Assembly (NCBI GenBank): GCA_944327625.1
Contig: CALVHL010000011.1
Coordinates: 1 to 64,000 of the forward strand
From: an uncultured Clostridia bacterium
GTDB lineage: Bacteria > Bacillota > Clostridia > Christensenellales > Borkfalkiaceae
DNA length: 64,000 bases
Direction: 5' to 3'
The position numbers were made by a program, and so were the translations under genes. The number at the start of each line of letters is the position of its first letter. Position 1 is the stretch's first letter. The notes under the pieces are model-generated. The model did no database searches. It saw only the letters and a list, made by a program, of their open reading frames with translations, and was not told the DNA's origin. Positions 1 to 64,000 of this stretch are shown here, piece by piece.

Positions 1-69
1 CTTCACGGACTCGAACCGCGGACCGATCGGTTATGAGCCGACTGCTCTAACCAACTGAGCTAAAGGCCC
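1..69 (-). tRNA. tRNA-Met (anticodon CAU), 3' end cut by window edge
   Basis: Read on the - strand from position 69, the sequence has an acceptor 5' strand GGGCCTT, a D-arm containing AGCTCAGTTGGTTAGAGC, an anticodon stem TCGG/CCGA with loop CTCATAA (anticodon CAU), and a T-arm with loop TTCGAGT. The 3' acceptor strand begins AAG at positions 3 to 1 and runs off the window. The anticodon stem lacks three consecutive G-C pairs, so this is not initiator tRNA. Elongator Met is most likely from overall resemblance. A lysidine-modified tRNA-Ile with the same anticodon cannot be fully excluded. Confidence 0.9.
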
Positions 70-121
70 TTAAAAGCTTGCGCTTCATCGCGCTCGGTGT
101 TTACCGCCGCAACGCTTGTAT

Positions 122-150
122 ATAATAATATACCTGAAATATTTTGTCAA
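122..150 (-). promoter_or_regulatory. sigma-A promoter of the tRNA gene
   Basis: On the - strand there is TTGACA (150 to 145), a 17-base spacer and TATTAT (127 to 122). The predicted transcript would start near 115, about 45 bases before the tRNA. This is a near-consensus vegetative promoter in the expected place. Confidence 0.8.
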
Positions 151-393
151 GCATTTTTTATAATTTTTAATTATTTTTTTATCGACTTTTTTAAGCCTTT
201 AAAATGCCCGAAAATGCCGCGCCGCCCGTCGCGCCGTCCGCCGAAAATAAGGGGATAAACGCGCTTGCTCGCCGCATATATGCGGGTTGAGCGGGCTTTG
301 ACTTTCGACGGTATAATACAATATTTTACAAGCTCTGTCAAATTATTCCGCCCTCCGTATAGTAATATTTTATAAAAACGAAGGTAGAGGAAA
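151..393. other. intergenic region upstream of spoIIAA, weak promoter at 335-363
   Basis: No gene is seen in this stretch. On the + strand a weak sigma-A-like promoter can be drawn with CTGTCA (335-340), a 17-base spacer and TATAGT (358-363), which would start transcription about 25 bases before spoIIAA. In model spore formers spoIIA is read by sigma-H, but I could not find a convincing sigma-H site here. A short palindrome CCGCATATATGCGG lies near 274-287 without known meaning. Confidence 0.35.
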
Positions 394-705
394 ATGTTGG
401 TCAAATACGGCGTTGCGGGCGGGAGCCTGCACATAAAACTCATCGGCGAAATGGATGAATGTTCGGCGTCCGCCGTAAGGGAAAAGTGCGATGCCATAAT
501 CGAGAGCAACCTGACGGTAAGAAGCATAGTCATAAATCTTTCGGAAGTTGCCTTCATGGATTCCACGGGCATAGGCTTTCTCATCGGCAGATACAAAAAG
601 GCACAGAAACTACATATACCGCTGTATGTAAGTTCGCCCAATACCGCGGCGGACAAAATACTCAATATAAGCGGCATATACACATTGATACCCAAGGCGG
701 AATGA
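394..705 (+). CDS. spoIIAA: anti-sigma F factor antagonist SpoIIAA (STAS domain)
   Basis: This is a 103-residue STAS-domain protein, the usual family length. Its unphosphorylated form displaces sigma-F from SpoIIAB in the forespore, and its kinase inactivates it by serine phosphorylation. The phospho-acceptor motif MDSTGIGFLIGRYK is clear, with Ser57 corresponding to Ser58 of the Bacillus protein. It is the first gene of a three-gene operon; spoIIAB starts one base after its stop and has its ribosome-binding site AAGGCGG (694-700) inside this gene. The order spoIIAA-spoIIAB-sigF makes the assignment very secure. Confidence 0.96.
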   Translation: MLVKYGVAGGSLHIKLIGEMDECSASAVREKCDAIIESNLTVRSIVINLSEVAFMDSTGIGFLIGRYKKAQKLHIPLYVSSPNTAADKILNISGIYTLIPKAE

Positions 706-706
706 T

Positions 707-1144
707 ATGACAAAGAACTATTTGAAACTTCAATTCTATTCACTTGCGCGCAATCAGGCGTTTGCGAGGGACGCGGTTGCGGCGTTCTGTCTGGAACTCA
801 ACCCCACGCTGTCCGATCTGTCCGACGTCAAGACGGCGGTGTCCGAGGCGGTGACAAACTGCACCGTCCACGCATACAGGGGCAATCTCGGCATAATCAC
901 CGTCGAGTGCGAGATAGAGGACAACAGTCTACATATAAAAATCAGCGACACGGGCAAGGGCATAGCCAACGTAGAGGAGGCAATTCAGCCCTTTTTCACG
1001 ACGTCGCCCGACGACGAGCGCTCCGGCATGGGGTTTACCATAATGCAGACCTTTATGGACGAATTCAGGGTAAATTCCGTTCAGGGTGAGGGCACGGTAG
1101 TCTATATGGTAAAAAGCTTCAGGTCGGAAGTGGAGAATGTTTGA
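707..1144 (+). CDS. spoIIAB: anti-sigma F factor / serine kinase SpoIIAB
   Basis: This 145-residue GHKL-fold protein binds and inhibits sigma-F and phosphorylates SpoIIAA with ATP. The ATP-lid boxes are visible: an N box around EAVTNCTVHAYR, a G1 box SDTGKGIAN and a G2 box SGMGFTIMQTF. It sits between spoIIAA and sigF. Its last 8 bases (ATGTTTGA) overlap the sigF start, so translation of the two is probably coupled, which would help keep inhibitor and sigma factor balanced. Confidence 0.96.
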   Translation: MTKNYLKLQFYSLARNQAFARDAVAAFCLELNPTLSDLSDVKTAVSEAVTNCTVHAYRGNLGIITVECEIEDNSLHIKISDTGKGIANVEEAIQPFFTTSPDDERSGMGFTIMQTFMDEFRVNSVQGEGTVVYMVKSFRSEVENV

Positions 1145-1862
1145 TGCAGAAAAGACCAATCAACTGATACGGCTTGCCAAGGCGGGCGACAGCGCCGCCA
1201 AGGAGAGTATGCTCAGGGAAAACACCAATCTCATGAAGTCGATAGTCAAGCGCTATCTCAATAAGGGCGTCGAATACGACGACCTTTTTCAGCTTGCGAG
1301 CATAGGGCTTTTAAAGGCGATAAACGGCTTCGACGAGAGTTACGGCGTGAGGTTTTCGACTTACGCCGTGCCGATGATTTCGGGCGAGATAAAGCGCTTC
1401 ATGCGCGACGACGGGAGCATTAAAGTCTCCCGCGCGATAAAGGCGGCGGCAAAGGAAATAAATGCGTTCGTCGAGGAATATTCCGCGTCCAACGGCTGTC
1501 AGCCGACGATCAAAATGATCTCCGAAAAGTTTTCAATTCCCGAAAGCGAAGTCGTATTTACCATGGGCTCGTCGCGAATGCCCGTGTCCATCTACGCGCG
1601 CAGCGACTATAAGGACGAGAAGTCGCAATATCTTCTCGACAAGCTTCCCGTCGAGGACGGGCAGGAGGATATGATAGACCGCCTCGAACTGCGCTCGGCG
1701 ATAGGCGAGCTCGGCGAGCGCGACAAGAAGGTCATAATGCTGCGCTATTTCAGGGATATGACGCAGAGCGAGGTCGCCTCGATGATGGGCATATCGCAGG
1801 TGCAGGTCAGCCGTATAGAAAACCGCATAGTCCAATCTTTCCGCAAAAAGCTCACGGGATAA
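1137..1862 (+). CDS. sigF: RNA polymerase sigma-F factor (forespore-specific)
   Basis: A 241-residue sigma-70 family protein of the SigF/SigG type. Region 2 carries DDLFQLASIGLLKAINGFD followed by RFSTYAVPMISGEIKRFMRD, the part typical of forespore sigma factors, and region 4 ends with an HTH around QSEVASMMGISQVQVSRIE. It directs the first forespore gene set after asymmetric division. The start overlaps spoIIAB by 8 bases. SigG is the closest relative, but the spoIIA operon context decides for SigF. The gene after it is metabolic, so the operon appears to end here. Confidence 0.96.
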   Translation: MFDAEKTNQLIRLAKAGDSAAKESMLRENTNLMKSIVKRYLNKGVEYDDLFQLASIGLLKAINGFDESYGVRFSTYAVPMISGEIKRFMRDDGSIKVSRAIKAAAKEINAFVEEYSASNGCQPTIKMISEKFSIPESEVVFTMGSSRMPVSIYARSDYKDEKSQYLLDKLPVEDGQEDMIDRLELRSAIGELGERDKKVIMLRYFRDMTQSEVASMMGISQVQVSRIENRIVQSFRKKLTG

Positions 1863-1870
1863 ATAAGTGC

Positions 1871-1899
1871 TTTACAAACCCGCCGCGCGGTGCTATAAT
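1871..1899 (+). promoter_or_regulatory. sigma-A promoter of the aminotransferase gene
   Basis: TTTACA (1871-1876), a 17-base spacer and TATAAT (1894-1899) lie between sigF and the aminotransferase gene. The predicted start near 1906 leaves a short leader with a GAGGTGG ribosome-binding site. The downstream gene is therefore expressed separately from the sporulation operon. Confidence 0.8.
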
Positions 1900-1924
1900 T
1901 TCGGGTATACAAGCGAGGTGGAAT

Positions 1925-3115
1925 ATGTTGAACCTGACAAACGTAAAACTCGGCAAAGTGCGCTCGGCGATAAGGGAGCTCTTTGAATATGGCAGAAAGC
2001 GCAAGGCGGAAATAGGCGAGGAGAACGTCTTTGACTTCTCGCTCGGCAACCCTTCCGTGCCCGCGCCCGAAAAGGTAAGAACGGAGCTTTTGAAGCTCGT
2101 CGGGGAGGGCGATCCCGTATTCCTGCACGGCTACACGTCGGCGCAGGGCGACTATTCGGTGAGAAAGGCTGTCGCCGACGACATCAACGCACGGTTTTCG
2201 GTCGGGCTCGATGCCGACTGCATCTATATGACCTGCGGCGCGGCGGCTTCGCTTACGATAACGCTCAACGCGCTCGTCAACGACGGCGACGAAGTCATTA
2301 CTTTCGCGCCCTTCTTCCCCGAATATTCGGTATTTGCCGCCCACGCGGGCGCAAAGCTCGTCGCGGTAAAGAGCGATCCCCGCACTTTCGCGCCCGACAT
2401 TGCGGCGTTTAAGGAAGCGCTCGGCGCAAAGACCAAGGCGGTCATAATAAATTCGCCCAACAACCCCAGCGGAGTGGTGTACGGCGAGGAAGTCATTTCG
2501 GCGCTTGCCGCCGCCCTCGACGAACATTGCCGCGCGACGGGCAACGCGGTCTATCTCGTCTCGGACGAGCCGTACAGAGAGCTCGTGTTCGACGACTGCA
2601 CCAAAGTGCCTTACATAATGAATTACTATAAGAGGAGCATTGTCTGCTACTCGTTCAGCAAGAGCCTTTCGCTCCCCGGCGAGAGAATAGGCTATATTGC
2701 CGTCAACCGCGCCATGGACGAATTTTCCGACGTGTATGCGGGCGTGTGCGGTGCGGGCAGGGCTCTCGGCTACGTGTGCGCGCCCAACCTCTTTCAGCAG
2801 CTCGTCGCCCGCGTGCTCGGCTGCACTTCGGATATTTCGGTGTACAAGAGAAACAGGGATATGCTGTGTTCGGCGCTCACCGAATACGGCTACGAGGTGG
2901 TCAGGCCCGACGGCGCATTCTATCTCTTTGTCAGGGCAATGGAGGAGGATGCCGAAAAATTTGCCGAACGCGCCAAGGACTATGAGCTGTTGCTCGTTCC
3001 GTCCGACTCGTTCGGGGTAAAGGGCTACGTGCGCATAAGCTATTGCGTCGATACCGCCATGATAGAACGCGCCCTGCCCGCATTTAAAAAACTTGCCGAA
3101 AGCTATAAGAAATAA
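1925..3115 (+). CDS. pyridoxal phosphate-dependent aminotransferase, class I/II
   Basis: This 396-residue fold-type I aminotransferase resembles the aspartate aminotransferase group. Landmarks are YMTCGAAASL near residue 101, the substrate-binding NSPNNPSGVVY near 176, SDEPY near 213 (Asp contacts the cofactor nitrogen), and the Schiff-base lysine Lys246 in SFSKSLSLPGERIGY. The start ATG follows GAGGTGG at a good distance. It has its own promoter and ends at a strong terminator. The amino acid substrate cannot be told from sequence; aspartate is a guess from the family. Confidence 0.88.
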   Translation: MLNLTNVKLGKVRSAIRELFEYGRKRKAEIGEENVFDFSLGNPSVPAPEKVRTELLKLVGEGDPVFLHGYTSAQGDYSVRKAVADDINARFSVGLDADCIYMTCGAAASLTITLNALVNDGDEVITFAPFFPEYSVFAAHAGAKLVAVKSDPRTFAPDIAAFKEALGAKTKAVIINSPNNPSGVVYGEEVISALAAALDEHCRATGNAVYLVSDEPYRELVFDDCTKVPYIMNYYKRSIVCYSFSKSLSLPGERIGYIAVNRAMDEFSDVYAGVCGAGRALGYVCAPNLFQQLVARVLGCTSDISVYKRNRDMLCSALTEYGYEVVRPDGAFYLFVRAMEEDAEKFAERAKDYELLLVPSDSFGVKGYVRISYCVDTAMIERALPAFKKLAESYKK

Positions 3116-3120
3116 AATAA

Positions 3121-3140
3121 GTCCCCTCCGCGGAGGGGAC
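3121..3140. terminator. bidirectional terminator between aminotransferase and argH
   Basis: A perfect 20-base palindrome GTCCCCTCCGCGGAGGGGAC lies between convergent genes. It is followed by T-rich sequence in both directions (TTGAATTTTATT on +, TTATTTTATTTC on -), so it can end both transcripts. Confidence 0.85.
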
Positions 3141-3165
3141 TTGAATTTTATTGTAAACTTTAATC

Positions 3166-4548
3166 TTACTGTGCGCCGTATTTTTTCATGCGCTTTTTAA
3201 GGCTCTTTATGTTTTCCTTAACGCTCGCAGACGATGCGCCGCCGTAGGAAGTACGCGCGTCTGCGCAGGCCTTGCCCTTGACTACCGAGGTTATGTCGTC
3301 GCCGAATTCGGGCGAGAACGTGCGGTAATCGTCGGCTGTCATGCTCTGCAAGGTCTTGCCGTTTTCGATGCAGCTCCTTACGATCTTGCCGGTAATCGCG
3401 TGCGCGTTGCGGAATGGAACGCCCTTCTTCGCGAGGTAGTCGGCGACGTCGGTCGCGCAACAGAATTCGCTCTCTGCGGCCTTTGCCATCTTCCTCGGCT
3501 TGTAAGAGATGTGAAGGAGCATTTCCGCCATAATGTCGAGGCAGTTTATTACCTGCTTTTCGGCGTCGAAGAAGCCCTCTTTGTCCTCCTGCAGGTCCTT
3601 GTCGTAGGCGAGGGGAATGCCTTTGACGGTCGTGAGCAGCGCCATGAGATGACCGTAAACCCTGCCCGTCTTGCCCCTCATCAGCTCTGCAATGTCGGGG
3701 TTTTTCTTCTGCGGCATTATCGACGAACCCGTCGAATATGCGTCGGAAATCTCGAAATAGCCGAATTCTTCGGTGGTATAGAGAATTATATCCTCGCATA
3801 GCCTCGAAAGGTGCGCCATTACGAGCGATGCGTCAAAGAGGTATTCAAGTATGAAATCTCTGTCCGACACGCCGTCGAGCGAGTTCTCGCACGGTCTGTC
3901 GAATTCGAGGAGGGAGCAGGTAATATCCCTGTCGATGGGATAGGAAGTGCCCGCCAGCGCGCCGCTGCCGAGCGGCATTACGTTGGAGCGCTGTCTGCTC
4001 GAAACCACCCTGTCGATATCCCTCATGAACATTTCGGCGTATGCGTTGAAGAAATGCCCCGCGCACATCGGCTGAGCCTTTCTGAGGTGGGTATATCCGG
4101 GCATGATATACTTCACGCCCTCGCTTGCCTTTTCCGTGAGCGAGTTGACGATATTCAGAAGGCTGTATTTAAGCTGATCGTAAGCGCCCCTTACGTACAG
4201 TCTCATATCGGTTGCGACCTGGTCGTTGCGGCTTCTCGCGGTGTGCAGTTTCTTGCCCGCGTCGCCTATCCTTGCGACCAGCTCGTTTTCGACGAAGGAG
4301 TGTATGTCCTCCGCGCCGACGATTTCCAGCTTGCCCTCGTTGATGTCGGAGGCGATGGCGCTCAGTCCGTCGCATATCAGCCTTGCCTCGTCGAGCGAGA
4401 TAATGCCGCAGTTGCCAAGCATGGAGGCGTGAGCGAGCGAGGCGGTAATATCCACCGCCCAGAGCTGCCTGTCGAAGGGCAGCGAGTCGTTGAACAGATC
4501 TGCATTCTTAGCAGTAGGCGCGTCGAAGCGTCCTTCCCAGAGTTTCAT
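3166..4548 (-). CDS. argH: argininosuccinate lyase
   Basis: This 460-residue enzyme of the fumarase/aspartase superfamily splits argininosuccinate into arginine and fumarate, the last step of arginine synthesis. The family signature GSSIMPQKKNPDIAEL is intact, as are HTARSRNDQVATDMRLY and the N-terminal LWEGRF. Length matches the family. The ATG at 4548 has AAGGA about 11 bases upstream on the - strand. It stands alone: argG, its usual partner, is not in the window. It is transcribed divergently from ruvC. Confidence 0.95.
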   Translation of the reverse strand: MKLWEGRFDAPTAKNADLFNDSLPFDRQLWAVDITASLAHASMLGNCGIISLDEARLICDGLSAIASDINEGKLEIVGAEDIHSFVENELVARIGDAGKKLHTARSRNDQVATDMRLYVRGAYDQLKYSLLNIVNSLTEKASEGVKYIMPGYTHLRKAQPMCAGHFFNAYAEMFMRDIDRVVSSRQRSNVMPLGSGALAGTSYPIDRDITCSLLEFDRPCENSLDGVSDRDFILEYLFDASLVMAHLSRLCEDIILYTTEEFGYFEISDAYSTGSSIMPQKKNPDIAELMRGKTGRVYGHLMALLTTVKGIPLAYDKDLQEDKEGFFDAEKQVINCLDIMAEMLLHISYKPRKMAKAAESEFCCATDVADYLAKKGVPFRNAHAITGKIVRSCIENGKTLQSMTADDYRTFSPEFGDDITSVVKGKACADARTSYGGASSASVKENIKSLKKRMKKYGAQ

Positions 4549-4570
4549 AGTTATTTTATTCCTTATAATA

Positions 4571-4625
4571 AATTGACTTGTATGCGTAAATTATAGTATA
4601 ATTATAAGAGTTAATCAAGTCAATT
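4571..4625. promoter_or_regulatory. overlapping divergent promoters for argH and ruvC inside a 10-bp inverted repeat
   Basis: AATTGACTTG (4571-4580) and its exact reverse complement CAAGTCAATT (4616-4625) enclose the region. On + , TTGACT (4573-4578) with an 18-base spacer and TATAAT (4597-4602) would drive ruvC. On - , TTGACT (4623 to 4618) with a 17-base spacer and TATACT (4600 to 4595) would drive argH. The two -35 boxes are parts of the two repeat arms and the -10 boxes overlap, so the polymerases probably exclude one another; the repeat could also bind a dimeric regulator. Confidence 0.65.
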
Positions 4626-4651
4626 GCGGATATTTGGTCAAATTTATGGCT

Positions 4652-4686
4652 CGCCGCTTGATTGCGGCGGCTGTTTTTTCTGTTTT
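4652..4686 (+). terminator. terminator-like hairpin directly before ruvC
   Basis: CGCCGC (4652-4657), loop TTGATT and GCGGCG (4664-4669) form a 6-bp G/C stem, followed by GCTGTTTTTTCTGTTTT up to the ruvC start codon. It lies in the ruvC leader downstream of its predicted promoter. It may attenuate transcription or shape translation of ruvC; the stem is short, so it may equally do nothing. Confidence 0.4.
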
Positions 4687-5184
4687 ATGATTATTTTAGG
4701 CATCGATCCCGGTTTCGGCACCATGGGCTACGGGGTAATAGAAAAGAAGAATAACGGCGATTGCGTACCCGTCGACTACGGCGTAGTCACCACCCCGAGG
4801 GACGAGACCTTTCCCGTGCGCCTCGCCATGCTCGAAGAAGGGCTCAACCGCATCTATGCGAAGTACAAGCCCGAGGAGATAGCCGTCGAGGAGCTGTTCT
4901 TCTCCAAAAACGTCACTACGGGCATTCAGGTTGCCCATGCGAGGGGGGTAATACTCGTCTCCGCCGTCAAGTACTGCGGCAGGCTGTTTGAATATACTCC
5001 CAACGAGATAAAGCAGGCGCTGACGGGTTACGGTAAGGCGGACAAAGTGCAGATGATGCACGTCGTGACATCGCTTCTCCGCCTCGACAAAATTCCCCGT
5101 CCCGACGACGCCGCAGACGCGCTCGCCGTCGCGCTCTGCCACGCGCACACCTCGCGCTTCGGCAGGCTCTACGGCATAAAGTAA
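4687..5184 (+). CDS. ruvC: Holliday junction resolvase RuvC
   Basis: A 165-residue RNase H-fold endonuclease that cuts Holliday junctions together with RuvAB. The start ATG at 4687 gives the normal N-terminus MIILGIDPG; the frame extends upstream only through a TTG without support. The catalytic acids are visible as Asp7, Glu68, Asp141 and Asp144 (in PDDAADAL). There is no good Shine-Dalgarno site and the start lies in the T-rich tail of a hairpin. The usual ruvC-ruvA-ruvB order is kept, but a 487-base gap filled with repeats separates it from ruvA. Confidence 0.94.
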   Translation: MIILGIDPGFGTMGYGVIEKKNNGDCVPVDYGVVTTPRDETFPVRLAMLEEGLNRIYAKYKPEEIAVEELFFSKNVTTGIQVAHARGVILVSAVKYCGRLFEYTPNEIKQALTGYGKADKVQMMHVVTSLLRLDKIPRPDDAADALAVALCHAHTSRFGRLYGIK

Positions 5185-5233
5185 GGTTTTTCGACCGCCG
5201 CTTTAAAATTGCGCGGTTTGAAAAAATGCCCCA

Positions 5234-5663
5234 AAAACTCGTCAAATTTGTTTTCGTCACCAGAAAACAAATTTACGAAAGTAAAACAACTCAACAGCGC
5301 AAGCAGGGTTTCCCTGCGCCAGCGCACTCAATTTGCGCATACCTGCGCCTAAGCGGAGGGAATTGCCGCGACTTCTCATAATTGAGAGCCCTTAAAGGTC
5401 GCGGCAAAGGAGGCAGAGCCTCCCAAAACTCGTCAAATTTGTTTTCGTCACCAGAAAACAAATTTACGAAAGTAAAACAACTCAACGGCGCAAGCAGGGT
5501 TTCCCTGCGCCAGCGCACTCAATTTGCGCATACCTGCGCCTAAGCGGAGGGAATTGCCGCGACTTCTCATAATTGAGAGCCCTTAAAGGTCGCGGCAAAG
5601 GAGGCAGAGCCTCCCAAAACTCGTCAAATTTGTTTTCGTCACCAGAAAACAAATTTACGAAAG
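5234..5663. repeat. 191-bp tandem repeat, 2.25 copies, each unit with four hairpins
   Basis: Two full units (5234-5424, 5425-5615) and the first 48 bases of a third (5616-5663) have a period of exactly 191 bases. The two full copies differ only at 5296 (A) versus 5487 (G). Each unit contains a 12-bp inverted repeat AAATTTGTTTTC/GAAAACAAATTT with loop GTCACCA (first copy 5244-5274), GCAGGG-TTT-CCCTGC, a 10-bp pair TTGCCGCGAC/GTCGCGGCAA (5363-5372 and 5398-5407), and GGAGGC-AGA-GCCTCC (5409-5423). The third copy stops where the ruvA ribosome-binding site begins. Reading frames across it (for example to an N-terminal extension of RuvA) are not credible genes. Bases 5185-5233 hold nothing recognisable. 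Confidence 0.93.
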
Positions 5664-5671
5664 AGGATACT

Positions 5672-6271
5672 ATGATAGGTTATTTAAAAGGTAAAGTTTT
5701 AAAAATATATGCCGACAGCGCGCTGATAGTCGTCGGCGGTGTCGGCTATGAGGTCAACTGTTCGGGCTCGGCATTTTCCAAGATGACCGAGGGCGGTGAA
5801 GTTGAACTCTACACCTATATGCAGGTCAGCGAGGCGAACGGCATTTCGCTCTACGGCTTTTCCTCCGAGCAGGAGAAGTCGGCGTTTTTGAAGCTCATCT
5901 CGGTTTCGGGCGTAGGTCCTAAGATGGGCATAGCCGTACTCACCTATATGAACGTCAACGACTTCGCGGCGGCGGTTGCGACGGGCGACGTCAAGCGCCT
6001 TTCGTCCGTAAAGGGTTTGGGCAAAAAGACCGCCGAACGAATAATCTTAGAGCTCCGCGAAAAGGTCTCGCCCGTCGAAGCGTATTCGGGTGCGGCTTCG
6101 GGCGCATTGCCCGCGGCGGCTGCGGCAACTTCGGGCGACGAGGACGCGATAGTCGCGCTCATGAGCCTCGGCTATAACCGTGCGGAGGCGGAAAAGGCAA
6201 TAATAAGGGCAAAATCGGCGGGGGCAACTTCGCTCGAAAACATAATTTTTGCGGCAATCAAGGGAATGTAA
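5672..6271 (+). CDS. ruvA: Holliday junction branch migration protein RuvA
   Basis: A 199-residue protein that tetramerises on Holliday junctions and recruits the RuvB motor. It has the N-terminal OB fold (MIGYLKGKVLKIY), helix-hairpin-helix motifs around LISVSGVGPKMGIAVL and LSSVKGLGKKTAERIILELR, an Ala-rich linker, and a C-terminal RuvB-binding domain around EDAIVALMSLGYN. The chosen ATG at 5672 follows AAGAGGA at 5661-5666; an upstream in-frame start would run into the repeat array. ruvB follows after three bases. No promoter was found in front, so expression depends on the repeat region or on read-through from ruvC. Confidence 0.95.
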   Translation: MIGYLKGKVLKIYADSALIVVGGVGYEVNCSGSAFSKMTEGGEVELYTYMQVSEANGISLYGFSSEQEKSAFLKLISVSGVGPKMGIAVLTYMNVNDFAAAVATGDVKRLSSVKGLGKKTAERIILELREKVSPVEAYSGAASGALPAAAAATSGDEDAIVALMSLGYNRAEAEKAIIRAKSAGATSLENIIFAAIKGM

Positions 6272-6274
6272 ACT

Positions 6275-7345
6275 ATGTTTTTTGATGATTTCGACGGCGA
6301 CGAGCAGGGCGAGGACAGGCTTGTAAAGAGTACGCGCGGAGAATACGACGCGGAGGAAAACGCCCTTCGTCCCAAGACGCTCGACGGCTACGTCGGGCAG
6401 TCCAAGGTCAAGGAAAATTTAACCGTCTATATGAACGCCGCCAAAAAGAGGGGCGAAGCGCTCGAACACGTGCTTCTGTACGGCGCGCCCGGCCTCGGCA
6501 AGACGACGCTCGCGCATATCATAGCCAACGAAATGGGTGGTCAGTTGCGCCTTACCAGCGCGCCCGCGATAGAGCGGAGCGGCGACCTTGCGGCGATACT
6601 CACCAATCTCGAAGAAGGCGACGTGCTGTTCATAGACGAAATACACAGGCTCAACCACAGCGTCGAGGAGATACTCTACTCGGCGATGGAGGACTATGCG
6701 CTCGACATCATCGTCGGCAAGGGCCCCAGCGCGCGCAATATCCGCTTTTCGCTCAAAAAATTCACGTTAATCGGCGCAACTACCCGCGCGGGCATGATAG
6801 CCAACCCTCTGCGCGACAGGTTCGGCATAGTCTGCCGTCTCGAAATGTACACCCCCGCAGAGCTCGAGGAGATAGTCACCCGCAGCGCAAAGACGCTCAA
6901 TATCGCCATAGACGCCGACGCCGCCCGCGAAATTTCCACACGTTCGCGCGGCACTCCCCGTATTGCCAACAGACTTTTGAAGCGCGTGAGAGATTTCTCG
7001 ACGGTCAACGGCAATCCGTCGGTCACTAAGGCGGACGCGCAGTACGCCCTCGCCCGAATGGAGATTGACGAGCTTGGGCTTGACGAAACCGACCGCAACC
7101 TGCTCCGCGCGATGATAGAGAAGTTCGACGGCAAGCCCGTCGGGCTCGATACGCTCGCGGCGACGGTCAACGAGGACGCGGGCACGATAGAGGACGTGTA
7201 CGAGCCCTATCTTCTGCAACTCGGCTTCATTGCGAGAACGCCGAGGGGCAGAATAATTCTGCGCGGCGGCTACGAACATCTCGGCTATAAGATTTCCGAG
7301 GCGCAGAAAAAACAGATTTCCATGTTTGACAAGGACGAAAACTGA
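6275..7345 (+). CDS. ruvB: Holliday junction branch migration ATPase RuvB
   Basis: A 356-residue AAA+ ring ATPase that drives branch migration with RuvA. Walker A is [10 protein letters not shown], Walker [12 protein letters not shown], sensor 1 sits in [11 protein letters not shown] and the arginine finger region in [10 protein letters not shown]. The C-terminal winged-helix domain ends with [16 protein letters not shown]. The ribosome-binding site AAGGGA lies at the end of ruvA. queA starts three bases after the stop, so ruvA-ruvB-queA form one transcription unit. Confidence 0.97.
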
Positions 7346-7348
7346 AAG

Positions 7349-8383
7349 ATGTCGGATATACAGTATAAAAAGAGCGATTTTTATTACGATTTGCCCGAGG
7401 AGCTCATTGCGCAGACTCCTGCAGAGCCGAGGGACAGCTCCCGCCTGCTCGTCTACGACAGGGCGAACGACAAAGTAGAACACAGAATATTCCGCGACGT
7501 CACCGACTACCTTAAAAAGGGCGACGTGCTGGTAATAAACAATACCAAGGTATTGCCCGCCAGAATGTACGCGCATACCGAGCACGGCGGGGTGGTAGAA
7601 ATACTGCTTTTGCGGCGGCTTGAAAAGGATAAGTGGGAGGTGCTCGCAAAGCCGGGCAAAAAGTGCGCGATAGGCAAGAGCTTTAAAATAGGCGACAAGC
7701 TTTCTTTCGTCGTCGACGGCATAACCGACAGCGGCGAAAGGATAGTCACTTTCACCTACGACGGCGTGTTCGAGAACATTCTCGAAGAAGTCGGCACTAT
7801 GCCGCTTCCCCCGTATATAAAGAAAAAACTTGAAGATCAGGGCAGATACCAGACGGTGTACGCCAAGACCGACGGTTCGGCGGCTGCGCCCACGGCGGGG
7901 CTGCATTTTACGCCCGAACTGCTCGAAAAAATCCGCGCAATGGGCGTGGAGATAGTCGAGGTATTGCTTCACGTCGGGCTGGGCACTTTCCGCCCCGTCA
8001 AAGAGGACATAATAACCGACCACAAGATGCACGGCGAGCATTACGAAGTCTCCGAACAGGCGGCGGAAGCTATCAACAGGGCAAAGGCGGAGGGCAGGCG
8101 CATAATAGCCGTCGGCACGACCTCCGTCAGAACGCTCGAGAGCGCGACGGGCGACGACGGAATAGTCCGCGCGGGCAGCGGCGAAACCTTCATCTTCATC
8201 TATCCGCCCTATAAATTCAAGTGCGTCGACGCGCTCATCACCAACTTCCACCTGCCCGAAAGCACGCTCGTCATGCTCGTAGCCGCTCTCGTCGGCAGGG
8301 AAAAGATATTAAGTCTTTACAAGACGGCGGTGGAGGAGAGGTATCGGTTCTTTTCATTCGGGGATGCGATGTTTTTAATATAG
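7349..8383 (+). CDS. queA: S-adenosylmethionine:tRNA ribosyltransferase-isomerase QueA
   Basis: A 344-residue enzyme that transfers the ribosyl part of SAM onto 7-aminomethyl-7-deazaguanine in tRNA to form epoxyqueuosine. Conserved stretches include the N-terminal YDLPEELIAQTPAEPRDSSRL, NNTKVLPAR, AAPTAGLHFTPELL and GTTSVRTLES. Length fits the family. The upstream partner in the pathway, tgt, is the next gene, so both steps of queuosine insertion are together. No clear terminator follows. Confidence 0.96.
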   Translation: MSDIQYKKSDFYYDLPEELIAQTPAEPRDSSRLLVYDRANDKVEHRIFRDVTDYLKKGDVLVINNTKVLPARMYAHTEHGGVVEILLLRRLEKDKWEVLAKPGKKCAIGKSFKIGDKLSFVVDGITDSGERIVTFTYDGVFENILEEVGTMPLPPYIKKKLEDQGRYQTVYAKTDGSAAAPTAGLHFTPELLEKIRAMGVEIVEVLLHVGLGTFRPVKEDIITDHKMHGEHYEVSEQAAEAINRAKAEGRRIIAVGTTSVRTLESATGDDGIVRAGSGETFIFIYPPYKFKCVDALITNFHLPESTLVMLVAALVGREKILSLYKTAVEERYRFFSFGDAMFLI

Positions 8384-9845
<1,462 letters not shown>

Positions 9846-9882
9846 AAATCGCGTGGAAAGTTGAGCCATTCTTAAAAATTGC

Positions 9883-9911
9883 TTGCCAAGCAGAAGTTTA
9901 AATGTTATACT
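9883..9911 (+). promoter_or_regulatory. sigma-A promoter (extended -10) of yajC
   Basis: TTGCCA (9883-9888), a 17-base spacer ending in TGT, and TATACT (9906-9911) form a vegetative promoter with an extended -10 element. Transcription would start about 45 bases before yajC. Confidence 0.7.
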
Positions 9912-9963
9912 TTTAACAAGTAATTTTTGCTTGAACAGTAAAAAATAACGGAGATTATTCAAA

Positions 9964-10434
9964 ATGTCATCTATTCTTTCATTATTGTTGGAAACTGAGG
10001 GACAGACGGGCGAACCCAATAACTGGGCGTCCTACATTCTCATGGGCGTTGTCGTCGTCATCCTCATCGGCGCAATGATAATCATCAGCCGCCGCAACAA
10101 GAAGCGCCAGCAGGAGGCGGAAGACCTCATCAACGCCGTAAAGCCCGGCAATAAGGTCAAGACCATCGGCGGCGTATGCGGCATAGTCGTTGAAGTCGAC
10201 GACGAGGAAAACACCTTCGTGCTCGAAACGGGCAGCGAAACGAGCGGTAAGTGCTACATGAAGTTCGACCGTCAGGCAATTCTGCAGAGCGACGCCGTGG
10301 TAGAGAAGAAGGACGATTCCAAGAAGTTCAAGGACGAAAAGGGCGAAAAAGAGGAAGAAAAGCCCGCCGCTCCCGCAGAAGAAGCGACCGCGGAAAAGCC
10401 TGAAGCTCCCGCCGAAGAAACCAAGGAAAACTGA
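9964..10434 (+). CDS. yajC: preprotein translocase accessory subunit YajC
   Basis: A 156-residue inner-membrane protein of the SecDF-YajC complex. One transmembrane segment lies at about residues 19-40 (ILMGVVVVILIGAMIII), followed by RRNKKRQQEAEDLINAVKPG and the conserved core GNKVKTIGGVCGIVVEV. The last 50 residues form a Glu/Lys/Ala/Pro-rich tail that is longer than in many homologues. GGAG is 10 bases upstream of the ATG. It opens a conserved clostridial neighbourhood with the SCIFF genes and secD-secF. Confidence 0.92.
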   Translation: MSSILSLLLETEGQTGEPNNWASYILMGVVVVILIGAMIIISRRNKKRQQEAEDLINAVKPGNKVKTIGGVCGIVVEVDDEENTFVLETGSETSGKCYMKFDRQAILQSDAVVEKKDDSKKFKDEKGEKEEEKPAAPAEEATAEKPEAPAEETKEN

Positions 10435-10469
10435 GCGAGCTTGCACCCGCGCATAAGTTATAAAAATTC

Positions 10470-10510
10470 AACCCTTCGCATATATGTATTTCACAGGCGG
10501 AGGGTTTTTT
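10470..10510 (+). terminator. terminator after yajC that contains the next gene's ribosome-binding site
   Basis: AACCCTTCGC (10470-10479) pairs with GCGGAGGGTT (10497-10506), ten pairs with one G-U, and T6 follows (10505-10510). The GGAGG that serves the gene starting at 10513 lies in the 3' arm (10499-10503). A folded hairpin would therefore both end transcription and hide this site. Confidence 0.8.
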
Positions 10511-10512
10511 CT

Positions 10513-10881
10513 ATGCGCAAAGAGGCAATATTTCAGATAATAAAGGCTGTCGCGGCGACCGTCGCGGCGGCGCTGTTGTACGCGCTCGCGTTCACTTTCA
10601 TCATTCAGCTGTGTTCGCTCGGCGGTGCGGCGATTAAAATCGTCAACCAGATCTTCAAGGTCGTATGCGTCGCGCTCGGCTGTCTCATCTTCATAAAGGG
10701 CGAAAAGGGGCTTGTAAAGGGCGCGGTTGCGGGCGCGGTCGGAACGACCGTCGCCTACCTGTTGTTTTCGGCAATCGGCGGGGCGTGGCAGTTCACGCTT
10801 TTACAGCTTGCCGAGCTGCTCGTCGGCGCAATCGCGGGCGGCATTTCGGGAATAATAGCCGTCAACATAAAAAAAGTTTAA
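10513..10881 (+). CDS. TIGR04086/YrzE-type four-helix membrane protein
   Basis: A 122-residue membrane protein with about four hydrophobic segments (roughly residues 8-35, 40-60, 66-88 and 95-118). The start ATG at 10513 has GGAGG nine bases upstream; a longer frame from 10441 would cross the terminator hairpin. Proteins of this family commonly sit directly upstream of the SCIFF peptide gene in Clostridia, as here. Function is unknown; an association with the SCIFF system or the Sec accessory complex is only inferred from position. Confidence 0.8.
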   Translation: MRKEAIFQIIKAVAATVAAALLYALAFTFIIQLCSLGGAAIKIVNQIFKVVCVALGCLIFIKGEKGLVKGAVAGAVGTTVAYLLFSAIGGAWQFTLLQLAELLVGAIAGGISGIIAVNIKKV

Positions 10882-10887
10882 AAACGC

Positions 10888-10916
10888 TTGATTTTTGTGC
10901 GTTTGTATTCTATAAT
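10888..10916 (+). promoter_or_regulatory. sigma-A promoter of scfA
   Basis: TTGATT (10888-10893), a 17-base spacer and TATAAT (10911-10916) give a strong promoter 35 bases before the scfA start codon. The peptide gene thus has its own promoter. Confidence 0.8.
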
Positions 10917-10951
10917 TAAAGAAAATAACAGTACGCAAGGAGAATGATATT

Positions 10952-11110
10952 ATGATAAAGACCATTGCTAAACCTGCAGAAAAGAAAGTTACGGGCTGCG
11001 GCGAATGCAGAAGCACCTGCCAGTCGGCCTGCAAGACCAGCTGCACCGTCGGCAACCAGAGCTGCGAAAGAATAACCAGGGAAGAAAACCCCGAAAAGTC
11101 GGCAAAGTAA
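10952..11110 (+). CDS. scfA: SCIFF ribosomal peptide precursor (six cysteines in forty-five residues)
   Basis: A 52-residue peptide, too short for usual gene finding. It has six cysteines at positions 16, 19, 23, 27, 31 and 38, with spacing C-x2-C-x3-C-x3-C-x3-C-x6-C, and the family motif CTVGNQSCE. AAGGAG stands nine bases before the ATG. SCIFF peptides are nearly universal in Clostridia and receive thioether cross-links from the radical SAM enzyme encoded next door; their role in the cell is still unknown. The C-terminal tail after the last cysteine is charged. Confidence 0.95.
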   Translation: MIKTIAKPAEKKVTGCGECRSTCQSACKTSCTVGNQSCERITREENPEKSAK

Positions 11111-11136
11111 TTTTCTTTCCGATATAATTTGATTTA

Positions 11137-11164
11137 AAGGAGCAGGCGTTTGTTTCTGCTCCTT
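11137..11164 (+). terminator. hairpin between scfA and scfB
   Basis: AAGGAGCAG (11137-11145) and CTGCTCCTT (11156-11164) form a perfect 9-bp stem with a 10-base loop. The downstream T-tract is weak (AATTACTGTCATT), so it is probably a leaky terminator or an mRNA-stabilising 3' hairpin. It would favour more peptide than enzyme mRNA. The only Shine-Dalgarno-like bases before scfB are within this stem. Confidence 0.5.
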
Positions 11165-11177
11165 AATTACTGTCATT

Positions 11178-12506
11178 ATGGTTCATATTTTCAAATACAA
11201 GAATTACAATTACATATACGATTCGGGCAGCGGAAGCCTGCACGAATGTGACGACAAGACCTACGGCTATCTTGCCGTTAAGTTGGGCATATCCGCGCCC
11301 CGATTGAACCTCACGGAGGCGGAAAAGGCGGAGATAGAGGGCGATCTTGCCGCTCTCGAAAAGGAGGGGCTGTTATTTGCGCCCGAAACCTGCGCGCGCC
11401 CCGCAAAGTCTGACGAGGTCAAGGCGCTCTGCATACATATCTGTCACGACTGTAACCTGCGTTGCCGCTATTGTTTCGCCGACGAGGGCGCATATCATTC
11501 GACGAGGGAGTTCATGAGCGAGAAGACCGCCAAAAAGGCTATCGATTTCCTCATCTCCAACAGCGGCAAGCGTAAGGTGCTCGAAGTCGATTTCTTCGGC
11601 GGCGAACCGCTTATGTGCCTCGATACCATTAAGAACGTCGTCTACTACGCCAAGGCGGAGGCGGCTAAGGTCGGCAAGAAATTCCTCTTTACGACGACGA
11701 CCAACGCCCTGCTTTTAAACGACGATGCGATAGACTTTTTCAACGCCGAAATGGAGAACGTCGTTCTCTCGCTCGACGGCAGAAAGGAAGTGCACGACGC
11801 GATAAGAAAGACGATAAACGGCAAGGGCAGTTTCGACTACGTCATTGACAACATAAAGAAATTCGTCAGGTCGAGGGGGGACAAGCACTACTACGTGCGC
11901 GGCACCTTCACGGCGAAAAATCTCGACTTTGCCGAGGACGTATTGTTCCTCGCCGACAACGGCTTCGACAGCATTTCCATGGAGCCCGTCGTCACCGACA
12001 TCGACGACCTCGCGATTAAGGAGGAGCACCTTCCCGCAATACTCGCCGAATATGAGCGGCTGTGCGACGAATATCTTGCCCGCTACGAGCGCGGCGAGGG
12101 CTTCAATTTCTTCCACTTCAACGTCGACCTCGAAGGCGGTCCCTGCCTTTCCAAGCGCGTTTCGGCGTGCGGCGCGGGCAACGAATACTTCTCCGTCGCG
12201 CCCAACGGCGACATATATCCCTGCCACCAGTTCGTCGGCGACGAAAAGTTCCTTATGGGCAACGTGTACGAGGGCAGGCTCGACAAGGGCATAAGGTCGA
12301 CCTTTGCCCAAAATTGCCTCTTTACGCGCGAAAAGTGCGACGGGTGTTTTGCAAAGTATATCTGCAGCGGCGGTTGCAGCGCCAATAATTACCATTTCGA
12401 GGGCGACATGAATAAGCCCTACGGCGTAACCTGCGAGATGATGAAAAAGCGCATAGAGTGCGGTATGCACGTGCTTGCGCGCAAAAAGGCGCTCAAAAAG
12501 GACTGA
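11178..12506 (+). CDS. scfB: SCIFF maturase, radical SAM/SPASM thioether-forming enzyme
   Basis: A 442-residue radical SAM enzyme that installs thioether bonds in the SCIFF peptide. The [4Fe-4S]-SAM motif is CNLRCRYC (Cys92, Cys96, Cys99), preceded by a precursor-recognition-like N-terminal domain (MVHIFKYKNYNYIYDSGSGS). Auxiliary cluster ligands lie in the SPASM domain: CGAGNEYFSVAPNGDIYPC and later CDGCFAKYICSGGC and CEMM. The ATG matches family N-termini but has no usable Shine-Dalgarno site outside the preceding hairpin. Neighbourhood with scfA makes the assignment firm. Confidence 0.95.
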   Translation: MVHIFKYKNYNYIYDSGSGSLHECDDKTYGYLAVKLGISAPRLNLTEAEKAEIEGDLAALEKEGLLFAPETCARPAKSDEVKALCIHICHDCNLRCRYCFADEGAYHSTREFMSEKTAKKAIDFLISNSGKRKVLEVDFFGGEPLMCLDTIKNVVYYAKAEAAKVGKKFLFTTTTNALLLNDDAIDFFNAEMENVVLSLDGRKEVHDAIRKTINGKGSFDYVIDNIKKFVRSRGDKHYYVRGTFTAKNLDFAEDVLFLADNGFDSISMEPVVTDIDDLAIKEEHLPAILAEYERLCDEYLARYERGEGFNFFHFNVDLEGGPCLSKRVSACGAGNEYFSVAPNGDIYPCHQFVGDEKFLMGNVYEGRLDKGIRSTFAQNCLFTREKCDGCFAKYICSGGCSANNYHFEGDMNKPYGVTCEMMKKRIECGMHVLARKKALKKD

Positions 12507-12562
12507 GGCAAAAAATTTCATATTCGGGCGGAGTAAAATATATTTCTTTTGCGGAAAATTAT

Positions 12563-12591
12563 TTGACTACTCCGCTTATTTTCTATATAAT
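12563..12591 (+). promoter_or_regulatory. sigma-A promoter of secD-secF
   Basis: TTGACT (12563-12568), a 17-base spacer and TATAAT (12586-12591) precede secD by about 70 bases. The -35 box overlaps the 3' arm of an 8-bp inverted repeat GCGGAGTA (12528-12535)/TACTCCGC (12568-12575) with a 32-base loop, which may be a weak terminator for scfB. Confidence 0.8.
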
Positions 12592-12663
12592 TGTAAGAGT
12601 TATTATATCTGAGGGCGAAGTGCGCCTCGGCGCGCGCCCGTACCAACATTAAGGAGGGTTAGG

Positions 12664-14193
12664 ATGAGCAAAGTAAAATCGACCGTGATAACCGTGCTTG
12701 TTGTGCTTGCTATCCTGGTTGCGGCGTTTTTTGCCACCATCTCGTTCCCCGTAGGAGAAATTCAAAGGTACAATTCTATAGCCAGCGATATTCATCTGGG
12801 CGCGGACTTTACGGGCTACGCTTATACCACGATATATCCGAAGGGCGTAGTAACGGCGGAAGATTACAACGGTCTTTCCGAAGCGGAAGCCGAGAATTAT
12901 ACGGCCGTCGGCGGACTGTATGTCGACATGGCGGAACACGAAGACATCGACGAACTCAAAGCGGCAGTGGAAAAGGACGCCGAAATTCTCGCCGAGAGGT
13001 TCGGCAGGAAGGGCTATTCTTCCTATTCCGTATCCGTCGAGGACGGCATATCCATAAAGATCTGCGTCCCCACCAACTATTCGTATGCAGAGTATAAGGG
13101 CAACGATTCCGACGGAGCGAGCTCCGACCTGTCGGTTGCCACCGCGTCGATAACCAATCTTGCGGCAGACGGCAAGATAACGCTGAGGACGGTAGATTCC
13201 TCTATTGAGCTGACCGATTCGAGCGGCAACAGCACGACGTATTCGCCAAGAAAGGACGACCTCTACGAGACGGCTCTCGTCGACGGTTCGCACACCTATT
13301 CGCTTGCGGGTACGGACGACGTCTCCGAATATTTTGAAAGCGTCACCACGACGACTTTCGGCGCTACGACGGCGATAAACTTCAATTTCACCGAAGAAGG
13401 GCAGGAGAGCTTCTCTGACGTCACCACCAGGGCGGCTTCTTCGGACAGCCAGACGATCTATTTCTTCGTCGGCGACACCGAAATTATGAGCTTCACCTGC
13501 GAATCGACCATAAATATGCGCTCTTTGAGCCTGGTTGCCGACTCTAAGTCGGCGGGCGAAAATGCCGCAATAACCATGAGTTCGGTGCTCGAAGGCAAGG
13601 ACCTGACGGTTGACTATGAACAGATTTCGACGGTTATCTCGTCGACCGCCGCAGCGGGCGACAGCGCCGCAATGTGGCTGGGCATAGGCTGTCTCGTCGT
13701 GCTTGCGCTGCTCATAATCGCAACCGTAATTAGGTATAAAAAGCTTGGCGCGGTCAATACGATAATCATACTCATATTCTCGCTCGTAATAACCTACGCG
13801 CTCTCGCTGCTCTCCGTACAGACGACTTTTGCTGTAGTGCTCTGCGCGTTCGCAGGTCTCGGCATACTGCTCGTCTCCAATTCGATAGTATTCTCCGAGG
13901 TAAAGCGCCTCGTCGGAACGGGCAGAACTATGCAGGCTTCGGTCAAGGAAGGCTATAAGAAAGTGCTTATGTCGGTCACCGATCTGCACATCGTGCTCTT
14001 TGTCGTCGCCGTGCTGCTTGCGACGGTAGGCGTCGGCGAAGTTGCCACCTGCGGCCTCGTGCTCGTCGTCTCTACCATAGCTTCTTACGTGCTTTACTGG
14101 TTCACAAGGCTTATGTGGTACGTGCTCAGCGCACCCGTAAGAGATAAATTTGGCTTTGCCGGCTTAAAGAGGGTGGTGTACGAAGATGACTAA
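12664..14193 (+). CDS. secD: divergent SecD-like protein translocase subunit
   Basis: A 509-residue membrane protein with one N-terminal transmembrane helix (residues 6-27), a large periplasmic-type domain to about 335, and five C-terminal helices (about 336-490). Position after yajC and SCIFF, and overlap with secF, identify it as SecD. Sequence is unusual: the hallmark LGLDLxGG is replaced by LGADFTGY (residues 45-52), and the DAN motif normally in transmembrane helix 4 reads SNS (405-407). A later Asp in SVTDLH is kept. The canonical acid used in proton-driven translocation therefore seems to be missing. AAGGAGG lies seven bases before the ATG. Confidence 0.78.
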   Translation: MSKVKSTVITVLVVLAILVAAFFATISFPVGEIQRYNSIASDIHLGADFTGYAYTTIYPKGVVTAEDYNGLSEAEAENYTAVGGLYVDMAEHEDIDELKAAVEKDAEILAERFGRKGYSSYSVSVEDGISIKICVPTNYSYAEYKGNDSDGASSDLSVATASITNLAADGKITLRTVDSSIELTDSSGNSTTYSPRKDDLYETALVDGSHTYSLAGTDDVSEYFESVTTTTFGATTAINFNFTEEGQESFSDVTTRAASSDSQTIYFFVGDTEIMSFTCESTINMRSLSLVADSKSAGENAAITMSSVLEGKDLTVDYEQISTVISSTAAAGDSAAMWLGIGCLVVLALLIIATVIRYKKLGAVNTIIILIFSLVITYALSLLSVQTTFAVVLCAFAGLGILLVSNSIVFSEVKRLVGTGRTMQASVKEGYKKVLMSVTDLHIVLFVVAVLLATVGVGEVATCGLVLVVSTIASYVLYWFTRLMWYVLSAPVRDKFGFAGLKRVVYEDD

Positions 14194-15184
14194 GAATAAG
14201 CTTGTAAACATCGTATCTCTGATAATCTGTACGGTAATCATCGTCGCAGGCATGGCGATAGGAACTGTCTGCCATTTCCTCGCGGGCGGCTTCTTCAACT
14301 ACGGCGAGGAATTCAGCTCGTACAACAGCGTAGTCATCAACTATTCGACGGCGGAATATCCCGGCGACAAGAAGGTTGAAGAACTCAAAGCAATCTGCGA
14401 CGAAAAGCTCTCCGCGTTCAACGCCTACGAATACAGCATAGGCGAAAAGACAACGGGCGGCGAAATAGTCTATAAGTATTCCGCATCTACCGACGTCGAG
14501 GCGCTTTCGGATGCCGTAGACGCCATAAATGCGGCAATCGATTCGGGCGACAGCGGTCTCAGCTATGCAGTCCTGCACGAGGCAAAGACCTTTGTCGGCG
14601 GCTCTAAGGCGATAACCTTCGCGGCAATCGCGCTCGCGTCGGCGGCGGGCTTCCAGCTCATCTATTTCGCCATCCGCTATAAGCTTCGTTGCGGCATATC
14701 CGCGCTCGTATCGCTGCTTGCGGCGGTCGGCGTGTTCGTCTCGCTCGCGGCTATAACCCGCATACCCGTCGGCACTTCGTTCATCGCGCTCGTCGCAATC
14801 GTCGGCGTGTTGACGATGATAGCCTCCTGCGTACTCTTTGACAGGGTGAGAAAGAACTTCAAAAACGACGCAAATGCCAAGGCCGCAAGAAGCGAAGTCA
14901 TAGCTACTTCGGCGGCCCAGAGCAAAAAAATCAACCTCGTAACGGTAATCGCCCTTGCTGTGGCAGTCGTCGTTCTGGCTGTATTCGCCGTAATATCTTC
15001 GCTCGGCATAGCGACGCTTGCGCCCTACGCGCTCGCGCTCATGGGACTTATATCCTGCGCGTTTGCGACGGTGCTTGTAATGCCCGCCGTACACTACGGC
15101 TCGGACGCGCTCTGCGAAAAGAGCAACGCAAACGCTGCCAAGGCGGATGTCCGCCCCGAGGCAAAGACGGCGGAAAACTCTTAA
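14186..15184 (+). CDS. secF: divergent SecF-like protein translocase subunit
   Basis: A 332-residue membrane protein with an N-terminal helix (about 8-30), a periplasmic-type domain to about 140, and five further helices. Overlapping secD by 8 bases (ATGACTAA), it is the expected SecF. The conserved GIDFTGG region reads GEEFSSY, and the stretch corresponding to NDTxVVFDRIRE reads IASCVLFDRVRK: the FDR end is retained but the acid before it is not. The C-terminus is Lys/Ala-rich. SecDF normally pulls preproteins through SecYEG using the proton gradient; whether this pair still does so is doubtful. Confidence 0.75.
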   Translation: MTKNKLVNIVSLIICTVIIVAGMAIGTVCHFLAGGFFNYGEEFSSYNSVVINYSTAEYPGDKKVEELKAICDEKLSAFNAYEYSIGEKTTGGEIVYKYSASTDVEALSDAVDAINAAIDSGDSGLSYAVLHEAKTFVGGSKAITFAAIALASAAGFQLIYFAIRYKLRCGISALVSLLAAVGVFVSLAAITRIPVGTSFIALVAIVGVLTMIASCVLFDRVRKNFKNDANAKAARSEVIATSAAQSKKINLVTVIALAVAVVVLAVFAVISSLGIATLAPYALALMGLISCAFATVLVMPAVHYGSDALCEKSNANAAKADVRPEAKTAENS

Positions 15185-15199
15185 TAATCACAAAAACCA

Positions 15200-15223
15200 G
15201 GGCGGGTTTTACCCGCCCGTTTT
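15200..15223 (+). terminator. terminator after secF
   Basis: GGGCGGGT (15200-15207), loop TTT and ACCCGCCC (15211-15218) form a strong 8-bp stem followed by GTTTTGCTATTTTTT. The recJ start codon is only 21 bases after the stem, so no complete promoter fits between. Confidence 0.9.
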
Positions 15224-15239
15224 GCTATTTTTTAAAGGT

Positions 15240-17540
15240 ATGAAAAAGATCAAGCGTGAGGCCGAACTGACGGCAGAACAACTTAATACCGTCAGATCGC
15301 TCGCGCGGAGTACGGGGCTGTGTTTCCAGACGGTCGCCATACTTTACGGCAGAGGGGTGGACACCGTCGAAAAGATCTCGGCGTTCATGCACCCTTCTGG
15401 CAGGCGCCTGCTCGATCCCTTCCTCATGAGCGGCATGGCGGAGGCAAAGCGCCTCATAACGAGGGCGCGCGACGAGGAGTGGGAAGTCGTCGTCTACGGC
15501 GACTACGACGCCGACGGCGTCTCTGCGAGCACGATAATGATCCGCTCGCTCGCCGATTTCGGCATAAACGCGCGCGTGTTTATTCCCGAGCGGCGCAACG
15601 GCTACGGGCTGAACATACCCTCGATCGACGAGATTTTCGAGGAGTATTGCCCCCAGCTTTTCATCACCGTCGACTGCGGAATATCCAACGCGACGGAGGT
15701 AGAATACATCAAGGAACAGGGCGCGGAGGTCATAATCACCGACCACCACGAGCTGCCCGACGAGCTGCCCGACTGCATCTGCATAAATCCCAAGATAAAG
15801 GACGACTATCCCTACGACAACCTGTGCGGCGCGGGCGTCGCGTTCAAGGTCGGCTGTGCGCTCAACGGCAGAAGCGCGTATAAATATCTCGATTTCGCCG
15901 CAATCGCCACTGTCGCCGACAGCGTTCCGCTGACGGGCGAGAACAGGGACATCGTCGCCGAGGGGCTGCGCATCATAAACGCTTCGCCGAGGAAGAACTA
16001 TTCTGGCTTCCTTTCGGGCAACGAAAAGGTCACAGCGCAGACGCTTGCCTTCTCCGTCGCGCCCAAGATCAACGCGGCGGGCAGAATGGGCGACGCGGGT
16101 TCGGCGCTTACGCTCTTTCTCTCGGAGGACGACGAGGAGATCTACGAATATTCCGTAAAACTTACGGCTTACAATATCGAGCGGCAGAAGTGCTGCGACG
16201 AACTGTACGCCTCCGCCAAGCAGAAGCTCCGCGAAAAGGGAGTGGGCGGCAGGGTGATAGTGCTGTGGGACGAGAGCTGGAATTCGGGCTTCGTCGGCAT
16301 AGTCGCCGCGCGGTTGTGCGAGGAATATTGCCGTCCCGCCCTGCTGTTCGTCAGAAACGGCGATATGCTCAAAGGCAGCGCGAGGTGCATAGAGGGCGTA
16401 AATATCTTTGAAGCGCTCAAATCCTGCGAGGACGTAATTGCCGAATTCGGCGGCCATTCGCAGGCGGCGGGCGTCAACATTTCGCTTGAAAATCTCGACG
16501 TGCTCGAACGCAGGCTGGACGAATATCTCAGGGCTAACTATTCGGCAGACGCCTTTGCCCCGACGGCTTATGTCAGCGGCGGGTTCGAGCCGAACGAAGT
16601 CAATAAACTCGTCAGGGAGTTGGAGATGTTAGAGCCCTACGGCGTGGGCAACAAGCGCCCGCTGTTCGTAATGGAGGCGACCGCGCTGTCGGTAAGGCCT
16701 ATCAAGGCGGGCTCGCCGCACCTCACCATGCGCGCGGGCGGGCTCGACATGATGTATTTCTCGGGCGCGAGACAGTCGGCAATTCTTTCAAGCAATATCC
16801 CCAAGCGCCTCATCTTTGAATATAATCTCTCCCAGTTCAGGGGCAGGGAATATATCAAGGGCTTCGTGCGGGACGTTGTGTACGACGGCAATCCGTCTGT
16901 GCCAGTCGGCGAATACGCCGCGATGATAACGCTCTCAACGCTCGCTCTGCCCCTTACCGATTGCAGGGTTATCGAGGTCACGCACCGCGCCGTACAGCAG
17001 GCAATCGACGGCTGCGGGGAGTACGGCACGGTATTCATTGCCTACGACAAGGCGACGCTCGGCAGGTACGATTTGCACGGCATGGAGGTCAACGTGTTCT
17101 ATCCCGCCGATGGCAAGCTCAGCTGCATAGTGCTGCTCGCTCCGTGTGCCGACTGCGACCTGTCGGGCTACGGCAGGGTAATATATCTCGACAACGTCTG
17201 CGCGGTCAGGCTGCCCTCGCTTGCGGGCAAGGACGTCTACGTCTGCTCGGAGATAAGCGGGGCAAAGCAATTGACTGCGCTCGACGCCGACCGCAACACC
17301 ATGCTCTCGGTATTCAGATCGATAAGCGCCAACGCGCCGAGGTTTGTCGGCGAAAGTATGTTGGAGATGGCGGTTTCCGTCGACGTCGGTTTCAGCGACT
17401 GTCAGACGCTTTTCGCGCTGATGGTATTCGAGGAGCTGGGGCTCATCGTCGCCGACGGCGGAAGGCTGAGAATATCGAGGGGCGTAAAGACGCAGCTCAA
17501 CAATTCAGACCTGTATAATTTTATCCTCTCCGTCAAGTGA
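15240..17540 (+). CDS. recJ: single-stranded-DNA-specific exonuclease RecJ
   Basis: A 766-residue 5'-3' exonuclease of the DHH family, of the long Firmicutes form. Metal-binding motifs are YGDYDADGVSAS, TVDCGISN and TDHHELPD, with DHHA1 marked by GGHSQAAGV near residue 410; an OB-like region and a long C-terminal extension follow. The start at 15240 (MKKIKREAEL) is chosen because a longer frame from 15147 would cross the terminator. AAAGG is too close to the ATG to be a normal ribosome-binding site. It is followed without a gap by the (p)ppGpp synthetase gene. Confidence 0.93.
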   Translation: MKKIKREAELTAEQLNTVRSLARSTGLCFQTVAILYGRGVDTVEKISAFMHPSGRRLLDPFLMSGMAEAKRLITRARDEEWEVVVYGDYDADGVSASTIMIRSLADFGINARVFIPERRNGYGLNIPSIDEIFEEYCPQLFITVDCGISNATEVEYIKEQGAEVIITDHHELPDELPDCICINPKIKDDYPYDNLCGAGVAFKVGCALNGRSAYKYLDFAAIATVADSVPLTGENRDIVAEGLRIINASPRKNYSGFLSGNEKVTAQTLAFSVAPKINAAGRMGDAGSALTLFLSEDDEEIYEYSVKLTAYNIERQKCCDELYASAKQKLREKGVGGRVIVLWDESWNSGFVGIVAARLCEEYCRPALLFVRNGDMLKGSARCIEGVNIFEALKSCEDVIAEFGGHSQAAGVNISLENLDVLERRLDEYLRANYSADAFAPTAYVSGGFEPNEVNKLVRELEMLEPYGVGNKRPLFVMEATALSVRPIKAGSPHLTMRAGGLDMMYFSGARQSAILSSNIPKRLIFEYNLSQFRGREYIKGFVRDVVYDGNPSVPVGEYAAMITLSTLALPLTDCRVIEVTHRAVQQAIDGCGEYGTVFIAYDKATLGRYDLHGMEVNVFYPADGKLSCIVLLAPCADCDLSGYGRVIYLDNVCAVRLPSLAGKDVYVCSEISGAKQLTALDADRNTMLSVFRSISANAPRFVGESMLEMAVSVDVGFSDCQTLFALMVFEELGLIVADGGRLRISRGVKTQLNNSDLYNFILSVK

Positions 17541-17545
17541 AGAAT

Positions 17546-19678
17546 ATGAAAACAGTAACCGATAAGATAAACGAATTGTACGGCGAAGCGGACAGAAATT
17601 TTCTCATCAAGGCTTACCGCTACGCCGAAAAAATGCACGAAAATCAGAAAAGGGCTTCGGGCGAGCCCTATTTTACGCACCCCTGCGCCGTTGCGGAAAT
17701 ACTCGTCGACCTCGGTCTGGACGCGCCTACCGTCGCGGCGGCGTTTCTGCACGACGTAATCGAGGACACGCCCGCCACGCCCGACGATATCCGTCGGGAA
17801 TTCGGCGACGAAGTGTATAACCTCGTCGACGGCGTCACCAAGCTCGACAAGATAAAGTTCCAGTCGCACGAGGAAGAGGACGCCGAAAACTTCCGCAAGA
17901 TCTTCGTCGCAATGGCAAAGGACGTCAGGGTAATAATCATCAAGCTCGCCGACCGCCTTCACAATATGCGTTCCTTGAATTTCCTCTCCAACGAACGCCA
18001 GCAGAGAATTGCGCGCGAAACGCTTGAAATCTTCACGCCGCTCGCGGGCAGGCTGGGTATTTCGCAGATCAAGTGCGAACTCGAAGACCTCTGCCTCAAA
18101 TATCTCGATCCCGAAGCCTACGAATACCTCGTCACCAACATTCACCAGAAGGTCGAGGAGCGCAGGAAGTTCGTCGATACCGTCGTCGCCAAGCTGACGG
18201 CAATGCTCAGGGAAAACAATATACGCGGCGAAGTGTTCGGCAGACCTAAGCACTTCTATTCCATCTACCGCAAGATGAAGAACAAGGGGCTTACGCTCGA
18301 CCAGATTTACGATTTAACGGCGGTCAGGGTAATCGTCGACAAGATAGAGGAATGTTATGAAGTGCTCGGCATAATCCACAAGCAGTGGAAGCCCGTGCCG
18401 GGCAGAATAAAAGACTATATCGCCACCCCCAAGCGCAATATGTACCAGTCGCTGCACACGACGGTCGTCACCGACTTCGGACAGTATTTTGAAATACAGA
18501 TCCGCACGGTCGAAATGCACAAGATGGCGGAATACGGCATCGCGGCGCACTGGAAGTATAAAGAGCAGAAATCGGGCGAGAGCAACTTCGACCAGAGGCT
18601 GAGCTGGATAAGGGACGTAATGGACTGGCAGGGCAGCCTCGACACCTCGAAGGAGTTTGTCGATTCGCTCAAAAACGACCTCTACACCTCCGAACTGCTC
18701 GTATTCACCCCGCACGGCAAGGTCATAAGCCTGCCGCTCGGCGCAACGCCCGTCGACTTCGCCTACGCCATTCATTCGGAAGTCGGCAACAAGTGCGTCG
18801 GCGCAAAGGTCAACGGCAAGATGGTGCCGCTTTCCAGTGTGCTCAAAACGGGCGACGTCATCGAGGTGCTCACTTCGGCTAACGCCAAAGGTCCGTCGTG
18901 GGATTGGCTCAAATTCGTAAAATCGGGCTCTGCCAAGGCAAAGATAAGGCAGTTCTTCAAACACGCCATGAAGGAGGAGAACCGCCAGACGGGCAAGGCA
19001 ATGCTCGAAGCCGAGGCAAAGCGCAGGGGCTATACGCTCGGCGAACTGCTCACCGACGACGCATTCAAGAAACTCAGCGAAAAACTCGTATATACGTCCG
19101 TCGACGAAATGCTCGCGTCCGTCGGCTACGGCGCGGTCAGCGTCAACCAGATAATCTATAAACTCATCGACTACCGCCGCAGGGAACAGCCCCTGCAACT
19201 TCCCAAGGTGGAGGCGGAAAAGTTGAAGCACACCCCCGCGGGCAGCGTATCCGTAAAGGGCATGGAGGGGCTTTTGGTGCGTTTCGCGCACTGCTGCAAC
19301 CCCGTTCCGGGCGACGACATAGTCGGCTTCGTTTCGCGCGGCAGGGGCGTAATCGTCCACCGCAAAGACTGTCCCAACTTAAAGGACTACGACGCCGAGC
19401 GCATACAGCCCGCCAGCTGGACGGGCGACGCCGAGCAGGGTTTCCTCGCGGGCATTAAGATAATAGCCACCGATGACAGCGGACTTACGGCGTTCATAAC
19501 CATGGAAATTTCCTCCATGCAGCTGTATATGACGCAGATCAACGGCAGGGTAGGCAAGGACGGCAAGGCGGTATTCGACATATCCGTCAAGCTCAACAAG
19601 CTCTCCGACCTCGACCTTCTCATCAAGCACCTCAAAAAGGACAAACGCATAATCGACGTATTCAGGACGACCAACTGA
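17546..19678 (+). CDS. rsh: bifunctional (p)ppGpp synthetase/hydrolase (Rel/RSH)
   Basis: About 710 residues with the full RSH layout: HD hydrolase domain (HPCAVAEILVDL, HDVIEDT, KLADRLHNMR), synthetase domain (RPKHFYSIYRKM, RIKDYIATPK, YQSLHTTV), TGS domain (VFTPHGKVISLP) and a C-terminal ACT domain. The RxKD signature (RIKD) is the one found in bifunctional Rel enzymes rather than in synthetase-only RelA. It makes and degrades the stringent-response alarmone. The ATG at 17546 is preferred; a GTG at 17537 overlapping the recJ stop is the alternative, and neither has a good Shine-Dalgarno site. Confidence 0.94.
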   Translation: MKTVTDKINELYGEADRNFLIKAYRYAEKMHENQKRASGEPYFTHPCAVAEILVDLGLDAPTVAAAFLHDVIEDTPATPDDIRREFGDEVYNLVDGVTKLDKIKFQSHEEEDAENFRKIFVAMAKDVRVIIIKLADRLHNMRSLNFLSNERQQRIARETLEIFTPLAGRLGISQIKCELEDLCLKYLDPEAYEYLVTNIHQKVEERRKFVDTVVAKLTAMLRENNIRGEVFGRPKHFYSIYRKMKNKGLTLDQIYDLTAVRVIVDKIEECYEVLGIIHKQWKPVPGRIKDYIATPKRNMYQSLHTTVVTDFGQYFEIQIRTVEMHKMAEYGIAAHWKYKEQKSGESNFDQRLSWIRDVMDWQGSLDTSKEFVDSLKNDLYTSELLVFTPHGKVISLPLGATPVDFAYAIHSEVGNKCVGAKVNGKMVPLSSVLKTGDVIEVLTSANAKGPSWDWLKFVKSGSAKAKIRQFFKHAMKEENRQTGKAMLEAEAKRRGYTLGELLTDDAFKKLSEKLVYTSVDEMLASVGYGAVSVNQIIYKLIDYRRREQPLQLPKVEAEKLKHTPAGSVSVKGMEGLLVRFAHCCNPVPGDDIVGFVSRGRGVIVHRKDCPNLKDYDAERIQPASWTGDAEQGFLAGIKIIATDDSGLTAFITMEISSMQLYMTQINGRVGKDGKAVFDISVKLNKLSDLDLLIKHLKKDKRIIDVFRTTN

Positions 19679-20283
19679 TGAAAGTATATAAAATCTATCC
19701 GAAAGGATTTGCCAGCAATACCTACGCCGTGACCGAGGACGGTAAAACTTGCGTACTCATAGACTGCGCCCAGCCCCGCGTCCTTGCGGAGTGCGAAAAA
19801 CTCGGCTTAACCCCGCAGGCGGTGCTGCTCACCCACGGACACTACGACCATATAGGCGGCTGCGGCGAACTGTGGAAGTCGGGCGCGAAGATATATTGCG
19901 GCAGGGGCGAGGACAAGCTCATCTTTTCGGACGCCAACCGCGCAATATTCCACGACATAGTCATTCCCCATTTTGAAATCGAACGTACGCTTGCCGACGG
20001 CGAGAGCATAACGCTCTGCGGCACAGAGTTTAAAGTTTTGTCCACCCCCGGGCATACGGCGGGCGGCGTCAGCTATCTCGCGGGCGACAGCCTGTTCACG
20101 GGCGACACACTCTTTTTCGAGAGCGTCGGCAGGTGGGATCTCGAAACGGGCAGCGCGACCGAACTCGTCGCGTCGATAAAAAAGCTCTATTCCTTAGAGG
20201 GCGACCGCAAGGCGTATTGCGGCCACGGCGAGGATACTTCGCTCGCTCACGAGCGCGCGTTCAACCCCTACGTGAGGCAGTGA
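19678..20283 (+). CDS. MBL-fold metallo-hydrolase (glyoxalase II-like)
   Basis: A 201-residue metallo-beta-lactamase fold protein with the metal motif THGHYDHIGG and later conserved histidines in STPGHTAGG and CGHGEDT. The start overlaps the stop of the preceding gene by one base (TGATG), and the next gene overlaps likewise. Similar small hydrolases follow rel and precede hemZ in many Clostridia. Substrate is not known; a hydroxyacylglutathione-hydrolase-like thioesterase role is only a family guess. Confidence 0.88.
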   Translation: MKVYKIYPKGFASNTYAVTEDGKTCVLIDCAQPRVLAECEKLGLTPQAVLLTHGHYDHIGGCGELWKSGAKIYCGRGEDKLIFSDANRAIFHDIVIPHFEIERTLADGESITLCGTEFKVLSTPGHTAGGVSYLAGDSLFTGDTLFFESVGRWDLETGSATELVASIKKLYSLEGDRKAYCGHGEDTSLAHERAFNPYVRQ

Positions 20284-21650
20284 TGTTTGAATATATCAAT
20301 TGCCCCTGGCTCGAACCCGAGATAATGGACGTGGTGCGCCTTTTCGGTGCGCAGGACGAAAAATTCGGGCATTATTTCGACTATTCGGGCGGAAAATATT
20401 ATAACTGCATAGAATACGGCGGCGAATTTTATGACTTTGAAAATTATGCCGACACCTTCGACGAGGTAGAGTTCAGGCGCTACGCCAAGAGGTTTTCAAA
20501 ACTCTCTTTCTACAAAGTGCTGTCGGCGGCAAAGGGTGTAAACTATCCCTACGGCGCGCTGACGGGCATAAGGCCGACAAAGCTCGCCTATCAGGAAATG
20601 ACTGCGGGGCGCGACTTTGAAAAGCTATTCAAGGAGCTGTGCGTTTCGGAGGAAAACATAGCGCACGTCGGAAACGTCATTATGACGCAGAAGAATATCT
20701 ACGACGATTTCGGCGGGCAGGACTTGTTCGTCAGCCTGCCGTTCTGTCCGACCAAGTGCGAATACTGCTCGTTCATAACCGCGCCCATAACAAAGACGGC
20801 GCACCTCGTCGACGACTATATAGGCTGTCTCGAACGCGAGATAGCCTCGCTTGCGCCCATTATTTCCCGTCCCAAGAGCATTTACGTCGGCGGAGGAACG
20901 CCCTTCGCAATCTCCGCGCCTCAGCTCGAAAGGGTACTGAGGGCGATAAGCGCGTTAAACCTGCCCGCCGTCGAATACACCGTCGAGGCGGGGCGGCCAG
21001 ACACTTTCACCGACGAAAAGCTATCGCTACTCAAAGACTTCGGCGTGACGCGCGTCTGCGTCAATCCCCAGTCGTTCATCGACGCAACGCTCGAAAAGAT
21101 AGGCAGAAAGCACACAGCCGCCGAGACCTTCGCCGCCTACGAAATGGCGGCAAAGTACGGCTTCGACATAAATATCGACCTCATAGCGGGGCTTGCGGAC
21201 GAGGGGGCGGAGCAGTTCGGCTATTCGCTCGACTGCGCAATCTCCTTAAACCCCGCAAACATAACCGTGCACACGCTCTCGCTCAAATCGGGAGCAAAGC
21301 TCAAAGAGGAGTGTTCCCGCCTCGACGTTCGCGGAATAGGCGAGATGATATCGCTCTCGCGCTGCCGACTTACAAAAGCGGGTTATTCGCCCTACTATAT
21401 GTACAGGCAGAAATATCAGGCGGGCGGCTGGGAAAACTGCGGCTGGTGCAAGGACGGCAAGGCGAGCGTCTACAACGTCGACGTAATGGAGGAGCGGGCG
21501 GATAACGTCGCCGTCGGCGCGAACGCCATCTCCAAGAGGGTATTCGGCGGGGGTGAACGCATAGAGCGGTACGCTTCGCCCAAGGACATTCCCTCATATA
21601 TCGCCAAGCTCGATAAAATAATTGAAGAAAGGCGCAAACTTTTTGAATAA
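20283..21650 (+). CDS. hemZ: coproporphyrinogen dehydrogenase-like radical SAM protein HemZ
   Basis: A 455-residue protein with an N-terminal domain of about 140 residues and a radical SAM domain with CPTKCEYC (Cys155, Cys159, Cys162), followed by GGGTPFAISAPQLERVL and a HemN-like C-terminal part ending in MYRQKYQAGGWENCGWC. This matches clostridial HemZ. The ATG overlapping the MBL gene stop by one base (20283) is preferred over a far upstream in-frame start. Since no other heme genes are here, its real substrate may not be coproporphyrinogen. Confidence 0.88.
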   Translation: MFEYINCPWLEPEIMDVVRLFGAQDEKFGHYFDYSGGKYYNCIEYGGEFYDFENYADTFDEVEFRRYAKRFSKLSFYKVLSAAKGVNYPYGALTGIRPTKLAYQEMTAGRDFEKLFKELCVSEENIAHVGNVIMTQKNIYDDFGGQDLFVSLPFCPTKCEYCSFITAPITKTAHLVDDYIGCLEREIASLAPIISRPKSIYVGGGTPFAISAPQLERVLRAISALNLPAVEYTVEAGRPDTFTDEKLSLLKDFGVTRVCVNPQSFIDATLEKIGRKHTAAETFAAYEMAAKYGFDINIDLIAGLADEGAEQFGYSLDCAISLNPANITVHTLSLKSGAKLKEECSRLDVRGIGEMISLSRCRLTKAGYSPYYMYRQKYQAGGWENCGWCKDGKASVYNVDVMEERADNVAVGANAISKRVFGGGERIERYASPKDIPSYIAKLDKIIEERRKLFE

Positions 21651-21665
21651 ATGCGCTCAATTTTA

Positions 21666-21745
21666 TTGCTATTTTCAAACGCTTATGATAAAATGATTGT
21701 GTTACGGGTACAAAGTCTGCGCGACAACTCTACGGCTCACTTTGT
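21666..21745 (+). promoter_or_regulatory. promoter and leader hairpin of rpsO
   Basis: TTGCTA (21666-21671), a 17-base spacer and TAAAAT (21689-21694) form a moderate promoter. In the leader, ACAAAGT (21710-21716) and ACTTTGT (21739-21745) can pair and hold an inner loop rich in G/C. Ribosomal protein S15 is often regulated by its own binding to the leader RNA; that this hairpin does so is an inference. GGAGG (21772-21776) precedes the ATG. Confidence 0.5.
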
Positions 21746-21786
21746 TCGCCGCATATAAATAATTCCATAGTGGAGGATAAACGTAA

Positions 21787-22041
21787 ATGGAAAAGTCAGA
21801 AATCATTGCAAAGTACGCAACCAAGCCCGGCGACACGGGTTCCCCCGAAGTGCAGATCGCGCTTCTCACCGAGAGGATCAATCACCTCAACGCACACCTT
21901 CAGGAGCATATCCACGACAATCATTCGAGACGCGGACTTCTGAAAATGGTAGGTCGCCGTCGCGGTCTTTTAGACTATCTCAAAGAAAAGGATATCGAAA
22001 GATACCGTGCAATCGTTGCGGCTCTCGGATTAAGAAAGTAA
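21787..22041 (+). CDS. rpsO: 30S ribosomal protein S15
   Basis: An 84-residue protein, typical in length, with the S15 signature [18 protein letters not shown] and [20 protein letters not shown]. It binds 16S rRNA early in assembly of the 30S platform. It has its own promoter and terminator, and pnp follows, the classical rpsO-pnp order. Confidence 0.98.
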
Positions 22042-22047
22042 TGTAAT

Positions 22048-22085
22048 AAGAGCGGGCATAGTATAACTTTGCGCGCTCTTTTTTT
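22048..22085 (+). terminator. terminator after rpsO
   Basis: AAGAGCG (22048-22054) pairs with CGCTCTT (22074-22080) and is followed by a seven-T run ending at 22085. A second small hairpin, CCCTGCGAC/GTTGCGGGG with two G-U pairs, lies at about 22096-22116 in front of pnp and could be a processing site. Confidence 0.8.
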
Positions 22086-22145
22086 CATATTTTACCCTGC
22101 GACGGCGTTGCGGGGAAGAAAGGAAGTTAAGGAGTAGTAAGTTAA

Positions 22146-24251
22146 ATGGCACAAAACGCAAATTACAGACAGTTTTCCCTTGAAATCGGCGGCAGAGAAG
22201 TCGTAATCGAGACGGGAAAATATGCAGAACAGGCAAACGGCGCGTGCGTCGTCCGTTGCGGCGAAACGGCGGTAATGGTTACGGTATGTATGTCCGCCAC
22301 GCCCAGAGAGGGTATGGATTTCTTCCCCCTGCAGGTAGACTATGAGGAGAAGATGTATTCCATCGGCAAAATCCCCGGCGGCTTCAAAAAGAGAGAGGGC
22401 AGGGCAAGCGACAAGGCGATACTCACCAGCCGTCTCATCGACCGTCCCCTTCGTCCCCTTTTCCCCAAGGGACTTTTCAACGACGTCGTAGTCATCGCGC
22501 AGGCTATGTCGGTTGAACCCGACGTATCCCCCGAACCCCTCGCAATGATAGGTTCGTCGGTAGCTCTCGCAATTTCCGACATCCCCTGGGCAGGTCCTAC
22601 GGGCTCGGTTGTCGTCGGCATGGTAGACGGCAAATACGTCATCAATCCCGACCTCAAAGAGAGGGCAAAGAGCGATATTCACCTCAACCTTGCCGGCACT
22701 AAGGACGCCATTCTCATGATCGAGGCAGGCGCAAACGAAGTCTCCAACGAGCAGATGGTCGGCGCAATAATGTACGGCCACGAAGAAATCAAAAAGATCT
22801 GCGCCTTCATCGAGGACGTAATCGTTCCCGCAGTCGGCAAGACCAAGCTTGAAATCGAGCTCTATCACGTTCCCGAGGAGCTTGACAAGGAAGTCAGGGC
22901 TTACGCTTCCGAAAAGATCGACTGGGCAATCGACACCTTCGACCGTCAGGAGAGGGAGGCTCGTCAGGCTCAGGCAGAGCAGGAAGTTCTCGACCATTTC
23001 GCCGAGATCTATCCCGACAACAAGAGAGAGATAAAGGACAGCATCTATTACCTCACCAAGGAAAAGGTGCGCGCAAAGATATTCGACAAGGGCATCCGTC
23101 CCGACGGCAGAGGTCTCAAAGACGTCCGCCCGATTTGGTGCGAGAGGGGCGTACTTCCCCGCGTTCACGGTTCGGCGGTATTCACGAGAGGTCAGACGCA
23201 GACGCTCACCACCTGTACGCTCGGCATGCTCGGCGAAGTACAGAAGCTCGAGGGCCTCGACGAGGAGACCTACAAGAGATATATGCACCAGTACAACTTC
23301 CCCGGCTACTGCACGGGCGAAGCTAAGGCGCTCCGCTCCCCCGGCAGGAGAGAGATAGGCCACGGCGCGCTTGCCGAAAGGGCGCTCGTTCCCGTCATTC
23401 CTTCGGAGGAAGAATTCCCCTACGCTATAAGAGTTGTCAACGATATAATGAGCTCCAACGGCTCGTCCTCGATGGCTTCAGTGTGCGGCTCTACCATGGC
23501 GCTCATGGATGCGGGCGTTCCCATCAAAGCGCCCGTCGCAGGCGTCGCAATGGGACTTATCAAGAACCAGGAAACGGGCGAATTCAGGGTAATGACCGAC
23601 ATTCAGGGACTTGAAGACTTCCTCGGCGATATGGACTTCAAGGTAGCAGGTACCATGAAGGGCATCACCGCCATTCAGATGGATATAAAGATCAAGGGCA
23701 TTTCCGAGGAGATAATGCACACGGCAATCGACCAGGCGAACGAGGGCAGACAGTTCATACTGTCCAAGATGCTCGAATGTGTGCCCGAGGTCGCTCCTCA
23801 GCTCTCCGTCTACGCACCCAAGATCATCAGCTTTGAAATCGATCCCGAAAAGATCGGCGACGTCATCGGCAAGCAGGGCTGCGTAATCAAGAAGATAATG
23901 GAAGAAACCGGCACGGAAATCGAATTCAACGACGACGACAGCGGCAGAGGATATATCTCCACGACCGGCCCCATCGAGAACGCAGAGCGCGCTAAGGGCA
24001 TCATCCTTTCGATCGCTCACGATCCCGAGGTCGGCGATATGTTCGTCGGCACGGTCGTAAGGACGATCGCCATCGGCGCATTCGTCGAATTTGCTCCCGG
24101 CAAGGACGGCATGATCCACATCTCCAAGCTCTCCAATAAGAGGGTTGAAAAGGTAGAGGACGTCGTCAAGGTCGGCGACACCGTCAAGGTAGAGATAATC
24201 AAGATCGGCGACAAGGGCGTAGATCTCAAACTTCTCGAAAAGATCTCCTGA
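22146..24251 (+). CDS. pnp: polyribonucleotide nucleotidyltransferase (PNPase)
   Basis: A 701-residue phosphorolytic 3'-5' exoribonuclease. It shows two RNase PH-like domains (the second from RPDGRGLKDVRPIWCERG to about 540), a KH domain (KIGDVIGKQGCVIKKIMEE) and a C-terminal S1 domain (GTVVRTIAIGAFVEFAPGK, then DGMIHISKLS). It degrades mRNA and can add heteropolymeric tails. AAGGAG lies before the ATG. Promoter not recognised; it may be read through from rpsO. Confidence 0.97.
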   Translation: MAQNANYRQFSLEIGGREVVIETGKYAEQANGACVVRCGETAVMVTVCMSATPREGMDFFPLQVDYEEKMYSIGKIPGGFKKREGRASDKAILTSRLIDRPLRPLFPKGLFNDVVVIAQAMSVEPDVSPEPLAMIGSSVALAISDIPWAGPTGSVVVGMVDGKYVINPDLKERAKSDIHLNLAGTKDAILMIEAGANEVSNEQMVGAIMYGHEEIKKICAFIEDVIVPAVGKTKLEIELYHVPEELDKEVRAYASEKIDWAIDTFDRQEREARQAQAEQEVLDHFAEIYPDNKREIKDSIYYLTKEKVRAKIFDKGIRPDGRGLKDVRPIWCERGVLPRVHGSAVFTRGQTQTLTTCTLGMLGEVQKLEGLDEETYKRYMHQYNFPGYCTGEAKALRSPGRREIGHGALAERALVPVIPSEEEFPYAIRVVNDIMSSNGSSSMASVCGSTMALMDAGVPIKAPVAGVAMGLIKNQETGEFRVMTDIQGLEDFLGDMDFKVAGTMKGITAIQMDIKIKGISEEIMHTAIDQANEGRQFILSKMLECVPEVAPQLSVYAPKIISFEIDPEKIGDVIGKQGCVIKKIMEETGTEIEFNDDDSGRGYISTTGPIENAERAKGIILSIAHDPEVGDMFVGTVVRTIAIGAFVEFAPGKDGMIHISKLSNKRVEKVEDVVKVGDTVKVEIIKIGDKGVDLKLLEKIS

Positions 24252-24273
24252 GCGCGTTAATCAAGGCATATTG

Positions 24274-24304
24274 CCGCCCCGATTGAAAAATCGGGGCGGT
24301 TTTT
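24274..24304 (+). terminator. terminator after pnp
   Basis: CCGCCCCGATT (24274-24284), loop GAAA and AATCGGGGCGG (24289-24299) form a perfect 11-bp stem followed by T5. It is one of the strongest terminators in the window. Confidence 0.93.
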
Positions 24305-24382
24305 GCGTATTTTGCCAAAGAGTGCGATTTTCGGGCGTGAGAATTCAATTGCTCCCGTAATATGTGCCGTTCAACGCATATT

Positions 24383-25087
24383 TCAGCCCGCGCAGGACAG
24401 ATAATTGACCGCGCCCTTGAACACGGCGTAGGCAAGCGCCCGCTGAAAGCTCTCGTCGTTTAAAAGCGCGTCGTCCTCGGCGTTGGAGAGAAAGCCGCAC
24501 TCGACTATTACCGAGGGGCTGTCGGTGCATTTCAGCATGAAATAATCGCCTTTCAGCGGCTGGTTGCTCGCCCCCGCCTCGGGCATTAAGTTCAGCTGTT
24601 CCTGAATACACGCGGCAAGCGCCTCTCCGCTCTCGCTCGACGGGTTGAAGAACACCGTTCCGCCCCTTCTCGACGGCAGCGGGCAGTAATTCTGGTGTAT
24701 GCTTATGACCATATCGGCGGCGCAGTCCTCGATTATCTGCTTGCGCGCCTGCATATCCCGCTTCTTGAACCCGGGCGCGGTAGTGCCGTACAGTCCCGAC
24801 TGCGTCGTCCTCGTCATCACGCAGTTGAAGCCCGCGGCGGTAAACTGCCCTTTAAGGTATCGCGAAATTGCAAGGTTAATGTCCGCCTCGTCGCTGCCCG
24901 ACTTTACGCCCGTCACGCCGTTGTCAATGCCGCCGTGCCCCGCGTCGACGACTATCGTCGGCATATCGGGGTTGAGCGCCGTCTGCCTTGCGGCGGCGAA
25001 ACCCGCGAACAATCCGAGGGATATCGCGGCGCACAGAATAAGCGTCGTTCCCGCCAAAAAACTTTTCTTCAAAAACAAGGTTTTCAC
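24383..25087 (-). CDS. cwlD: N-acetylmuramoyl-L-alanine amidase, CwlD type
   Basis: A 234-residue exported amidase with a signal peptide or membrane anchor at residues 8-33. The amidase_3 zinc and catalytic residues are His51 (DAGHGG), Glu67 (DEAD), His131 (SIHQN) and Glu196 (VECGFLSN). Length and layout match CwlD, which acts in the mother cell to prepare muramic delta-lactam in spore cortex. Assignment to CwlD rather than a vegetative amidase rests on size and the many other sporulation genes nearby. The start codon is GTG with no clear Shine-Dalgarno site. Confidence 0.82.
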   Translation of the reverse strand: MKTLFLKKSFLAGTTLILCAAISLGLFAGFAAARQTALNPDMPTIVVDAGHGGIDNGVTGVKSGSDEADINLAISRYLKGQFTAAGFNCVMTRTTQSGLYGTTAPGFKKRDMQARKQIIEDCAADMVISIHQNYCPLPSRRGGTVFFNPSSESGEALAACIQEQLNLMPEAGASNQPLKGDYFMLKCTDSPSVIVECGFLSNAEDDALLNDESFQRALAYAVFKGAVNYLSCAG

Positions 25088-25106
25088 GGTATAGTGTATT
25101 GAATTC

Positions 25107-25135
25107 TTGATTTTTTTATGCCTTGGTGATATAAT
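25107..25135 (+). promoter_or_regulatory. sigma-A promoter of the mrnC-rlmB-sigH operon
   Basis: TTGATT (25107-25112), a 17-base spacer ending in TGA and TATAAT (25130-25135) make a strong promoter with an extended -10 element. It would start transcription about 30 bases before mrnC. Confidence 0.8.
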
Positions 25136-25172
25136 AGACTAAATAATAATGTTTAAAAACAGGCGGTAAAAA

Positions 25173-25568
25173 TTGTTCGGATTGTTCAGTCTGATGGATA
25201 GTCAGCAGGCAAAACAGCTCAGCCCCGTGACGCTGGCTTTCGTCGGCGACGCGGTATATTCGCTCTACATACGCTCGCGCGAGGTGCAGGGCTCGGATAA
25301 GCGCCCTGCCGAATTGCAGAAACATACCTCGGAGCTCGTGTCGGCAAAGGGGCAGAGCGAGCTCTTGTCCCGCATAGAGCAGGCGTTCACCGAGGAGGAA
25401 GCGGCAATCTTTCACCGCGGCAGGAACGCAAAGAAAGCGACAAAGAGCAAGAACGCTTCGGTAGTCGACTATAACCGCTCGACGGGGTTCGAGGCGGTGC
25501 TCGGCTATCTCTATCTTACCGGGCGCTACGACAGAATATCTCAGCTTATAGAGGGTGATAATTTATGA
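25173..25568 (+). CDS. mrnC: Mini-ribonuclease III
   Basis: A 131-residue RNase III domain without the double-stranded RNA-binding domain, used in 23S rRNA 3' maturation. The motif LAFVGDAVYSLYIRS and the later NRSTGFEAVLGYLYL carry the catalytic acids. The start is a TTG at 25173, supported by AGGCGG six bases upstream; the first ATG (25194) has no ribosome-binding site. rlmB overlaps its end by 4 bases. In many Firmicutes cysS precedes this gene; here cwlD does, on the other strand. Confidence 0.92.
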   Translation: MFGLFSLMDSQQAKQLSPVTLAFVGDAVYSLYIRSREVQGSDKRPAELQKHTSELVSAKGQSELLSRIEQAFTEEEAAIFHRGRNAKKATKSKNASVVDYNRSTGFEAVLGYLYLTGRYDRISQLIEGDNL

Positions 25569-26284
25569 AGACCGAAGGCAGAAACGCCGTCCTCGAACTT
25601 CTCAAAACGGATAAGACGATAGAAAAGCTTATGCTCGAAAAGGGCGCGCAGGGCAGCCTCGGCAGGCTGTTCGCCGAAGCCCGCGCAAAGGGCGTGAGGG
25701 TGCAGTTCGTCGACAGAAAGGTGCTCGACAAGGAGAGCGTGACGGGGCATCATCAGGGCTGCATAGCCGTCACTACCGATTATAAATATTCCTCGCTCGA
25801 CGAGATAATTGCCTCCCGCGGCGCAGACGGCGGCTTCGTCGTGCTGTGCGACGGAATAGAGGACGTGCACAATCTCGGCTCGATCATAAGGGTGGCGGAG
25901 TGTACGGGCGCAGACGGCGTGGTCATTCCCTCGACCAACTCGGCAAGCGTGACCGAGGCGGTCATGCGCATATCTGCGGGCGCGGCAAACCACGTAAAGG
26001 TGGCAAAGGTCAACTCGCTCAACCGCGCCGTGGATGAACTCAAAAAGGCGGGCTATTGGCTGTACGCGCTCGAAGCCGACGGACAGAGCATATATTCCGC
26101 CGACCTCAAAGGCAACGTCGCGCTCGTCGTCGGCGGCGAGGACAGCGGCGTCAAGCACCTCACGCGCGAGAAGTGCGATTTCGTGCTGTCCCTTCCCATG
26201 CGCGGCAAGGTAAATTCTCTCAACGCGTCCGTCGCTCTCGGCGTAGCGGCTTACGAAGTGCTCCGCGCAAGGCAGGCGAAATGA
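25565..26284 (+). CDS. rlmB: 23S rRNA (guanosine-2'-O-)-methyltransferase RlmB / TrmH family
   Basis: A 239-residue SPOUT methyltransferase. The N-terminal substrate-binding part (EGRNAVLELL) is followed by the knotted domain with DGIEDVHNLGSIIRVAECTG, VVGGEDSGV and LPMRGKVNSLNASVALGVA, the three family motifs. It is translationally coupled on both sides by ATGA overlaps with mrnC and sigH. Exact target G2251 is inferred from family and context. Confidence 0.93.
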   Translation: MKTEGRNAVLELLKTDKTIEKLMLEKGAQGSLGRLFAEARAKGVRVQFVDRKVLDKESVTGHHQGCIAVTTDYKYSSLDEIIASRGADGGFVVLCDGIEDVHNLGSIIRVAECTGADGVVIPSTNSASVTEAVMRISAGAANHVKVAKVNSLNRAVDELKKAGYWLYALEADGQSIYSADLKGNVALVVGGEDSGVKHLTREKCDFVLSLPMRGKVNSLNASVALGVAAYEVLRARQAK

Positions 26285-26841
26285 CGGCGGCGCTCACCGA
26301 CGAACAGCTCGTCGCGGCTTTTCACGACGGCGACAAGACGGCGTGCGAACAGATACTTTCCCGCTACAAGAACAGGGTATTGTCCATTGCCAGGCGGTTT
26401 TTCCTCTCTGGCGGCGATACCGAAGACCTCGTTCAGGAGGGAATGTGCGGGCTGTATTCGGCGATAGTCGGGTTCAGCGGTCAGACGGGCTTTTCGGCTT
26501 ACGCCAACGCCTGCATAAAAAACCGTATACTCGACGCGGTCAAGCGCTCGTCCAACAGCAAAAATCTCGCCATGAACGGCTTTCTGTCGTTCGACGACGG
26601 CGAGGAGGCAATCTCCGACAACGCCAGCCCCGAGGAACAGATCATAGACCGCGAGGCGGGGCGGGAGATGATGGAGCGCATAAAGGGCGCCCTTTCGGAA
26701 CTCGAATACAGGGCGATAACCATGTACATAGAGGGCGCGACGATGAACGAAATTTCCGCCGCGCTCGGCAAGACTTATAAACAGACAGACAACGCGATAG
26801 CCCGCGCCAAGAACAAATTGCGCACTGTGCTAAATAAATAA
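26281..26841 (+). CDS. sigH: RNA polymerase sigma-H factor
   Basis: A 186-residue sigma-70 family protein. Region 2 has SGGDTEDLVQEGMCGLYSAI and FSAYANACIKNRILDAVK; a linker with SPEEQIIDRE and region 4 (LSELEYRAITMYIEGATMNEI) follow, all in the pattern of SigH. The chosen ATG overlaps the rlmB stop by 4 bases. The mrnC-rlmB-sigH order is conserved among Firmicutes. SigH starts sporulation in model spore formers, upstream of the sigma-F operon found at 394. Confidence 0.92.
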   Translation: MTAALTDEQLVAAFHDGDKTACEQILSRYKNRVLSIARRFFLSGGDTEDLVQEGMCGLYSAIVGFSGQTGFSAYANACIKNRILDAVKRSSNSKNLAMNGFLSFDDGEEAISDNASPEEQIIDREAGREMMERIKGALSELEYRAITMYIEGATMNEISAALGKTYKQTDNAIARAKNKLRTVLNK

Positions 26842-26856
26842 TATAAGGGGGCAGAG

Positions 26857-28566
26857 ATGGCGTATCTCGCATATTACCGCACTTTCCGTCCGACTACTTT
26901 CGACGAAGTAGTCAGGCAGGAACACATAGTCAGAATACTGAGAAACCAGATAGAGAGCGGCAAGATAGGTCACGCCTATCTTTTCTGCGGACCGAGGGGC
27001 ACGGGCAAGACGACGCTTGCCAAGATATTTGCGCGGGCGATTAACTGCGAAAGCCCCGTGAACGGTTCGCCCTGCGGCAAGTGCGCAACCTGCAAGGCGC
27101 TTTCGGGCGGCGCGGCGCTCGACATCTCCGAAATAGACGCGGCGTCGAATAACGGCGTCGACGAGATGAGGGACCTGCGCGAAAAGGTGCAGTATCCGCC
27201 CGTCAACGGCAGATATAAGGTCTATATCATCGACGAAGTGCACATGCTCACCCAGTCGGCGTTCAACGCCGTGCTCAAAACTCTCGAAGAACCGCCCGCA
27301 CACGCCGTGTTCATACTCGCCACTACCGAGCCGCAGAAAATCCCCGCAACCATACTTTCGCGCTGTATGCGCTTCGACTTCAAGCTCATACCGCAGTCCG
27401 ACCTCGAAGGGCTCATAAGGAGCGTATTCGACCGTACGGGCAAGCAGTACGAGGACGAGGCGGTTGCGGCGATAGCCCGCGCTGGCAACGGCAGTGCGAG
27501 GGACAGCTTGTCCATAGCCGATATGTGCGCGTCCTATTCGCAGGGCAAACTCACCTACGACGACGTCAATACCGTGCTCGGCAAGGCGGACTTCGAGGCT
27601 GTCGGGGAAATTGCCGCCGCCATGGTCGGCCACGACGCGGGCAGGGCGCTGTCTGCTTGCGAGAGAGTGCTCTCGACGGGCAAGGGCGTTGGCGTATTGC
27701 TCAAAGATTTATTAAGCTATTTCAACAGTCTCGCCATCGCTAAGATGTGCAGGGATGCGGATAAAATTCTCAATCTGCCCGCGGCGAAGTATTCGGCGCT
27801 CAAAGCCGTAGCCGACGGAGCGGACGGTCACGCCATACTCCGCGCGACCGAAATACTCGCCTCGGCGGAGGGCAGCCTCCGCTATGCCGCAGACGGCGCG
27901 GTCACGCTCGAAAATGCCGTACTTAAAGCGGCTATGCCCGGCGCGGACTATGACATAGAGGCGTTGCTCGCCCGCGTCGCTGCGCTCGAAAAGGCGGTCA
28001 AAGAGGGCGTAAAAGTCGCGGCGGCTCAGCCCGTCGCACCCGTTCGCACCGAACGCGCGGAACGCCCGCAGGCAGAAACGGCGGCCCATTTCAAGCCTCA
28101 GCCCGAGCTCAGTCAGCCCGCACAGCCGAAGCATGAGGAAAAGCCGCTGGCTTCTCCCGCCGCAGAGCGTAAGGAGGACGACGGGGTGCAGGGGCAGCTC
28201 TTTGAAAGCGCAATGCCCGCACAGCCGCAAAACGTCGGCTCGCTTTCGGGCGGCGACAAGGCGACGCTGTTCGGCAGGTTCATAAAGATGTTCCGCACCA
28301 CGCGGCGCAACGCCGTGCTGTTCGCGCTGTGCAGCGATCTCGAAAGCTCTTTCGAGGGCGACGCGTTCATACTCTCGACGACGAGCGACACGGTATATAA
28401 GTCGCTTAACAGGGCGGATAATAAGGCGTTCATAGCCGAAACGCTCCAACAGCTCGGCGTGTTCGAGTTCGACATCCGCCTCAAACCCAAGGGCGAAGAT
28501 AAGTACGAAAAGGCGGTGGAGGAACTCCGTCGCAATTTCGGCGGAACGGACGTAACCATAAAATAA
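26857..28566 (+). CDS. dnaX: DNA polymerase III subunits gamma and tau
   Basis: A 569-residue clamp-loader ATPase. Walker A GPRGTGKTTLAK, a four-cysteine zinc module (CESPVNGSPCGKCATC), Walker B IIDEVHML and the sensor FILATTEPQKIP are clear. Domain III and a Pro/Gln/Glu-rich linker (about 390-450) precede a tau-like C-terminal domain. GGGGG is eight bases upstream of the ATG. No slippery sequence for programmed frameshifting was noticed. It is followed by ebfC and recR, the usual trio. Confidence 0.96.
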   Translation: MAYLAYYRTFRPTTFDEVVRQEHIVRILRNQIESGKIGHAYLFCGPRGTGKTTLAKIFARAINCESPVNGSPCGKCATCKALSGGAALDISEIDAASNNGVDEMRDLREKVQYPPVNGRYKVYIIDEVHMLTQSAFNAVLKTLEEPPAHAVFILATTEPQKIPATILSRCMRFDFKLIPQSDLEGLIRSVFDRTGKQYEDEAVAAIARAGNGSARDSLSIADMCASYSQGKLTYDDVNTVLGKADFEAVGEIAAAMVGHDAGRALSACERVLSTGKGVGVLLKDLLSYFNSLAIAKMCRDADKILNLPAAKYSALKAVADGADGHAILRATEILASAEGSLRYAADGAVTLENAVLKAAMPGADYDIEALLARVAALEKAVKEGVKVAAAQPVAPVRTERAERPQAETAAHFKPQPELSQPAQPKHEEKPLASPAAERKEDDGVQGQLFESAMPAQPQNVGSLSGGDKATLFGRFIKMFRTTRRNAVLFALCSDLESSFEGDAFILSTTSDTVYKSLNRADNKAFIAETLQQLGVFEFDIRLKPKGEDKYEKAVEELRRNFGGTDVTIK

Positions 28567-28597
28567 GGCAAATAACCATCATTAAGGAGACGATATT

Positions 28598-28963
28598 ATG
28601 GCAGGATTTAAGGGCGGCGCAGGCGGAATGCAGAACATGATGAAGCAGGCGCAGAAGATACAGGAGCAGATGACCAAGGCGGAGGCGGAGCTCGAAGAAA
28701 TGGAAGTGCTCGGCTTTTCGGGCGGCGGCGAGGAGGGCGACGAGACGGTCGTCGTCTACATGAACGGCAAGAAGGTCATCAACGGCATAGAATTCGGCAG
28801 CAAAATTTCCGAAATGGTCGACCTCACCGACGAGGACGACGTCGAAATGCTCGAAGACCTCATAATGGCGGCAATCAACGACGGCTACAAGAAAGCCGAC
28901 GAAGCATATCAGCAGAAGATGGGGCCTCTCGGTAATTTCGGTGCGCTGAACGGGCTTATCTAA
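28598..28963 (+). CDS. nucleoid-associated protein, YbaB/EbfC family
   Basis: A 121-residue DNA-binding protein. The N-terminal Gly/Met-rich MAGFKGGAGGMQNMMKQAQ, a helix with QEQMTKAEAELEEMEV and the dimer strands NGKKVINGIEF match the YbaB fold. AAGGAG precedes the ATG. It lies in the conserved dnaX-ybaB-recR cluster, which has led to the view that it takes part in recombination or nucleoid organisation. Confidence 0.94.
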   Translation: MAGFKGGAGGMQNMMKQAQKIQEQMTKAEAELEEMEVLGFSGGGEEGDETVVVYMNGKKVINGIEFGSKISEMVDLTDEDDVEMLEDLIMAAINDGYKKADEAYQQKMGPLGNFGALNGLI

Positions 28964-28981
28964 GGGGCGCGGAAGGTTCGG

Positions 28982-29572
28982 ATGGATACTTTTATAGAGC
29001 CGATAGGCAGGCTCATCAACCAGTTCACCAAGCTCCCCGGCGTCGGTAAAAAGACGGCCCAGCGCTATGCCTACAAGATAATCGATATGTCCAAGGAGGA
29101 GGCTGCGGCGTTTGCCGAGAGCATAACCGAATGTAAGCGCAGGGTGCGCTATTGCTCGGTCTGCGGCAACTTCTCCGAGGAGGAGACCTGCGAAATCTGC
29201 AATAGCAGGGAAGCGTCGGTAATCTGCGTCGTCAAAGAGCCCAAGGACGTCGTCGCAATGGAGAAACTGCGCGAATACAAGGGCGTGTATCACGTCCTGC
29301 ACGGCGTAATATCGCCCATGGACGGCATAGGCCCCAACGACATAAGGATAAAGGAGCTTTTGGCGCGCATTGACGAAAAGGTGACGGAGGTAATAATAGC
29401 CACCAATCCCGACGTCGAGGGCGACGCCACCGCGCTGTATATAGCAAAGCTATTGAAACCGCTGGGCGTCAAGGTCACGCGCCTTGCGCACGGCATACCC
29501 ATCGGGGGCGAGATAGAGTACACCGACGAGGTAACTCTCTCCCGCGCGTTCCTCGAAAGAAAGCAGATTTAA
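28982..29572 (+). CDS. recR: recombination mediator protein RecR
   Basis: A 196-residue protein with a helix-hairpin-helix ([19 protein letters not shown]), a C4 zinc finger ([16 protein letters not shown]), a Toprim domain ([16 protein letters not shown] and [16 protein letters not shown]) and a Walker B-like C-terminal part. With RecF and RecO it loads RecA on gaps. GGAAGG lies before the ATG. Confidence 0.97.
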
Positions 29573-29584
29573 AGGGGGCAGTTT

Positions 29585-30574
29585 ATGAAAATTACCGTAC
29601 TCGGATGCGGCAGATGGGGCTCATTCATAGCGTGGTATCACGCCACGGTGCTCAATAACGAGGTCACGCTCTACGGCGAGGAGGGCAGACCTGCATACGA
29701 CGTGCTCAAAAACACGGGCAGGAACGAATACGTCGCCCTCGCCGACGGCATAACGCTGACTTCCGACCTCGGCGCGGCGCTCGACGCAAGCGAGATAATA
29801 ATAATCTCCATAAGCTCGCAGGCCCTGCGCGAATTTATGGCAAAGGTGACGAAATTCGACGTCTCCGCCAAGACCTTCGTGCTGTGCATGAAGGGCATAG
29901 AGGAGGGTACGGGCAAGCGCCTTTCGGAGGTCATGACCGAAAGCGGCATAGCGCAGGACAATATTGCCGTCTGGGTTGGTCCCGGGCATATTCAGTCCTT
30001 CCTTGCGGGCATACCCAACTGCATGATCATCGACAGCACCAATCAGGAGCTCAAAGAACGTCTGGCGTCGTCCTTCAAGTCCAACCTCATCCGCTTCTAT
30101 TACGGCAACGACCTCATCGGCACGGAAGTCGGCGCGGCGGCGAAGAACGTCTTAGGCATTGCCGCGGGCGTGCTCGACGGCAGCGGCTATACCAGCCTCA
30201 AAGGTCCGCTCATGGCGCGCGGCGCGTTCGAGGTGGCTTCGCTCATCAGGGCGATGGGCGGAAGCTTCAATTCGGCTTACGGGCTTGCGCATCTGGGCGA
30301 CTACGAGACGACGCTCTTTTCGCCCTATTCTCACAACAAGGCATACGGCGAAAGCCTTGCCCGCGGCGAGAAGTTTGAAAAGCTTGCCGAGGGCGTTATG
30401 ACGTCAAAGGCGATGAAGGAGCTCGGCGAAAAATACGGCGTCGAACTGCCCATAACCGAAGCGGTGTACGAGGCTTGTTTCTCGGGCGACGAGCTCGGCG
30501 GTCCCGAGGGCTGCATGAGCGTTATTCTCAGGCTTTTTGAACGGCAAACAAAGTCAGAGTTCTACAAAAAATAA
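29585..30574 (+). CDS. gpsA: NAD(P)H-dependent glycerol-3-phosphate dehydrogenase
   Basis: A 329-residue enzyme that reduces dihydroxyacetone phosphate to glycerol-3-phosphate for phospholipid synthesis. A Rossmann motif (VLGCGRWGSFIAWY), the catalytic Lys regions CMKGIEEGT and AAKNVLGIAAG, and the C-terminal domain are present. GGGGG lies eight bases upstream. It ends the mrnC-to-gpsA run of closely packed genes; no clear terminator follows. Confidence 0.93.
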   Translation: MKITVLGCGRWGSFIAWYHATVLNNEVTLYGEEGRPAYDVLKNTGRNEYVALADGITLTSDLGAALDASEIIIISISSQALREFMAKVTKFDVSAKTFVLCMKGIEEGTGKRLSEVMTESGIAQDNIAVWVGPGHIQSFLAGIPNCMIIDSTNQELKERLASSFKSNLIRFYYGNDLIGTEVGAAAKNVLGIAAGVLDGSGYTSLKGPLMARGAFEVASLIRAMGGSFNSAYGLAHLGDYETTLFSPYSHNKAYGESLARGEKFEKLAEGVMTSKAMKELGEKYGVELPITEAVYEACFSGDELGGPEGCMSVILRLFERQTKSEFYKK

Positions 30575-30585
30575 CGCATAACTGA

Positions 30586-30614
30586 TTGATTTTTTCCGTC
30601 CGCGGTATTAAAAT
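30586..30614 (+). promoter_or_regulatory. probable sigma-A promoter of typA
   Basis: TTGATT (30586-30591), a 17-base spacer and TAAAAT (30609-30614) lie 50 bases before the typA start. A moderate match. Confidence 0.55.
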
Positions 30615-30663
30615 TTACGGGTAAAGTTATTGTCAGATTTTATACTTTAAAGAGGTTCAGGTT

Positions 30664-32496
30664 TTGATAAGAGAAGATTTAAGAAACGTAGCCATAATTG
30701 CGCACGTCGACCACGGCAAGACGACGCTCGTCGACGCGATGCTCAAACAGAGCCACACTTTCAGGGACAACCAGGCGGTTGAAGACAGGGTTATGGACAG
30801 CGGCGACATCGAGAGGGAGCGCGGCATAACCATACTCGCAAAGAACACTTCCCTGCACTATAAGGGCGTAAAGATAAACGTCGTCGACACCCCGGGACAC
30901 GCCGACTTTTCGGGCGAAGTCGAAAGGGTAATGATGATGGTTAACGGTGTGCTCGTGCTCGTCGACGCGGCGGAAGGCCCTATGCCCCAGACGCGCTTCG
31001 TCATGCAGAAAGCGCTCGAAATGGGACACAGGCTGATAATAGTCGTCAACAAGATTGACCGCCCCGACGCTCGTCTCAGCGAAGTTCAGGACGAGATTTT
31101 AGAGCTTCTCTTAGAGCTCAACGCTACCGACGAACAGCTCATGTCGCCCGTCGTATGGTGCTCGGGCAGGAGCGGCACGGCAACCCTCGACCTCAGCGAG
31201 GAGGGCAAGGATTTAACGCCGCTTTTCGAGACGATTTTAAGCCATATCCAGCCGATGGAAGTCGACGCGGAGGGCCCCACGCAGATACTCTGCTCGTCGA
31301 TAGACTATAACGACTACGTCGGCAGAATAGGCATAGGCAGAATAGAGAGGGGCGTAGCCACCGCAGGCCAGACGGTCGTCGTCACCAACTATAACAATCC
31401 CGACCTTAAAGCGGCGGGCAAGATAGTCAATCTCTACCAGATAGAGGGACTTCAGCGTTCGCCCGTGGACAAGGCGATTGCGGGCGACATAGTCTGCTTC
31501 TCGGGGCTTGAAAAGATAAATATCGGCGACACGGTGTGCGCGGCGGGCTTCCCCGAACCGCATAAGTTCGTCAAGATAACCGAACCGACCGTCGAAATGA
31601 CCTTCTCGGTCAACGATTCGCCGTTCGCGGGCAAGGAGGGCAAGTTCGTAACCACCCGCCACCTGCACGACAGGCTGTTCAGGGAGCTCCTCCGCGACGT
31701 CTCTCTGCGCGTCGAGGAGACGGGTTCTGCCGACTCTTACAGGGTATGCGGCAGGGGCGAAATGCACCTTTCGATACTCATCGAGGAAATGCGCAGGGAC
31801 GGCTACGAGTTCCAGGTTTCCACCCCCAAGGTAATGTATAAGGAGATCGACGGCGTTTTGTGCGAGCCCGTCGAAAGACTTATCGTCGACGTGCCCGACG
31901 ACGCTACGGGCGCGGTATTCCAGAGCATGGGCAACCGCAAGGGCGAACTGCTGCACATGAGCGCGATCGGCACGAGGACGAGGCTCGAATTCCTCATCCC
32001 CGCGAGAGGACTTTTCGGCTACAAGTCAGAGTTCCTGACCTCGACCAAGGGCGAGGGCGTAATGAGCAGCGTATTCTTTGAATATCAGCCGTATAAGGGC
32101 GACCTTACGCGCCGCAATACGGGCTCTCTCGTCGCATTCGAGACGGGCGAAGCCGTAACCTACGGGCTTTTCAACGCGCAGGGCAGGGGCACTCTGTTCA
32201 TCGGCGCGGGCACGCCCGTATACGAGGGCATGGTAATAGGCGAAAGCCCCAAGAGCGACGACATAAACGTCAACGTCTGCAAGACCAAGCACCTCACCAA
32301 TACCCGTTCCTCGGCGTCCGACGACGCTCTGAGGCTCATAACCCCCAAGAAGATGAGCCTCGAAGAATGTCTCGAATTCATCGCCGACGACGAACTTCTC
32401 GAAATCACCCCCAAGAACATCCGCATCCGCAAGCGCATACTCGACAGCGAGCTCAGGGCAAAGGCTGCGGCTAAGGCAAGAAAGGGGCTTCAATAA
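30664..32496 (+). CDS. typA: translational GTPase TypA/BipA
   Basis: A 610-residue ribosome-associated GTPase related to EF-G. The G domain shows [36 protein letters not shown] and NKIDRPDAR, followed by domains II, III and V and a C-terminal domain unique to BipA. The start is TTG at 30664 with AGAGG eight bases upstream; the resulting N-terminus [20 protein letters not shown] matches the family. It takes part in 50S assembly and stress adaptation. Confidence 0.96.
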
Positions 32497-32542
32497 GCGC
32501 TATTCGGGCGGCAACGGACGTTGCCGCCTTACGTTTTGCCCG

Positions 32543-32570
32543 TCATAATCGCGCCGCCGCGCAAATATAT
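32543..32570 (+). promoter_or_regulatory. possible sigma-E-type promoter of yabP
   Basis: TCATAAT (32543-32549) and CAAATATAT (32562-32570) loosely resemble the mother-cell sigma-E consensus. yabP is a sigma-E gene in Bacillus, so such a site is expected, but the match is weak and spacing is short. Confidence 0.25.
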
Positions 32571-32597
32571 TATAACAGTAAATTAGGCGGTGACGGT

Positions 32598-32855
32598 ATG
32601 GAACAGAGCGAACAGCATCATCTCACGATAGAAAACTGCAAAAAGGTGACGGCGACGAGGATAGACAGCGTGGACAGTTTTTCGCCCTCGCAGCTCGTGC
32701 TGTCCTATTCGGGCGGGCGCATAGTCGTCACGGGCTCGGACATGAAGATAACGGCGTTTTCCCGCCAGAGCGGGCAGTTTGCGGCAAACGGCGCGATCGT
32801 CGGCGTAAAGTATATCGGCAAGGGCGGCTCGCTCAGGCAAAAGCTGTTCAGATAG
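32598..32855 (+). CDS. yabP: sporulation protein YabP
   Basis: An 85-residue protein of the YabP/YqfC family. It opens with HHLTIENCKKVTATRIDSVD and continues with SPSQLVLSYSGGRIVVTGSD, the family core; members are needed for spore cortex formation and made in the mother cell. AGGCGGTGA precedes the ATG. yabQ follows after three bases, the usual pair. Confidence 0.9.
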   Translation: MEQSEQHHLTIENCKKVTATRIDSVDSFSPSQLVLSYSGGRIVVTGSDMKITAFSRQSGQFAANGAIVGVKYIGKGGSLRQKLFR

Positions 32856-32858
32856 GCA

Positions 32859-33212
32859 ATGCAGTTTTTCATATTCATGACCTGCATGCTGACGGGCGTC
32901 GCGTCGGGCATAGTATACGACGCGCTGTACATAGCGCGCATATTCGTCTGCGGCACGGGCAGAAAGTACGGCGTAAAGGACAGAATATTCGTCGCGGCGT
33001 GCGACCTCATCTATTTCGCCGTATTCGCCGCGCTGTTTATTTTTGTCTCGGTTTTATTTGAATTTTACGCTTTAAGGCTGTATATGCTCGTCGGATGTGC
33101 GCTTGGCGCCATAATTTATTTAAAAAGTGTGCATATTCTTATTGCTTTTTCTGTTAAAAAAGTGTATAATGGTATCGCTGAAAGAATAAAGCGGAGGAAA
33201 AAGCATGAATGA
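32859..33212 (+). CDS. yabQ: spore cortex biosynthesis protein YabQ
   Basis: A 117-residue membrane protein with hydrophobic segments at about 1-25, 45-70 and 73-95. The N-terminal FMTCMLTGVASGIVYDALY is the YabQ signature. It is required for cortex synthesis in Bacillus. Its last 8 bases overlap the following divIC-like gene, as in many Clostridia where yabP-yabQ-divIC are adjacent. Confidence 0.88.
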   Translation: MQFFIFMTCMLTGVASGIVYDALYIARIFVCGTGRKYGVKDRIFVAACDLIYFAVFAALFIFVSVLFEFYALRLYMLVGCALGAIIYLKSVHILIAFSVKKVYNGIAERIKRRKKHE

Positions 33213-33582
33213 TCAGAAACGTAATCGCATAATCGCGGCTGTCACGGTCAATGCGGTCATTTTCGTCTTCATCATCGTTTCCGTCGTCATATATCAGATC
33301 GTTCAGATCTGTGTGCTTTCCAACCGTAAGAAGGAGCTGATGGAGGAGTATAAGCAACTCGTCGAACAGCTCGACGAGGAGAGCGATTTCCTCACCCGCC
33401 TCGAAACCGAGGAGGAGTTCAGGGAGCTCATAATCGAGCTCGGCAAGCTGGAAGGCGGTTACGAATGGGGATACGTCGTATCCCAGGCTGAGGACGAGGA
33501 GGAGTTCTATGCCCGCCTCGAAAACGACGAGGAATTCAGGGAGCTCGTGATAGGGCTCGGCAGAAACGCGGAAACCGCATAA
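33205..33582 (+). CDS. DivIC/FtsB-like septum protein with internal duplication
   Basis: A 125-residue protein with a short basic N-terminus, one transmembrane helix (about 8-36), and a coiled-coil stretch (RKKELMEEYKQLVEQLDEES, 41-60). This and its place after yabQ suggest the DivIC/FtsB family, which links to FtsL in the divisome. The C-terminal half is unusual: DFLTRLETEEEFRELIIELG (61-80) recurs as EFYARLENDEEFRELVIGLG (100-119), a duplication 39 residues apart. The canonical glycine/aromatic end of DivIC is not evident, so the assignment is moderate. Confidence 0.65.
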   Translation: MNDQKRNRIIAAVTVNAVIFVFIIVSVVIYQIVQICVLSNRKKELMEEYKQLVEQLDEESDFLTRLETEEEFRELIIELGKLEGGYEWGYVVSQAEDEEEFYARLENDEEFRELVIGLGRNAETA

Positions 33583-33584
33583 AG

Positions 33585-34448
33585 ATGAAAATCTGTGCAA
33601 TAGATATAGGATCGAATTCCGTTCGCCTTTTAATGTGGGCGGACGGAAAAACTTTATATAAGAAGATGCAGACCACCCGCCTCGGGGAAGGGCTGGACGC
33701 AAGCGGGGCAATTCTCCCCGCCGCGGCGGAGCGCACGGCGCTCGCCGTCGCCGCCTTTGCAGAGGAGGGAAAACTCGGCGGAGCGGACGAGGTGTGTGCG
33801 TTCGGCACGGCGGCCGTCCGTTCGGCTGCCAACGCCGATATTTTAATCGACAGGGTGCGCGAACTCTGCGGAGTTGAGGTCGACGTCGTCAGCGGCGAAA
33901 GGGAGGCGGCCCTCGGTCTTTCGGGCGCGCTCGGCGGGCGCGACGGCGGAATAATCGACGTCGGCGGCGCAAGTACCGAAATATCCGTTCGCTCGGGCAG
34001 GGAAACTGTATTCTCCCGCAGCTACCCCGTCGGAACGGTGCGTATTTTCGACGCTGCGGGGCGAAATCTGTCGGCAATAAACGACTTCATAGCCTCGCGC
34101 TTTGCGCCCGATTTGGGCGATAAATTCGCAAAATGCCCGTTCTTTGCGATAGGCGGCACGGCTTCGCGGCTGGGTGCAATCAAAAACGGGCTCAAAGTCT
34201 ACGACAGCTCGCGCATACACGGCACGGCGCTGACGCTCGGAGAGGTCGAAAACTTCGCAAAAACGCTTACTTCCATGCCCGTCGAAGAAATAGTCGCAAC
34301 GACTGTCTGCGGCAAGTCGGCAGAGGTCGTGGGCGGCGGCGCGGCGCTTCTCTCTGCGGCTATGCGGGCGGTCGGCGTCGACCGCATTGTCGTGTCGGAG
34401 AGCGACAATCTCGAGGGCTATATCGCCGAAAAATTCGGCTTGAAATAA
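33585..34448 (+). CDS. Ppx/GppA family phosphatase
   Basis: A 287-residue protein of the ASKHA superfamily, the short one-module form. Motifs are AIDIGSNSVRLLMW (phosphate 1), GTAAVRSAANA, SGEREAALGLSGAL and IDVGGASTEI (phosphate 2). Family members hydrolyse polyphosphate or pppGpp; which one applies cannot be told. It starts two bases after the divIC-like gene, so it is in the same operon. Confidence 0.88.
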   Translation: MKICAIDIGSNSVRLLMWADGKTLYKKMQTTRLGEGLDASGAILPAAAERTALAVAAFAEEGKLGGADEVCAFGTAAVRSAANADILIDRVRELCGVEVDVVSGEREAALGLSGALGGRDGGIIDVGGASTEISVRSGRETVFSRSYPVGTVRIFDAAGRNLSAINDFIASRFAPDLGDKFAKCPFFAIGGTASRLGAIKNGLKVYDSSRIHGTALTLGEVENFAKTLTSMPVEEIVATTVCGKSAEVVGGGAALLSAAMRAVGVDRIVVSESDNLEGYIAEKFGLK

Positions 34449-34478
34449 AAAATAAATACAGAGCTTACGGATAAAATC

Positions 34479-35270
34479 ATGAAAAGGACAATAACTCTGA
34501 CGGTTGCCGCCGTCGTCGCGCTCGCGCTCGCGGGCTATTGCGGCTACGCTTTCTGTACGCGCATAACCGCCGACGGGTTAGAGCTCTACGCGCTCATTCC
34601 TGTCTATATAATCTCGCTGTTCATCGGCGCGTTTGCCTGCGACCTCATTCACGAGGGCGGACATCTCCTCGTCGGGCTGTGTTGCAGAATGGGCATGAAA
34701 GTGCCCAAAATAAGGCTGTTCCGCTCGTCGTCTGTCGAGGTGTTCCCCTACAGCAGTCGGGCAATGCGGCTGAGAATGTCGCTGACCACCGCGGCGGGGC
34801 TGTTTTTCACGCTGCTCCTCATAATCGTCGGCATAATCGCGCTCTCCGTGCCGCAGGTCTCCATAATATTCTGCGTCCAGCTGCCCTACGCGGCGTATTC
34901 CTTCATCGTCAACGCCGCCCCCGTCGAGTATGCGGCGGGCAAGACCGACGGCCTGGTGCTGTGGGAGCTCATAACGCGCGATCCCAGCGCGCAGGTAATG
35001 CTCACCGTGCTGAGAATACAGGGGCTCATCCGTTCGGGAACGCGCCTCGAAGACATAGACGAGGCGATGTTCTTTGAAGTGCCTCAGCTGCCCGAAGACG
35101 ACATAAATTTCATCATTTTAACCCAGCTCCGCTACGAGTACTATCTCGCAAAGGGCAACGATTCCGAGGCATACAAGTACTTTGCCCGCTATAAAGATCT
35201 CATCGTCTATCTCCCGTCGGAATACGGCGTTTCCTACCGCCGCAAGAGCGAGGGAGAGGCGGAGGAATAA
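34479..35270 (+). CDS. membrane protein with M50-like HExxH motif
   Basis: A 263-residue protein with hydrophobic segments at about 5-27, 38-56, 104-126 and 128-147. HEGGH (His58, Glu59, His62) lies in the second segment and Asn145-x2-Pro148 with Asp157-Gly158 in the fourth, the pattern of site-2 protease zinc ligands. This suggests an intramembrane or membrane-bound metalloprotease, a class used for sigma factor activation in sporulation (SpoIVFB), but the overall sequence was not recognised and no PDZ or CBS domain is seen. The C-terminal 100 residues are soluble and look helical. Start ATG at 34479 has only a weak ribosome-binding site. Confidence 0.55.
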   Translation: MKRTITLTVAAVVALALAGYCGYAFCTRITADGLELYALIPVYIISLFIGAFACDLIHEGGHLLVGLCCRMGMKVPKIRLFRSSSVEVFPYSSRAMRLRMSLTTAAGLFFTLLLIIVGIIALSVPQVSIIFCVQLPYAAYSFIVNAAPVEYAAGKTDGLVLWELITRDPSAQVMLTVLRIQGLIRSGTRLEDIDEAMFFEVPQLPEDDINFIILTQLRYEYYLAKGNDSEAYKYFARYKDLIVYLPSEYGVSYRRKSEGEAEE

Positions 35271-35286
35271 AAACTCAATATTTTCG

Positions 35287-35325
35287 GGGGCGACCTCTTT
35301 CAACGGGGCTCGCCCCTATTTTTTT
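35287..35325 (+). terminator. terminator after the M50-like gene
   Basis: GGGGCGA (35287-35293) pairs with TCGCCCC (35310-35316), loop 16 bases, followed by TA and T7. Confidence 0.8.
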
Positions 35326-35596
35326 GCCTCAAAATTCTCATTATTTCCCCGATTATCCCACCCCGAAATCTCCGCCCTAACCGAGCATATTAAGCCATAA
35401 TTTCCCCGATTATTCGCCGTGCCGCCCTGCGTTTATTTCTCCGATCGACCGCCTCGAAACTCCCATACTTTAAGGCAAAAAGGCACTTTTGGCATATCGC
35501 CGCCCCGCTCTGCGCAAAGCCTTGGCGCGGGCTTGAAAATATGCGCTCGAATGGCGCAAAAACGCCCCCGAAAACGAGGTTTTTTTCGTCAAATCA
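35326..35596. other. intergenic stretch before gyrB, no gene seen
   Basis: The stretch has no credible reading frame. It contains a 14-base direct repeat ATTTCCCCGATTAT (35343-35356 and 35400-35413), and near its end an imperfect hairpin CCCCGAAAACGAGG followed by T7 (about 35565-35586) that could be a weak terminator. Confidence 0.4.
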
Positions 35597-35625
35597 TTGC
35601 GTTATTTCTAATAATATGGTATAAT
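35597..35625 (+). promoter_or_regulatory. promoter of gyrB-gyrA (extended -10)
   Basis: A TG-G-TATAAT extended -10 element (TATAAT 35620-35625) with a weak -35 TTGCGT (35597-35602) at a 17-base spacing. Transcription would begin about 23 bases before gyrB, enough for the GAGAGGTG ribosome-binding site. Confidence 0.65.
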
Positions 35626-35654
35626 AAAATAAATAATTATCGAGAGGTGAAAAT

Positions 35655-37583
35655 ATGCCCGATAAAGTGCAAGTCGATTACGACGCAAACAGCCTTAAAG
35701 CATTGAAAGGACTTGAACCCGTCAGGGAACATCCGGGAATGTATATAGGCCCCACCGATGAAAAGGGATTGCACTGTCTCGTCAGGGAAGTCATAGATAA
35801 TTCGATAGACGAAGCGCTGGCAGGCTATTGCAACAGAATAGACGTTACCATATCCGCAGAGGGCTACTGCACGGTCAAGGACAACGGCAGAGGCATACCC
35901 ACGGGTATAAATAAGGAGGAGGGTATTTCAGGCGTAGAGCTTGCGCTTACCAACCTCAACGCGGGCGGCAAGTTCGGCGGCGGCAACAAGGCAGGCGGCT
36001 ATAAAATTTCGTCAGGTCTGCACGGCGTCGGCGTGTCGTGCGTCAACGCGCTTTCCGATACGCTCATTGCCGAGGTATGCCAGCGCGGTCACAGGTTCCG
36101 CCAGGTGTATCACTGCGGCGTGCCCGAAAAGCCGCTCGAAATAATCGGCGACACCGACGAGACGGGAACTTCCATCTGTTTCCATCCCGATCCCACCATG
36201 TTCGAGACGATAGATTTCAACTACGAAACGCTCAAAACGCTGCTTCGCGAGCTGTCGTACCTCAATAAAGGTCTGACGCTTACGCTCACCGACTACCGCG
36301 ACGGCAAGGAAAGGCAGGACACCTTCTGCTACGAGGGCGGCGTCGTCCACTTCATTCAGGACATAAACGAGGGCAAGAACGTGCTCTTTGCCCAGCCCGT
36401 GTACTTTGAGGAGAACGAGGGCGACGACAAATTCCTCGAAGTCGCCATTCAGTACAACGACGGCTATTCAGAGCAGATTTTCCCCTTCTCCAACAACATA
36501 CGCCAGCCCGACGGCGGCACTCATCTCGACGGCTTCAAGCAGGCGCTCACCAAGGTAATAAACGACTGCGGACATAAGCTCAACATACTCAAAGAAAACG
36601 ACAAGCTCTCGGGCGAGGACGTCAGGGAGGGCATAACCGCCGTCGTCTCCGTCAAGATAGCCGACGCGCAGTACGAAAGCCAGACCAAGGCAAAGCTCTG
36701 CTCGACCTACGTCAGGGGCTTCGTGTACAAGGCGGTTGTCGACAAGTTCGGCACCTACCTCGAAGAACACCCCGCCGAGACGAGAGAACTCGTCATGCGC
36801 TGCATAACCGCGCAGAGGGCGAGGGACGCGGCAAGGCTGGCAAGAGAGGAGACGAGGAGAAAGGGCGTACTCGAAAGCACCAAACTCCCCGGCAAACTTG
36901 CCGACTGTTCGGATAAGCGTCCGGAGCTGTGCGAAATATACATCGTCGAGGGCGACTCGGCAGGCGGCACGGCAAAGCAGGGCAGGGACAGGCGCTTCCA
37001 GGCAATACTTCCTTTGAGGGGCAAAATTCTCAACGTCGAAAAGGTCAGGATTAATCGCGTGCTCGAAAACGAGGAAATCAAGGCGATGATCACGGCGTTC
37101 GGCTGCGGCATACAGGAAAACTTTGACGAGAGCAAGCTCCGCTACGACCGCATAATCATAATGACCGATGCCGACGTCGACGGCTCTCACATAAGAATAC
37201 TGCTTTTGACGTTCTTCTTCCGCTATATGCGTCCGCTCGTCGAAAACGGGCACGTCTATGCCGCTCAGCCGCCCCTCTACAAGGTCTCAGGCAAGGGCAT
37301 TGAGGACACCTATCTCTATGACGACAAGGCGCTTGAAAACTTCCGCGCCGCACACCCCGACGGCAAGTTCGAGTTGCAGAGATATAAGGGCCTCGGCGAG
37401 ATGAACAAGGAACAGCTGTGGGAAACGACTATGGATCCCGCAAAGCGCACGCTCGTAAGGATAAACGTCGAGGACGCAGTCGAGGCGGACAAGATGTTCG
37501 CGCTTCTCATGGGCGAACAGCCCGAACTTCGGCGTCAGTTCATAGAAGATAACGCAAAGCTCGTCGAAGAATTGGACGTATAA
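35655..37583 (+). CDS. gyrB: DNA gyrase subunit B
   Basis: A 642-residue type IIA topoisomerase ATPase subunit. The GHKL ATP site is seen in REVIDNSIDEALAG, DNGRGIPTG and SGLHGVGVSCVNALS; the Toprim domain in EGDSAGGTAKQGRDR and TDADVDGSHIR; the C-terminus in QPPLYK and RYKGLGEMN. Length matches the Gram-positive form without the proteobacterial insertion. ParE is a possible confusion, but the adjacent GyrA-type partner favours gyrase. It is not next to dnaA/recF here. Confidence 0.92.
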   Translation: MPDKVQVDYDANSLKALKGLEPVREHPGMYIGPTDEKGLHCLVREVIDNSIDEALAGYCNRIDVTISAEGYCTVKDNGRGIPTGINKEEGISGVELALTNLNAGGKFGGGNKAGGYKISSGLHGVGVSCVNALSDTLIAEVCQRGHRFRQVYHCGVPEKPLEIIGDTDETGTSICFHPDPTMFETIDFNYETLKTLLRELSYLNKGLTLTLTDYRDGKERQDTFCYEGGVVHFIQDINEGKNVLFAQPVYFEENEGDDKFLEVAIQYNDGYSEQIFPFSNNIRQPDGGTHLDGFKQALTKVINDCGHKLNILKENDKLSGEDVREGITAVVSVKIADAQYESQTKAKLCSTYVRGFVYKAVVDKFGTYLEEHPAETRELVMRCITAQRARDAARLAREETRRKGVLESTKLPGKLADCSDKRPELCEIYIVEGDSAGGTAKQGRDRRFQAILPLRGKILNVEKVRINRVLENEEIKAMITAFGCGIQENFDESKLRYDRIIIMTDADVDGSHIRILLLTFFFRYMRPLVENGHVYAAQPPLYKVSGKGIEDTYLYDDKALENFRAAHPDGKFELQRYKGLGEMNKEQLWETTMDPAKRTLVRINVEDAVEADKMFALLMGEQPELRRQFIEDNAKLVEELDV

Positions 37584-37598
37584 GGGGGAACAGACAAA

Positions 37599-40136
37599 AT
37601 GGCAAAAAAGCAAACCAGCCCCGAGCTCACAGAGGAGTTCGTCAAAACCCTCGCAATGACCAAGATGCTCGAAGTCGAGGTCGATGAGGAGCTCAAAAAA
37701 TCATTCATAGCTTACGCGATGGCGGTCAACGTGTCGAGGGCGATTCCCGACATCAGGGACGGTCTCAAACCCGTGCACAGAAGAATACTCTATTCCATGC
37801 ACGAGCTCGGGCTCTACAACGACAAGGCGTTCAGAAAGTGCGCGAGGATTGTCGGCGACTGCCTCGGTAAATATCACCCTCACGGCGACAGTTCGGTGTA
37901 TGACGCGCTCGTAAGGCTCGCGCAGGACTTCACCATAAATATGCCGCTCGTCGAAGGACACGGCAACTTCGGCTCGGTCGACGGCGATCCCGCCGCGGCG
38001 ATGAGGTACACGGAGGCAAGGCTCTCCAAGATATCCGCCGAAATGCTGCGCGACCTCGACAAGGAAACGGTCGACTTCTACCCGACGTTCGACGATACGG
38101 GTATGCAGCCCACCGTGCTTCCCTCGCGCTTCCCCAATATGCTCGTCAACGGCTCGGACGGCATAGCCGTCGGCATGGCTACCAATATTCCCCCGCACAA
38201 CCTCGGCGAAGTCATCGACGGCGTGTGCGCGATGATCGACAACCCCGACATAGACATAGACGAGCTCATGCAGTACATTCCCGCCCCCGATTTCCCCACG
38301 GGCGCGCTCATAATGGGCAGGGGCGGCATCAGAAAGGCGTATAAGACGGGCAGGGGCAGCATAGTGCTCCGTTCGCGCTGCGAGATAGAGGACTATCAGA
38401 GCGGCAACCAGACGCGCCAGCGCATAATCGTCACTGAAATACCCTATCAGGTCAACAAGGCAAAGCTCATCGAGACTATGGCAAATCTCGTCAAGGATAA
38501 GCGCATAGAGGGCATTTCCGACATCCGCGAAGAATCTGACAGGGACGGTATGCGCATAGTCATAGAGGTCAAAAAGGACGCGAACGCGCAGGTCGTACTT
38601 AACCTTTTATACAAGCACACCAACCTGCAGATTTCGGACGGGCTCATCATGCTCGCGCTCGTCGACGGAACGCCCAAGATGTGCAACCTCAAAGACTTCA
38701 TCTATTACTACCTCGAACACCAGAAGGACGTCATCAAGCGCAGGACGCGCTACGACCTCGCCAAGACCGAGGAGAGGGCGCATATCTTAAAGGGTTTGGT
38801 AATCGCGCAGGCGTCGATCGACGAGGTGGTAGAGGTCTGCCGCAACGCCGTCGACAAGAACGACTGCGTCAGAAAGCTCACCGAGCGCTTCGTACTCGAC
38901 GAGCGTCAGGCTACGGCTGTTGCCGAACTCAGGCTTTACAGGCTCTCTCATCTCGAAGTCGACAAGCTCACGAGCGAACTCGAAGACCTCGAAAGGCAGA
39001 TTGCCGACTTCAAGGATATTCTCGCTAACGAGAGCAGGGTTTACGAGATAATCAAGACCGACCTCCTCGAAATCAAGCGCAAGTATCCGTCGGAGCGCAA
39101 GACCGAAATAGCCGTCGACTTCGGCGACATAGACGACGCCGACCTCATTCCCGAGGAGCAGGTAGTCATTTCGCTCACCCATTCGGGCTACGTAAAGAGA
39201 TTGCCCGTCAGCGAATACAAGGCGCAGCACCGCGGCGGAATGGGCATAACCGCCCACAAGCCCAAGGAGGAGGACTTTGTCGAGAATATGTTTGTCTGCT
39301 CGACGCACGACGACATATTGCTGTTCTCCAACCTCGGCAAGGTATATTCGATTAAGGGCTATCACATACCCGAGGCGGCGAGAAACGCGCGCGGCAGGGC
39401 GATCGTCAATATTGTTCAGCTCGCGCAGGACGAAAAGATATCGGCGATTATTCCCTACAATGCCGAAAAGAGCCACATCGTCTTTGCCACCCGTCAGGGT
39501 ATGATTAAAAAGACGCCCCTTTCGGAGTTTGAGAATATCAACCGCAACGGCAAGATTGCAATTAGCCTCCACGAGGGCGACGGGCTTATCTCCGTGCAGT
39601 ATTGCTCGGAGGGCGACGAAGTCATGGTCGCAAGCAGCGCGGGCAAGTGCATAACCTTCGACCAGTCGCTCGTCCGCTCTATGGGCAGAAATACCTCTGG
39701 CGTCAGGGCGATGAAGCTCGGCGAGGGCGACGAACTCGTCGATATGCTCGTCGTAGACAAGTCGAAAGACGTCCTGACGGTCAGCGCCAACGGCTACGGC
39801 AAGCGCACCGACATAAGCGCGTACCGCGTTCAGGGCAGAGCAGGCAAGGGCATAAAGGCGGGTACTTTCAACGAACTTACGGGCAAGCTCGTCTGCCTCA
39901 AACAGGTCTCCGACAGCGACGACGCGATGATCATCTCCGACGGCGGCACGATAATAAGAATGCACTGTTCGGACATCTCGAAGTTCGGCAGGGCTTCGAG
40001 GGGCGTTCGCCTCATGAGATTGAAGGAAGGTTCGGTCGCAACCGTCGCCCTCACCGAGCGCGACGACGAAGCCGAAACGCAGGCGCCCGTCGAAAATGCG
40101 GCTGACGTCGTAGACGAGCCCTCTAACGACGAATGA
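37599..40136 (+). CDS. gyrA: DNA gyrase subunit A
   Basis: An 845-residue protein with the breakage-reunion domain (active Tyr137 in [11 protein letters not shown]) and a six-bladed C-terminal domain. The GyrA-box equivalent reads QHRGGMG, close to the QRRGGKG form that permits negative supercoiling and argues against ParC. The quinolone region [15 protein letters not shown] has Ser98 and Asp102 at the positions of E. coli Ser83 and Asp87, so no classical resistance change is seen. An N-terminal extension of about 20 residues and an acidic tail are present. Confidence 0.93.
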
Positions 40137-40213
40137 TAAGCTTTCCGTATAAAGAATAACGGCAGATATTAAATCGCGCACAGACGCGCGTTAAACGCAA
40201 AATTCAAAGCATT

Positions 40214-40239
40214 GCCGCGGCGGAATTTTCCGCCGCGGC
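40214..40239 (+). terminator. terminator after gyrA
   Basis: GCCGCGGCGGA (40214-40224), loop ATTT and TCCGCCGCGGC (40229-40239) form an 11-bp stem. The T-tract after it is weak (TGTAATTTTG). Confidence 0.7.
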
Positions 40240-40514
40240 TGTAATTTTGTATTCCCCGAATATATCGCCCTTTTCGCCGCGTATATTCCCGCTGTTTGCC
40301 CGCACGACCACGGCATACTTTAAAGCGTTTTACAAATCGTCTATTTGCGCCTTACAGCGCCGTTTTCACGCGCTCCGCATAGTTCTTCAAGGCGCTTTAT
40401 TTTTCCCTCGTCAGCGCGCTCAAATCATTCCGAAAAATGCAATTGCCCCGCATATATGCCGCAACCAACGCACTTTTCACGCCCGACGCGCATAATCTTT
40501 TCCGCACGTAAATA
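40240..40514. other. intergenic stretch between convergent gyrA and ATPase genes, no gene seen
   Basis: No convincing gene, promoter or repeat was found. Short frames are present but have no ribosome-binding site and unlike codon use. Base composition is similar to the gap before gyrB. Confidence 0.4.
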
Positions 40515-40543
40515 CAGCCCCGACGGTTCAACCGTCGGGGCTG
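40515..40543. terminator. terminator of the P-type ATPase gene
   Basis: CAGCCCCGACGG (40515-40526) and CCGTCGGGGCTG (40532-40543) form a perfect 12-bp stem with loop TTCAA. On the - strand it is followed by TATTTACG, a modest T-tract; on + by CTTATCGC. Confidence 0.75.
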
Positions 40544-40582
40544 CTTATCGCTACTTTAAAATTATTTCAAATCGCCTGCTTT

Positions 40583-43336
40583 TCAGCTGCGTTCGGCTTG
40601 CTTGTGCGCCGTCGACGACGGCATTATGATCTCCATAATCTTGATAAGCGACTTGGAGAGAGGGAACGCCGCTTCGATGACGACGGCAATGATGAGCAGT
40701 TTGGAATAATCCCATTCAAGCTCGCTCCAACCGGCGTACAGGTGCTCGGCGATCGACGGTACGCACAGCGCAATCGCGCAAATCGCCACGTTCGCGAGGA
40801 ACAGCACAAGCCTGTAAGCGTTGAACGGCTGGCACACCCTGAACAGCATTACAAGTCCCGAAAGCGTCATTGCAATCATGCACATCGCGCCGTAGTGCTG
40901 CCCGAACGTCGCCTCGTCTATGACGTATGTGAGGTACATCGACATTACGCACAGCACCATGACTATCGCGCCTGGGATACTTCGGCTCATGACGTGTGTT
41001 ATAAACTTGCCCTCAACCCTCGCATTGTTGGGTTGCAGCGAGAGGAAGAACGAGGGGCAGCCGATAATGCAGATTTCAAGCAGAAGCATATTGCTCGGCA
41101 TAAAGAGGTATGGCGATGTCATAGCGCAGCAGATCGTCGCAAGTATTGCCGTGAACAGCGTCTTCATCAGGTACAGCGAGGATGAGTTCTTGATGTTGTT
41201 GATAACCCTTCTGCCCTCGGCGACGACCTTGGGCATATTGCCGAAGTTGTTGTCCGTCAGCACGAGGTGGCTGACGTTTCTCGCCGCCTCGCTGCCCGAA
41301 GCGACGGAGATGGCACAGTCAGATTCTTTAAGCGCAAGTATGTCGTTTACGCCGTCGCCCGTCATCGCAACCGTGTTGCCCTCGGTCTTTATCGCCCTGA
41401 CGAGTATGGCTTTCTGTTCGGGCGTAACTCTGCCGAATACGGTGTATTTATTCGCTACGTTTGCGACTTCCTTGTCGTTGAGCCCTTCAAGCGAGATGAA
41501 TTTATCCGCCTTTTCAATGCCCGCGCGCTTGGCGACTTCCGAAACGGTAATGGGGTTGTCGCCCGAAATAACCTTGACCTGAACGTCGTTTTCCTTGAAC
41601 CACTTGATGGTATCTATGGCGTCCTCGCGGATATTGTCGGCAATAGAAATTATGGCAATCGGCTTTAACAGCGCGGGCAGTTTGTCGCCGACTATGGGCG
41701 CGGAGGAGTGCGCAAGCACTATAACCCTCAGTCCCATCTGCGCGTATTGCTTGACAATCTTGTCGACCTTTACGGGCAGCGGTTTAAGCACGAATTCGGG
41801 CGCACCCATTACGAACGTGCCGACGTCGTCGAACGAAACCGCCGACAGCTTTCTCTTTGACGAGAAGGGTATTTTGGCAATCGGCGACAGCGCGTCGCTG
41901 TGCCCGAAGTGGTTGTAAAGCGCAATCGAAGTCTGGTTATTGTCGTCCAGCGAGGCGAGTATGCTGCCCATTATGTCGTTGAGCGAATATTCGCCGACGG
42001 TATTTAGAATGACCGTGTCGTTGACCTTCATTCTGCCGTCGGTAATCGTGCCCGTCTTGTCGAGGCACAGCACGTTTACCCTTGCCAGCATTTCAAGCGA
42101 ATACAGGTCTCTGACGAGCGTATTGTTCTTCGACAGCCTTATAACGCCGACGGCGAGCGCGACGGAGGTGAGAAGCAACATTCCCGAGGGGATCATTCCT
42201 ATGACTACCGTACACATTCTCTGCAAGCCGTAGCTGACTTCCTTGCTGAAAATGAACTGCTCAAACTCGAAGCTCGAAGGCACGTTGTTCTTCGACACGA
42301 AGAAAATGCCTATCGCAATGGGAATGATGAGCACGCTGACCGCCTTGATGATATAGGTGGTGGAGTTCATCAGTTCAGAGTTGGGACGCTTATACTTCTT
42401 TGCCTTGGCAGTAAGCTTTTCGAGGTAAGTATCCCTGCCGACCTTTTCGACGCGGAACTTGCCGCTGCCGCTCGCAATGAAACTGCCCGCGTACAGCGTA
42501 TCGCCGACCTGCTTTTTGATTGCCACCGACTCGCCCGTGAGCAGGCTCTCGTTGACCTCGACGGAACCTTCGGCAAGTATGCAGTCCGCGGGGACCTGAT
42601 TGCCGAGTTCGAGTATTATTACGTCGTCGAGCACTATTTCGGTCGTCGGGATTTCGCAGACCTCGCCGCCCCGCACGACCTTGGTCATCGACAGCGTCAG
42701 TATCGACAGCTTATCTATCGCGAGTTTGGAGCGGATCTCCTGAAATATGCCGATAAAGATATTGGCGGTCGTGATGAAGATTACGAGATAGTTGGTTATG
42801 CCCTTAGTGCCCGCCAGCAGCAGGAAAATGAATGCGATAAGGCACAGCAGGTTGAAGAAGGTAAATATATTGCCGATGAATATGCTCGCGTAGGACTTGG
42901 AATAGCTCTTGTTGGTGTCGTTAAAGAGGTATTGCGAAAACCTCGTGTCGACCTGATTCGAGGTAAGTCCGCGCGTCAGCGGCGGCGTAAATCTCTTGAC
43001 CTTAGTATCGGCTTTGGTATTGGGGTGCCGCTTGAAAGTGCGTATTATCTGTTCCTTGTTGAAGCCGGGCACCGGCGGCACGTCCTCGTCCGAAACTTCG
43101 CGCAGTTTATCCGTCGCGGCGCTTTCGGCAGTAGGTCTGTCGCTCTCGGGCTCCGCGCTCGGCTCAGCTGCGGCAATTGCGGGCTCGTCAAGGCCGTCGC
43201 GCATGCCGTCGGTTGCAACGGTAGTCGCGGCGATTTCATCTGTCGGCTTGTCGCTCTCGGGCGAAGCCGCAGCCTTTTTGGCTGCGTCCGCGGCGGTCGA
43301 CGCACTCTTTTTGCCTTTATAATAAATTTTACTCAT
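40583..43336 (-). CDS. P-type cation-transporting ATPase, CtpE-like
   Basis: A 917-residue P-type ATPase. TGES (267-270), the phosphorylation site DKTGT (Asp426), KVISGDNP and GDGVNDILALKESDC mark the A, P and N domains; about ten membrane helices surround them. The helix-4 segment GMIPSGMLLLTSVALAVGV resembles the PEGLVLLTS type of CtpE-like pumps rather than heavy-metal ATPases, so calcium or another divalent cation is a fair guess. An unusual N-terminal extension of about 115 residues is Ala/Ser/Glu/Asp-rich and carries a repeat (PESDKPTDEIAATT at 26-39, PESDRPTAESAATD at 63-76). The ATG at 43336 has AGGGAG in front; a longer frame from 43381 is less likely. Confidence 0.85.
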   Translation of the reverse strand: MSKIYYKGKKSASTAADAAKKAAASPESDKPTDEIAATTVATDGMRDGLDEPAIAAAEPSAEPESDRPTAESAATDKLREVSDEDVPPVPGFNKEQIIRTFKRHPNTKADTKVKRFTPPLTRGLTSNQVDTRFSQYLFNDTNKSYSKSYASIFIGNIFTFFNLLCLIAFIFLLLAGTKGITNYLVIFITTANIFIGIFQEIRSKLAIDKLSILTLSMTKVVRGGEVCEIPTTEIVLDDVIILELGNQVPADCILAEGSVEVNESLLTGESVAIKKQVGDTLYAGSFIASGSGKFRVEKVGRDTYLEKLTAKAKKYKRPNSELMNSTTYIIKAVSVLIIPIAIGIFFVSKNNVPSSFEFEQFIFSKEVSYGLQRMCTVVIGMIPSGMLLLTSVALAVGVIRLSKNNTLVRDLYSLEMLARVNVLCLDKTGTITDGRMKVNDTVILNTVGEYSLNDIMGSILASLDDNNQTSIALYNHFGHSDALSPIAKIPFSSKRKLSAVSFDDVGTFVMGAPEFVLKPLPVKVDKIVKQYAQMGLRVIVLAHSSAPIVGDKLPALLKPIAIISIADNIREDAIDTIKWFKENDVQVKVISGDNPITVSEVAKRAGIEKADKFISLEGLNDKEVANVANKYTVFGRVTPEQKAILVRAIKTEGNTVAMTGDGVNDILALKESDCAISVASGSEAARNVSHLVLTDNNFGNMPKVVAEGRRVINNIKNSSSLYLMKTLFTAILATICCAMTSPYLFMPSNMLLLEICIIGCPSFFLSLQPNNARVEGKFITHVMSRSIPGAIVMVLCVMSMYLTYVIDEATFGQHYGAMCMIAMTLSGLVMLFRVCQPFNAYRLVLFLANVAICAIALCVPSIAEHLYAGWSELEWDYSKLLIIAVVIEAAFPLSKSLIKIMEIIMPSSTAHKQAERS

Positions 43337-43381
43337 AAAACTCCCTGCGACAGTATGTCGCCAAGTTCGATAACTATTCAT

Positions 43382-43410
43382 ATTATATCATATTTGAGAT
43401 TTTTTTTCAA
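43382..43410 (-). promoter_or_regulatory. sigma-A promoter of the P-type ATPase gene
   Basis: On the - strand TTGAAA (43410 to 43405), a 17-base spacer ending in TGA, and TATAAT (43387 to 43382). Strong match with an extended -10 element. Confidence 0.8.
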
Positions 43411-43430
43411 TAGAATAAAGCTCAATTTAA

Positions 43431-43459
43431 TTGCTTTTGCCCGATATTTGCCGTATAAT
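43431..43459 (+). promoter_or_regulatory. sigma-A promoter of serS
   Basis: TTGCTT (43431-43436), a 17-base spacer and TATAAT (43454-43459). The leader to the serS start is only about 32 bases, too short for a T-box riboswitch. Confidence 0.75.
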
Positions 43460-43497
43460 ATTTACGAATTTCAAAGGTCGAGGGAGAATAATTCAGC

Positions 43498-44793
43498 ATG
43501 ATAGACATTAACCTCATAAGGACAAACCCCGAACTTGTCAGAGAAAACATAAGAAAGAAGTTTCAGGACAAAAAGCTTCCGCTCGTGGACGAAATTCTCG
43601 CCCTTGACGAGCAGAACAGAGCGCTCCAGCGCGAAGGCGACGAGAGAAGGGCAAAGCGCAACGAGTACGCGAAGAAGATAGGCGCGCTCATGCGCGAGGG
43701 AAAGAAGCAGGAGGCGGAGGAAGTCAAGGCGCTCTCCAAGCAGAACAACGACGCCGTCGCCGAAATAGAGGCAAAGACGCAGGAAGTTGCCGAAAAGCTC
43801 AAAAAGGCAATGATGATGATCCCCAACATTATCGCCGACGACGTGCCAATCGGCAAGGACGACAGCGAGAACGTGCAGTGGAACACCTATCTCGAAGCCA
43901 AGGAAAAGCCCTTCGACGTACCCTATCATCTCGACATTCTCGAAAGTCTTGACGGCATCGACCTCGACAGCGCGAGGAGGACGAGCGGCAACGGCTTCTA
44001 CTATCTCACGGGCGACATCGCAAGGCTTCATTCGGCGGTGCTCACCTATGCCCGCGACTTCATGATAGACAAGGGCTTCACCTATTGCATACCACCCTTC
44101 ATGATAAGGAGCAACGTCGTCTCGGGCGTCATGAGCTTCGAGGAAATGGAGGGAATGATGTACAAGATAGAGGGCGAAGATCTCTATCTCATCGGCACCA
44201 GCGAACACTCCATGATAGGCAGGTTCATGAACACCACTCTCGACGAGGCGCAGCTCCCCCTTACGCTGACTTCCTATTCGCCCTGTTTCAGAAAGGAAAA
44301 GGGCGCTCACGGCATAGAGGAGAGGGGTATCTACCGTATTCACCAGTTTGAAAAGCAGGAGATGATCGTCGTCTGCAAGCCCGAAGAAAGCGACTATTGG
44401 TACGAAAAACTGTGGTCGTACACCGTCGAGCTGTTCGTCTCCATGGAAATTCCCGTCCGTACGCTCGTCTGCTGCTCCGGCGACCTCGCCGACCTCAAAT
44501 ACAAGAGCCTCGACGTCGAGGCGTGGAGCCCCCGCCAGAAGAAGTATTTTGAAGTAGGCAGCTGCTCCAACCTGACCGACGCGCAGGCAAGGCGGCTGGG
44601 CATAAGGTACAAGGACTCAAAGACGGGCAAAAACGTGTATGCGCATACGCTCAACAATACCGTCGTCGCTCCTCCCAGAATGCTCATCGCATTCCTCGAA
44701 AATCACCTTCAGCCCGACGGCAGCGTGTACATTCCCGAAGTATTGAGGAAGTACATGGGCGGCAAGGAATATATCACCCCCAAAAAGAAATAA
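43498..44793 (+). CDS. serS: seryl-tRNA synthetase
   Basis: A 431-residue class II aminoacyl-tRNA synthetase. An N-terminal helical hairpin (about 28-105) binds the tRNA long arm; motif 2 reads CFRKEKGAHGIEERGIYRIH and motif 3 PPRMLIAFLENHLQPDGS, with the serine site at YLIGTSEHSM. Length matches the family. GGGAG stands before the ATG. It is transcribed divergently from the ATPase gene and ends at a bidirectional terminator. Confidence 0.97.
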   Translation: MIDINLIRTNPELVRENIRKKFQDKKLPLVDEILALDEQNRALQREGDERRAKRNEYAKKIGALMREGKKQEAEEVKALSKQNNDAVAEIEAKTQEVAEKLKKAMMMIPNIIADDVPIGKDDSENVQWNTYLEAKEKPFDVPYHLDILESLDGIDLDSARRTSGNGFYYLTGDIARLHSAVLTYARDFMIDKGFTYCIPPFMIRSNVVSGVMSFEEMEGMMYKIEGEDLYLIGTSEHSMIGRFMNTTLDEAQLPLTLTSYSPCFRKEKGAHGIEERGIYRIHQFEKQEMIVVCKPEESDYWYEKLWSYTVELFVSMEIPVRTLVCCSGDLADLKYKSLDVEAWSPRQKKYFEVGSCSNLTDAQARRLGIRYKDSKTGKNVYAHTLNNTVVAPPRMLIAFLENHLQPDGSVYIPEVLRKYMGGKEYITPKKK

Positions 44794-44810
44794 AAAAATA
44801 AAAAAATCAG

Positions 44811-44835
44811 GCCGACCGCATTTCAAGCGGTCGGC
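44811..44835. terminator. bidirectional terminator between serS and the GT2-like gene
   Basis: GCCGACCGC (44811-44819), loop ATTTCAA and GCGGTCGGC (44827-44835). On the - strand it is followed by CTGATTTTTTTATTTTTTT, an excellent T-tract; on + by TGTCTTTATG. Confidence 0.88.
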
Positions 44836-44857
44836 TGTCTTTATGTCTAATGTAATT

Positions 44858-45688
44858 TTAAGGCGTAAATTTGAATTTGAGCGCCGTCATTATGGGTATT
44901 TTGGTGAACCTGTCCGCGCGTATCTTTTTGAGCGGGGCCTGTTTATAGTGCCTTTCGGCGTATTCGTACATCTTCGCGTCGGCGGCTTTGAGCGCGTCGT
45001 CGAACTCGGCGGCTTTGGCGGCAAAGTTCTTGTCGGCTACCGTCTTTCTTATGGCGGCGGAGTACGCCGCAGAAACCGAAGCGTAAATGGCGTCGAATGC
45101 AGACTTGTACATAAGCGAAGATATGCGCTTTCTCGGCGAATTGAACGTCCTGACGGCGATGATGAGCGAGGCGACGTAGTCGTCCCACCTGTCGCTTGCA
45201 AGCACGTTCTGTATTTCGTTGCCCGTCACGAAGGGCACAATCGTCACCTTTTTGACGCTCTTTGCGGCGACGAAGCAGTGGAGCGGTATGTCCGTATACT
45301 GCACTTCCGCAGACGATTTGCAGATATTCTTGAAAAGCTTGGCGTCTATTGCCGAGCAGAGCGCGAGGTCGCTGCGCATAAAGTGAATTATGCTGTCCTC
45401 GGCGTTCTCTATCATGCCGAGCAGCTTTTCAAACGCCTCGGCGTTCAGCCTCGTCTCGGGCGGCACGAGCACGATGAATTTGCCCTTCGCAAGCTGCGCG
45501 CTCACCTTGATGAACCGCGCATAGTCACTGAACGAAAGGTTGGTAAGTTCAAACGGCGCGGATTCGCAGTCGAGGTGACAGATTACCTCTATTCTGTCCG
45601 AATAGGGTTTGAGCGCTTCGAGGAGCGGTCGGCTCTTGTCCGTATTATCTCTGCTGAAAGTTAAAATTGAAAGTAATTTCTTCTGCAT
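44858..45688 (-). CDS. GT2-like glycosyltransferase-fold protein, function unknown
   Basis: A 276-residue soluble protein. The N-terminal half (LLSILTFSRDNTDKSRPLLE, then SFSDYARFIKVSAQLAKGKF followed by IVLVPPETRLN) looks like the nucleotide-sugar half of family 2 glycosyltransferases, with VPPET where DxD would be expected, so it may be degenerate. The C-terminal half is helical and Ala/Lys-rich. No signal peptide is seen. The -10 box is only five bases from the ATG and there is no Shine-Dalgarno site, which suggests a leaderless mRNA. It is divergent from the exonuclease gene at 45781. Confidence 0.5.
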   Translation of the reverse strand: MQKKLLSILTFSRDNTDKSRPLLEALKPYSDRIEVICHLDCESAPFELTNLSFSDYARFIKVSAQLAKGKFIVLVPPETRLNAEAFEKLLGMIENAEDSIIHFMRSDLALCSAIDAKLFKNICKSSAEVQYTDIPLHCFVAAKSVKKVTIVPFVTGNEIQNVLASDRWDDYVASLIIAVRTFNSPRKRISSLMYKSAFDAIYASVSAAYSAAIRKTVADKNFAAKAAEFDDALKAADAKMYEYAERHYKQAPLKKIRADRFTKIPIMTALKFKFTP

Positions 45689-45693
45689 AGTTA

Positions 45694-45723
45694 TATTATA
45701 CGACCGACTTTGTCAAAAGTCAA
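45694..45723 (-). promoter_or_regulatory. promoter placing the transcript start at the GT2-like start codon
   Basis: On the - strand TTGACT (45723 to 45718), an 18-base spacer and TATAAT (45699 to 45694). Five bases separate the -10 box from the ATG at 45688, so the mRNA should begin at or next to the start codon. Confidence 0.6.
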
Positions 45724-45744
45724 TAGGCAATCGCACTCGCGCGC

Positions 45745-45773
45745 TTGCCATTTTTCATGGGCTTTGATATAAT
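45745..45773 (+). promoter_or_regulatory. promoter placing the transcript start at the exonuclease start codon
   Basis: TTGCCA (45745-45750), a 17-base spacer ending in TGA, and TATAAT (45768-45773). Seven bases lie between the -10 box and the ATG at 45781 and no Shine-Dalgarno site is present, so a leaderless mRNA is expected. Confidence 0.7.
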
Positions 45774-45780
45774 ATAGCTT

Positions 45781-46734
45781 ATGAACCTGTTATTTTTCGA
45801 TATCGAGTGCGCCAGCGTCTACAAGACGAGCGCCAAGATATGCGCATTCGGCTACGTTCTCTGCGACGAAAATTTCAACATAATAAAGAAAGAGGATATT
45901 CTCATCAACCCCAAGGGCAAGTTTCACCTTACCGATGCCCGCGGCAATCGCGGCATAACGCTGCCTTACGAATACGACAAATTCAAGGAATATCCGCCCT
46001 TCACGCAGGTCTATCCCAAGATACGCGGGCTGCTCGAAGACAGAAATAATCTCGTCTACGGCCACGCGACGCACAACGACGTCAAGTATCTCGAATTGGA
46101 GACCAACCGCTTCCGCCTGCCGCCGCTGTCGTTCTCGTTTTCGGACAGTCAGCTCATGTATATGACGGCAATTGACGATTTCTCGCGGCAGTTCGGGCTG
46201 GAATACATAACCGAAAGTCTTGAAGTCGATTTCACGCCGCACCGCGCGGCGGACGATGCCTATGCGACTATGCGCGTCACCGAGGCGCTCTGCAAGAAAT
46301 ATTCCTGTGCCTGCAAAGAGCTTGACGCCGTGCTCGGCATTAAGCGCGGCAAGGTGGGCAATCACCGCATAACCCAGCCCGTCTCGGATAAATATATCGC
46401 CTATAAGGAGCGCGTCGAGCGCGAGAAAAAGGAGCGGTCGGAGCGCAGGGTAGAATTTTACGTTCATCTCAGCCGCTGCCGCAAAAAGAAGGGCGGCAGG
46501 CTTGCAGGCAGGACGTTCAATTTCTCCCGTCCGCTCGAAGACGACATAGCTAATTCCCTGCCGCTCGTCGACAGAATTTATGCGCTCGGCGGCGCTTACA
46601 CCCAGCGCCAGTCGCAGTGCAACGTATACGTCAGGGAGGACGGCGACGATACCGTCCGCACCCGCAATGCCGAAAAGAGCGTCGGCGTGGAGATAATCTC
46701 CCCCGACGAACTGAGGGAGCTTCTGCATGATTGA
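45781..46734 (+). CDS. DEDDh 3'-5' exonuclease with C-terminal BRCT domain
   Basis: A 317-residue protein. Residues 1-170 form a DnaQ/RNase T-like exonuclease with FFDIEC (Asp7, Glu9), GHATHNDVKYL (Asp100) and HRAADD (His154, Asp159). A basic linker (KERVEREKKERSERR) leads to a BRCT-like domain from about 240 (LAGRTFNFSRPLED, IYALGGAYTQRQSQCNVYV, GVEIISPDELRELL). Such proteins trim DNA or RNA 3' ends; the target is unknown. Its last 8 bases (ATGATTGA) overlap the next gene. Confidence 0.8.
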   Translation: MNLLFFDIECASVYKTSAKICAFGYVLCDENFNIIKKEDILINPKGKFHLTDARGNRGITLPYEYDKFKEYPPFTQVYPKIRGLLEDRNNLVYGHATHNDVKYLELETNRFRLPPLSFSFSDSQLMYMTAIDDFSRQFGLEYITESLEVDFTPHRAADDAYATMRVTEALCKKYSCACKELDAVLGIKRGKVGNHRITQPVSDKYIAYKERVEREKKERSERRVEFYVHLSRCRKKKGGRLAGRTFNFSRPLEDDIANSLPLVDRIYALGGAYTQRQSQCNVYVREDGDDTVRTRNAEKSVGVEIISPDELRELLHD

Positions 46735-48001
46735 ACTTCCCGAAAGCTTTAAAGAGCGAATGAAATTGCAACTCGGCGAACGGTACTACGATTTCATTGC
46801 GTCCTACGACCGCCCGCCCTGCAAGGCGATAAGGGTAAATACGCTTAAAATAAATGCGGACGACTTCGCCCGCATTTCGCCTTTTGCCCTGCGGCAGGTC
46901 GCGTGGGAGAGTGACGGCTTCTACGTCGACGAGGAGAAGGCGGGCAAGACCGTGCTCCACGCCGCTGGCGCGTACTACGTGCAGGAACCGTCTGCAATGT
47001 GCGCCGCGCCCCTTCTGGACGTGCGCGAGGGCGAGCGCGTGCTCGATCTCTGTTCCGCACCAGGCGGCAAGGGTACGCAGATGGCGCAGAAAATGCGCGG
47101 CAAGGGCATAATAGTGCTCAACGAAATAAACGACCGCCGCGCGAAAATACTCTCGTCCAACGTCGAACGGCTGGGCATAACCAACGCCGTCGTCACCTGC
47201 GCCTCGCCCGAAGAAATTTCGCGTGAATTTGCCGAATACTTCGACAAAGTACTCGTCGACGCGCCTTGCTCAGGCGAGGGAATGTTCAAGAAAGAGCCCA
47301 ACGCCATACCCGAATGGAGCGAGGCAAACGTCGCCGCCTGCGCTATAAGACAGCGCGGCATACTCGACTGCGCCGCAAAGTGCCTAAGGTCGGGCGGCAG
47401 GCTGGTATATTCGACCTGCACTTTCTCCCCCGAGGAGGACGAGTTGCAGACGGCAGATTTCCTCGCCCGTCATAAGGAATTTACCCTCATAACCCAAAAG
47501 AAGCTCTATCCGCACGAGATCGAGGGCGAGGGACACTATGCCGCTCTGTTTGAAAAGCAGGGCGGCGAGACGGGCGAAATGCGCCCCATAAAACGCAAAT
47601 CGCCGCCGAACAAGTCGGCGGCGGAATACGCTCTTTTCGAGCGTAACGCGCTTAAAACAAATTTTAAAAACCTGCACCTCAACGACAGCGTGCTTTACAG
47701 CCTGCCCGACGACTGCCCGCAGATTTCCCTGCATATATTGAGGGCGGGCGTGCGCCTCGGCGAGTTCAGGGGCGACAGGTTCGAGCCTGCTCACGCCCTC
47801 GCAATGTGCCTTGATGCCGATACGGCGCAATGCATAGCCGTAGACGAGCGCACGGCGCTTGCCTATCTCGGCGGCAACACCTTCGGCTGCGGCGACGAGA
47901 CGGGGTGGAGGGTAGTCACCTACCTCGGCTTTCCGCTCGGCTGGTGCAAGTGTGTAGGCGGCACGGCAAAAAATCACCTTCCCAAGGGGCTGAGAATTTA
48001 A
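46727..48001 (+). CDS. RsmF/RsmB-like rRNA cytosine-5-methyltransferase
   Basis: A 424-residue NOP2/Sun-family methyltransferase. The SAM site is LDLCSAPGGKGTQMA, the catalytic motifs VDAPCSGEGMFKK (Pro-Cys) and YSTCTFSPEEDE (second Cys). The region from about 290 to the end resembles the RsmF PUA-like C-terminal domain. It probably modifies 16S rRNA. It is translationally coupled to the exonuclease gene and its end overlaps the convergent acetyltransferase gene by 4 bases. Confidence 0.88.
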   Translation: MIELPESFKERMKLQLGERYYDFIASYDRPPCKAIRVNTLKINADDFARISPFALRQVAWESDGFYVDEEKAGKTVLHAAGAYYVQEPSAMCAAPLLDVREGERVLDLCSAPGGKGTQMAQKMRGKGIIVLNEINDRRAKILSSNVERLGITNAVVTCASPEEISREFAEYFDKVLVDAPCSGEGMFKKEPNAIPEWSEANVAACAIRQRGILDCAAKCLRSGGRLVYSTCTFSPEEDELQTADFLARHKEFTLITQKKLYPHEIEGEGHYAALFEKQGGETGEMRPIKRKSPPNKSAAEYALFERNALKTNFKNLHLNDSVLYSLPDDCPQISLHILRAGVRLGEFRGDRFEPAHALAMCLDADTAQCIAVDERTALAYLGGNTFGCGDETGWRVVTYLGFPLGWCKCVGGTAKNHLPKGLRI

Positions 48002-48525
48002 AGCTTCAAGCCCTTGTAAAAACTCTCGTACAGCGTCCTTTTGAGGTCGGCGAACTCGTCTTCGCCGACCTTTTTGCCGCTCGTCATAATCATAAGCCTC
48101 AGGGACTGTCTGCCCTCGCCGAGGGCGGGCTGGCGATATTCGTATTCGTTGAGGAAGAAGCCGTTTCGCGTATAGAAATTTATCCGCCTTATCGCCTGCT
48201 CGGTAACAGGTGGCTCGACTTCTAGACAAATCGTCATATCCCTGCGGATCGCCCTCAGTTCTTCAAGTATGCGCCCGCCGAGCCCGCGGCTGCGCAGCGA
48301 TTTATCCACCGCCAGGTGCTCGATAAAGGCTATTTTATCGTTCTCCCAGAAGCAGACGAAGGCGATTACGCCCCCGTCGTCGCCGTTGACTACCGAGATG
48401 TTGTAAAGGTCGTTTTCAAGCAGCGCTTTCTGTCCCTCGTAACTTCTGTATTCGTCGACGGGGAAGCTGTCCCGCATGAGCGCGAACACCTCGTCGAACT
48501 GACTTTCTTTCATTACTTCAAGCAT
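47998..48525 (-). CDS. GNAT family N-acetyltransferase
   Basis: A 175-residue GCN5-type acetyltransferase. Motif A is VDKSLRSRGLGGRILEEL, following the strand IAFIEHLAV; motif B is near INFYTRNGFFLNEYEY. Substrate unknown. The ATG at 48525 (MLEVMKESQF) is chosen because AAGGA lies seven bases upstream; the frame extends further to 48588 without support. Confidence 0.85.
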   Translation of the reverse strand: MLEVMKESQFDEVFALMRDSFPVDEYRSYEGQKALLENDLYNISVVNGDDGGVIAFVCFWENDKIAFIEHLAVDKSLRSRGLGGRILEELRAIRRDMTICLEVEPPVTEQAIRRINFYTRNGFFLNEYEYRQPALGEGRQSLRLMIMTSGKKVGEDEFADLKRTLYESFYKGLKL

Positions 48526-48569
48526 ATTTTTTCCTTCCGCCGCACAAAGATAATGCGCGAAAAACTTAC

Positions 48570-48602
48570 AAAAAGCGCCCCGCTGCAATCAAGCAGCAGG
48601 GC
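48570..48602 (-). terminator. terminator of the large surface protein gene
   Basis: On the - strand GCCCTGCTGC, loop TTGATT and GCAGCGGGGC (48602 to 48577) form ten pairs with one G-U, followed by GCTTTTTGT. Confidence 0.85.
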
Positions 48603-48620
48603 GTCCTCTGTCTTTAAGGT

Positions 48621-51600
48621 TTATTCCTTATCTTCCCCGTCGGAGGTTTCGCCGTCGCCGCCCTTGTCGGTCTCGGACTCGTCCCCTGCGGGCTCTGCCT
48701 CGCTCTCTGCGTGCGTTTCGGCTTCGCCGCCTTCTTCCGAAGTCGTTTCTTCAACCGCGCCGTCGGTTACGACGTCGTCGGAGGGAGCGGTTGCGCCCTC
48801 GTCTTTGAGCTCGGGCATTTCGCCGTTTGCCTTGACGTACTTCCTTACATAGCGCTTGTTCTTGTTGAAGTTATAGCTGTTCTTGCCGGCGGTCTTCTTG
48901 CGCCTGTGCTTCTTTACGAGGTCTCTTACGACTATGCCGATGATGGCGATGAGTATTGCGATGACGATAGCGATGGAAGCCGCAAGCAGCCAGATATTGG
49001 TATCGCTGTCGTCGGTATCCTCGTCGGTATCTTCCTCGACGTCCGTCGAACCCGAAAGCTCAATCGACTTGTCGACTACCGAATAGTCTATGAATGCCGA
49101 CATGAGTATTTCGTCGCCGCCGATCGTGTCGTCCTCAATTTTGAGGAAGCCGAGGCTCTCGGTGTAGTCGCTGTAAGTGTAAGCGTAGCCGGTTGCGTCC
49201 TCGTCGGCGGTCTCTGCGTTGAAGGGAACGTAGGTTGCCGAATCGTAGAGGGTGTAGGTGTAGTAGGTTGCCGAGTAGTTGTAGATGTCGCTCTTGGTAC
49301 CTGCAAGCTTCTCATAATCGGCAATCGTACCGTCGTTGTCTGCAAGCTGAGTATCGATTACGCTCTTGTACTCGTCTATGATGTTGTTCGTGTAGTGCGA
49401 AACGAGCGAGTTATACGTCGTCTCGTCGACGCTTGCCACGCTGTGGTCGAACAGTACGTAGCTGCCGTCTGCCTGTCCGCTCGTCTCCTCGTCGCGGAAA
49501 CCGCTCCAGAGTTCGAGCCTGTAGCTCGTCGCAGTGCTGCCGCCGTGTACGTAGAAGGTAACGGTTACCCACTTGCCGGCGTACTTGGCTGCGCCTTCGC
49601 TCGTCCTTGCGTCTATCGTGAAGTGGTATGCGTCGGGCGTCGTCGAAGTATTGTCGTATCTAAGCTCTGCAACCGAAGTATCTATGCCGTAAACGATATT
49701 TTCTTCGTCCGCAACGCCGTCTACCATATAGTAGTAGGTTGCCTTTTCGCCTATGCCTGCATTGTACTTGTAGACCTTGGCGGTATTCTCGCCTGCAATG
49801 AGGTAGTGGGGTGCGTAATTGGTCTGCTGAGCGTCTGCGTAATAGGTCTCGCCCTGAACGAGGTCGTTGAAGTTGACCTTATTGCCTTCTGCATCGTAGA
49901 AGTCTTCGTGCTCGAATTCAGAGTCGTAGTACTTTTCGAGGTTGTAGAAGTTAGCGTAGAGCTTGCCGTCGGTGCCGTTCTCGTACAGACCGTCGTCGCG
50001 GAGCTTGTAAGCGATATTTGCCCTCAGTTCTGCAACGCTTGCGCCTTCCGCGGGTTCGCCCTTGAGGATATTGCCGTCGTCGTCATACCAGAAGGTATAT
50101 GCGGGCAGGTCATAGCTGAGTACCTGCTTGGAGGCAGGATCGGTATCTACGAGGTAGATATTTGCAACCGCGCCTGCGCTTACCTTGACTCTTACGCTTA
50201 TAGCCGTATATCCGCTCGACGAAACGCTGCCGCTCGTGCCGATGTAACCATAGTTATATATCGCCTCGGCTTTGTCTGCAAAGCTTCTCAACGTGTTGAC
50301 GATGATGAGGGGCTGTACGGAATATCTGCCCGCAAGCGTGTTCCATATCTCGTCGTTGTCGTTGAGGTTTTTGAGCGCCGTTATTGCACTGTACCACTCG
50401 CAGCCCTTGTATGCGTCGAGGTATTCCTTATTTATAAGACCTGCATAGGGGTTTCTGTTGCTCTCGTCGTAATCGGGCTGAGGATTGTTGAGGTTTACCA
50501 CCTCGGCGCTCGCGCCGTTTACGCCCGTATAGTTGGAAGGAATTGCAACCGTCTCCTTGATGGCGTTCGCGTCGGCCTGCTCGCTGTCGAAGTAGGAGGA
50601 GGAGAAGTCCTCGCTGTCGCTGAGCGAAAGCGTTGCGACGTAGCTGCCCGAGGAAGTATAGCCGTAGACGTCCTCGTCGAGCTCTATTACCGACATATTG
50701 GCAACTGCCAGCCAGCCTGCCTTATAGGAAGAAGAAGTTGTGCCCTGAATGGTCGTCTCGCCGAAGTTTACGACGATTTTGAACGAGCTCTCGTTCTCGG
50801 TGGTGTTTGCAACCCTGACGAAGCACTGAACCCAGCCGTTGTAGACGTCTTCTTCGTCGTTTATCGTCGTCGTGCCGACGGTCGTCGTATCTATCGTGAA
50901 GTTGGAGAGGTTGTCCTCGTCGTTAATGTCCTTGACGGATACGGTAGCGGCGGTACTGCCGTTCATATCGAAGGTCTTTACCCAGAAGGATACGAGCACG
51001 TATTCGTCCTCGCCGAGGGTGAATGCGTCGTTGGTTATCTCCGCCTGGTAAGCCGCGCCGTCCGCGCTGAGCATTACGAGCGCTTCGGTGCTGCCGTCCT
51101 CAACTCCGGGCAGGGTAGCCGCCGTTTTGAGCGCGTCGGTGAGTATGGTCGAATATTTGCCGCCGAGCGTCGTCGACCAGTTCTCCGCGTCGGTTATGCC
51201 GAGCGTTGCAAGCAGGTCGTCTTTCGTGGTCAGACCGTTGTTTGTAAGTTTGGAGGGGAGGTATGCGCTCGATGCGCCGCTCGACGTGTTGAGGTCGGAA
51301 ACTCCCGACGTTGCATAGTCGATGTTATGCGAGGAGACGTAGCTTCCCGTGTTGTTCTTATCGACCGTAAGTCCTGCCGTCACGCTGTCGCTTCCGAAGG
51401 GAATGAACGTCTTGGTCGAATAGCTTGCAAGGTCGATATAGAAATATCTGTCTGCGAAATTGTTTTCTTTTACGTTCTCGACGAGTTCGCCGTCCGCGCC
51501 GTTTGTCTGCGAGACTTCCCTGTCAACCCTGAACTCGCTCTTTCCGTCGGGCGAGAGGGGAAGATAGGTAGAGTTCTTGACGAGGCCGTCGAAATAGTCG

Positions 51601-52679
51601 TCGCCGTTATCGCCGTTTACGGCTTCCCTCAAAAGCGTGCCGTTCTTGTACTTGGTCATCGTCACGTCGTCGAAGAAGGCATAGCCCTCGACGGTGTAGA
51701 TGTCGTCCTCGCCGAGGCCGAGGGTGATGGTCACCGTCGTCTCCGCAAAGCTCGACGCTTCGACGTAGATGGTATATTCAACCCAGCCGTTGTTTTCGCC
51801 GTCGGGGTTAAGTTTTTCGGTGTCGATGTTCCTTATCTTGAAGCTGTCGAGGTCGTTGCCGCCTACCGTCGTGGCAACCTCGATATAGGCGCCTCTCTCG
51901 CCGTTGACGGGCGTTCTCGAATTGTCCGAACCGTCGAAGTAGAGGTCGCTCGTCTTAACCCATACGGAAATCTCCGCCGCCGTGCTCGCTTCGAGCGTCA
52001 CCGTCGTGGAGGAGCTGTAATAGCTCTCCGTGCCCGTGTAATAGCTCTTGCGGTAGTTGTGCAGCATGAGCACCGAGGTTTCGAGCGGCGTTTTAAGCTC
52101 CTCGTCGAGATAGAGGTTGCCGTCCTCGTCCTCGTAGGTCGTGACTTTATTGCCGTCGAGGTCCAGCACGTTGCCCTCGTCGTCATAGCTGTAAAGGTGG
52201 GTTAAGGGGTTATCGATGTACTGATAATCGTCGGTCGTCGCGTCGCTGTCCGTAGCGTCGTGAGGGTTGGAGAAGGGCAGATCGTCCGTCAGGGCGTTGT
52301 TGTAATCGACCTTGTCCTCATCGTCGCTGTCGAGGTCGTCGTTATTTTCCAGCTTTTCGGGCATGGATGTATCGGTCATGTAGTCCCAACTCTTTTTGCT
52401 CGTGTCGATTATGCCCGACATCGAGTTGGAGGAGTTGCCCGTCGTGCCGCCCGACCAGTTATCCGGCGAGCTTATGAAATAAATGCCGTCATTGTCGTCG
52501 TAAAATTCAAAGTTGCCGTTCTTGATGAGCTGGGTATCCTGTCTCGTGCTTGTGTTCTCGTCCTCGTCGTCTTCATCGGTTGTCGAGCAAGCGGGGGTAA
52601 AGACGAGCGCGCAAGTGGTCGCTACCGCAGCCGCGCCGGTCAGCAATTTTCTGAATTTTGCCTTGTTCTTTTCGTTCAT
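48621..52679 (-). CDS. giant membrane-anchored surface protein, function unknown
   Basis: A 1352-residue protein. The N-terminus MNEKNKAKFRKLLTGAAAVA, then FTPAC, is a signal peptide with a lipoprotein-like cysteine (Cys31), although the residue three before it is Thr rather than Leu. The long extracellular part is rich in Asp, Thr and Ser and contains at least three beta-rich modules in which an [SV][VF]WVKT-like strand and a GWV[EQ]-type strand recur (ISVWVKTSDLYF, VSFWVKTFDMNG, GWVEYTIYV, GWVQCFVRV), similar to carbohydrate-binding jelly rolls. A transmembrane helix at about 1229-1251 is followed by a basic stretch (KKHRRKK) and an acidic tail. Start 52679 has AAGGTG in front. No catalytic motif was recognised. 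Confidence 0.7.
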   Translation of the reverse strand: MNEKNKAKFRKLLTGAAAVATTCALVFTPACSTTDEDDEDENTSTRQDTQLIKNGNFEFYDDNDGIYFISSPDNWSGGTTGNSSNSMSGIIDTSKKSWDYMTDTSMPEKLENNDDLDSDDEDKVDYNNALTDDLPFSNPHDATDSDATTDDYQYIDNPLTHLYSYDDEGNVLDLDGNKVTTYEDEDGNLYLDEELKTPLETSVLMLHNYRKSYYTGTESYYSSSTTVTLEASTAAEISVWVKTSDLYFDGSDNSRTPVNGERGAYIEVATTVGGNDLDSFKIRNIDTEKLNPDGENNGWVEYTIYVEASSFAETTVTITLGLGEDDIYTVEGYAFFDDVTMTKYKNGTLLREAVNGDNGDDYFDGLVKNSTYLPLSPDGKSEFRVDREVSQTNGADGELVENVKENNFADRYFYIDLASYSTKTFIPFGSDSVTAGLTVDKNNTGSYVSSHNIDYATSGVSDLNTSSGASSAYLPSKLTNNGLTTKDDLLATLGITDAENWSTTLGGKYSTILTDALKTAATLPGVEDGSTEALVMLSADGAAYQAEITNDAFTLGEDEYVLVSFWVKTFDMNGSTAATVSVKDINDEDNLSNFTIDTTTVGTTTINDEEDVYNGWVQCFVRVANTTENESSFKIVVNFGETTIQGTTSSSYKAGWLAVANMSVIELDEDVYGYTSSGSYVATLSLSDSEDFSSSYFDSEQADANAIKETVAIPSNYTGVNGASAEVVNLNNPQPDYDESNRNPYAGLINKEYLDAYKGCEWYSAITALKNLNDNDEIWNTLAGRYSVQPLIIVNTLRSFADKAEAIYNYGYIGTSGSVSSSGYTAISVRVKVSAGAVANIYLVDTDPASKQVLSYDLPAYTFWYDDDGNILKGEPAEGASVAELRANIAYKLRDDGLYENGTDGKLYANFYNLEKYYDSEFEHEDFYDAEGNKVNFNDLVQGETYYADAQQTNYAPHYLIAGENTAKVYKYNAGIGEKATYYYMVDGVADEENIVYGIDTSVAELRYDNTSTTPDAYHFTIDARTSEGAAKYAGKWVTVTFYVHGGSTATSYRLELWSGFRDEETSGQADGSYVLFDHSVASVDETTYNSLVSHYTNNIIDEYKSVIDTQLADNDGTIADYEKLAGTKSDIYNYSATYYTYTLYDSATYVPFNAETADEDATGYAYTYSDYTESLGFLKIEDDTIGGDEILMSAFIDYSVVDKSIELSGSTDVEEDTDEDTDDSDTNIWLLAASIAIVIAILIAIIGIVVRDLVKKHRRKKTAGKNSYNFNKNKRYVRKYVKANGEMPELKDEGATAPSDDVVTDGAVEETTSEEGGEAETHAESEAEPAGDESETDKGGDGETSDGEDKE

Positions 52680-52773
52680 ATAACACCTTACTGAATTGTT
52701 AGTTGCAGAGATTACGGTAATGCGTTGCGCGTGACGCGCGCGCCCTGCGCCGCATTTCCTTTCATACCCTATC

Positions 52774-52802
52774 ATTTTAATATAAAACCATATTTTTGGC
52801 AA
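52774..52802 (-). promoter_or_regulatory. promoter of the large surface protein gene
   Basis: On the - strand TTGCCA (52802 to 52797), a 17-base spacer and TAAAAT (52779 to 52774). The leader would be about 88 bases. Confidence 0.65.
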
Positions 52803-52909
52803 CTGATTATCGCCTTCAAAGTTCTAAAAAAATTCATTATTAAAAATTTTTTGCAGAAAATATAGTCAGGAATGTCTGTTTTACACAAAATTTTCACTAA
52901 GAGGCGGTT

Positions 52910-53266
52910 ATGGGCGATAAGATGAGGCGGATACTGTGCGGTCTCGGCACGGGCGCGGCGAACGGACTGTTCGGCGGAGGCGGGGGAATGATAGCCGTTC
53001 CCCTGCTCAAATCGGCGGCAAAATATTCTGAAAAGGAGGCGCACGCGACGGCAATACTCGTCATCGCGCCGCTCTGCGCGATAAGCGCGGCGATATACTC
53101 TTTCGGCGGGTTCTTCGACAAGTCGGTCGTCATTCCCGCGGCGATTGGCAATATTTTCGGCGGGCTCGTCGGCGCGGCTCTGCTCGACAAACTTCCCGCC
53201 GTCTGGGTAAAGGCGGCTTTCGTCGCCCTCATGCTCGCGGCGGGCATAAGGATGCTCGTCGGCTGA
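52910..53266 (+). CDS. TSUP (TauE/SafE) family permease, first half-size gene
   Basis: A 118-residue membrane protein with the family motif GAANGLFGGGGGMIAVPLL and about four hydrophobic segments. Full TSUP transporters have eight helices in two homologous halves; here two consecutive genes each encode one half. This arrangement occurs in other Clostridia, so it is probably not a broken gene. Substrate (sulfite, sulfonates or other anions) is unknown. AGAGGCGG lies in front of the ATG. Confidence 0.82.
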   Translation: MGDKMRRILCGLGTGAANGLFGGGGGMIAVPLLKSAAKYSEKEAHATAILVIAPLCAISAAIYSFGGFFDKSVVIPAAIGNIFGGLVGAALLDKLPAVWVKAAFVALMLAAGIRMLVG

Positions 53267-53267
53267 T

Positions 53268-53675
53268 ATGTCGTTCATATTATATCTTCTCGCGGGCTTT
53301 GTTTCGGGTATGCTCGGCGGAATGGGCATGGGCGGCGGAACGGTGCTCATACCCGTTCTTACAATCTTTCTCGGCGTCAGCCAGCACGTCGCGCAGGCGA
53401 CCAACGTCATCGCCTTTCTGCCGATGGCGGCGTTCGCCCTGCCCAGACACAAAAAGAGCGGGTATTTAAGGTCCGACGGCCTCGCCCTCGTCATAATACC
53501 CGCTCTCATCTCGTCCGTAATTTTCAGTTTTTTGGCTACGATAGTCGGCGGCGACGCTTTAAGACAGCTTTTCGGCGCGTTCCTCGTCGCGCTCGCCGTG
53601 CGCGGCGCGCTCTCGCTCAAAGACGACATAGTCGCCCGCAAAAAGGGCAAAACAAAGTCGTCATCTGCCGAATAA
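53268..53675 (+). CDS. TSUP (TauE/SafE) family permease, second half-size gene
   Basis: A 135-residue membrane protein with the second-half motif GFVSGMLGGMGMGGGTVLIPV and ATNVIAFLPMAA, about four hydrophobic segments and a basic C-terminus (RKKGKTKSSS). It starts one base after the first half and likely forms a heterodimeric transporter with it. Its last 15 bases overlap the convergent flippase gene. Confidence 0.82.
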   Translation: MSFILYLLAGFVSGMLGGMGMGGGTVLIPVLTIFLGVSQHVAQATNVIAFLPMAAFALPRHKKSGYLRSDGLALVIIPALISSVIFSFLATIVGGDALRQLFGAFLVALAVRGALSLKDDIVARKKGKTKSSSAE

Positions 53676-55160
53676 CAGCTTTTTTACGGGCTTTGCCGAC
53701 GCCATTTCCATTCCGAAAAAGGCGACGCAGGCAAAGACGAATACCAGCCCGCCGCACACTATAATTCTCCATAGCGGCGAAAGCACGCAGGCGAACAGGT
53801 TGTCGGTAAGCCGCCCGAATATGCAAGCCGCGGCGGCTATGACAAGGCTCTTTAAGGTATATCCCGCATAGTTTATCCCCGGGCAGTTCCTGTGCAAAAG
53901 CCGCAGATTTAGCGCCGCCGTGACCGTCACGTCGAGCACCTCGCCGACCATGTATGCGTATATTCCCAGGCGGGGCGTAAGTATTAAAATACAGCCCATC
54001 AGCACCAATGCGCCGATGAAGAAGTGTATGAGCGTTCTCACCTCGAAATTCATGGAATTGAGTATGGTCGTCGTTATCATCGAAAGGCTTACGGGCAGCA
54101 TCATAAAGGAAAATCTCGTTATTATCACGCCGCTGAATTGGTTGTCGAAGAAGAAAATGCCCAGGCTTTCGCCGAGCGTGAACATTACGGGGATGAGTAT
54201 TGTTGCAATCAGTACCGAAGCCCTCAGCGTCCGCTCTATGTCGCGTTTGAGGCTTTCCGTCCTGTGCGCATAGAAATCTTCGCTCAGTTCGGGCGCGACG
54301 ACGACGGCTATCGAGCCAATCAGCGAGTTGGGCGTGAACAGCATCGGCAGGCTCATTCCCATGACTATGCCGTACAGAGCCACGGCTTCCGCGTCGGTGT
54401 ATCCGCAGGCGGAGACGAGCAGGGCGGGCAGAAACATCGCTATGACCGAATTGAGCAGCGAAGTCGACGTGCGCATGACGGTTATCGGCATGGACGCGCC
54501 GAGCAGCGGGCGCAGCTGCGGCAGGGGGTTGACGAACTTCCCGCCCCGCAGTTTATACCAGAGGATCGAAACGCAGAAAGAGAATATGTAAGAGATTAGC
54601 ACGGCTATTATCGCCGCCCTCGCGCCGCCCTCGGGGGTGGATGTAAAGCTTATGAGAATACAGCCGAGTACGACCATCACGCTGTTTTCTGCAAGTTCTA
54701 TCGCGCTGTACGGCAAAAATTGTTTATTTCCCCAGAACGCGCCGCGCATGACGGCATAGACCGAGGTTAAGACCAGCCCGGGGAGCAGCCACAGAAAGAT
54801 ATTCAGGCAATTTTCGTCGGGAAAGAGAAAGCCGTAGAGGTTTCTCGCGAGATATAGCACGGTTGCGACGGGAACGGTGAACATCAGCGTCAGCGCAATT
54901 CCCGACGAGACCGCCCCGTGCCTCGCGCGCAGATTGCCCTCCGCGCCGTGCTTTGCCATCACGCGCGAAACGGTTATGGGTATTCCGCTCGACGCTGCGG
55001 TCAGAAATACGGCGAAAACCGAAAGGCAGATCTGATAAATGCCCATGCCCTGCGCCCCGATGGTGTGGGAGAGTATTATTCTGTACACGAAACTCAGCGT
55101 CTTTTCGATTGTCGAAAACACCGTGACCAGCGCGGCGGATCTGTAAATATTGTTCTTCAT
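53661..55160 (-). CDS. SpoVB-like oligosaccharide/lipid flippase (MATE/MOP superfamily)
   Basis: A 499-residue protein with about 14 membrane segments. The N-terminal pattern FSTIEKTLSFVYRIILSHTI followed by GAQGMGIYQI and SSGIPITVSRVMAKHGA is typical of SpoVB and related polysaccharide-biosynthesis flippases. SpoVB is required for spore cortex in Bacillus, but clostridial genomes carry several paralogues, so the exact role is open. The ATG at 55160 is preferred over an upstream start at 55271 that would overlap the divergent gene. No Shine-Dalgarno site is seen. Confidence 0.82.
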   Translation of the reverse strand: MKNNIYRSAALVTVFSTIEKTLSFVYRIILSHTIGAQGMGIYQICLSVFAVFLTAASSGIPITVSRVMAKHGAEGNLRARHGAVSSGIALTLMFTVPVATVLYLARNLYGFLFPDENCLNIFLWLLPGLVLTSVYAVMRGAFWGNKQFLPYSAIELAENSVMVVLGCILISFTSTPEGGARAAIIAVLISYIFSFCVSILWYKLRGGKFVNPLPQLRPLLGASMPITVMRTSTSLLNSVIAMFLPALLVSACGYTDAEAVALYGIVMGMSLPMLFTPNSLIGSIAVVVAPELSEDFYAHRTESLKRDIERTLRASVLIATILIPVMFTLGESLGIFFFDNQFSGVIITRFSFMMLPVSLSMITTTILNSMNFEVRTLIHFFIGALVLMGCILILTPRLGIYAYMVGEVLDVTVTAALNLRLLHRNCPGINYAGYTLKSLVIAAAACIFGRLTDNLFACVLSPLWRIIVCGGLVFVFACVAFFGMEMASAKPVKKLLFGR

Positions 55161-55193
55161 CACATATAGTTTACTTGTACTATCCGACAAATA

Positions 55194-55223
55194 TGAACAA
55201 AAAAGGTCGCAAAACCATATATT
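55194..55223 (+). promoter_or_regulatory. possible leaderless promoter of the LysM gene
   Basis: TGAACA (55194-55199), an 18-base spacer and TATATT (55218-55223), seven bases before the ATG at 55231. No Shine-Dalgarno site is present. The boxes are weaker than in the other leaderless candidates. Confidence 0.4.
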
Positions 55224-55230
55224 ATACAGT

Positions 55231-55503
55231 ATGTTGACGCTTGAACGGGAAAAATGCGCTCTCATGCGCATAAAGCGCGGAATGGACGAGGAGAGCGTAA
55301 AAAAGTTTATCGCCGCCCCTTACCGCGGCGAAATCTATGAGGGCGGCATAATCCGCGTACTTTCCGCGGGCGGAGCGTATGTCGCAAAGGTAGGCGACAG
55401 CTATGCGTCGGTTGCCCGCCGCTTTTCGTGCGACGAAGCCGCGCTCAGGGAACTAAACGGCAATTCCCCGATATATCCGACCAAAAAACTCTGGCTTCCC
55501 TGA
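55231..55503 (+). CDS. small LysM domain protein
   Basis: A 90-residue protein whose C-terminal 40 residues (YVAKVGDSYASVARRFSCDE to the end, with LNGNSPIYPTKKLWLP) form one LysM peptidoglycan-binding module. The first 50 residues are charged and carry no signal peptide, so it may act inside the mother cell or forespore, as several spore-coat LysM proteins do; this is an inference. The ATG at 55231 is chosen because upstream sequence belongs to the promoter region. Confidence 0.75.
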   Translation: MLTLEREKCALMRIKRGMDEESVKKFIAAPYRGEIYEGGIIRVLSAGGAYVAKVGDSYASVARRFSCDEAALRELNGNSPIYPTKKLWLP

Positions 55504-55551
55504 CGCAGACAAAACTTATTCGGCAAAATCACTGCGCCTTGCCGCGCCGTA

Positions 55552-55579
55552 ACTAAAAGGCGCAAAAAAACATATAGTA
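55552..55579 (+). promoter_or_regulatory. sigma-K-like promoter of the cysteine-rich gene
   Basis: AC (55552-55553), 17 bases, then CATATAGTA (55571-55579) fit the mother-cell sigma-K consensus AC-N16/17-CATANNNTA exactly. No sigma-A promoter is visible in the same gap. Confidence 0.45.
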
Positions 55580-55627
55580 AAGTAACGGAAACATACGCAT
55601 AACTAAGGCGTAACAACGGAGGTTAAA

Positions 55628-56284
55628 ATGTCATTCTTTTCAAATTTTCAGTCGGATAAATGCCCCGGCACGATAACGGGCAATCCGCTCAACGGGATGT
55701 GCGAAAAGGTGTGTATTCAGGCGCAGAAAATTTTTGACGCCTGCATTAAACAGGTGCAGATCGAAAACTATACTTTGACGCTTACCGATATGGTACCCGC
55801 AAATCCTACATATCCTCTGACCTTCATAAGTGCGCGCTCGGTGACTTCGCAGGTAACCGTGTCCGACCTCAGCGTCGACCGCCTTGCCGACAAGCCCGGC
55901 TGCGCCCGCGTTCAGGCGAAGGTCGCCATTCCCGTGGAGGTAGTGTACACCGACGCCAACGGCACGGAGGGCGTGGCAAACGCCACGATAACCGTTTCGG
56001 AGGACGTGTTGCTGTTCGTGCCCGCGCCCTCGATAATGCCTTACACGGTGCTCGCGCAGGCTTCGGCGGTCTGCACGGAGGGGGTATTCAACACCCAGAC
56101 GAACACCTTTACGGTAAACGTCTGCGTGACGGTAATTCTGAAGGTTGCAATCGAGGTAGAGTTGCTCGTGCCCAGCTACGGCTATTGCGCAATACCTCCC
56201 GCACAGGACTATTCCAAGGAAGTCTGCGCGGGCTTTTTCGAGCTGCCGCTCTATCCCCAGGGCAAGAATTGTTCGTGCAAATAG
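55628..56284 (+). CDS. cysteine-rich putative spore protein, function unknown
   Basis: A 218-residue protein without signal peptide. After a Cys/Gly-rich start (KCPGTITGNPLNGMCEKVCI) comes QAQKIFDACIKQVQIENYTL and then a Val/Thr-rich, probably all-beta region with scattered cysteines, ending CKC-like (NCSCK). I have the impression that CEKVCIQ-type proteins are common in spore-forming Clostridia, but could not confirm it. The sigma-K-like promoter supports a late mother-cell, coat-related role. GGAGG lies five bases before the ATG and a strong terminator follows, so it is a single-gene unit. Confidence 0.6.
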   Translation: MSFFSNFQSDKCPGTITGNPLNGMCEKVCIQAQKIFDACIKQVQIENYTLTLTDMVPANPTYPLTFISARSVTSQVTVSDLSVDRLADKPGCARVQAKVAIPVEVVYTDANGTEGVANATITVSEDVLLFVPAPSIMPYTVLAQASAVCTEGVFNTQTNTFTVNVCVTVILKVAIEVELLVPSYGYCAIPPAQDYSKEVCAGFFELPLYPQGKNCSCK

Positions 56285-56334
56285 CATAAAAAAAGGCGGA
56301 GGAAGCGCGATGCCGCGTACTCCGCGAAAATCTG

Positions 56335-56372
56335 TCGGGTGGTTAATTTTTGCGATTAACCGCCCGATTTTT
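56335..56372 (+). terminator. terminator after the cysteine-rich gene
   Basis: TCGGGTGGTTAAT (56335-56347) pairs with ATTAACCGCCCGA (56355-56367), 13 pairs with one G-U, followed by T5 and TGCTGTGTTTT. Confidence 0.9.
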
Positions 56373-56464
56373 GCTGTGTTTTAATGTTTGAATAGTACTA
56401 TGTCAGACATAAACACCCCAAAATTAGTCAATACAAACATAAATTTGTCGATTTTGTAAAACGC

Positions 56465-56493
56465 TTTCAAAAGCCGCCCGATTGTGCTATAAT
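56465..56493 (+). promoter_or_regulatory. promoter placing the transcript start at the phosphoesterase start codon
   Basis: An extended -10 element TGC-TATAAT (TATAAT 56488-56493) with a weak -35 TTTCAA (56465-56470) at 17 bases. Exactly six bases separate it from the ATG at 56500, so +1 should be the A of the start codon. There is no Shine-Dalgarno site. Confidence 0.65.
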
Positions 56494-56499
56494 AGTGCC

Positions 56500-57195
56500 A
56501 TGAAAGTTTTTGCGATAAGCGATCTGCACCTTTCGGGCAAGTGCGACAAGCCTATGGACATTTTCGGCGCGGGCTGGGAGGGGCATCTCGACAAGATAAA
56601 AGTCGACTGGAACGATAAGGTTTCCGACGAGGACGTCGTGCTTCTCTGCGGTGATACGAGCTGGGGTACAACGCTCGACGAGGGCGTTTTCGACCTCTGT
56701 CGGCTGAGCGATCTCAAAGGCAGAAAGGTGTTCATACGCGGCAATCACGACTATTGGTGGAACGGCATAACCAAGCTCCGCCGCGCCGCCCCCGACGACA
56801 CCTTTTACTTCCTCCAGAACGACTGCATAAAGTTCGACAACGTCGTCATCTGCGGTTCGCGCGGGTGGAGCTGCCCGGGCAGCGCGGACTATACCGAGCA
56901 CGACGAAAAGCTCTATCTTCGCGAGGCGGAGCGGTTCAGGCTGGGGTTCAGGCAGGTTCAGACCGTCCGCGAGGAGGGCGACGTTCTGCTTGCCATGATA
57001 CACTATCCCCCGATGGGGCTGAGGCTGCAACCGACGCTCTTTACTCAGCTCTTTGAAGAAAACAAGGTCGACAAGGTCATCTTCGGCCACATTCACGGCG
57101 AGGCGTATTTCCCCTTCCGCACCGTGAGAGGCGGGATAGAGTATATCCTCACCTCGTGCGACAAAGTCGGCTTTACCCTGCAAAAAATTCTCTGA
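56500..57195 (+). CDS. calcineurin-like metallophosphoesterase
   Basis: A 231-residue phosphoesterase with the binuclear metal motifs SDLHLSG (Asp8, His10), CGDTSW, RGNHDYWWNG, IHYPP and FGHIHGEAY. This is the YkuE/Icc-type family with unknown natural substrate. The ATG at 56500 is chosen; a TTG at 56482 would put the promoter inside the gene. It is monocistronic and probably leaderless. No clear terminator follows. Confidence 0.88.
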   Translation: MKVFAISDLHLSGKCDKPMDIFGAGWEGHLDKIKVDWNDKVSDEDVVLLCGDTSWGTTLDEGVFDLCRLSDLKGRKVFIRGNHDYWWNGITKLRRAAPDDTFYFLQNDCIKFDNVVICGSRGWSCPGSADYTEHDEKLYLREAERFRLGFRQVQTVREEGDVLLAMIHYPPMGLRLQPTLFTQLFEENKVDKVIFGHIHGEAYFPFRTVRGGIEYILTSCDKVGFTLQKIL

Positions 57196-57328
57196 TTTTT
57201 TCCCGCAATTCTCCGCTTGAAATTTTAATTTTTTTATCAGCTCGGTTAATTGCGCCCGCATAAAAATTCGGGTTGCCCGTCGCGCACCCGCGCATATAAA
57301 ATTTTGCGTAAATTTTCGGGCATTTCTC

Positions 57329-57357
57329 TTTACTTTAACCGACGGCTGTGGTATAAT
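57329..57357 (+). promoter_or_regulatory. sigma-A promoter of the pyr operon
   Basis: TTTACT (57329-57334), a 17-base spacer ending in TGG and TATAAT (57352-57357), an extended -10 promoter. The predicted leader to pyrB is about 180 bases. Bases 57196-57328 contain nothing recognisable. Confidence 0.75.
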
Positions 57358-57383
57358 TTTTAAAAATCAAGGTGTTTGAAGAA

Positions 57384-57437
57384 ATGGGGACATTAAATTT
57401 CCCCAAAGCCGACGAAATGGCTTTGGATAAATTTTAA
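57384..57437 (+). CDS. possible 17-residue pyr leader peptide
   Basis: An open frame MGTLNFPKADEMALDKF with AAGGTG nine bases before its ATG lies between the pyr promoter and the attenuator. Its mRNA can form two mutually exclusive hairpins: TGGGGA (57385-57390)/TCCCCA (57400-57405) and CCAAAGCC (57403-57410)/GGCTTTGG (57419-57426). Its stop is 14 bases before the terminator stem. By analogy with the E. coli pyrBI leader, ribosome position could decide termination. No PyrR-binding consensus was recognised. Confidence 0.45.
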   Translation: MGTLNFPKADEMALDKF

Positions 57438-57450
57438 AATTTTGGTTTGC

Positions 57451-57508
57451 AAGCGGAATTATTACCGTAAATACTCTCCGTATTTATCGGTACTGTTTCC
57501 GCTTTTTT
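57451..57508 (+). terminator. attenuator in the pyr leader
   Basis: AAGCGGAA (57451-57458) pairs with TTCCGCTT (57497-57504); inside, TACCGTAAATA (57463-57473) pairs with TATTTA-CGGTA (57481-57492, one bulged T). T6 follows (57503-57508). It stands between promoter and pyrB, so it must be conditional for the operon to be expressed. Confidence 0.8.
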
Positions 57509-57543
57509 AACGCCCCGCTTCGAAAAGTAATAAGGTAATACTA

Positions 57544-58473
57544 ATGCTCAGACAAAAGGATTTATTGGGACTTCGCGACATTACCGCAGAGGAGATAACG
57601 CTCATTCTCGACAATGCGGAGGAGATGAAAAGGCTTGTAAACAGCGGCAAAAAGAGCTTCGACCTCCTCAAAGGCAAGACGCTCGTCACGCTTTTCTACG
57701 AGAACAGCACCCGAACCCGCACCTCGTTCGAGCTTGCGGGTAAGTACCTCGGCGCGACGGAGGTCAACATTTCGGCTGCGTCCAGCTCGGTGCAGAAGGG
57801 CGAAACGCTCATCGACACGGGCAAGACCTTGCAGGCGCTCAAAGCCGATTTCATAGCCATCCGTCACCCTATGGGCGGTGCGCCTCATCTGCTTGCAAAG
57901 ACCGTCGGCTGCTCGGTTCTCAACGGCGGCGACGGCATGAACGAGCACCCCACGCAGGCGCTTCTGGATATGCTCACCATGCGCGAAACTTTCGGCACGC
58001 TCAAGGGGCTGAAAGTCGCCATTCTCGGCGATATCAAACATTCGAGGGTGGCAAAGTCCAACCTCCTCGGCCTCAGCAAAATGGGCGCGGAAGTCTGGGT
58101 TTACGCTCCTAAAACGCTCATTCCCAAGGGATTTGACGAGCTGGGGGCGCATATCGCAACCTCCCGCGAGCAGTGCGTCGACGGCGCGGAAGCCGTAATG
58201 GGGCTGAGAATTCAGCTCGAAAGACAGTCGGGCGGGCTGTTCCCTTCGCTTTCGGAGTACTCGAAATTCTACGGCGTGAACGACGAAGTATTGAGCCGTG
58301 CGGCAAAGAACGCCGTCGTGCTTCATCCCGGCCCCGTCAACAGGGGCGTAGAGCTCACCACTCAGGTAATCGACGGGCAAAAGAGCAGGATAGAAGACCA
58401 GGTAACCAGCGGACTTGCCGTCAGAATGGCGGCGCTTAAACTTCTCAACGAATACAGGGAGGCACACGCATGA
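57544..58473 (+). CDS. pyrB: aspartate carbamoyltransferase, catalytic chain
   Basis: A 309-residue enzyme joining carbamoyl phosphate and aspartate. The carbamoyl-phosphate site STRTRTSFELA, the Lys loop ASSSVQKGET, HP-motif NEHPTQALLD and C-terminal HPGPVNRGVE are all present, matching ATCase. No pyrI regulatory subunit gene follows. AAGG precedes the ATG by about ten bases. pyrC overlaps its end by 4 bases. Confidence 0.96.
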   Translation: MLRQKDLLGLRDITAEEITLILDNAEEMKRLVNSGKKSFDLLKGKTLVTLFYENSTRTRTSFELAGKYLGATEVNISAASSSVQKGETLIDTGKTLQALKADFIAIRHPMGGAPHLLAKTVGCSVLNGGDGMNEHPTQALLDMLTMRETFGTLKGLKVAILGDIKHSRVAKSNLLGLSKMGAEVWVYAPKTLIPKGFDELGAHIATSREQCVDGAEAVMGLRIQLERQSGGLFPSLSEYSKFYGVNDEVLSRAAKNAVVLHPGPVNRGVELTTQVIDGQKSRIEDQVTSGLAVRMAALKLLNEYREAHA

Positions 58474-59738
58474 ATAAACTCATAAAGGGCGGCGAAGTAG
58501 TATTCCCCGACAGATGCGAGCGGGCTGACATACTCATCGACGGCACGAAGATAGTAAAAATAGCTAAAAATATATCTGCTGAGGGCTGCGAAGTCATAGA
58601 CGCGACGGGCAAGACGGTATTCCCCGGAATAATCGATATGCACGCTCACCTGCGCGAGCCCGGGTTCGAGGGCAAGGAAGACATCGAAAGCGGCAGCAAG
58701 GCGGCGGTAGCTGGCGGCGTTACGCAGGTCTGCTGTATGCCCAATACCAACCCCGTCTGCGACAACGCGGTGGTCGTAAGGTACATCAAATCCCGCGCGC
58801 AGGAAGTGGGGCTCTGCAAAGTTCACCCCATCGGCGCGATAACCAAGGGCGAAAAGGGCGAGGCGCTCGCAGATATAGGCAAAATGGCAAAGGAAGGCGC
58901 GGTTGCGCTCTCCGACGACGGCAGATCGGTAATGAATTCGCTCATCATGCGCCTCGGAATGGAGTACGCGAGCGGCTTTAACCTCAAATGCCTCTGCCAT
59001 TGCGAAGATCTCGATCTCGTCGACGGCGGCGTAGTCAACGAGGGCAAAAATTCGACGCTGACGGGGCTCAAAGGCAGCCCCCGCGCGGCGGAGGACATAA
59101 TGATAGCAAGGGACATTTCGCTTGCCGAAAGCCTCGACGTGCCCGTCCATATCTGCCACGTCTCGACTTACAGCGGCGTCGACATAATCCGTTCGGCAAA
59201 GGCGAGGGGCGTAAAAGTCACCGCCGAGACCTGCCCTCATTACTTTATACTTACGGACGACATAATCACAGATTTCGACACTTTCACCAAGGTAAATCCC
59301 CCCGTAAGAGAGGAGAAAGACAGGCTGGCGATAATAGAGGGGCTCAAAGACGGCACGCTCGACTGCATAGTCACCGACCACGCGCCTCATTCCAAAAAGG
59401 ATAAGGAAGTAGAGTACAACCTCGCCGCGTTCGGCATGAGCGGCATAGAGACGAGTTTTTCGCTGTCCTATACCTATCTCGTAAAGAGCGGCATAATGAC
59501 CATTTCCGAACTCTCCCGCCTTATGGCGGGCAATCCCGCCGAAGTTTTAGGGCTCGAAGGCGGAGAAATAAAGGTTGGCGCACCAGCCGATCTTGCCATC
59601 GTCGACCTCAACGCAAAGTATGTAATCGACGGCAATAAATTCATATCCAAGGGCAAGAATACGCCTTTCAACGGCTATGAAGTGTACGGCAAAGTCGTAA
59701 AGACGCTCGTCGACGGCGACGTAAAATACAGTGCATAA
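58470..59738 (+). CDS. pyrC: dihydroorotase, class I
   Basis: A 422-residue amidohydrolase that closes carbamoyl aspartate to dihydroorotate. Metal ligands are in DMHAHLREPG, the carbamylated-lysine region and CHCED, HICHVST and DHAPH follow. It starts within pyrB by ATGA overlap. Confidence 0.95.
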   Translation: MNKLIKGGEVVFPDRCERADILIDGTKIVKIAKNISAEGCEVIDATGKTVFPGIIDMHAHLREPGFEGKEDIESGSKAAVAGGVTQVCCMPNTNPVCDNAVVVRYIKSRAQEVGLCKVHPIGAITKGEKGEALADIGKMAKEGAVALSDDGRSVMNSLIMRLGMEYASGFNLKCLCHCEDLDLVDGGVVNEGKNSTLTGLKGSPRAAEDIMIARDISLAESLDVPVHICHVSTYSGVDIIRSAKARGVKVTAETCPHYFILTDDIITDFDTFTKVNPPVREEKDRLAIIEGLKDGTLDCIVTDHAPHSKKDKEVEYNLAAFGMSGIETSFSLSYTYLVKSGIMTISELSRLMAGNPAEVLGLEGGEIKVGAPADLAIVDLNAKYVIDGNKFISKGKNTPFNGYEVYGKVVKTLVDGDVKYSA

Positions 59739-59768
59739 AAAAAGCAAAAAATTCCGTGAGGGAGAATT

Positions 59769-60683
59769 ATGATAGATAAACTCATTGACAGGATAATAGA
59801 ATTGCAGAACCCCACCTGCGTGGGACTTGACACCGATTTCGGGTATCTTCCCGAATATATGCGCAACGACATGGCTACTTTCGAAGGCGTCGCCGAGCAG
59901 ATTATCGAGTTCAACATGAACATAGTCGATAAAGTCTGCGACATCGTTCCCGCCGTAAAGGTGCAGGTCGCGTATTACGAGCAGTACGGCTTCGAGGGAC
60001 TTCGCGCGTTCGACTATACCGTAAACTACGCAAAGGGCAGGGGAATGTTTGTCATTGCCGACTGCAAGCGCAACGACATCGGTTCGACCGCAAAGTGCTA
60101 TTCGACGGCATACCTCGGCGAGACGGACATCAACGGCAAGAAGATCTCCGCATTCCCCGCCGATATGCTTACCGTCAACGGCTATCTCGGCACGGACGGC
60201 ATCGCGCCCTTCGTCGAGGACGTCAAGGCGCACGACAAGGGTATTTTCGCGCTCGTAAAGACTTCCAATCCGTCGAGCGGCGAATTGCAGAACTTAAAGC
60301 TTGAAAGCGGCGAATATCTCTACGAGCGCATGGGAAAGCTCGTCGAGGAGTGGGGCAAGGATACGGTCGGTAAGTACGGCTATTCCGACGTCGGCGCGGT
60401 CGTCGGCGCAACCCACCCCGAAGAAGCCGAAAGACTGAGAAAGCAGCTCAAAAATACCTTCTTCCTCATTCCCGGCTACGGCGCGCAGGGCGGAAACGCT
60501 CAGATGCTCAAATGCTGCTTCGACGAGAGAGGTCTCGGCGGCATAGTCAACAATTCGAGGGGCATAATCTGCGCCTACAAGAAACCCGCATACAGCGGAA
60601 TGAGCTATGCGGAAGCTGCAAGGGCGGCGTGCATAGATATGCAGCAGGATCTTGCAAGCACTCTGGGTAAAATGGGCAGATGA
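59769..60683 (+). CDS. pyrF: orotidine-5'-phosphate decarboxylase, type 2
   Basis: A 304-residue decarboxylase of the longer type-2 form. GLDTDFGYLP near the start and the catalytic DCKRNDIGSTA are diagnostic; VGATHPEEAERLR and GYGAQGG complete the phosphate site. It forms UMP from OMP. GGGAG precedes the ATG, and pyrK overlaps the end by 4 bases. Confidence 0.95.
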   Translation: MIDKLIDRIIELQNPTCVGLDTDFGYLPEYMRNDMATFEGVAEQIIEFNMNIVDKVCDIVPAVKVQVAYYEQYGFEGLRAFDYTVNYAKGRGMFVIADCKRNDIGSTAKCYSTAYLGETDINGKKISAFPADMLTVNGYLGTDGIAPFVEDVKAHDKGIFALVKTSNPSSGELQNLKLESGEYLYERMGKLVEEWGKDTVGKYGYSDVGAVVGATHPEEAERLRKQLKNTFFLIPGYGAQGGNAQMLKCCFDERGLGGIVNNSRGIICAYKKPAYSGMSYAEAARAACIDMQQDLASTLGKMGR

Positions 60684-61441
60684 AAGAAGTAATTTCGACG
60701 GTAAAAGAGGTAAAACTCATTGCCGACAACGTATATTCTCTGACCGTCACCCTGCCGGAGCCCGTCGGCGAAGTCAGGGGCGGTCAGTTCCTCAATATTT
60801 CGACGGGCGACAGCTCCCGCCTTCTCAAACGACCTTTCGGCATAGTAAAGGCAGAGGGCTGCGACGTCACGGTATGTTTTCAGGTCAAGGGCGGGGGCAC
60901 TCTGGCGCTTGCCGATGCCCGCGTCGGGGATAAACTCTCGGTATTATTGCCCCTCGGCAACGGCTTTATCCTGTCCGAAAATGCCAAAAATATCGTCGTA
61001 ATCGGCGGCGGCGTGGGTATTTTCCCGCTCGTTCCCGTAATCTGCGGCAATAAAGACAAGAAATTCTATACATATATCGGTTTCCGCAACAAGGGCTGCG
61101 CCTGCCTCCTCGACGAGTTTGAAAAGAGCGAGAAATTTACCGTCGTAACCGACGACGGCAGCATAGGCGAAAAGGACAATGCGGTAAACGCCTACCTCAA
61201 AGACAGGGAGAACGTCAGGGCGGATATGATTATCGCCTGCGGCCCTCCCGTAATGCTCCGCGCGCTCAAAACACAGCTCAAAGATAAGGGCATAACCACG
61301 CCCTGCCTCGTCTCGCTTGAAGAGAGAATGGGTTGCGGAATAGGCGCTTGCCTCGTCTGCGTGTGCGGAAAGACCGACGGCAGCAGGGCAAGGGTATGCA
61401 AGGACGGCCCCGTATTCGACATAAACGAGGTCGAGCTTTAA
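60680..61441 (+). CDS. pyrK: dihydroorotate dehydrogenase B, electron transfer subunit
   Basis: A 253-residue flavoprotein that passes electrons from the catalytic subunit to NAD. It shows the FAD-binding RLLKRPFGIVK, the NAD part VIGGGVGIFPLVPV, and the [2Fe-2S] ligands in MGCGIGACLVC with a later Cys in RVCKDGP. It identifies the dehydrogenase as type 1B. The next frame begins on the last base of its stop. Confidence 0.95.
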   Translation: MKEVISTVKEVKLIADNVYSLTVTLPEPVGEVRGGQFLNISTGDSSRLLKRPFGIVKAEGCDVTVCFQVKGGGTLALADARVGDKLSVLLPLGNGFILSENAKNIVVIGGGVGIFPLVPVICGNKDKKFYTYIGFRNKGCACLLDEFEKSEKFTVVTDDGSIGEKDNAVNAYLKDRENVRADMIIACGPPVMLRALKTQLKDKGITTPCLVSLEERMGCGIGACLVCVCGKTDGSRARVCKDGPVFDINEVEL

Positions 61442-61716
61442 TGGACGAAGTCGGGGAAAGTAAAGAGGTCGTTGCCGTAAAGAGCAACGCCTTGCTCGTA
61501 CTGTCCGTCATCGGAGCGATTTTTGTCGCCTGTATGCTTATATGGGTTATATCCGTGGCGAGGAAATTTTCGTCGGAAGCCGGCGGTATGCCGTATTTGG
61601 TCATTATGGGCTGGACGCTCGTAATAGTCACCGCGGCTATGCTGTGCTTTGTAGTTTATCTGATGATTATCGCCATAATAACTCCCAACGAAATAGTCAT
61701 AGTTTCGGGCGATTAA
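61441..61716 (+). CDS. two-helix membrane protein, 5' part of an interrupted gene
   Basis: A 91-residue frame with two hydrophobic segments (about 16-40 and 50-76) that ends PNEIVIVSGD before TAA at 61714-61716. Its ATG overlaps the pyrK stop by one base. The same frame continues without interruption for 78 further codons that look coding (see next feature), so this is probably a truncated product. Not a known pyrimidine gene; its place between pyrK and pyrD is unusual. Confidence 0.6.
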   Translation: MDEVGESKEVVAVKSNALLVLSVIGAIFVACMLIWVISVARKFSSEAGGMPYLVIMGWTLVIVTAAMLCFVVYLMIIAIITPNEIVIVSGD

Positions 61717-61953
61717 TTTACATTTTGCGGCAAAATTCACAATCTTTCGGACATAGAGGCGGTAGAATACCGCAGGAGCAGGGTAAGGGGCATTTCATAC
61801 CCGTACGGCTTGCTTAAAATCAGACTGAATGACGGTACATTGCTGAAATGTCGTTTCGTCGCCGACGTCGAAAAGGTGCATAACAGGCTCTATAAAATCA
61901 TTGACCAATTCAAGGAGCGTAAATATACGGAGAAAATACATACAGATGGCTAA
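61441..61953 (+). pseudogene. membrane/PH-like gene split by an in-frame TAA
   Basis: Read through TAA (61714-61716), the frame gives 170 residues plus the stop codon position: two membrane helices followed by FTFCGKIHNLSDIEAVEYRR, GLLKIRLNDGTLLKCRFVAD and VEKVHNRLYKIIDQFKERKY. The second part resembles a bacterial PH-like domain. It ends at TAA 61951-61953 and overlaps the pyrD start by 8 bases (ATGGCTAA), the same overlap seen at four other gene borders in the window. This argues that the original gene ended there and that the internal TAA is a recent nonsense change, a sequence error or a readthrough site. Confidence 0.75.
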
Positions 61954-62857
61954 TTTAGGTGTAAAAATATGTGGGGTAAGCTTCAAAAACCCTGTAATAG
62001 CCGCAAGCGGCACTTACGGTTTCGGCAGAGAATTTGACGAAATCTATGACATAAGCGCAATCGGCGGCATATCCACAAAGGGCATGACCAACCTTCCGAG
62101 GCTGGGAAATCCCGTGCCGAGAATTGCCGAAGCGCACGGCGTAATTTTGAACGCGGTCGGGCTGCAAAACCCCGGCGTGGAGCACTTCATAAAGGACGAT
62201 CTGCCCTTTCTCAAAGAAAAAGGCATAGTAATCATCGCCAATGTCGCAGGTTCAACTTTGGAAGACTACGGCAAGATCTGCGCGCGCCTCGACGGGCTTG
62301 TCGACATGGTAGAGCTCAATATCTCCTGCCCCAACGTCAGGGCGGGCGGAATGGCTCTCGGCATTAAGCCCGAAAATATCGAGGAAGTCACCGCGCTCTC
62401 CAAGTCCAACCTTAAAAAGACGCCGCTTATCGTCAAGCTCTCGCCCAATGTGGAGAGTATACCGACCAACGCAAGGGCGGCTGAAAGGGGCGGCGCGGAC
62501 TGCATATCGCTCGTCAACACCTTTACGGGAATGGTCATAGACCTTGAAAGGCGCAGACCGATAATCGCCAACAACACGGGCGGCGTTTCGGGCGCGGGCA
62601 TAAAGCCAATCGCGCTCAGAATGGTCTATGAAGCCAGCCACGCGGTAGAGATACCCGTTATAGGTATGGGCGGCATAATGACGGGCAGGGACGCGCTCGA
62701 ATTTATGACGGCGGGCGCAAAGGCGGTGCAGGTAGGCACGGCAAACTTTGCCGATGTAAACGCAATGCCGAGAATTATCAGGGAAATGGACGATTGGCTG
62801 ACAAGCCACGGCATTTCCGACGTAAACGAAATAATTGATACGTTAAAACTTAACTGA
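61946..62857 (+). CDS. pyrD: dihydroorotate dehydrogenase B, catalytic subunit
   Basis: A 303-residue FMN enzyme of type 1B, partner of pyrK. The catalytic Cys lies in LNISCPNVRAGG, flavin contacts in ASGTYGFGREF, NNTGGVSGAGIKP and GMGGIMTGRDALEF. The ATG at 61946 gives the normal N-terminus MANLGVKICG; a longer frame from 61901 has no ribosome-binding site, while GGAG lies about 13 bases before 61946. Confidence 0.96.
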   Translation: MANLGVKICGVSFKNPVIAASGTYGFGREFDEIYDISAIGGISTKGMTNLPRLGNPVPRIAEAHGVILNAVGLQNPGVEHFIKDDLPFLKEKGIVIIANVAGSTLEDYGKICARLDGLVDMVELNISCPNVRAGGMALGIKPENIEEVTALSKSNLKKTPLIVKLSPNVESIPTNARAAERGGADCISLVNTFTGMVIDLERRRPIIANNTGGVSGAGIKPIALRMVYEASHAVEIPVIGMGGIMTGRDALEFMTAGAKAVQVGTANFADVNAMPRIIREMDDWLTSHGISDVNEIIDTLKLN

Positions 62858-62869
62858 GGAGAGATAAAA

Positions 62870-63526
62870 ATGACTTACAAACAGCAGTTTATCAAGTTTA
62901 TGGTTGACAACGGCGTGCTCCGCTTCGGCGAATTCACGTTAAAGAGCGGCAGAAAAGCGCCCTATTTCATCAATACGGGCAACTATAAGACGGGTTCGCA
63001 GCTCGCGCGCCTCGGCAAATATTACGCCGCCTGCATAAAGGAAAACAATCTCGAGGCAGATACACTCGTCGGTCCTGCGTACAAGGGTATTCCCCTTGCC
63101 GTAACGACGGCGGTTTCGCTTGCCAACGACTATGCAACCGACCTCAACTATTGCTTCGACAGAAAGGAAGTAAAGGACCACGGCGAAGGCGGGCTTTTCG
63201 TCGGCAAACAGCTTGAAGACGGCGAAAGGGTAATCATCATCGAGGACGTAATGACCAGCGGCAAGGCGCTCCGCGAAATGCTACCCAAGTTAAAGGCTGC
63301 GGCTGACGTAAAGGTTGCGGGCATGATCATTTCCGTCGACAGAATGGAAAAGGGGCTTGAAAGCGACCTCTCCGCCGTGCAGGAAGTGTATAAGGAATTC
63401 GGCGTCAAGGTCTATTCGATAGTCAACATGAACGATATTATCGAGGCTATCGAAGAAGGCATCATCGACGGCAAGGAATACCTCGACAAGATGAAGGAAT
63501 ACCGTAAGGTTTACGGCGTAGGCTGA
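62870..63526 (+). CDS. pyrE: orotate phosphoribosyltransferase
   Basis: A 218-residue type I phosphoribosyltransferase that makes OMP from orotate and PRPP. The PRPP motif is VIIIEDVMTSGKALREM and the substrate region LKSGRKAPYFINTG. GAGGAGAG precedes the ATG. It is the last gene of the pyr operon and is followed at once by a terminator. Confidence 0.96.
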   Translation: MTYKQQFIKFMVDNGVLRFGEFTLKSGRKAPYFINTGNYKTGSQLARLGKYYAACIKENNLEADTLVGPAYKGIPLAVTTAVSLANDYATDLNYCFDRKEVKDHGEGGLFVGKQLEDGERVIIIEDVMTSGKALREMLPKLKAAADVKVAGMIISVDRMEKGLESDLSAVQEVYKEFGVKVYSIVNMNDIIEAIEEGIIDGKEYLDKMKEYRKVYGVG

Positions 63527-63545
63527 AAATCAGATAAGTAAATCG

Positions 63546-63586
63546 CGGGTATGCGTTCAGAATTGCCTGAACTCATACCCGTTTTT
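63546..63586 (+). terminator. terminator of the pyr operon
   Basis: CGGGTATG (63546-63553) pairs with CATACCCG (63574-63581), with an inner GTTCAG/CTGAAC pair (63555-63560, 63567-63572), followed by T5. The right part lies inside the last codons of the convergent deacetylase gene. Confidence 0.88.
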
Positions 63587-64000
63587 CTTAAAATATGCGA
63601 TAACGTCGCGCAGAGCGGCGGCGGTGGCGCTCTTGTCGGTCGAATCGTGCGCCAACATGACGACGCGGTTTTGCCCCGCGGCGGTCTCTATTGCCGCCTC
63701 GACAAGCTGCTGCGGCTCGGGGTTGACAAATTCGGCATCGCGGAAACTCGCGTTCCAGTCGACATAGCAGAAGCCCTTTTCCGTAACCGCCTCTTTAAGC
63801 CTGTCGCCCGCGAAAAAACTGCCCCCAGGGAAGCGGTAGAGGGTGGAAAAATTGCCCGTAACCTCGTAAATCAGGCGGTTGCACTTAATTATGTCGTCGA
63901 TGATGCTCTCGCGGCTCGCGTAGATGTCGCTGTATCTGTGCGAATAGGAGTGCACGGCAACCGTATGCCCCTCGTCAGATTCCCTCTTTATCAGGTATTT
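63557..64000 (-). CDS. polysaccharide deacetylase, partial (5' end outside window)
   Basis: At least 147 residues of a NodB-homology domain. GHTVAVHSYSHRYSDIY carries the paired zinc histidines (H-x3-H), FRFPGGSF-like YRFPGGSFFAGD the next motif, CYVDWNASF the third and VVMLAHDST the last catalytic histidine. The catalytic base Asp lies upstream and is not included. Such enzymes deacetylate peptidoglycan, and in spore formers PdaA-type members act in cortex lactam formation together with CwlD; which type this is cannot be said. The frame remains open to the window edge, so an internal ATG at 63955 is not the start. Confidence 0.85.
   Translation of the reverse strand, partial: KYLIKRESDEGHTVAVHSYSHRYSDIYASRESIIDDIIKCNRLIYEVTGNFSTLYRFPGGSFFAGDRLKEAVTEKGFCYVDWNASFRDAEFVNPEPQQLVEAAIETAAGQNRVVMLAHDSTDKSATAAALRDVIAYFKKNGYEFRQF

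Follow-up and report, generated by a model that had tools for sequence, protein, structure and literature searches.

The gap between ruvC and ruvA in the window (the whole stretch of 64,000 nucleotides that was analysed) is occupied by a tandem array of a structured repeat. Two copies of 191 nt, at 5231–5421 and 5422–5612, are 99% identical and are followed by a partial third copy of 51 nt (5613–5663). The first-pass annotation had described a tandem repeat with a single difference between the copies, inverted repeats of 12 and 10 bp and contact with the ruvA ribosome-binding site, and this description holds, coordinates included. Inside its bounds the only copy-to-copy substitution is A5296 versus G5487; extension of the repeat leftwards to 5231 brings one further difference, at 5233. 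The 12-bp inverted repeat recurs in further copies and the 10-bp one in a second copy, with shorter hairpins in between. The array begins 46 nt downstream of the ruvC stop codon; its last hairpin extends to 5660, a few bases short of the GAGGA ribosome-binding site of ruvA.

The natural boundary of the unit is shifted with respect to the one annotated initially, as the 12-bp hairpin closes the element. Since the element ends with this hairpin, the array is composed of a solo end-hairpin and two complete elements:

4687..5184, + strand: ruvC, upstream neighbour, named in the first-pass annotation and used to find relatives
5185..5238, + strand: putative remnant of an older copy, from by-eye comparison with loci L014 and L059
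5239..5278, + strand: solo terminal hairpin; foot TCGT/ACGA, bulged C5243, 12-bp stem 5244–5255/5263–5274
5279..5469, + strand: complete element 1; AT-rich leader, P1–P3, P5, P6 and terminal hairpin (5430–5469)
5470..5660, + strand: complete element 2; same order of parts, terminal hairpin 5621–5660
5494..5508, + strand: P2 stem-loop of element 2, GCAGGG/CCCTGC
5526..5539, + strand: P3 stem-loop of element 2, GCGCA/TGCGC, with the conserved CAATTT just before it
5554..5598, + strand: P5 of element 2; 10-bp stem TTGCCGCGAC/GTCGCGGCAA at 5554–5563/5589–5598
5600..5614, + strand: P6 stem-loop of element 2, GGAGGC/GCCTCC
5664..5668, + strand: ruvA ribosome-binding site (AGGAT region, GAGGA), directly 3' of the last terminal hairpin
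5672..6271, + strand: ruvA, downstream neighbour, ATG at 5672

The cores of elements 1 and 2 are matched by the covariance model of the family at 5288–5426 (E 1.7e-38) and 5479–5617 (E 2.3e-39), respectively. By comparison with GGTGACCG..GAGAAAG[CA]GCCTCCCAAACTCGTC in L014 and L059, the stretch 5185..5238 appears to be a shortened tail left by an older copy that bore an extra module. The copy number of the array is given as assembled. Several family matches sit at contig ends (by BLASTN, on C4, C8, C17 (at both its ends) and C28 of the same genome), so the repeats break the assembly and collapse of the array is possible.

Architecture and covariation of the unit

The unit is formed by an AT-rich leader (approximately AAATAATTAACG), the nested stem-loop P1/P2, CAATTT, P3, CTCAGC together with GTGAATT, P5 (10 bp with a large loop), P6 and the terminal hairpin, in this order. 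The linkers CAATTT, CTCAGC and GTGAATT between the stems are conserved. The left end of the element is poorly defined because other repeats adjoin it; in genome G002 another dispersed repeat (CCTCCCCTCGAAGGGGAGG..GAGGGGTTATTC) is very often found on this side (L191, L194, L197 and L199–L207). Smaller hairpin modules (e.g. TCTGCCGTTTCCC..CTCGGCAG and GACGAGGGCGG..GAGAAAG[CA]GCC) are nested in the loops of P3, P6 and the terminal hairpin, both in G002 (L233, L238, L241, L243–L246) and in the genome of the window (L014, L022, L024). At L238, L242, L248, L249 and L251 of G002 the terminal hairpin is reduced to its right half (..CGCGCAAAAAATTTGTGAA), which is fused to unrelated repeat sequence.

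In a sequence-based MAFFT alignment of 47 copies double-sided changes are seen at 28 of the 31 pairs and 92.5% of the cells are paired, the weakest helix being the outer P1 with 71%. The covariation score of the five core helices in this alignment is 0.576 versus at most 0.142 with slid partners. An alignment of 111 distinct copies, which is fitted to the model and so leans towards the structure, gives 95.5% of paired cells and a score of 0.602 versus at most 0.117. All ten pairs of P5 show double-sided changes across copies, and the P2 stem GCAGGG/CCCTGC is wholly swapped for A-T rich stems in other copies.

This covariation is almost free of wobble pairs. The cells of P2, P3, P5 and P6 in the model-fitted alignment comprise 2844 Watson-Crick, 26 G-T and 8 A-C pairs. 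The G-T share of 0.9% is about eight-fold lower than the 6.6% of tRNAs (783 Watson-Crick and 57 G-T pairs in the tRNA stems of the fetched loci, taken as a control). In the alignment that was not fitted to the structure, G-T (18) and A-C (17) are nearly equal. Selection on RNA tolerates G-U, not A-C. The near absence of G-T pairs and their symmetry with A-C therefore point to a constraint acting on DNA strands.

It is improbable, then, that the repeats constitute a structured non-coding RNA family (a cis-regulator or a dispersed stable RNA) maintained by selection on the RNA fold. Such a family would agree with the conserved architecture and loops, with the covarying stems and with a fold of the unit that reaches z −6.3 as RNA relative to shuffled sequences (the other strand, folded as DNA, gives z −6.3 as well), but not with G-T pairs that are this rare and no commoner than A-C in the unfitted alignment. 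An ordinary RNA family, contemplated in the first-pass annotation, is thus disfavoured; the genomic placement, described below, speaks against it too.

The stem of the terminal hairpin aligns badly, so RNAalifold failed to recover most of this hairpin and it was analysed copy by copy instead. Among 144 distinct downstream tails the stem is detectable in 128. In 113 of these 128 terminal hairpins the 5' arm has one unpaired base directly after a 4-bp foot, whereas a bulge on the 3' arm was met once. The feet covary: TCAC/GTGA occurs 79 times, TCGT/ACGA 21 times and TAAC/GTTA 9 times. The TCAC-G bulged form extends to two sister genera (L258 in g29; L259, L261 and L265 in g27), while L260, L264 and one further hairpin of L265 lack the bulge. 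The conservation of a one-sided bulge argues against hairpins kept perfect solely by template switching. In E. coli REPs the unpaired bulge is required and one strand alone is recognised, and in IS608 the unpaired base is contacted (PMC8266576). By analogy with these systems, the one-sided irregularity is the kind of feature that strand-specific ssDNA enzymes use, and a similar recognition is predicted for the hairpin described here.

Dispersal and genomic placement

The genome of the window (1.83 Mb) contains 28 BLASTN matches to the array. By a RuvC search, the relatives are Candidatus Coproplasma and other gut Clostridia. In a set of 61 related genomes BLASTN gives matches in 31 of 37 members of the genus, whereas all 24 that represent other families within the order are without a match. 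The covariance model of the core has matches in 55 of 61 sampled genus genomes and none in six, which include high-quality ones. By this model the number of copies per genome ranges from 0 to at least 53 within the genus, with at least 53 in several genomes. An order-wide search of 297 genomes with the same model returned the home genus again, the two sister genera and one weak match in another family. Divergent full-length copies (at least 10) are present in g29, which belongs to the same family, and g27 has shorter copies without P5 and P6. The g27 loci L259–L261 and L263–L265 are of this short form, with P1–P3 and, in most, a terminal hairpin. Altogether, the repeat family amounts to hundreds of copies over dozens of species.

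The similarity of the copies is lineage-specific. Mean identity within genomes is 0.87 in G002, 0.77 in G014 and 0.65 in the genome of the window, compared with 0.58–0.69 between genomes, so that copies are more alike within genomes than between them, the margin being small for the last of the three. The end sequences of the element are species-specific; the one of G002 is present there in 32 identical copies.

A search of the window and 15 loci against 4227 Rfam families at a relaxed E-value gave nothing credible on the repeats, only chance matches besides ordinary tRNAs. Phage and plasmid searches yielded no match to the family, and an exact conserved 22-mer is absent from viral contigs. The repeat family is real, genus-wide and previously uncatalogued in the libraries and literature searched. 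The initial suggestion of a small mobile structured element, to be checked by dispersed copies and covarying stems, is supported in substance: BLASTN and the covariance model revealed many dispersed copies, and the stems covary strongly.

All 124 copies tested lie outside predicted coding sequence; for 61 copies genes could be called on both sides, and these lie between codirectional genes in 26:23 orientation, between convergent genes in 10 cases and between divergent genes in 2 (the genes were called by a simple in-house caller, and overlapping fetches may count some loci twice). The genes next to the copies are unrelated between loci, and scans of the array for promoters and terminators were empty. 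The random orientation to transcription, the unrelated neighbours, the empty promoter and terminator scans and the lack of an Rfam family all weigh against the RNA family considered above. A stack of terminators or attenuators controlling ruvAB, another early suggestion, is not borne out: the array has no terminator- or promoter-like site, the orientation to neighbouring genes is random and the neighbours are unrelated.

The ruvC-ruvA gap is at most 20 nt long in 36 of 80 relatives, and relatives with clean ruv gaps lack the repeat there. The content of this gap differs: the array in the window, two units unlike each other in L058 and nothing but an end-hairpin in L059. That the duplication is recent, as first proposed, fits the 99% identity of the copies and the different content of the same gap in these two related species. 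By inspection, the ruvA-ruvB gap contains members of the family in several species and in both orientations (L063, L068, L084, L092, L100, L095, L106); we read it as a site of recurrent insertion or retention. Together with the similarity of copies within genomes, these observations on the ruv gaps agree with a course in which the element inserts where a gap tolerates it, its end-hairpins then recombine and copies decay through deletion. Comparison of filled and empty sites in relatives gave no clean empty site, and partial sites look like decayed insertions; the sampled species are ~80–90% identical at the DNA level, which hampers such comparison.

The repeats might alternatively be host-function sites kept by selection, i.e. 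sites of binding or unwinding by a nucleoid, topoisomerase or repair protein. Their intergenic position, the avoidance of divergent promoters and the presence in most of the genus suit such a role, but the copy number varies widely, down to none in high-quality genomes, relatives keep clean ruv gaps without the repeat, and the end sequences are species-specific. This explanation is extremely unlikely.

Candidate enzymes and probable mode of spread

A mobiliser was sought among five families, Y1_Tnp, DDE_Tnp_1, Transposase_mut, rve and RVT_1; none was found, and no family tracks copy number. G002 (at least 53 copies) and G029 (near 53) have no match to any of the five. A Y1 transposase (PF01797) is encoded by 18 of 61 genomes, none of them among the high-copy G002, G006, G014, G016, G029 and G076. 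DDE_Tnp_1 exceeds the curated cut-off only in G025, G066 and G069, all three being genus members without copies, and Transposase_mut is found in 0 of 61 genomes. The genome of the window encodes one IS200-like tnpA (L138, G000:C1:212364-212720) and one rve match, with no match to DDE_Tnp_1 (PF01609), Transposase_mut (PF00872) or RVT_1. An ORF near this tnpA looks like a tyrosine recombinase. Pairs of outward-facing end-hairpins 3.6 and 4.2 kb apart in G002 were considered as autonomous elements and rejected, as they enclose ordinary genes. The responsible enzyme may be of a known type outside the five families, such as other transposases, relaxases or recombinases. That high-copy genomes lack the familiar mobilisers suggests an enzyme that is diverged or as yet undescribed.

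It is very improbable that the element is a classical MITE with an inverted terminal hairpin as its left end, mobilised via terminal inverted repeats by a DDE transposase. Some copies (L015, L016, L193) do carry an inverted terminal hairpin on the left, but it is missing in many inspected copies, no target duplication is visible by eye at these same three loci, DDE_Tnp_1 is confined, above the cut-off, to the three copy-free genomes, and Transposase_mut is missing from all 61.

Somewhat less improbable, though still doubtful, is a neutral origin in which template switching perfects the hairpins and recombination or segmental duplication spreads them with no dedicated enzyme. The strand-symmetric pairing, the loop-nested modules and half-hairpins fused to foreign sequence, which look like products of template switching, and the failure to find a mobiliser among the five families agree with it. 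However, a process that perfects palindromes should erase the bulge, and yet 113 of the 114 hairpins with a single bulge carry it on the same arm, and it occurs in sister genera as well; the linkers between the stems are conserved; and species of the genus differ in copy number, some having none and others at least 53.

The array is probably one locus of a non-autonomous, dispersed mobile DNA element of ~190 nt, which is recognised as folded ssDNA and became tandem by later recombination. The hairpins of this element would form in single-stranded DNA, e.g. during replication, and the bulge would permit strand-specific recognition by an enzyme supplied in trans, which would copy or move the element into gaps between genes. 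The tandem at ruvC-ruvA may have arisen later by unequal recombination between the terminal hairpins flanking one unit. The element itself would be a genomic parasite or passenger, and if it influences ruvAB, it would do so incidentally, by adding ~430 structured nucleotides to the transcript. A protein-binding array, the remaining early suggestion, survives only in the sense of hairpin recognition by a putative enzyme and falls otherwise.

It is conceivable, if rather unlikely, that this is an ssDNA mobile element of an unrecognised type: a ~190-nt chain of hairpins with a bulged terminal hairpin, which hosts smaller loop-inserting hairpin modules and is copied or mobilised through an enzyme outside the five transposase and reverse-transcriptase families tested.

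The family is a large natural experiment on which parts of folded DNA are recognised: the stems are freely replaceable, the linkers and one bulged base are not. The repeats also help to explain the breakpoints in these assemblies of uncultured gut genomes and the interruption of the ruv operon in some species only.

Relation to known repeat systems

With REP/BIME/REPIN sequences and their TnpA-REP (RAYT) the family shares dispersed, intergenic, non-autonomous palindromic repeats with a conserved irregularity of the stem. Known REPs are 20–40 nt long and have an unpaired GTAG or CGTC tag (PMC3733652), whereas the present units have ~190 nt, five to six stems and no GTAG/GTGG tag, and several high-copy genomes have no Y1 transposase. 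Just 5' of the foot, where a REP would have a GTAG/GTGG (or CGTC) tetranucleotide, the copies mostly have AC or AA. The string CGTC appears in the own clade only, inside stem and bulge (TCGT-C). An associated Y1 (RAYT) transposase, which characterises REPtrons, is lacking in the six high-copy genomes named above, and the match in the genome of the window looks IS200-like.

The ends of IS200/IS605 elements likewise have bulged hairpins near them, recognised as ssDNA in the known system (for the unpaired base of IS608, see PMC8266576). In contrast to these, the element has no transposase gene inside and its hairpin is at the very end; the conserved bulge is at the right end, with no equivalent defined at the left. 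Long contigs of G002 carry both orientations on the same contig, i.e. without the obvious replication-strand bias expected for IS608-like insertion.

Integron attC sites are single-stranded hairpins recognised by structure, with extrahelical bases and little sequence conservation (PMC2727003). Unlike them, the repeats are dispersed through the genome and no gene cassettes or attC core motif were seen; the units are directly tandem or solitary, with no cassette ORFs seen.

MITEs (e.g. Correia, QMITE) are shorter than 500 bp, intergenic, non-autonomous and of high copy number (PMC10969869), as is the present family, which differs in that inverted repeats at both ends are not a consistent feature of its copies, a target duplication was not visible by eye and a related IS was not found (own genome: PF01609, PF00872).

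The pneumococcal BOX (boxA-boxB-boxC) is a mosaic, modular, tandem-amplifying stem-loop repeat, which spread in the past of the species and the mobiliser of which is uncertain (PMC3049150). The likeness, with the architecture compared by description, lies in such mosaic modular stem-loops that amplify in tandem in a Firmicute (PMC3049150). In the present family, unlike BOX, the whole unit is amplified in tandem, stems are replaced wholesale across the genus and the bulged end-hairpin is conserved. By analogy, the family would work most like ssDNA hairpin elements of the REP/IS200 type and mosaic repeats such as BOX, while it departs from REPs and MITEs in defining features that were tested.
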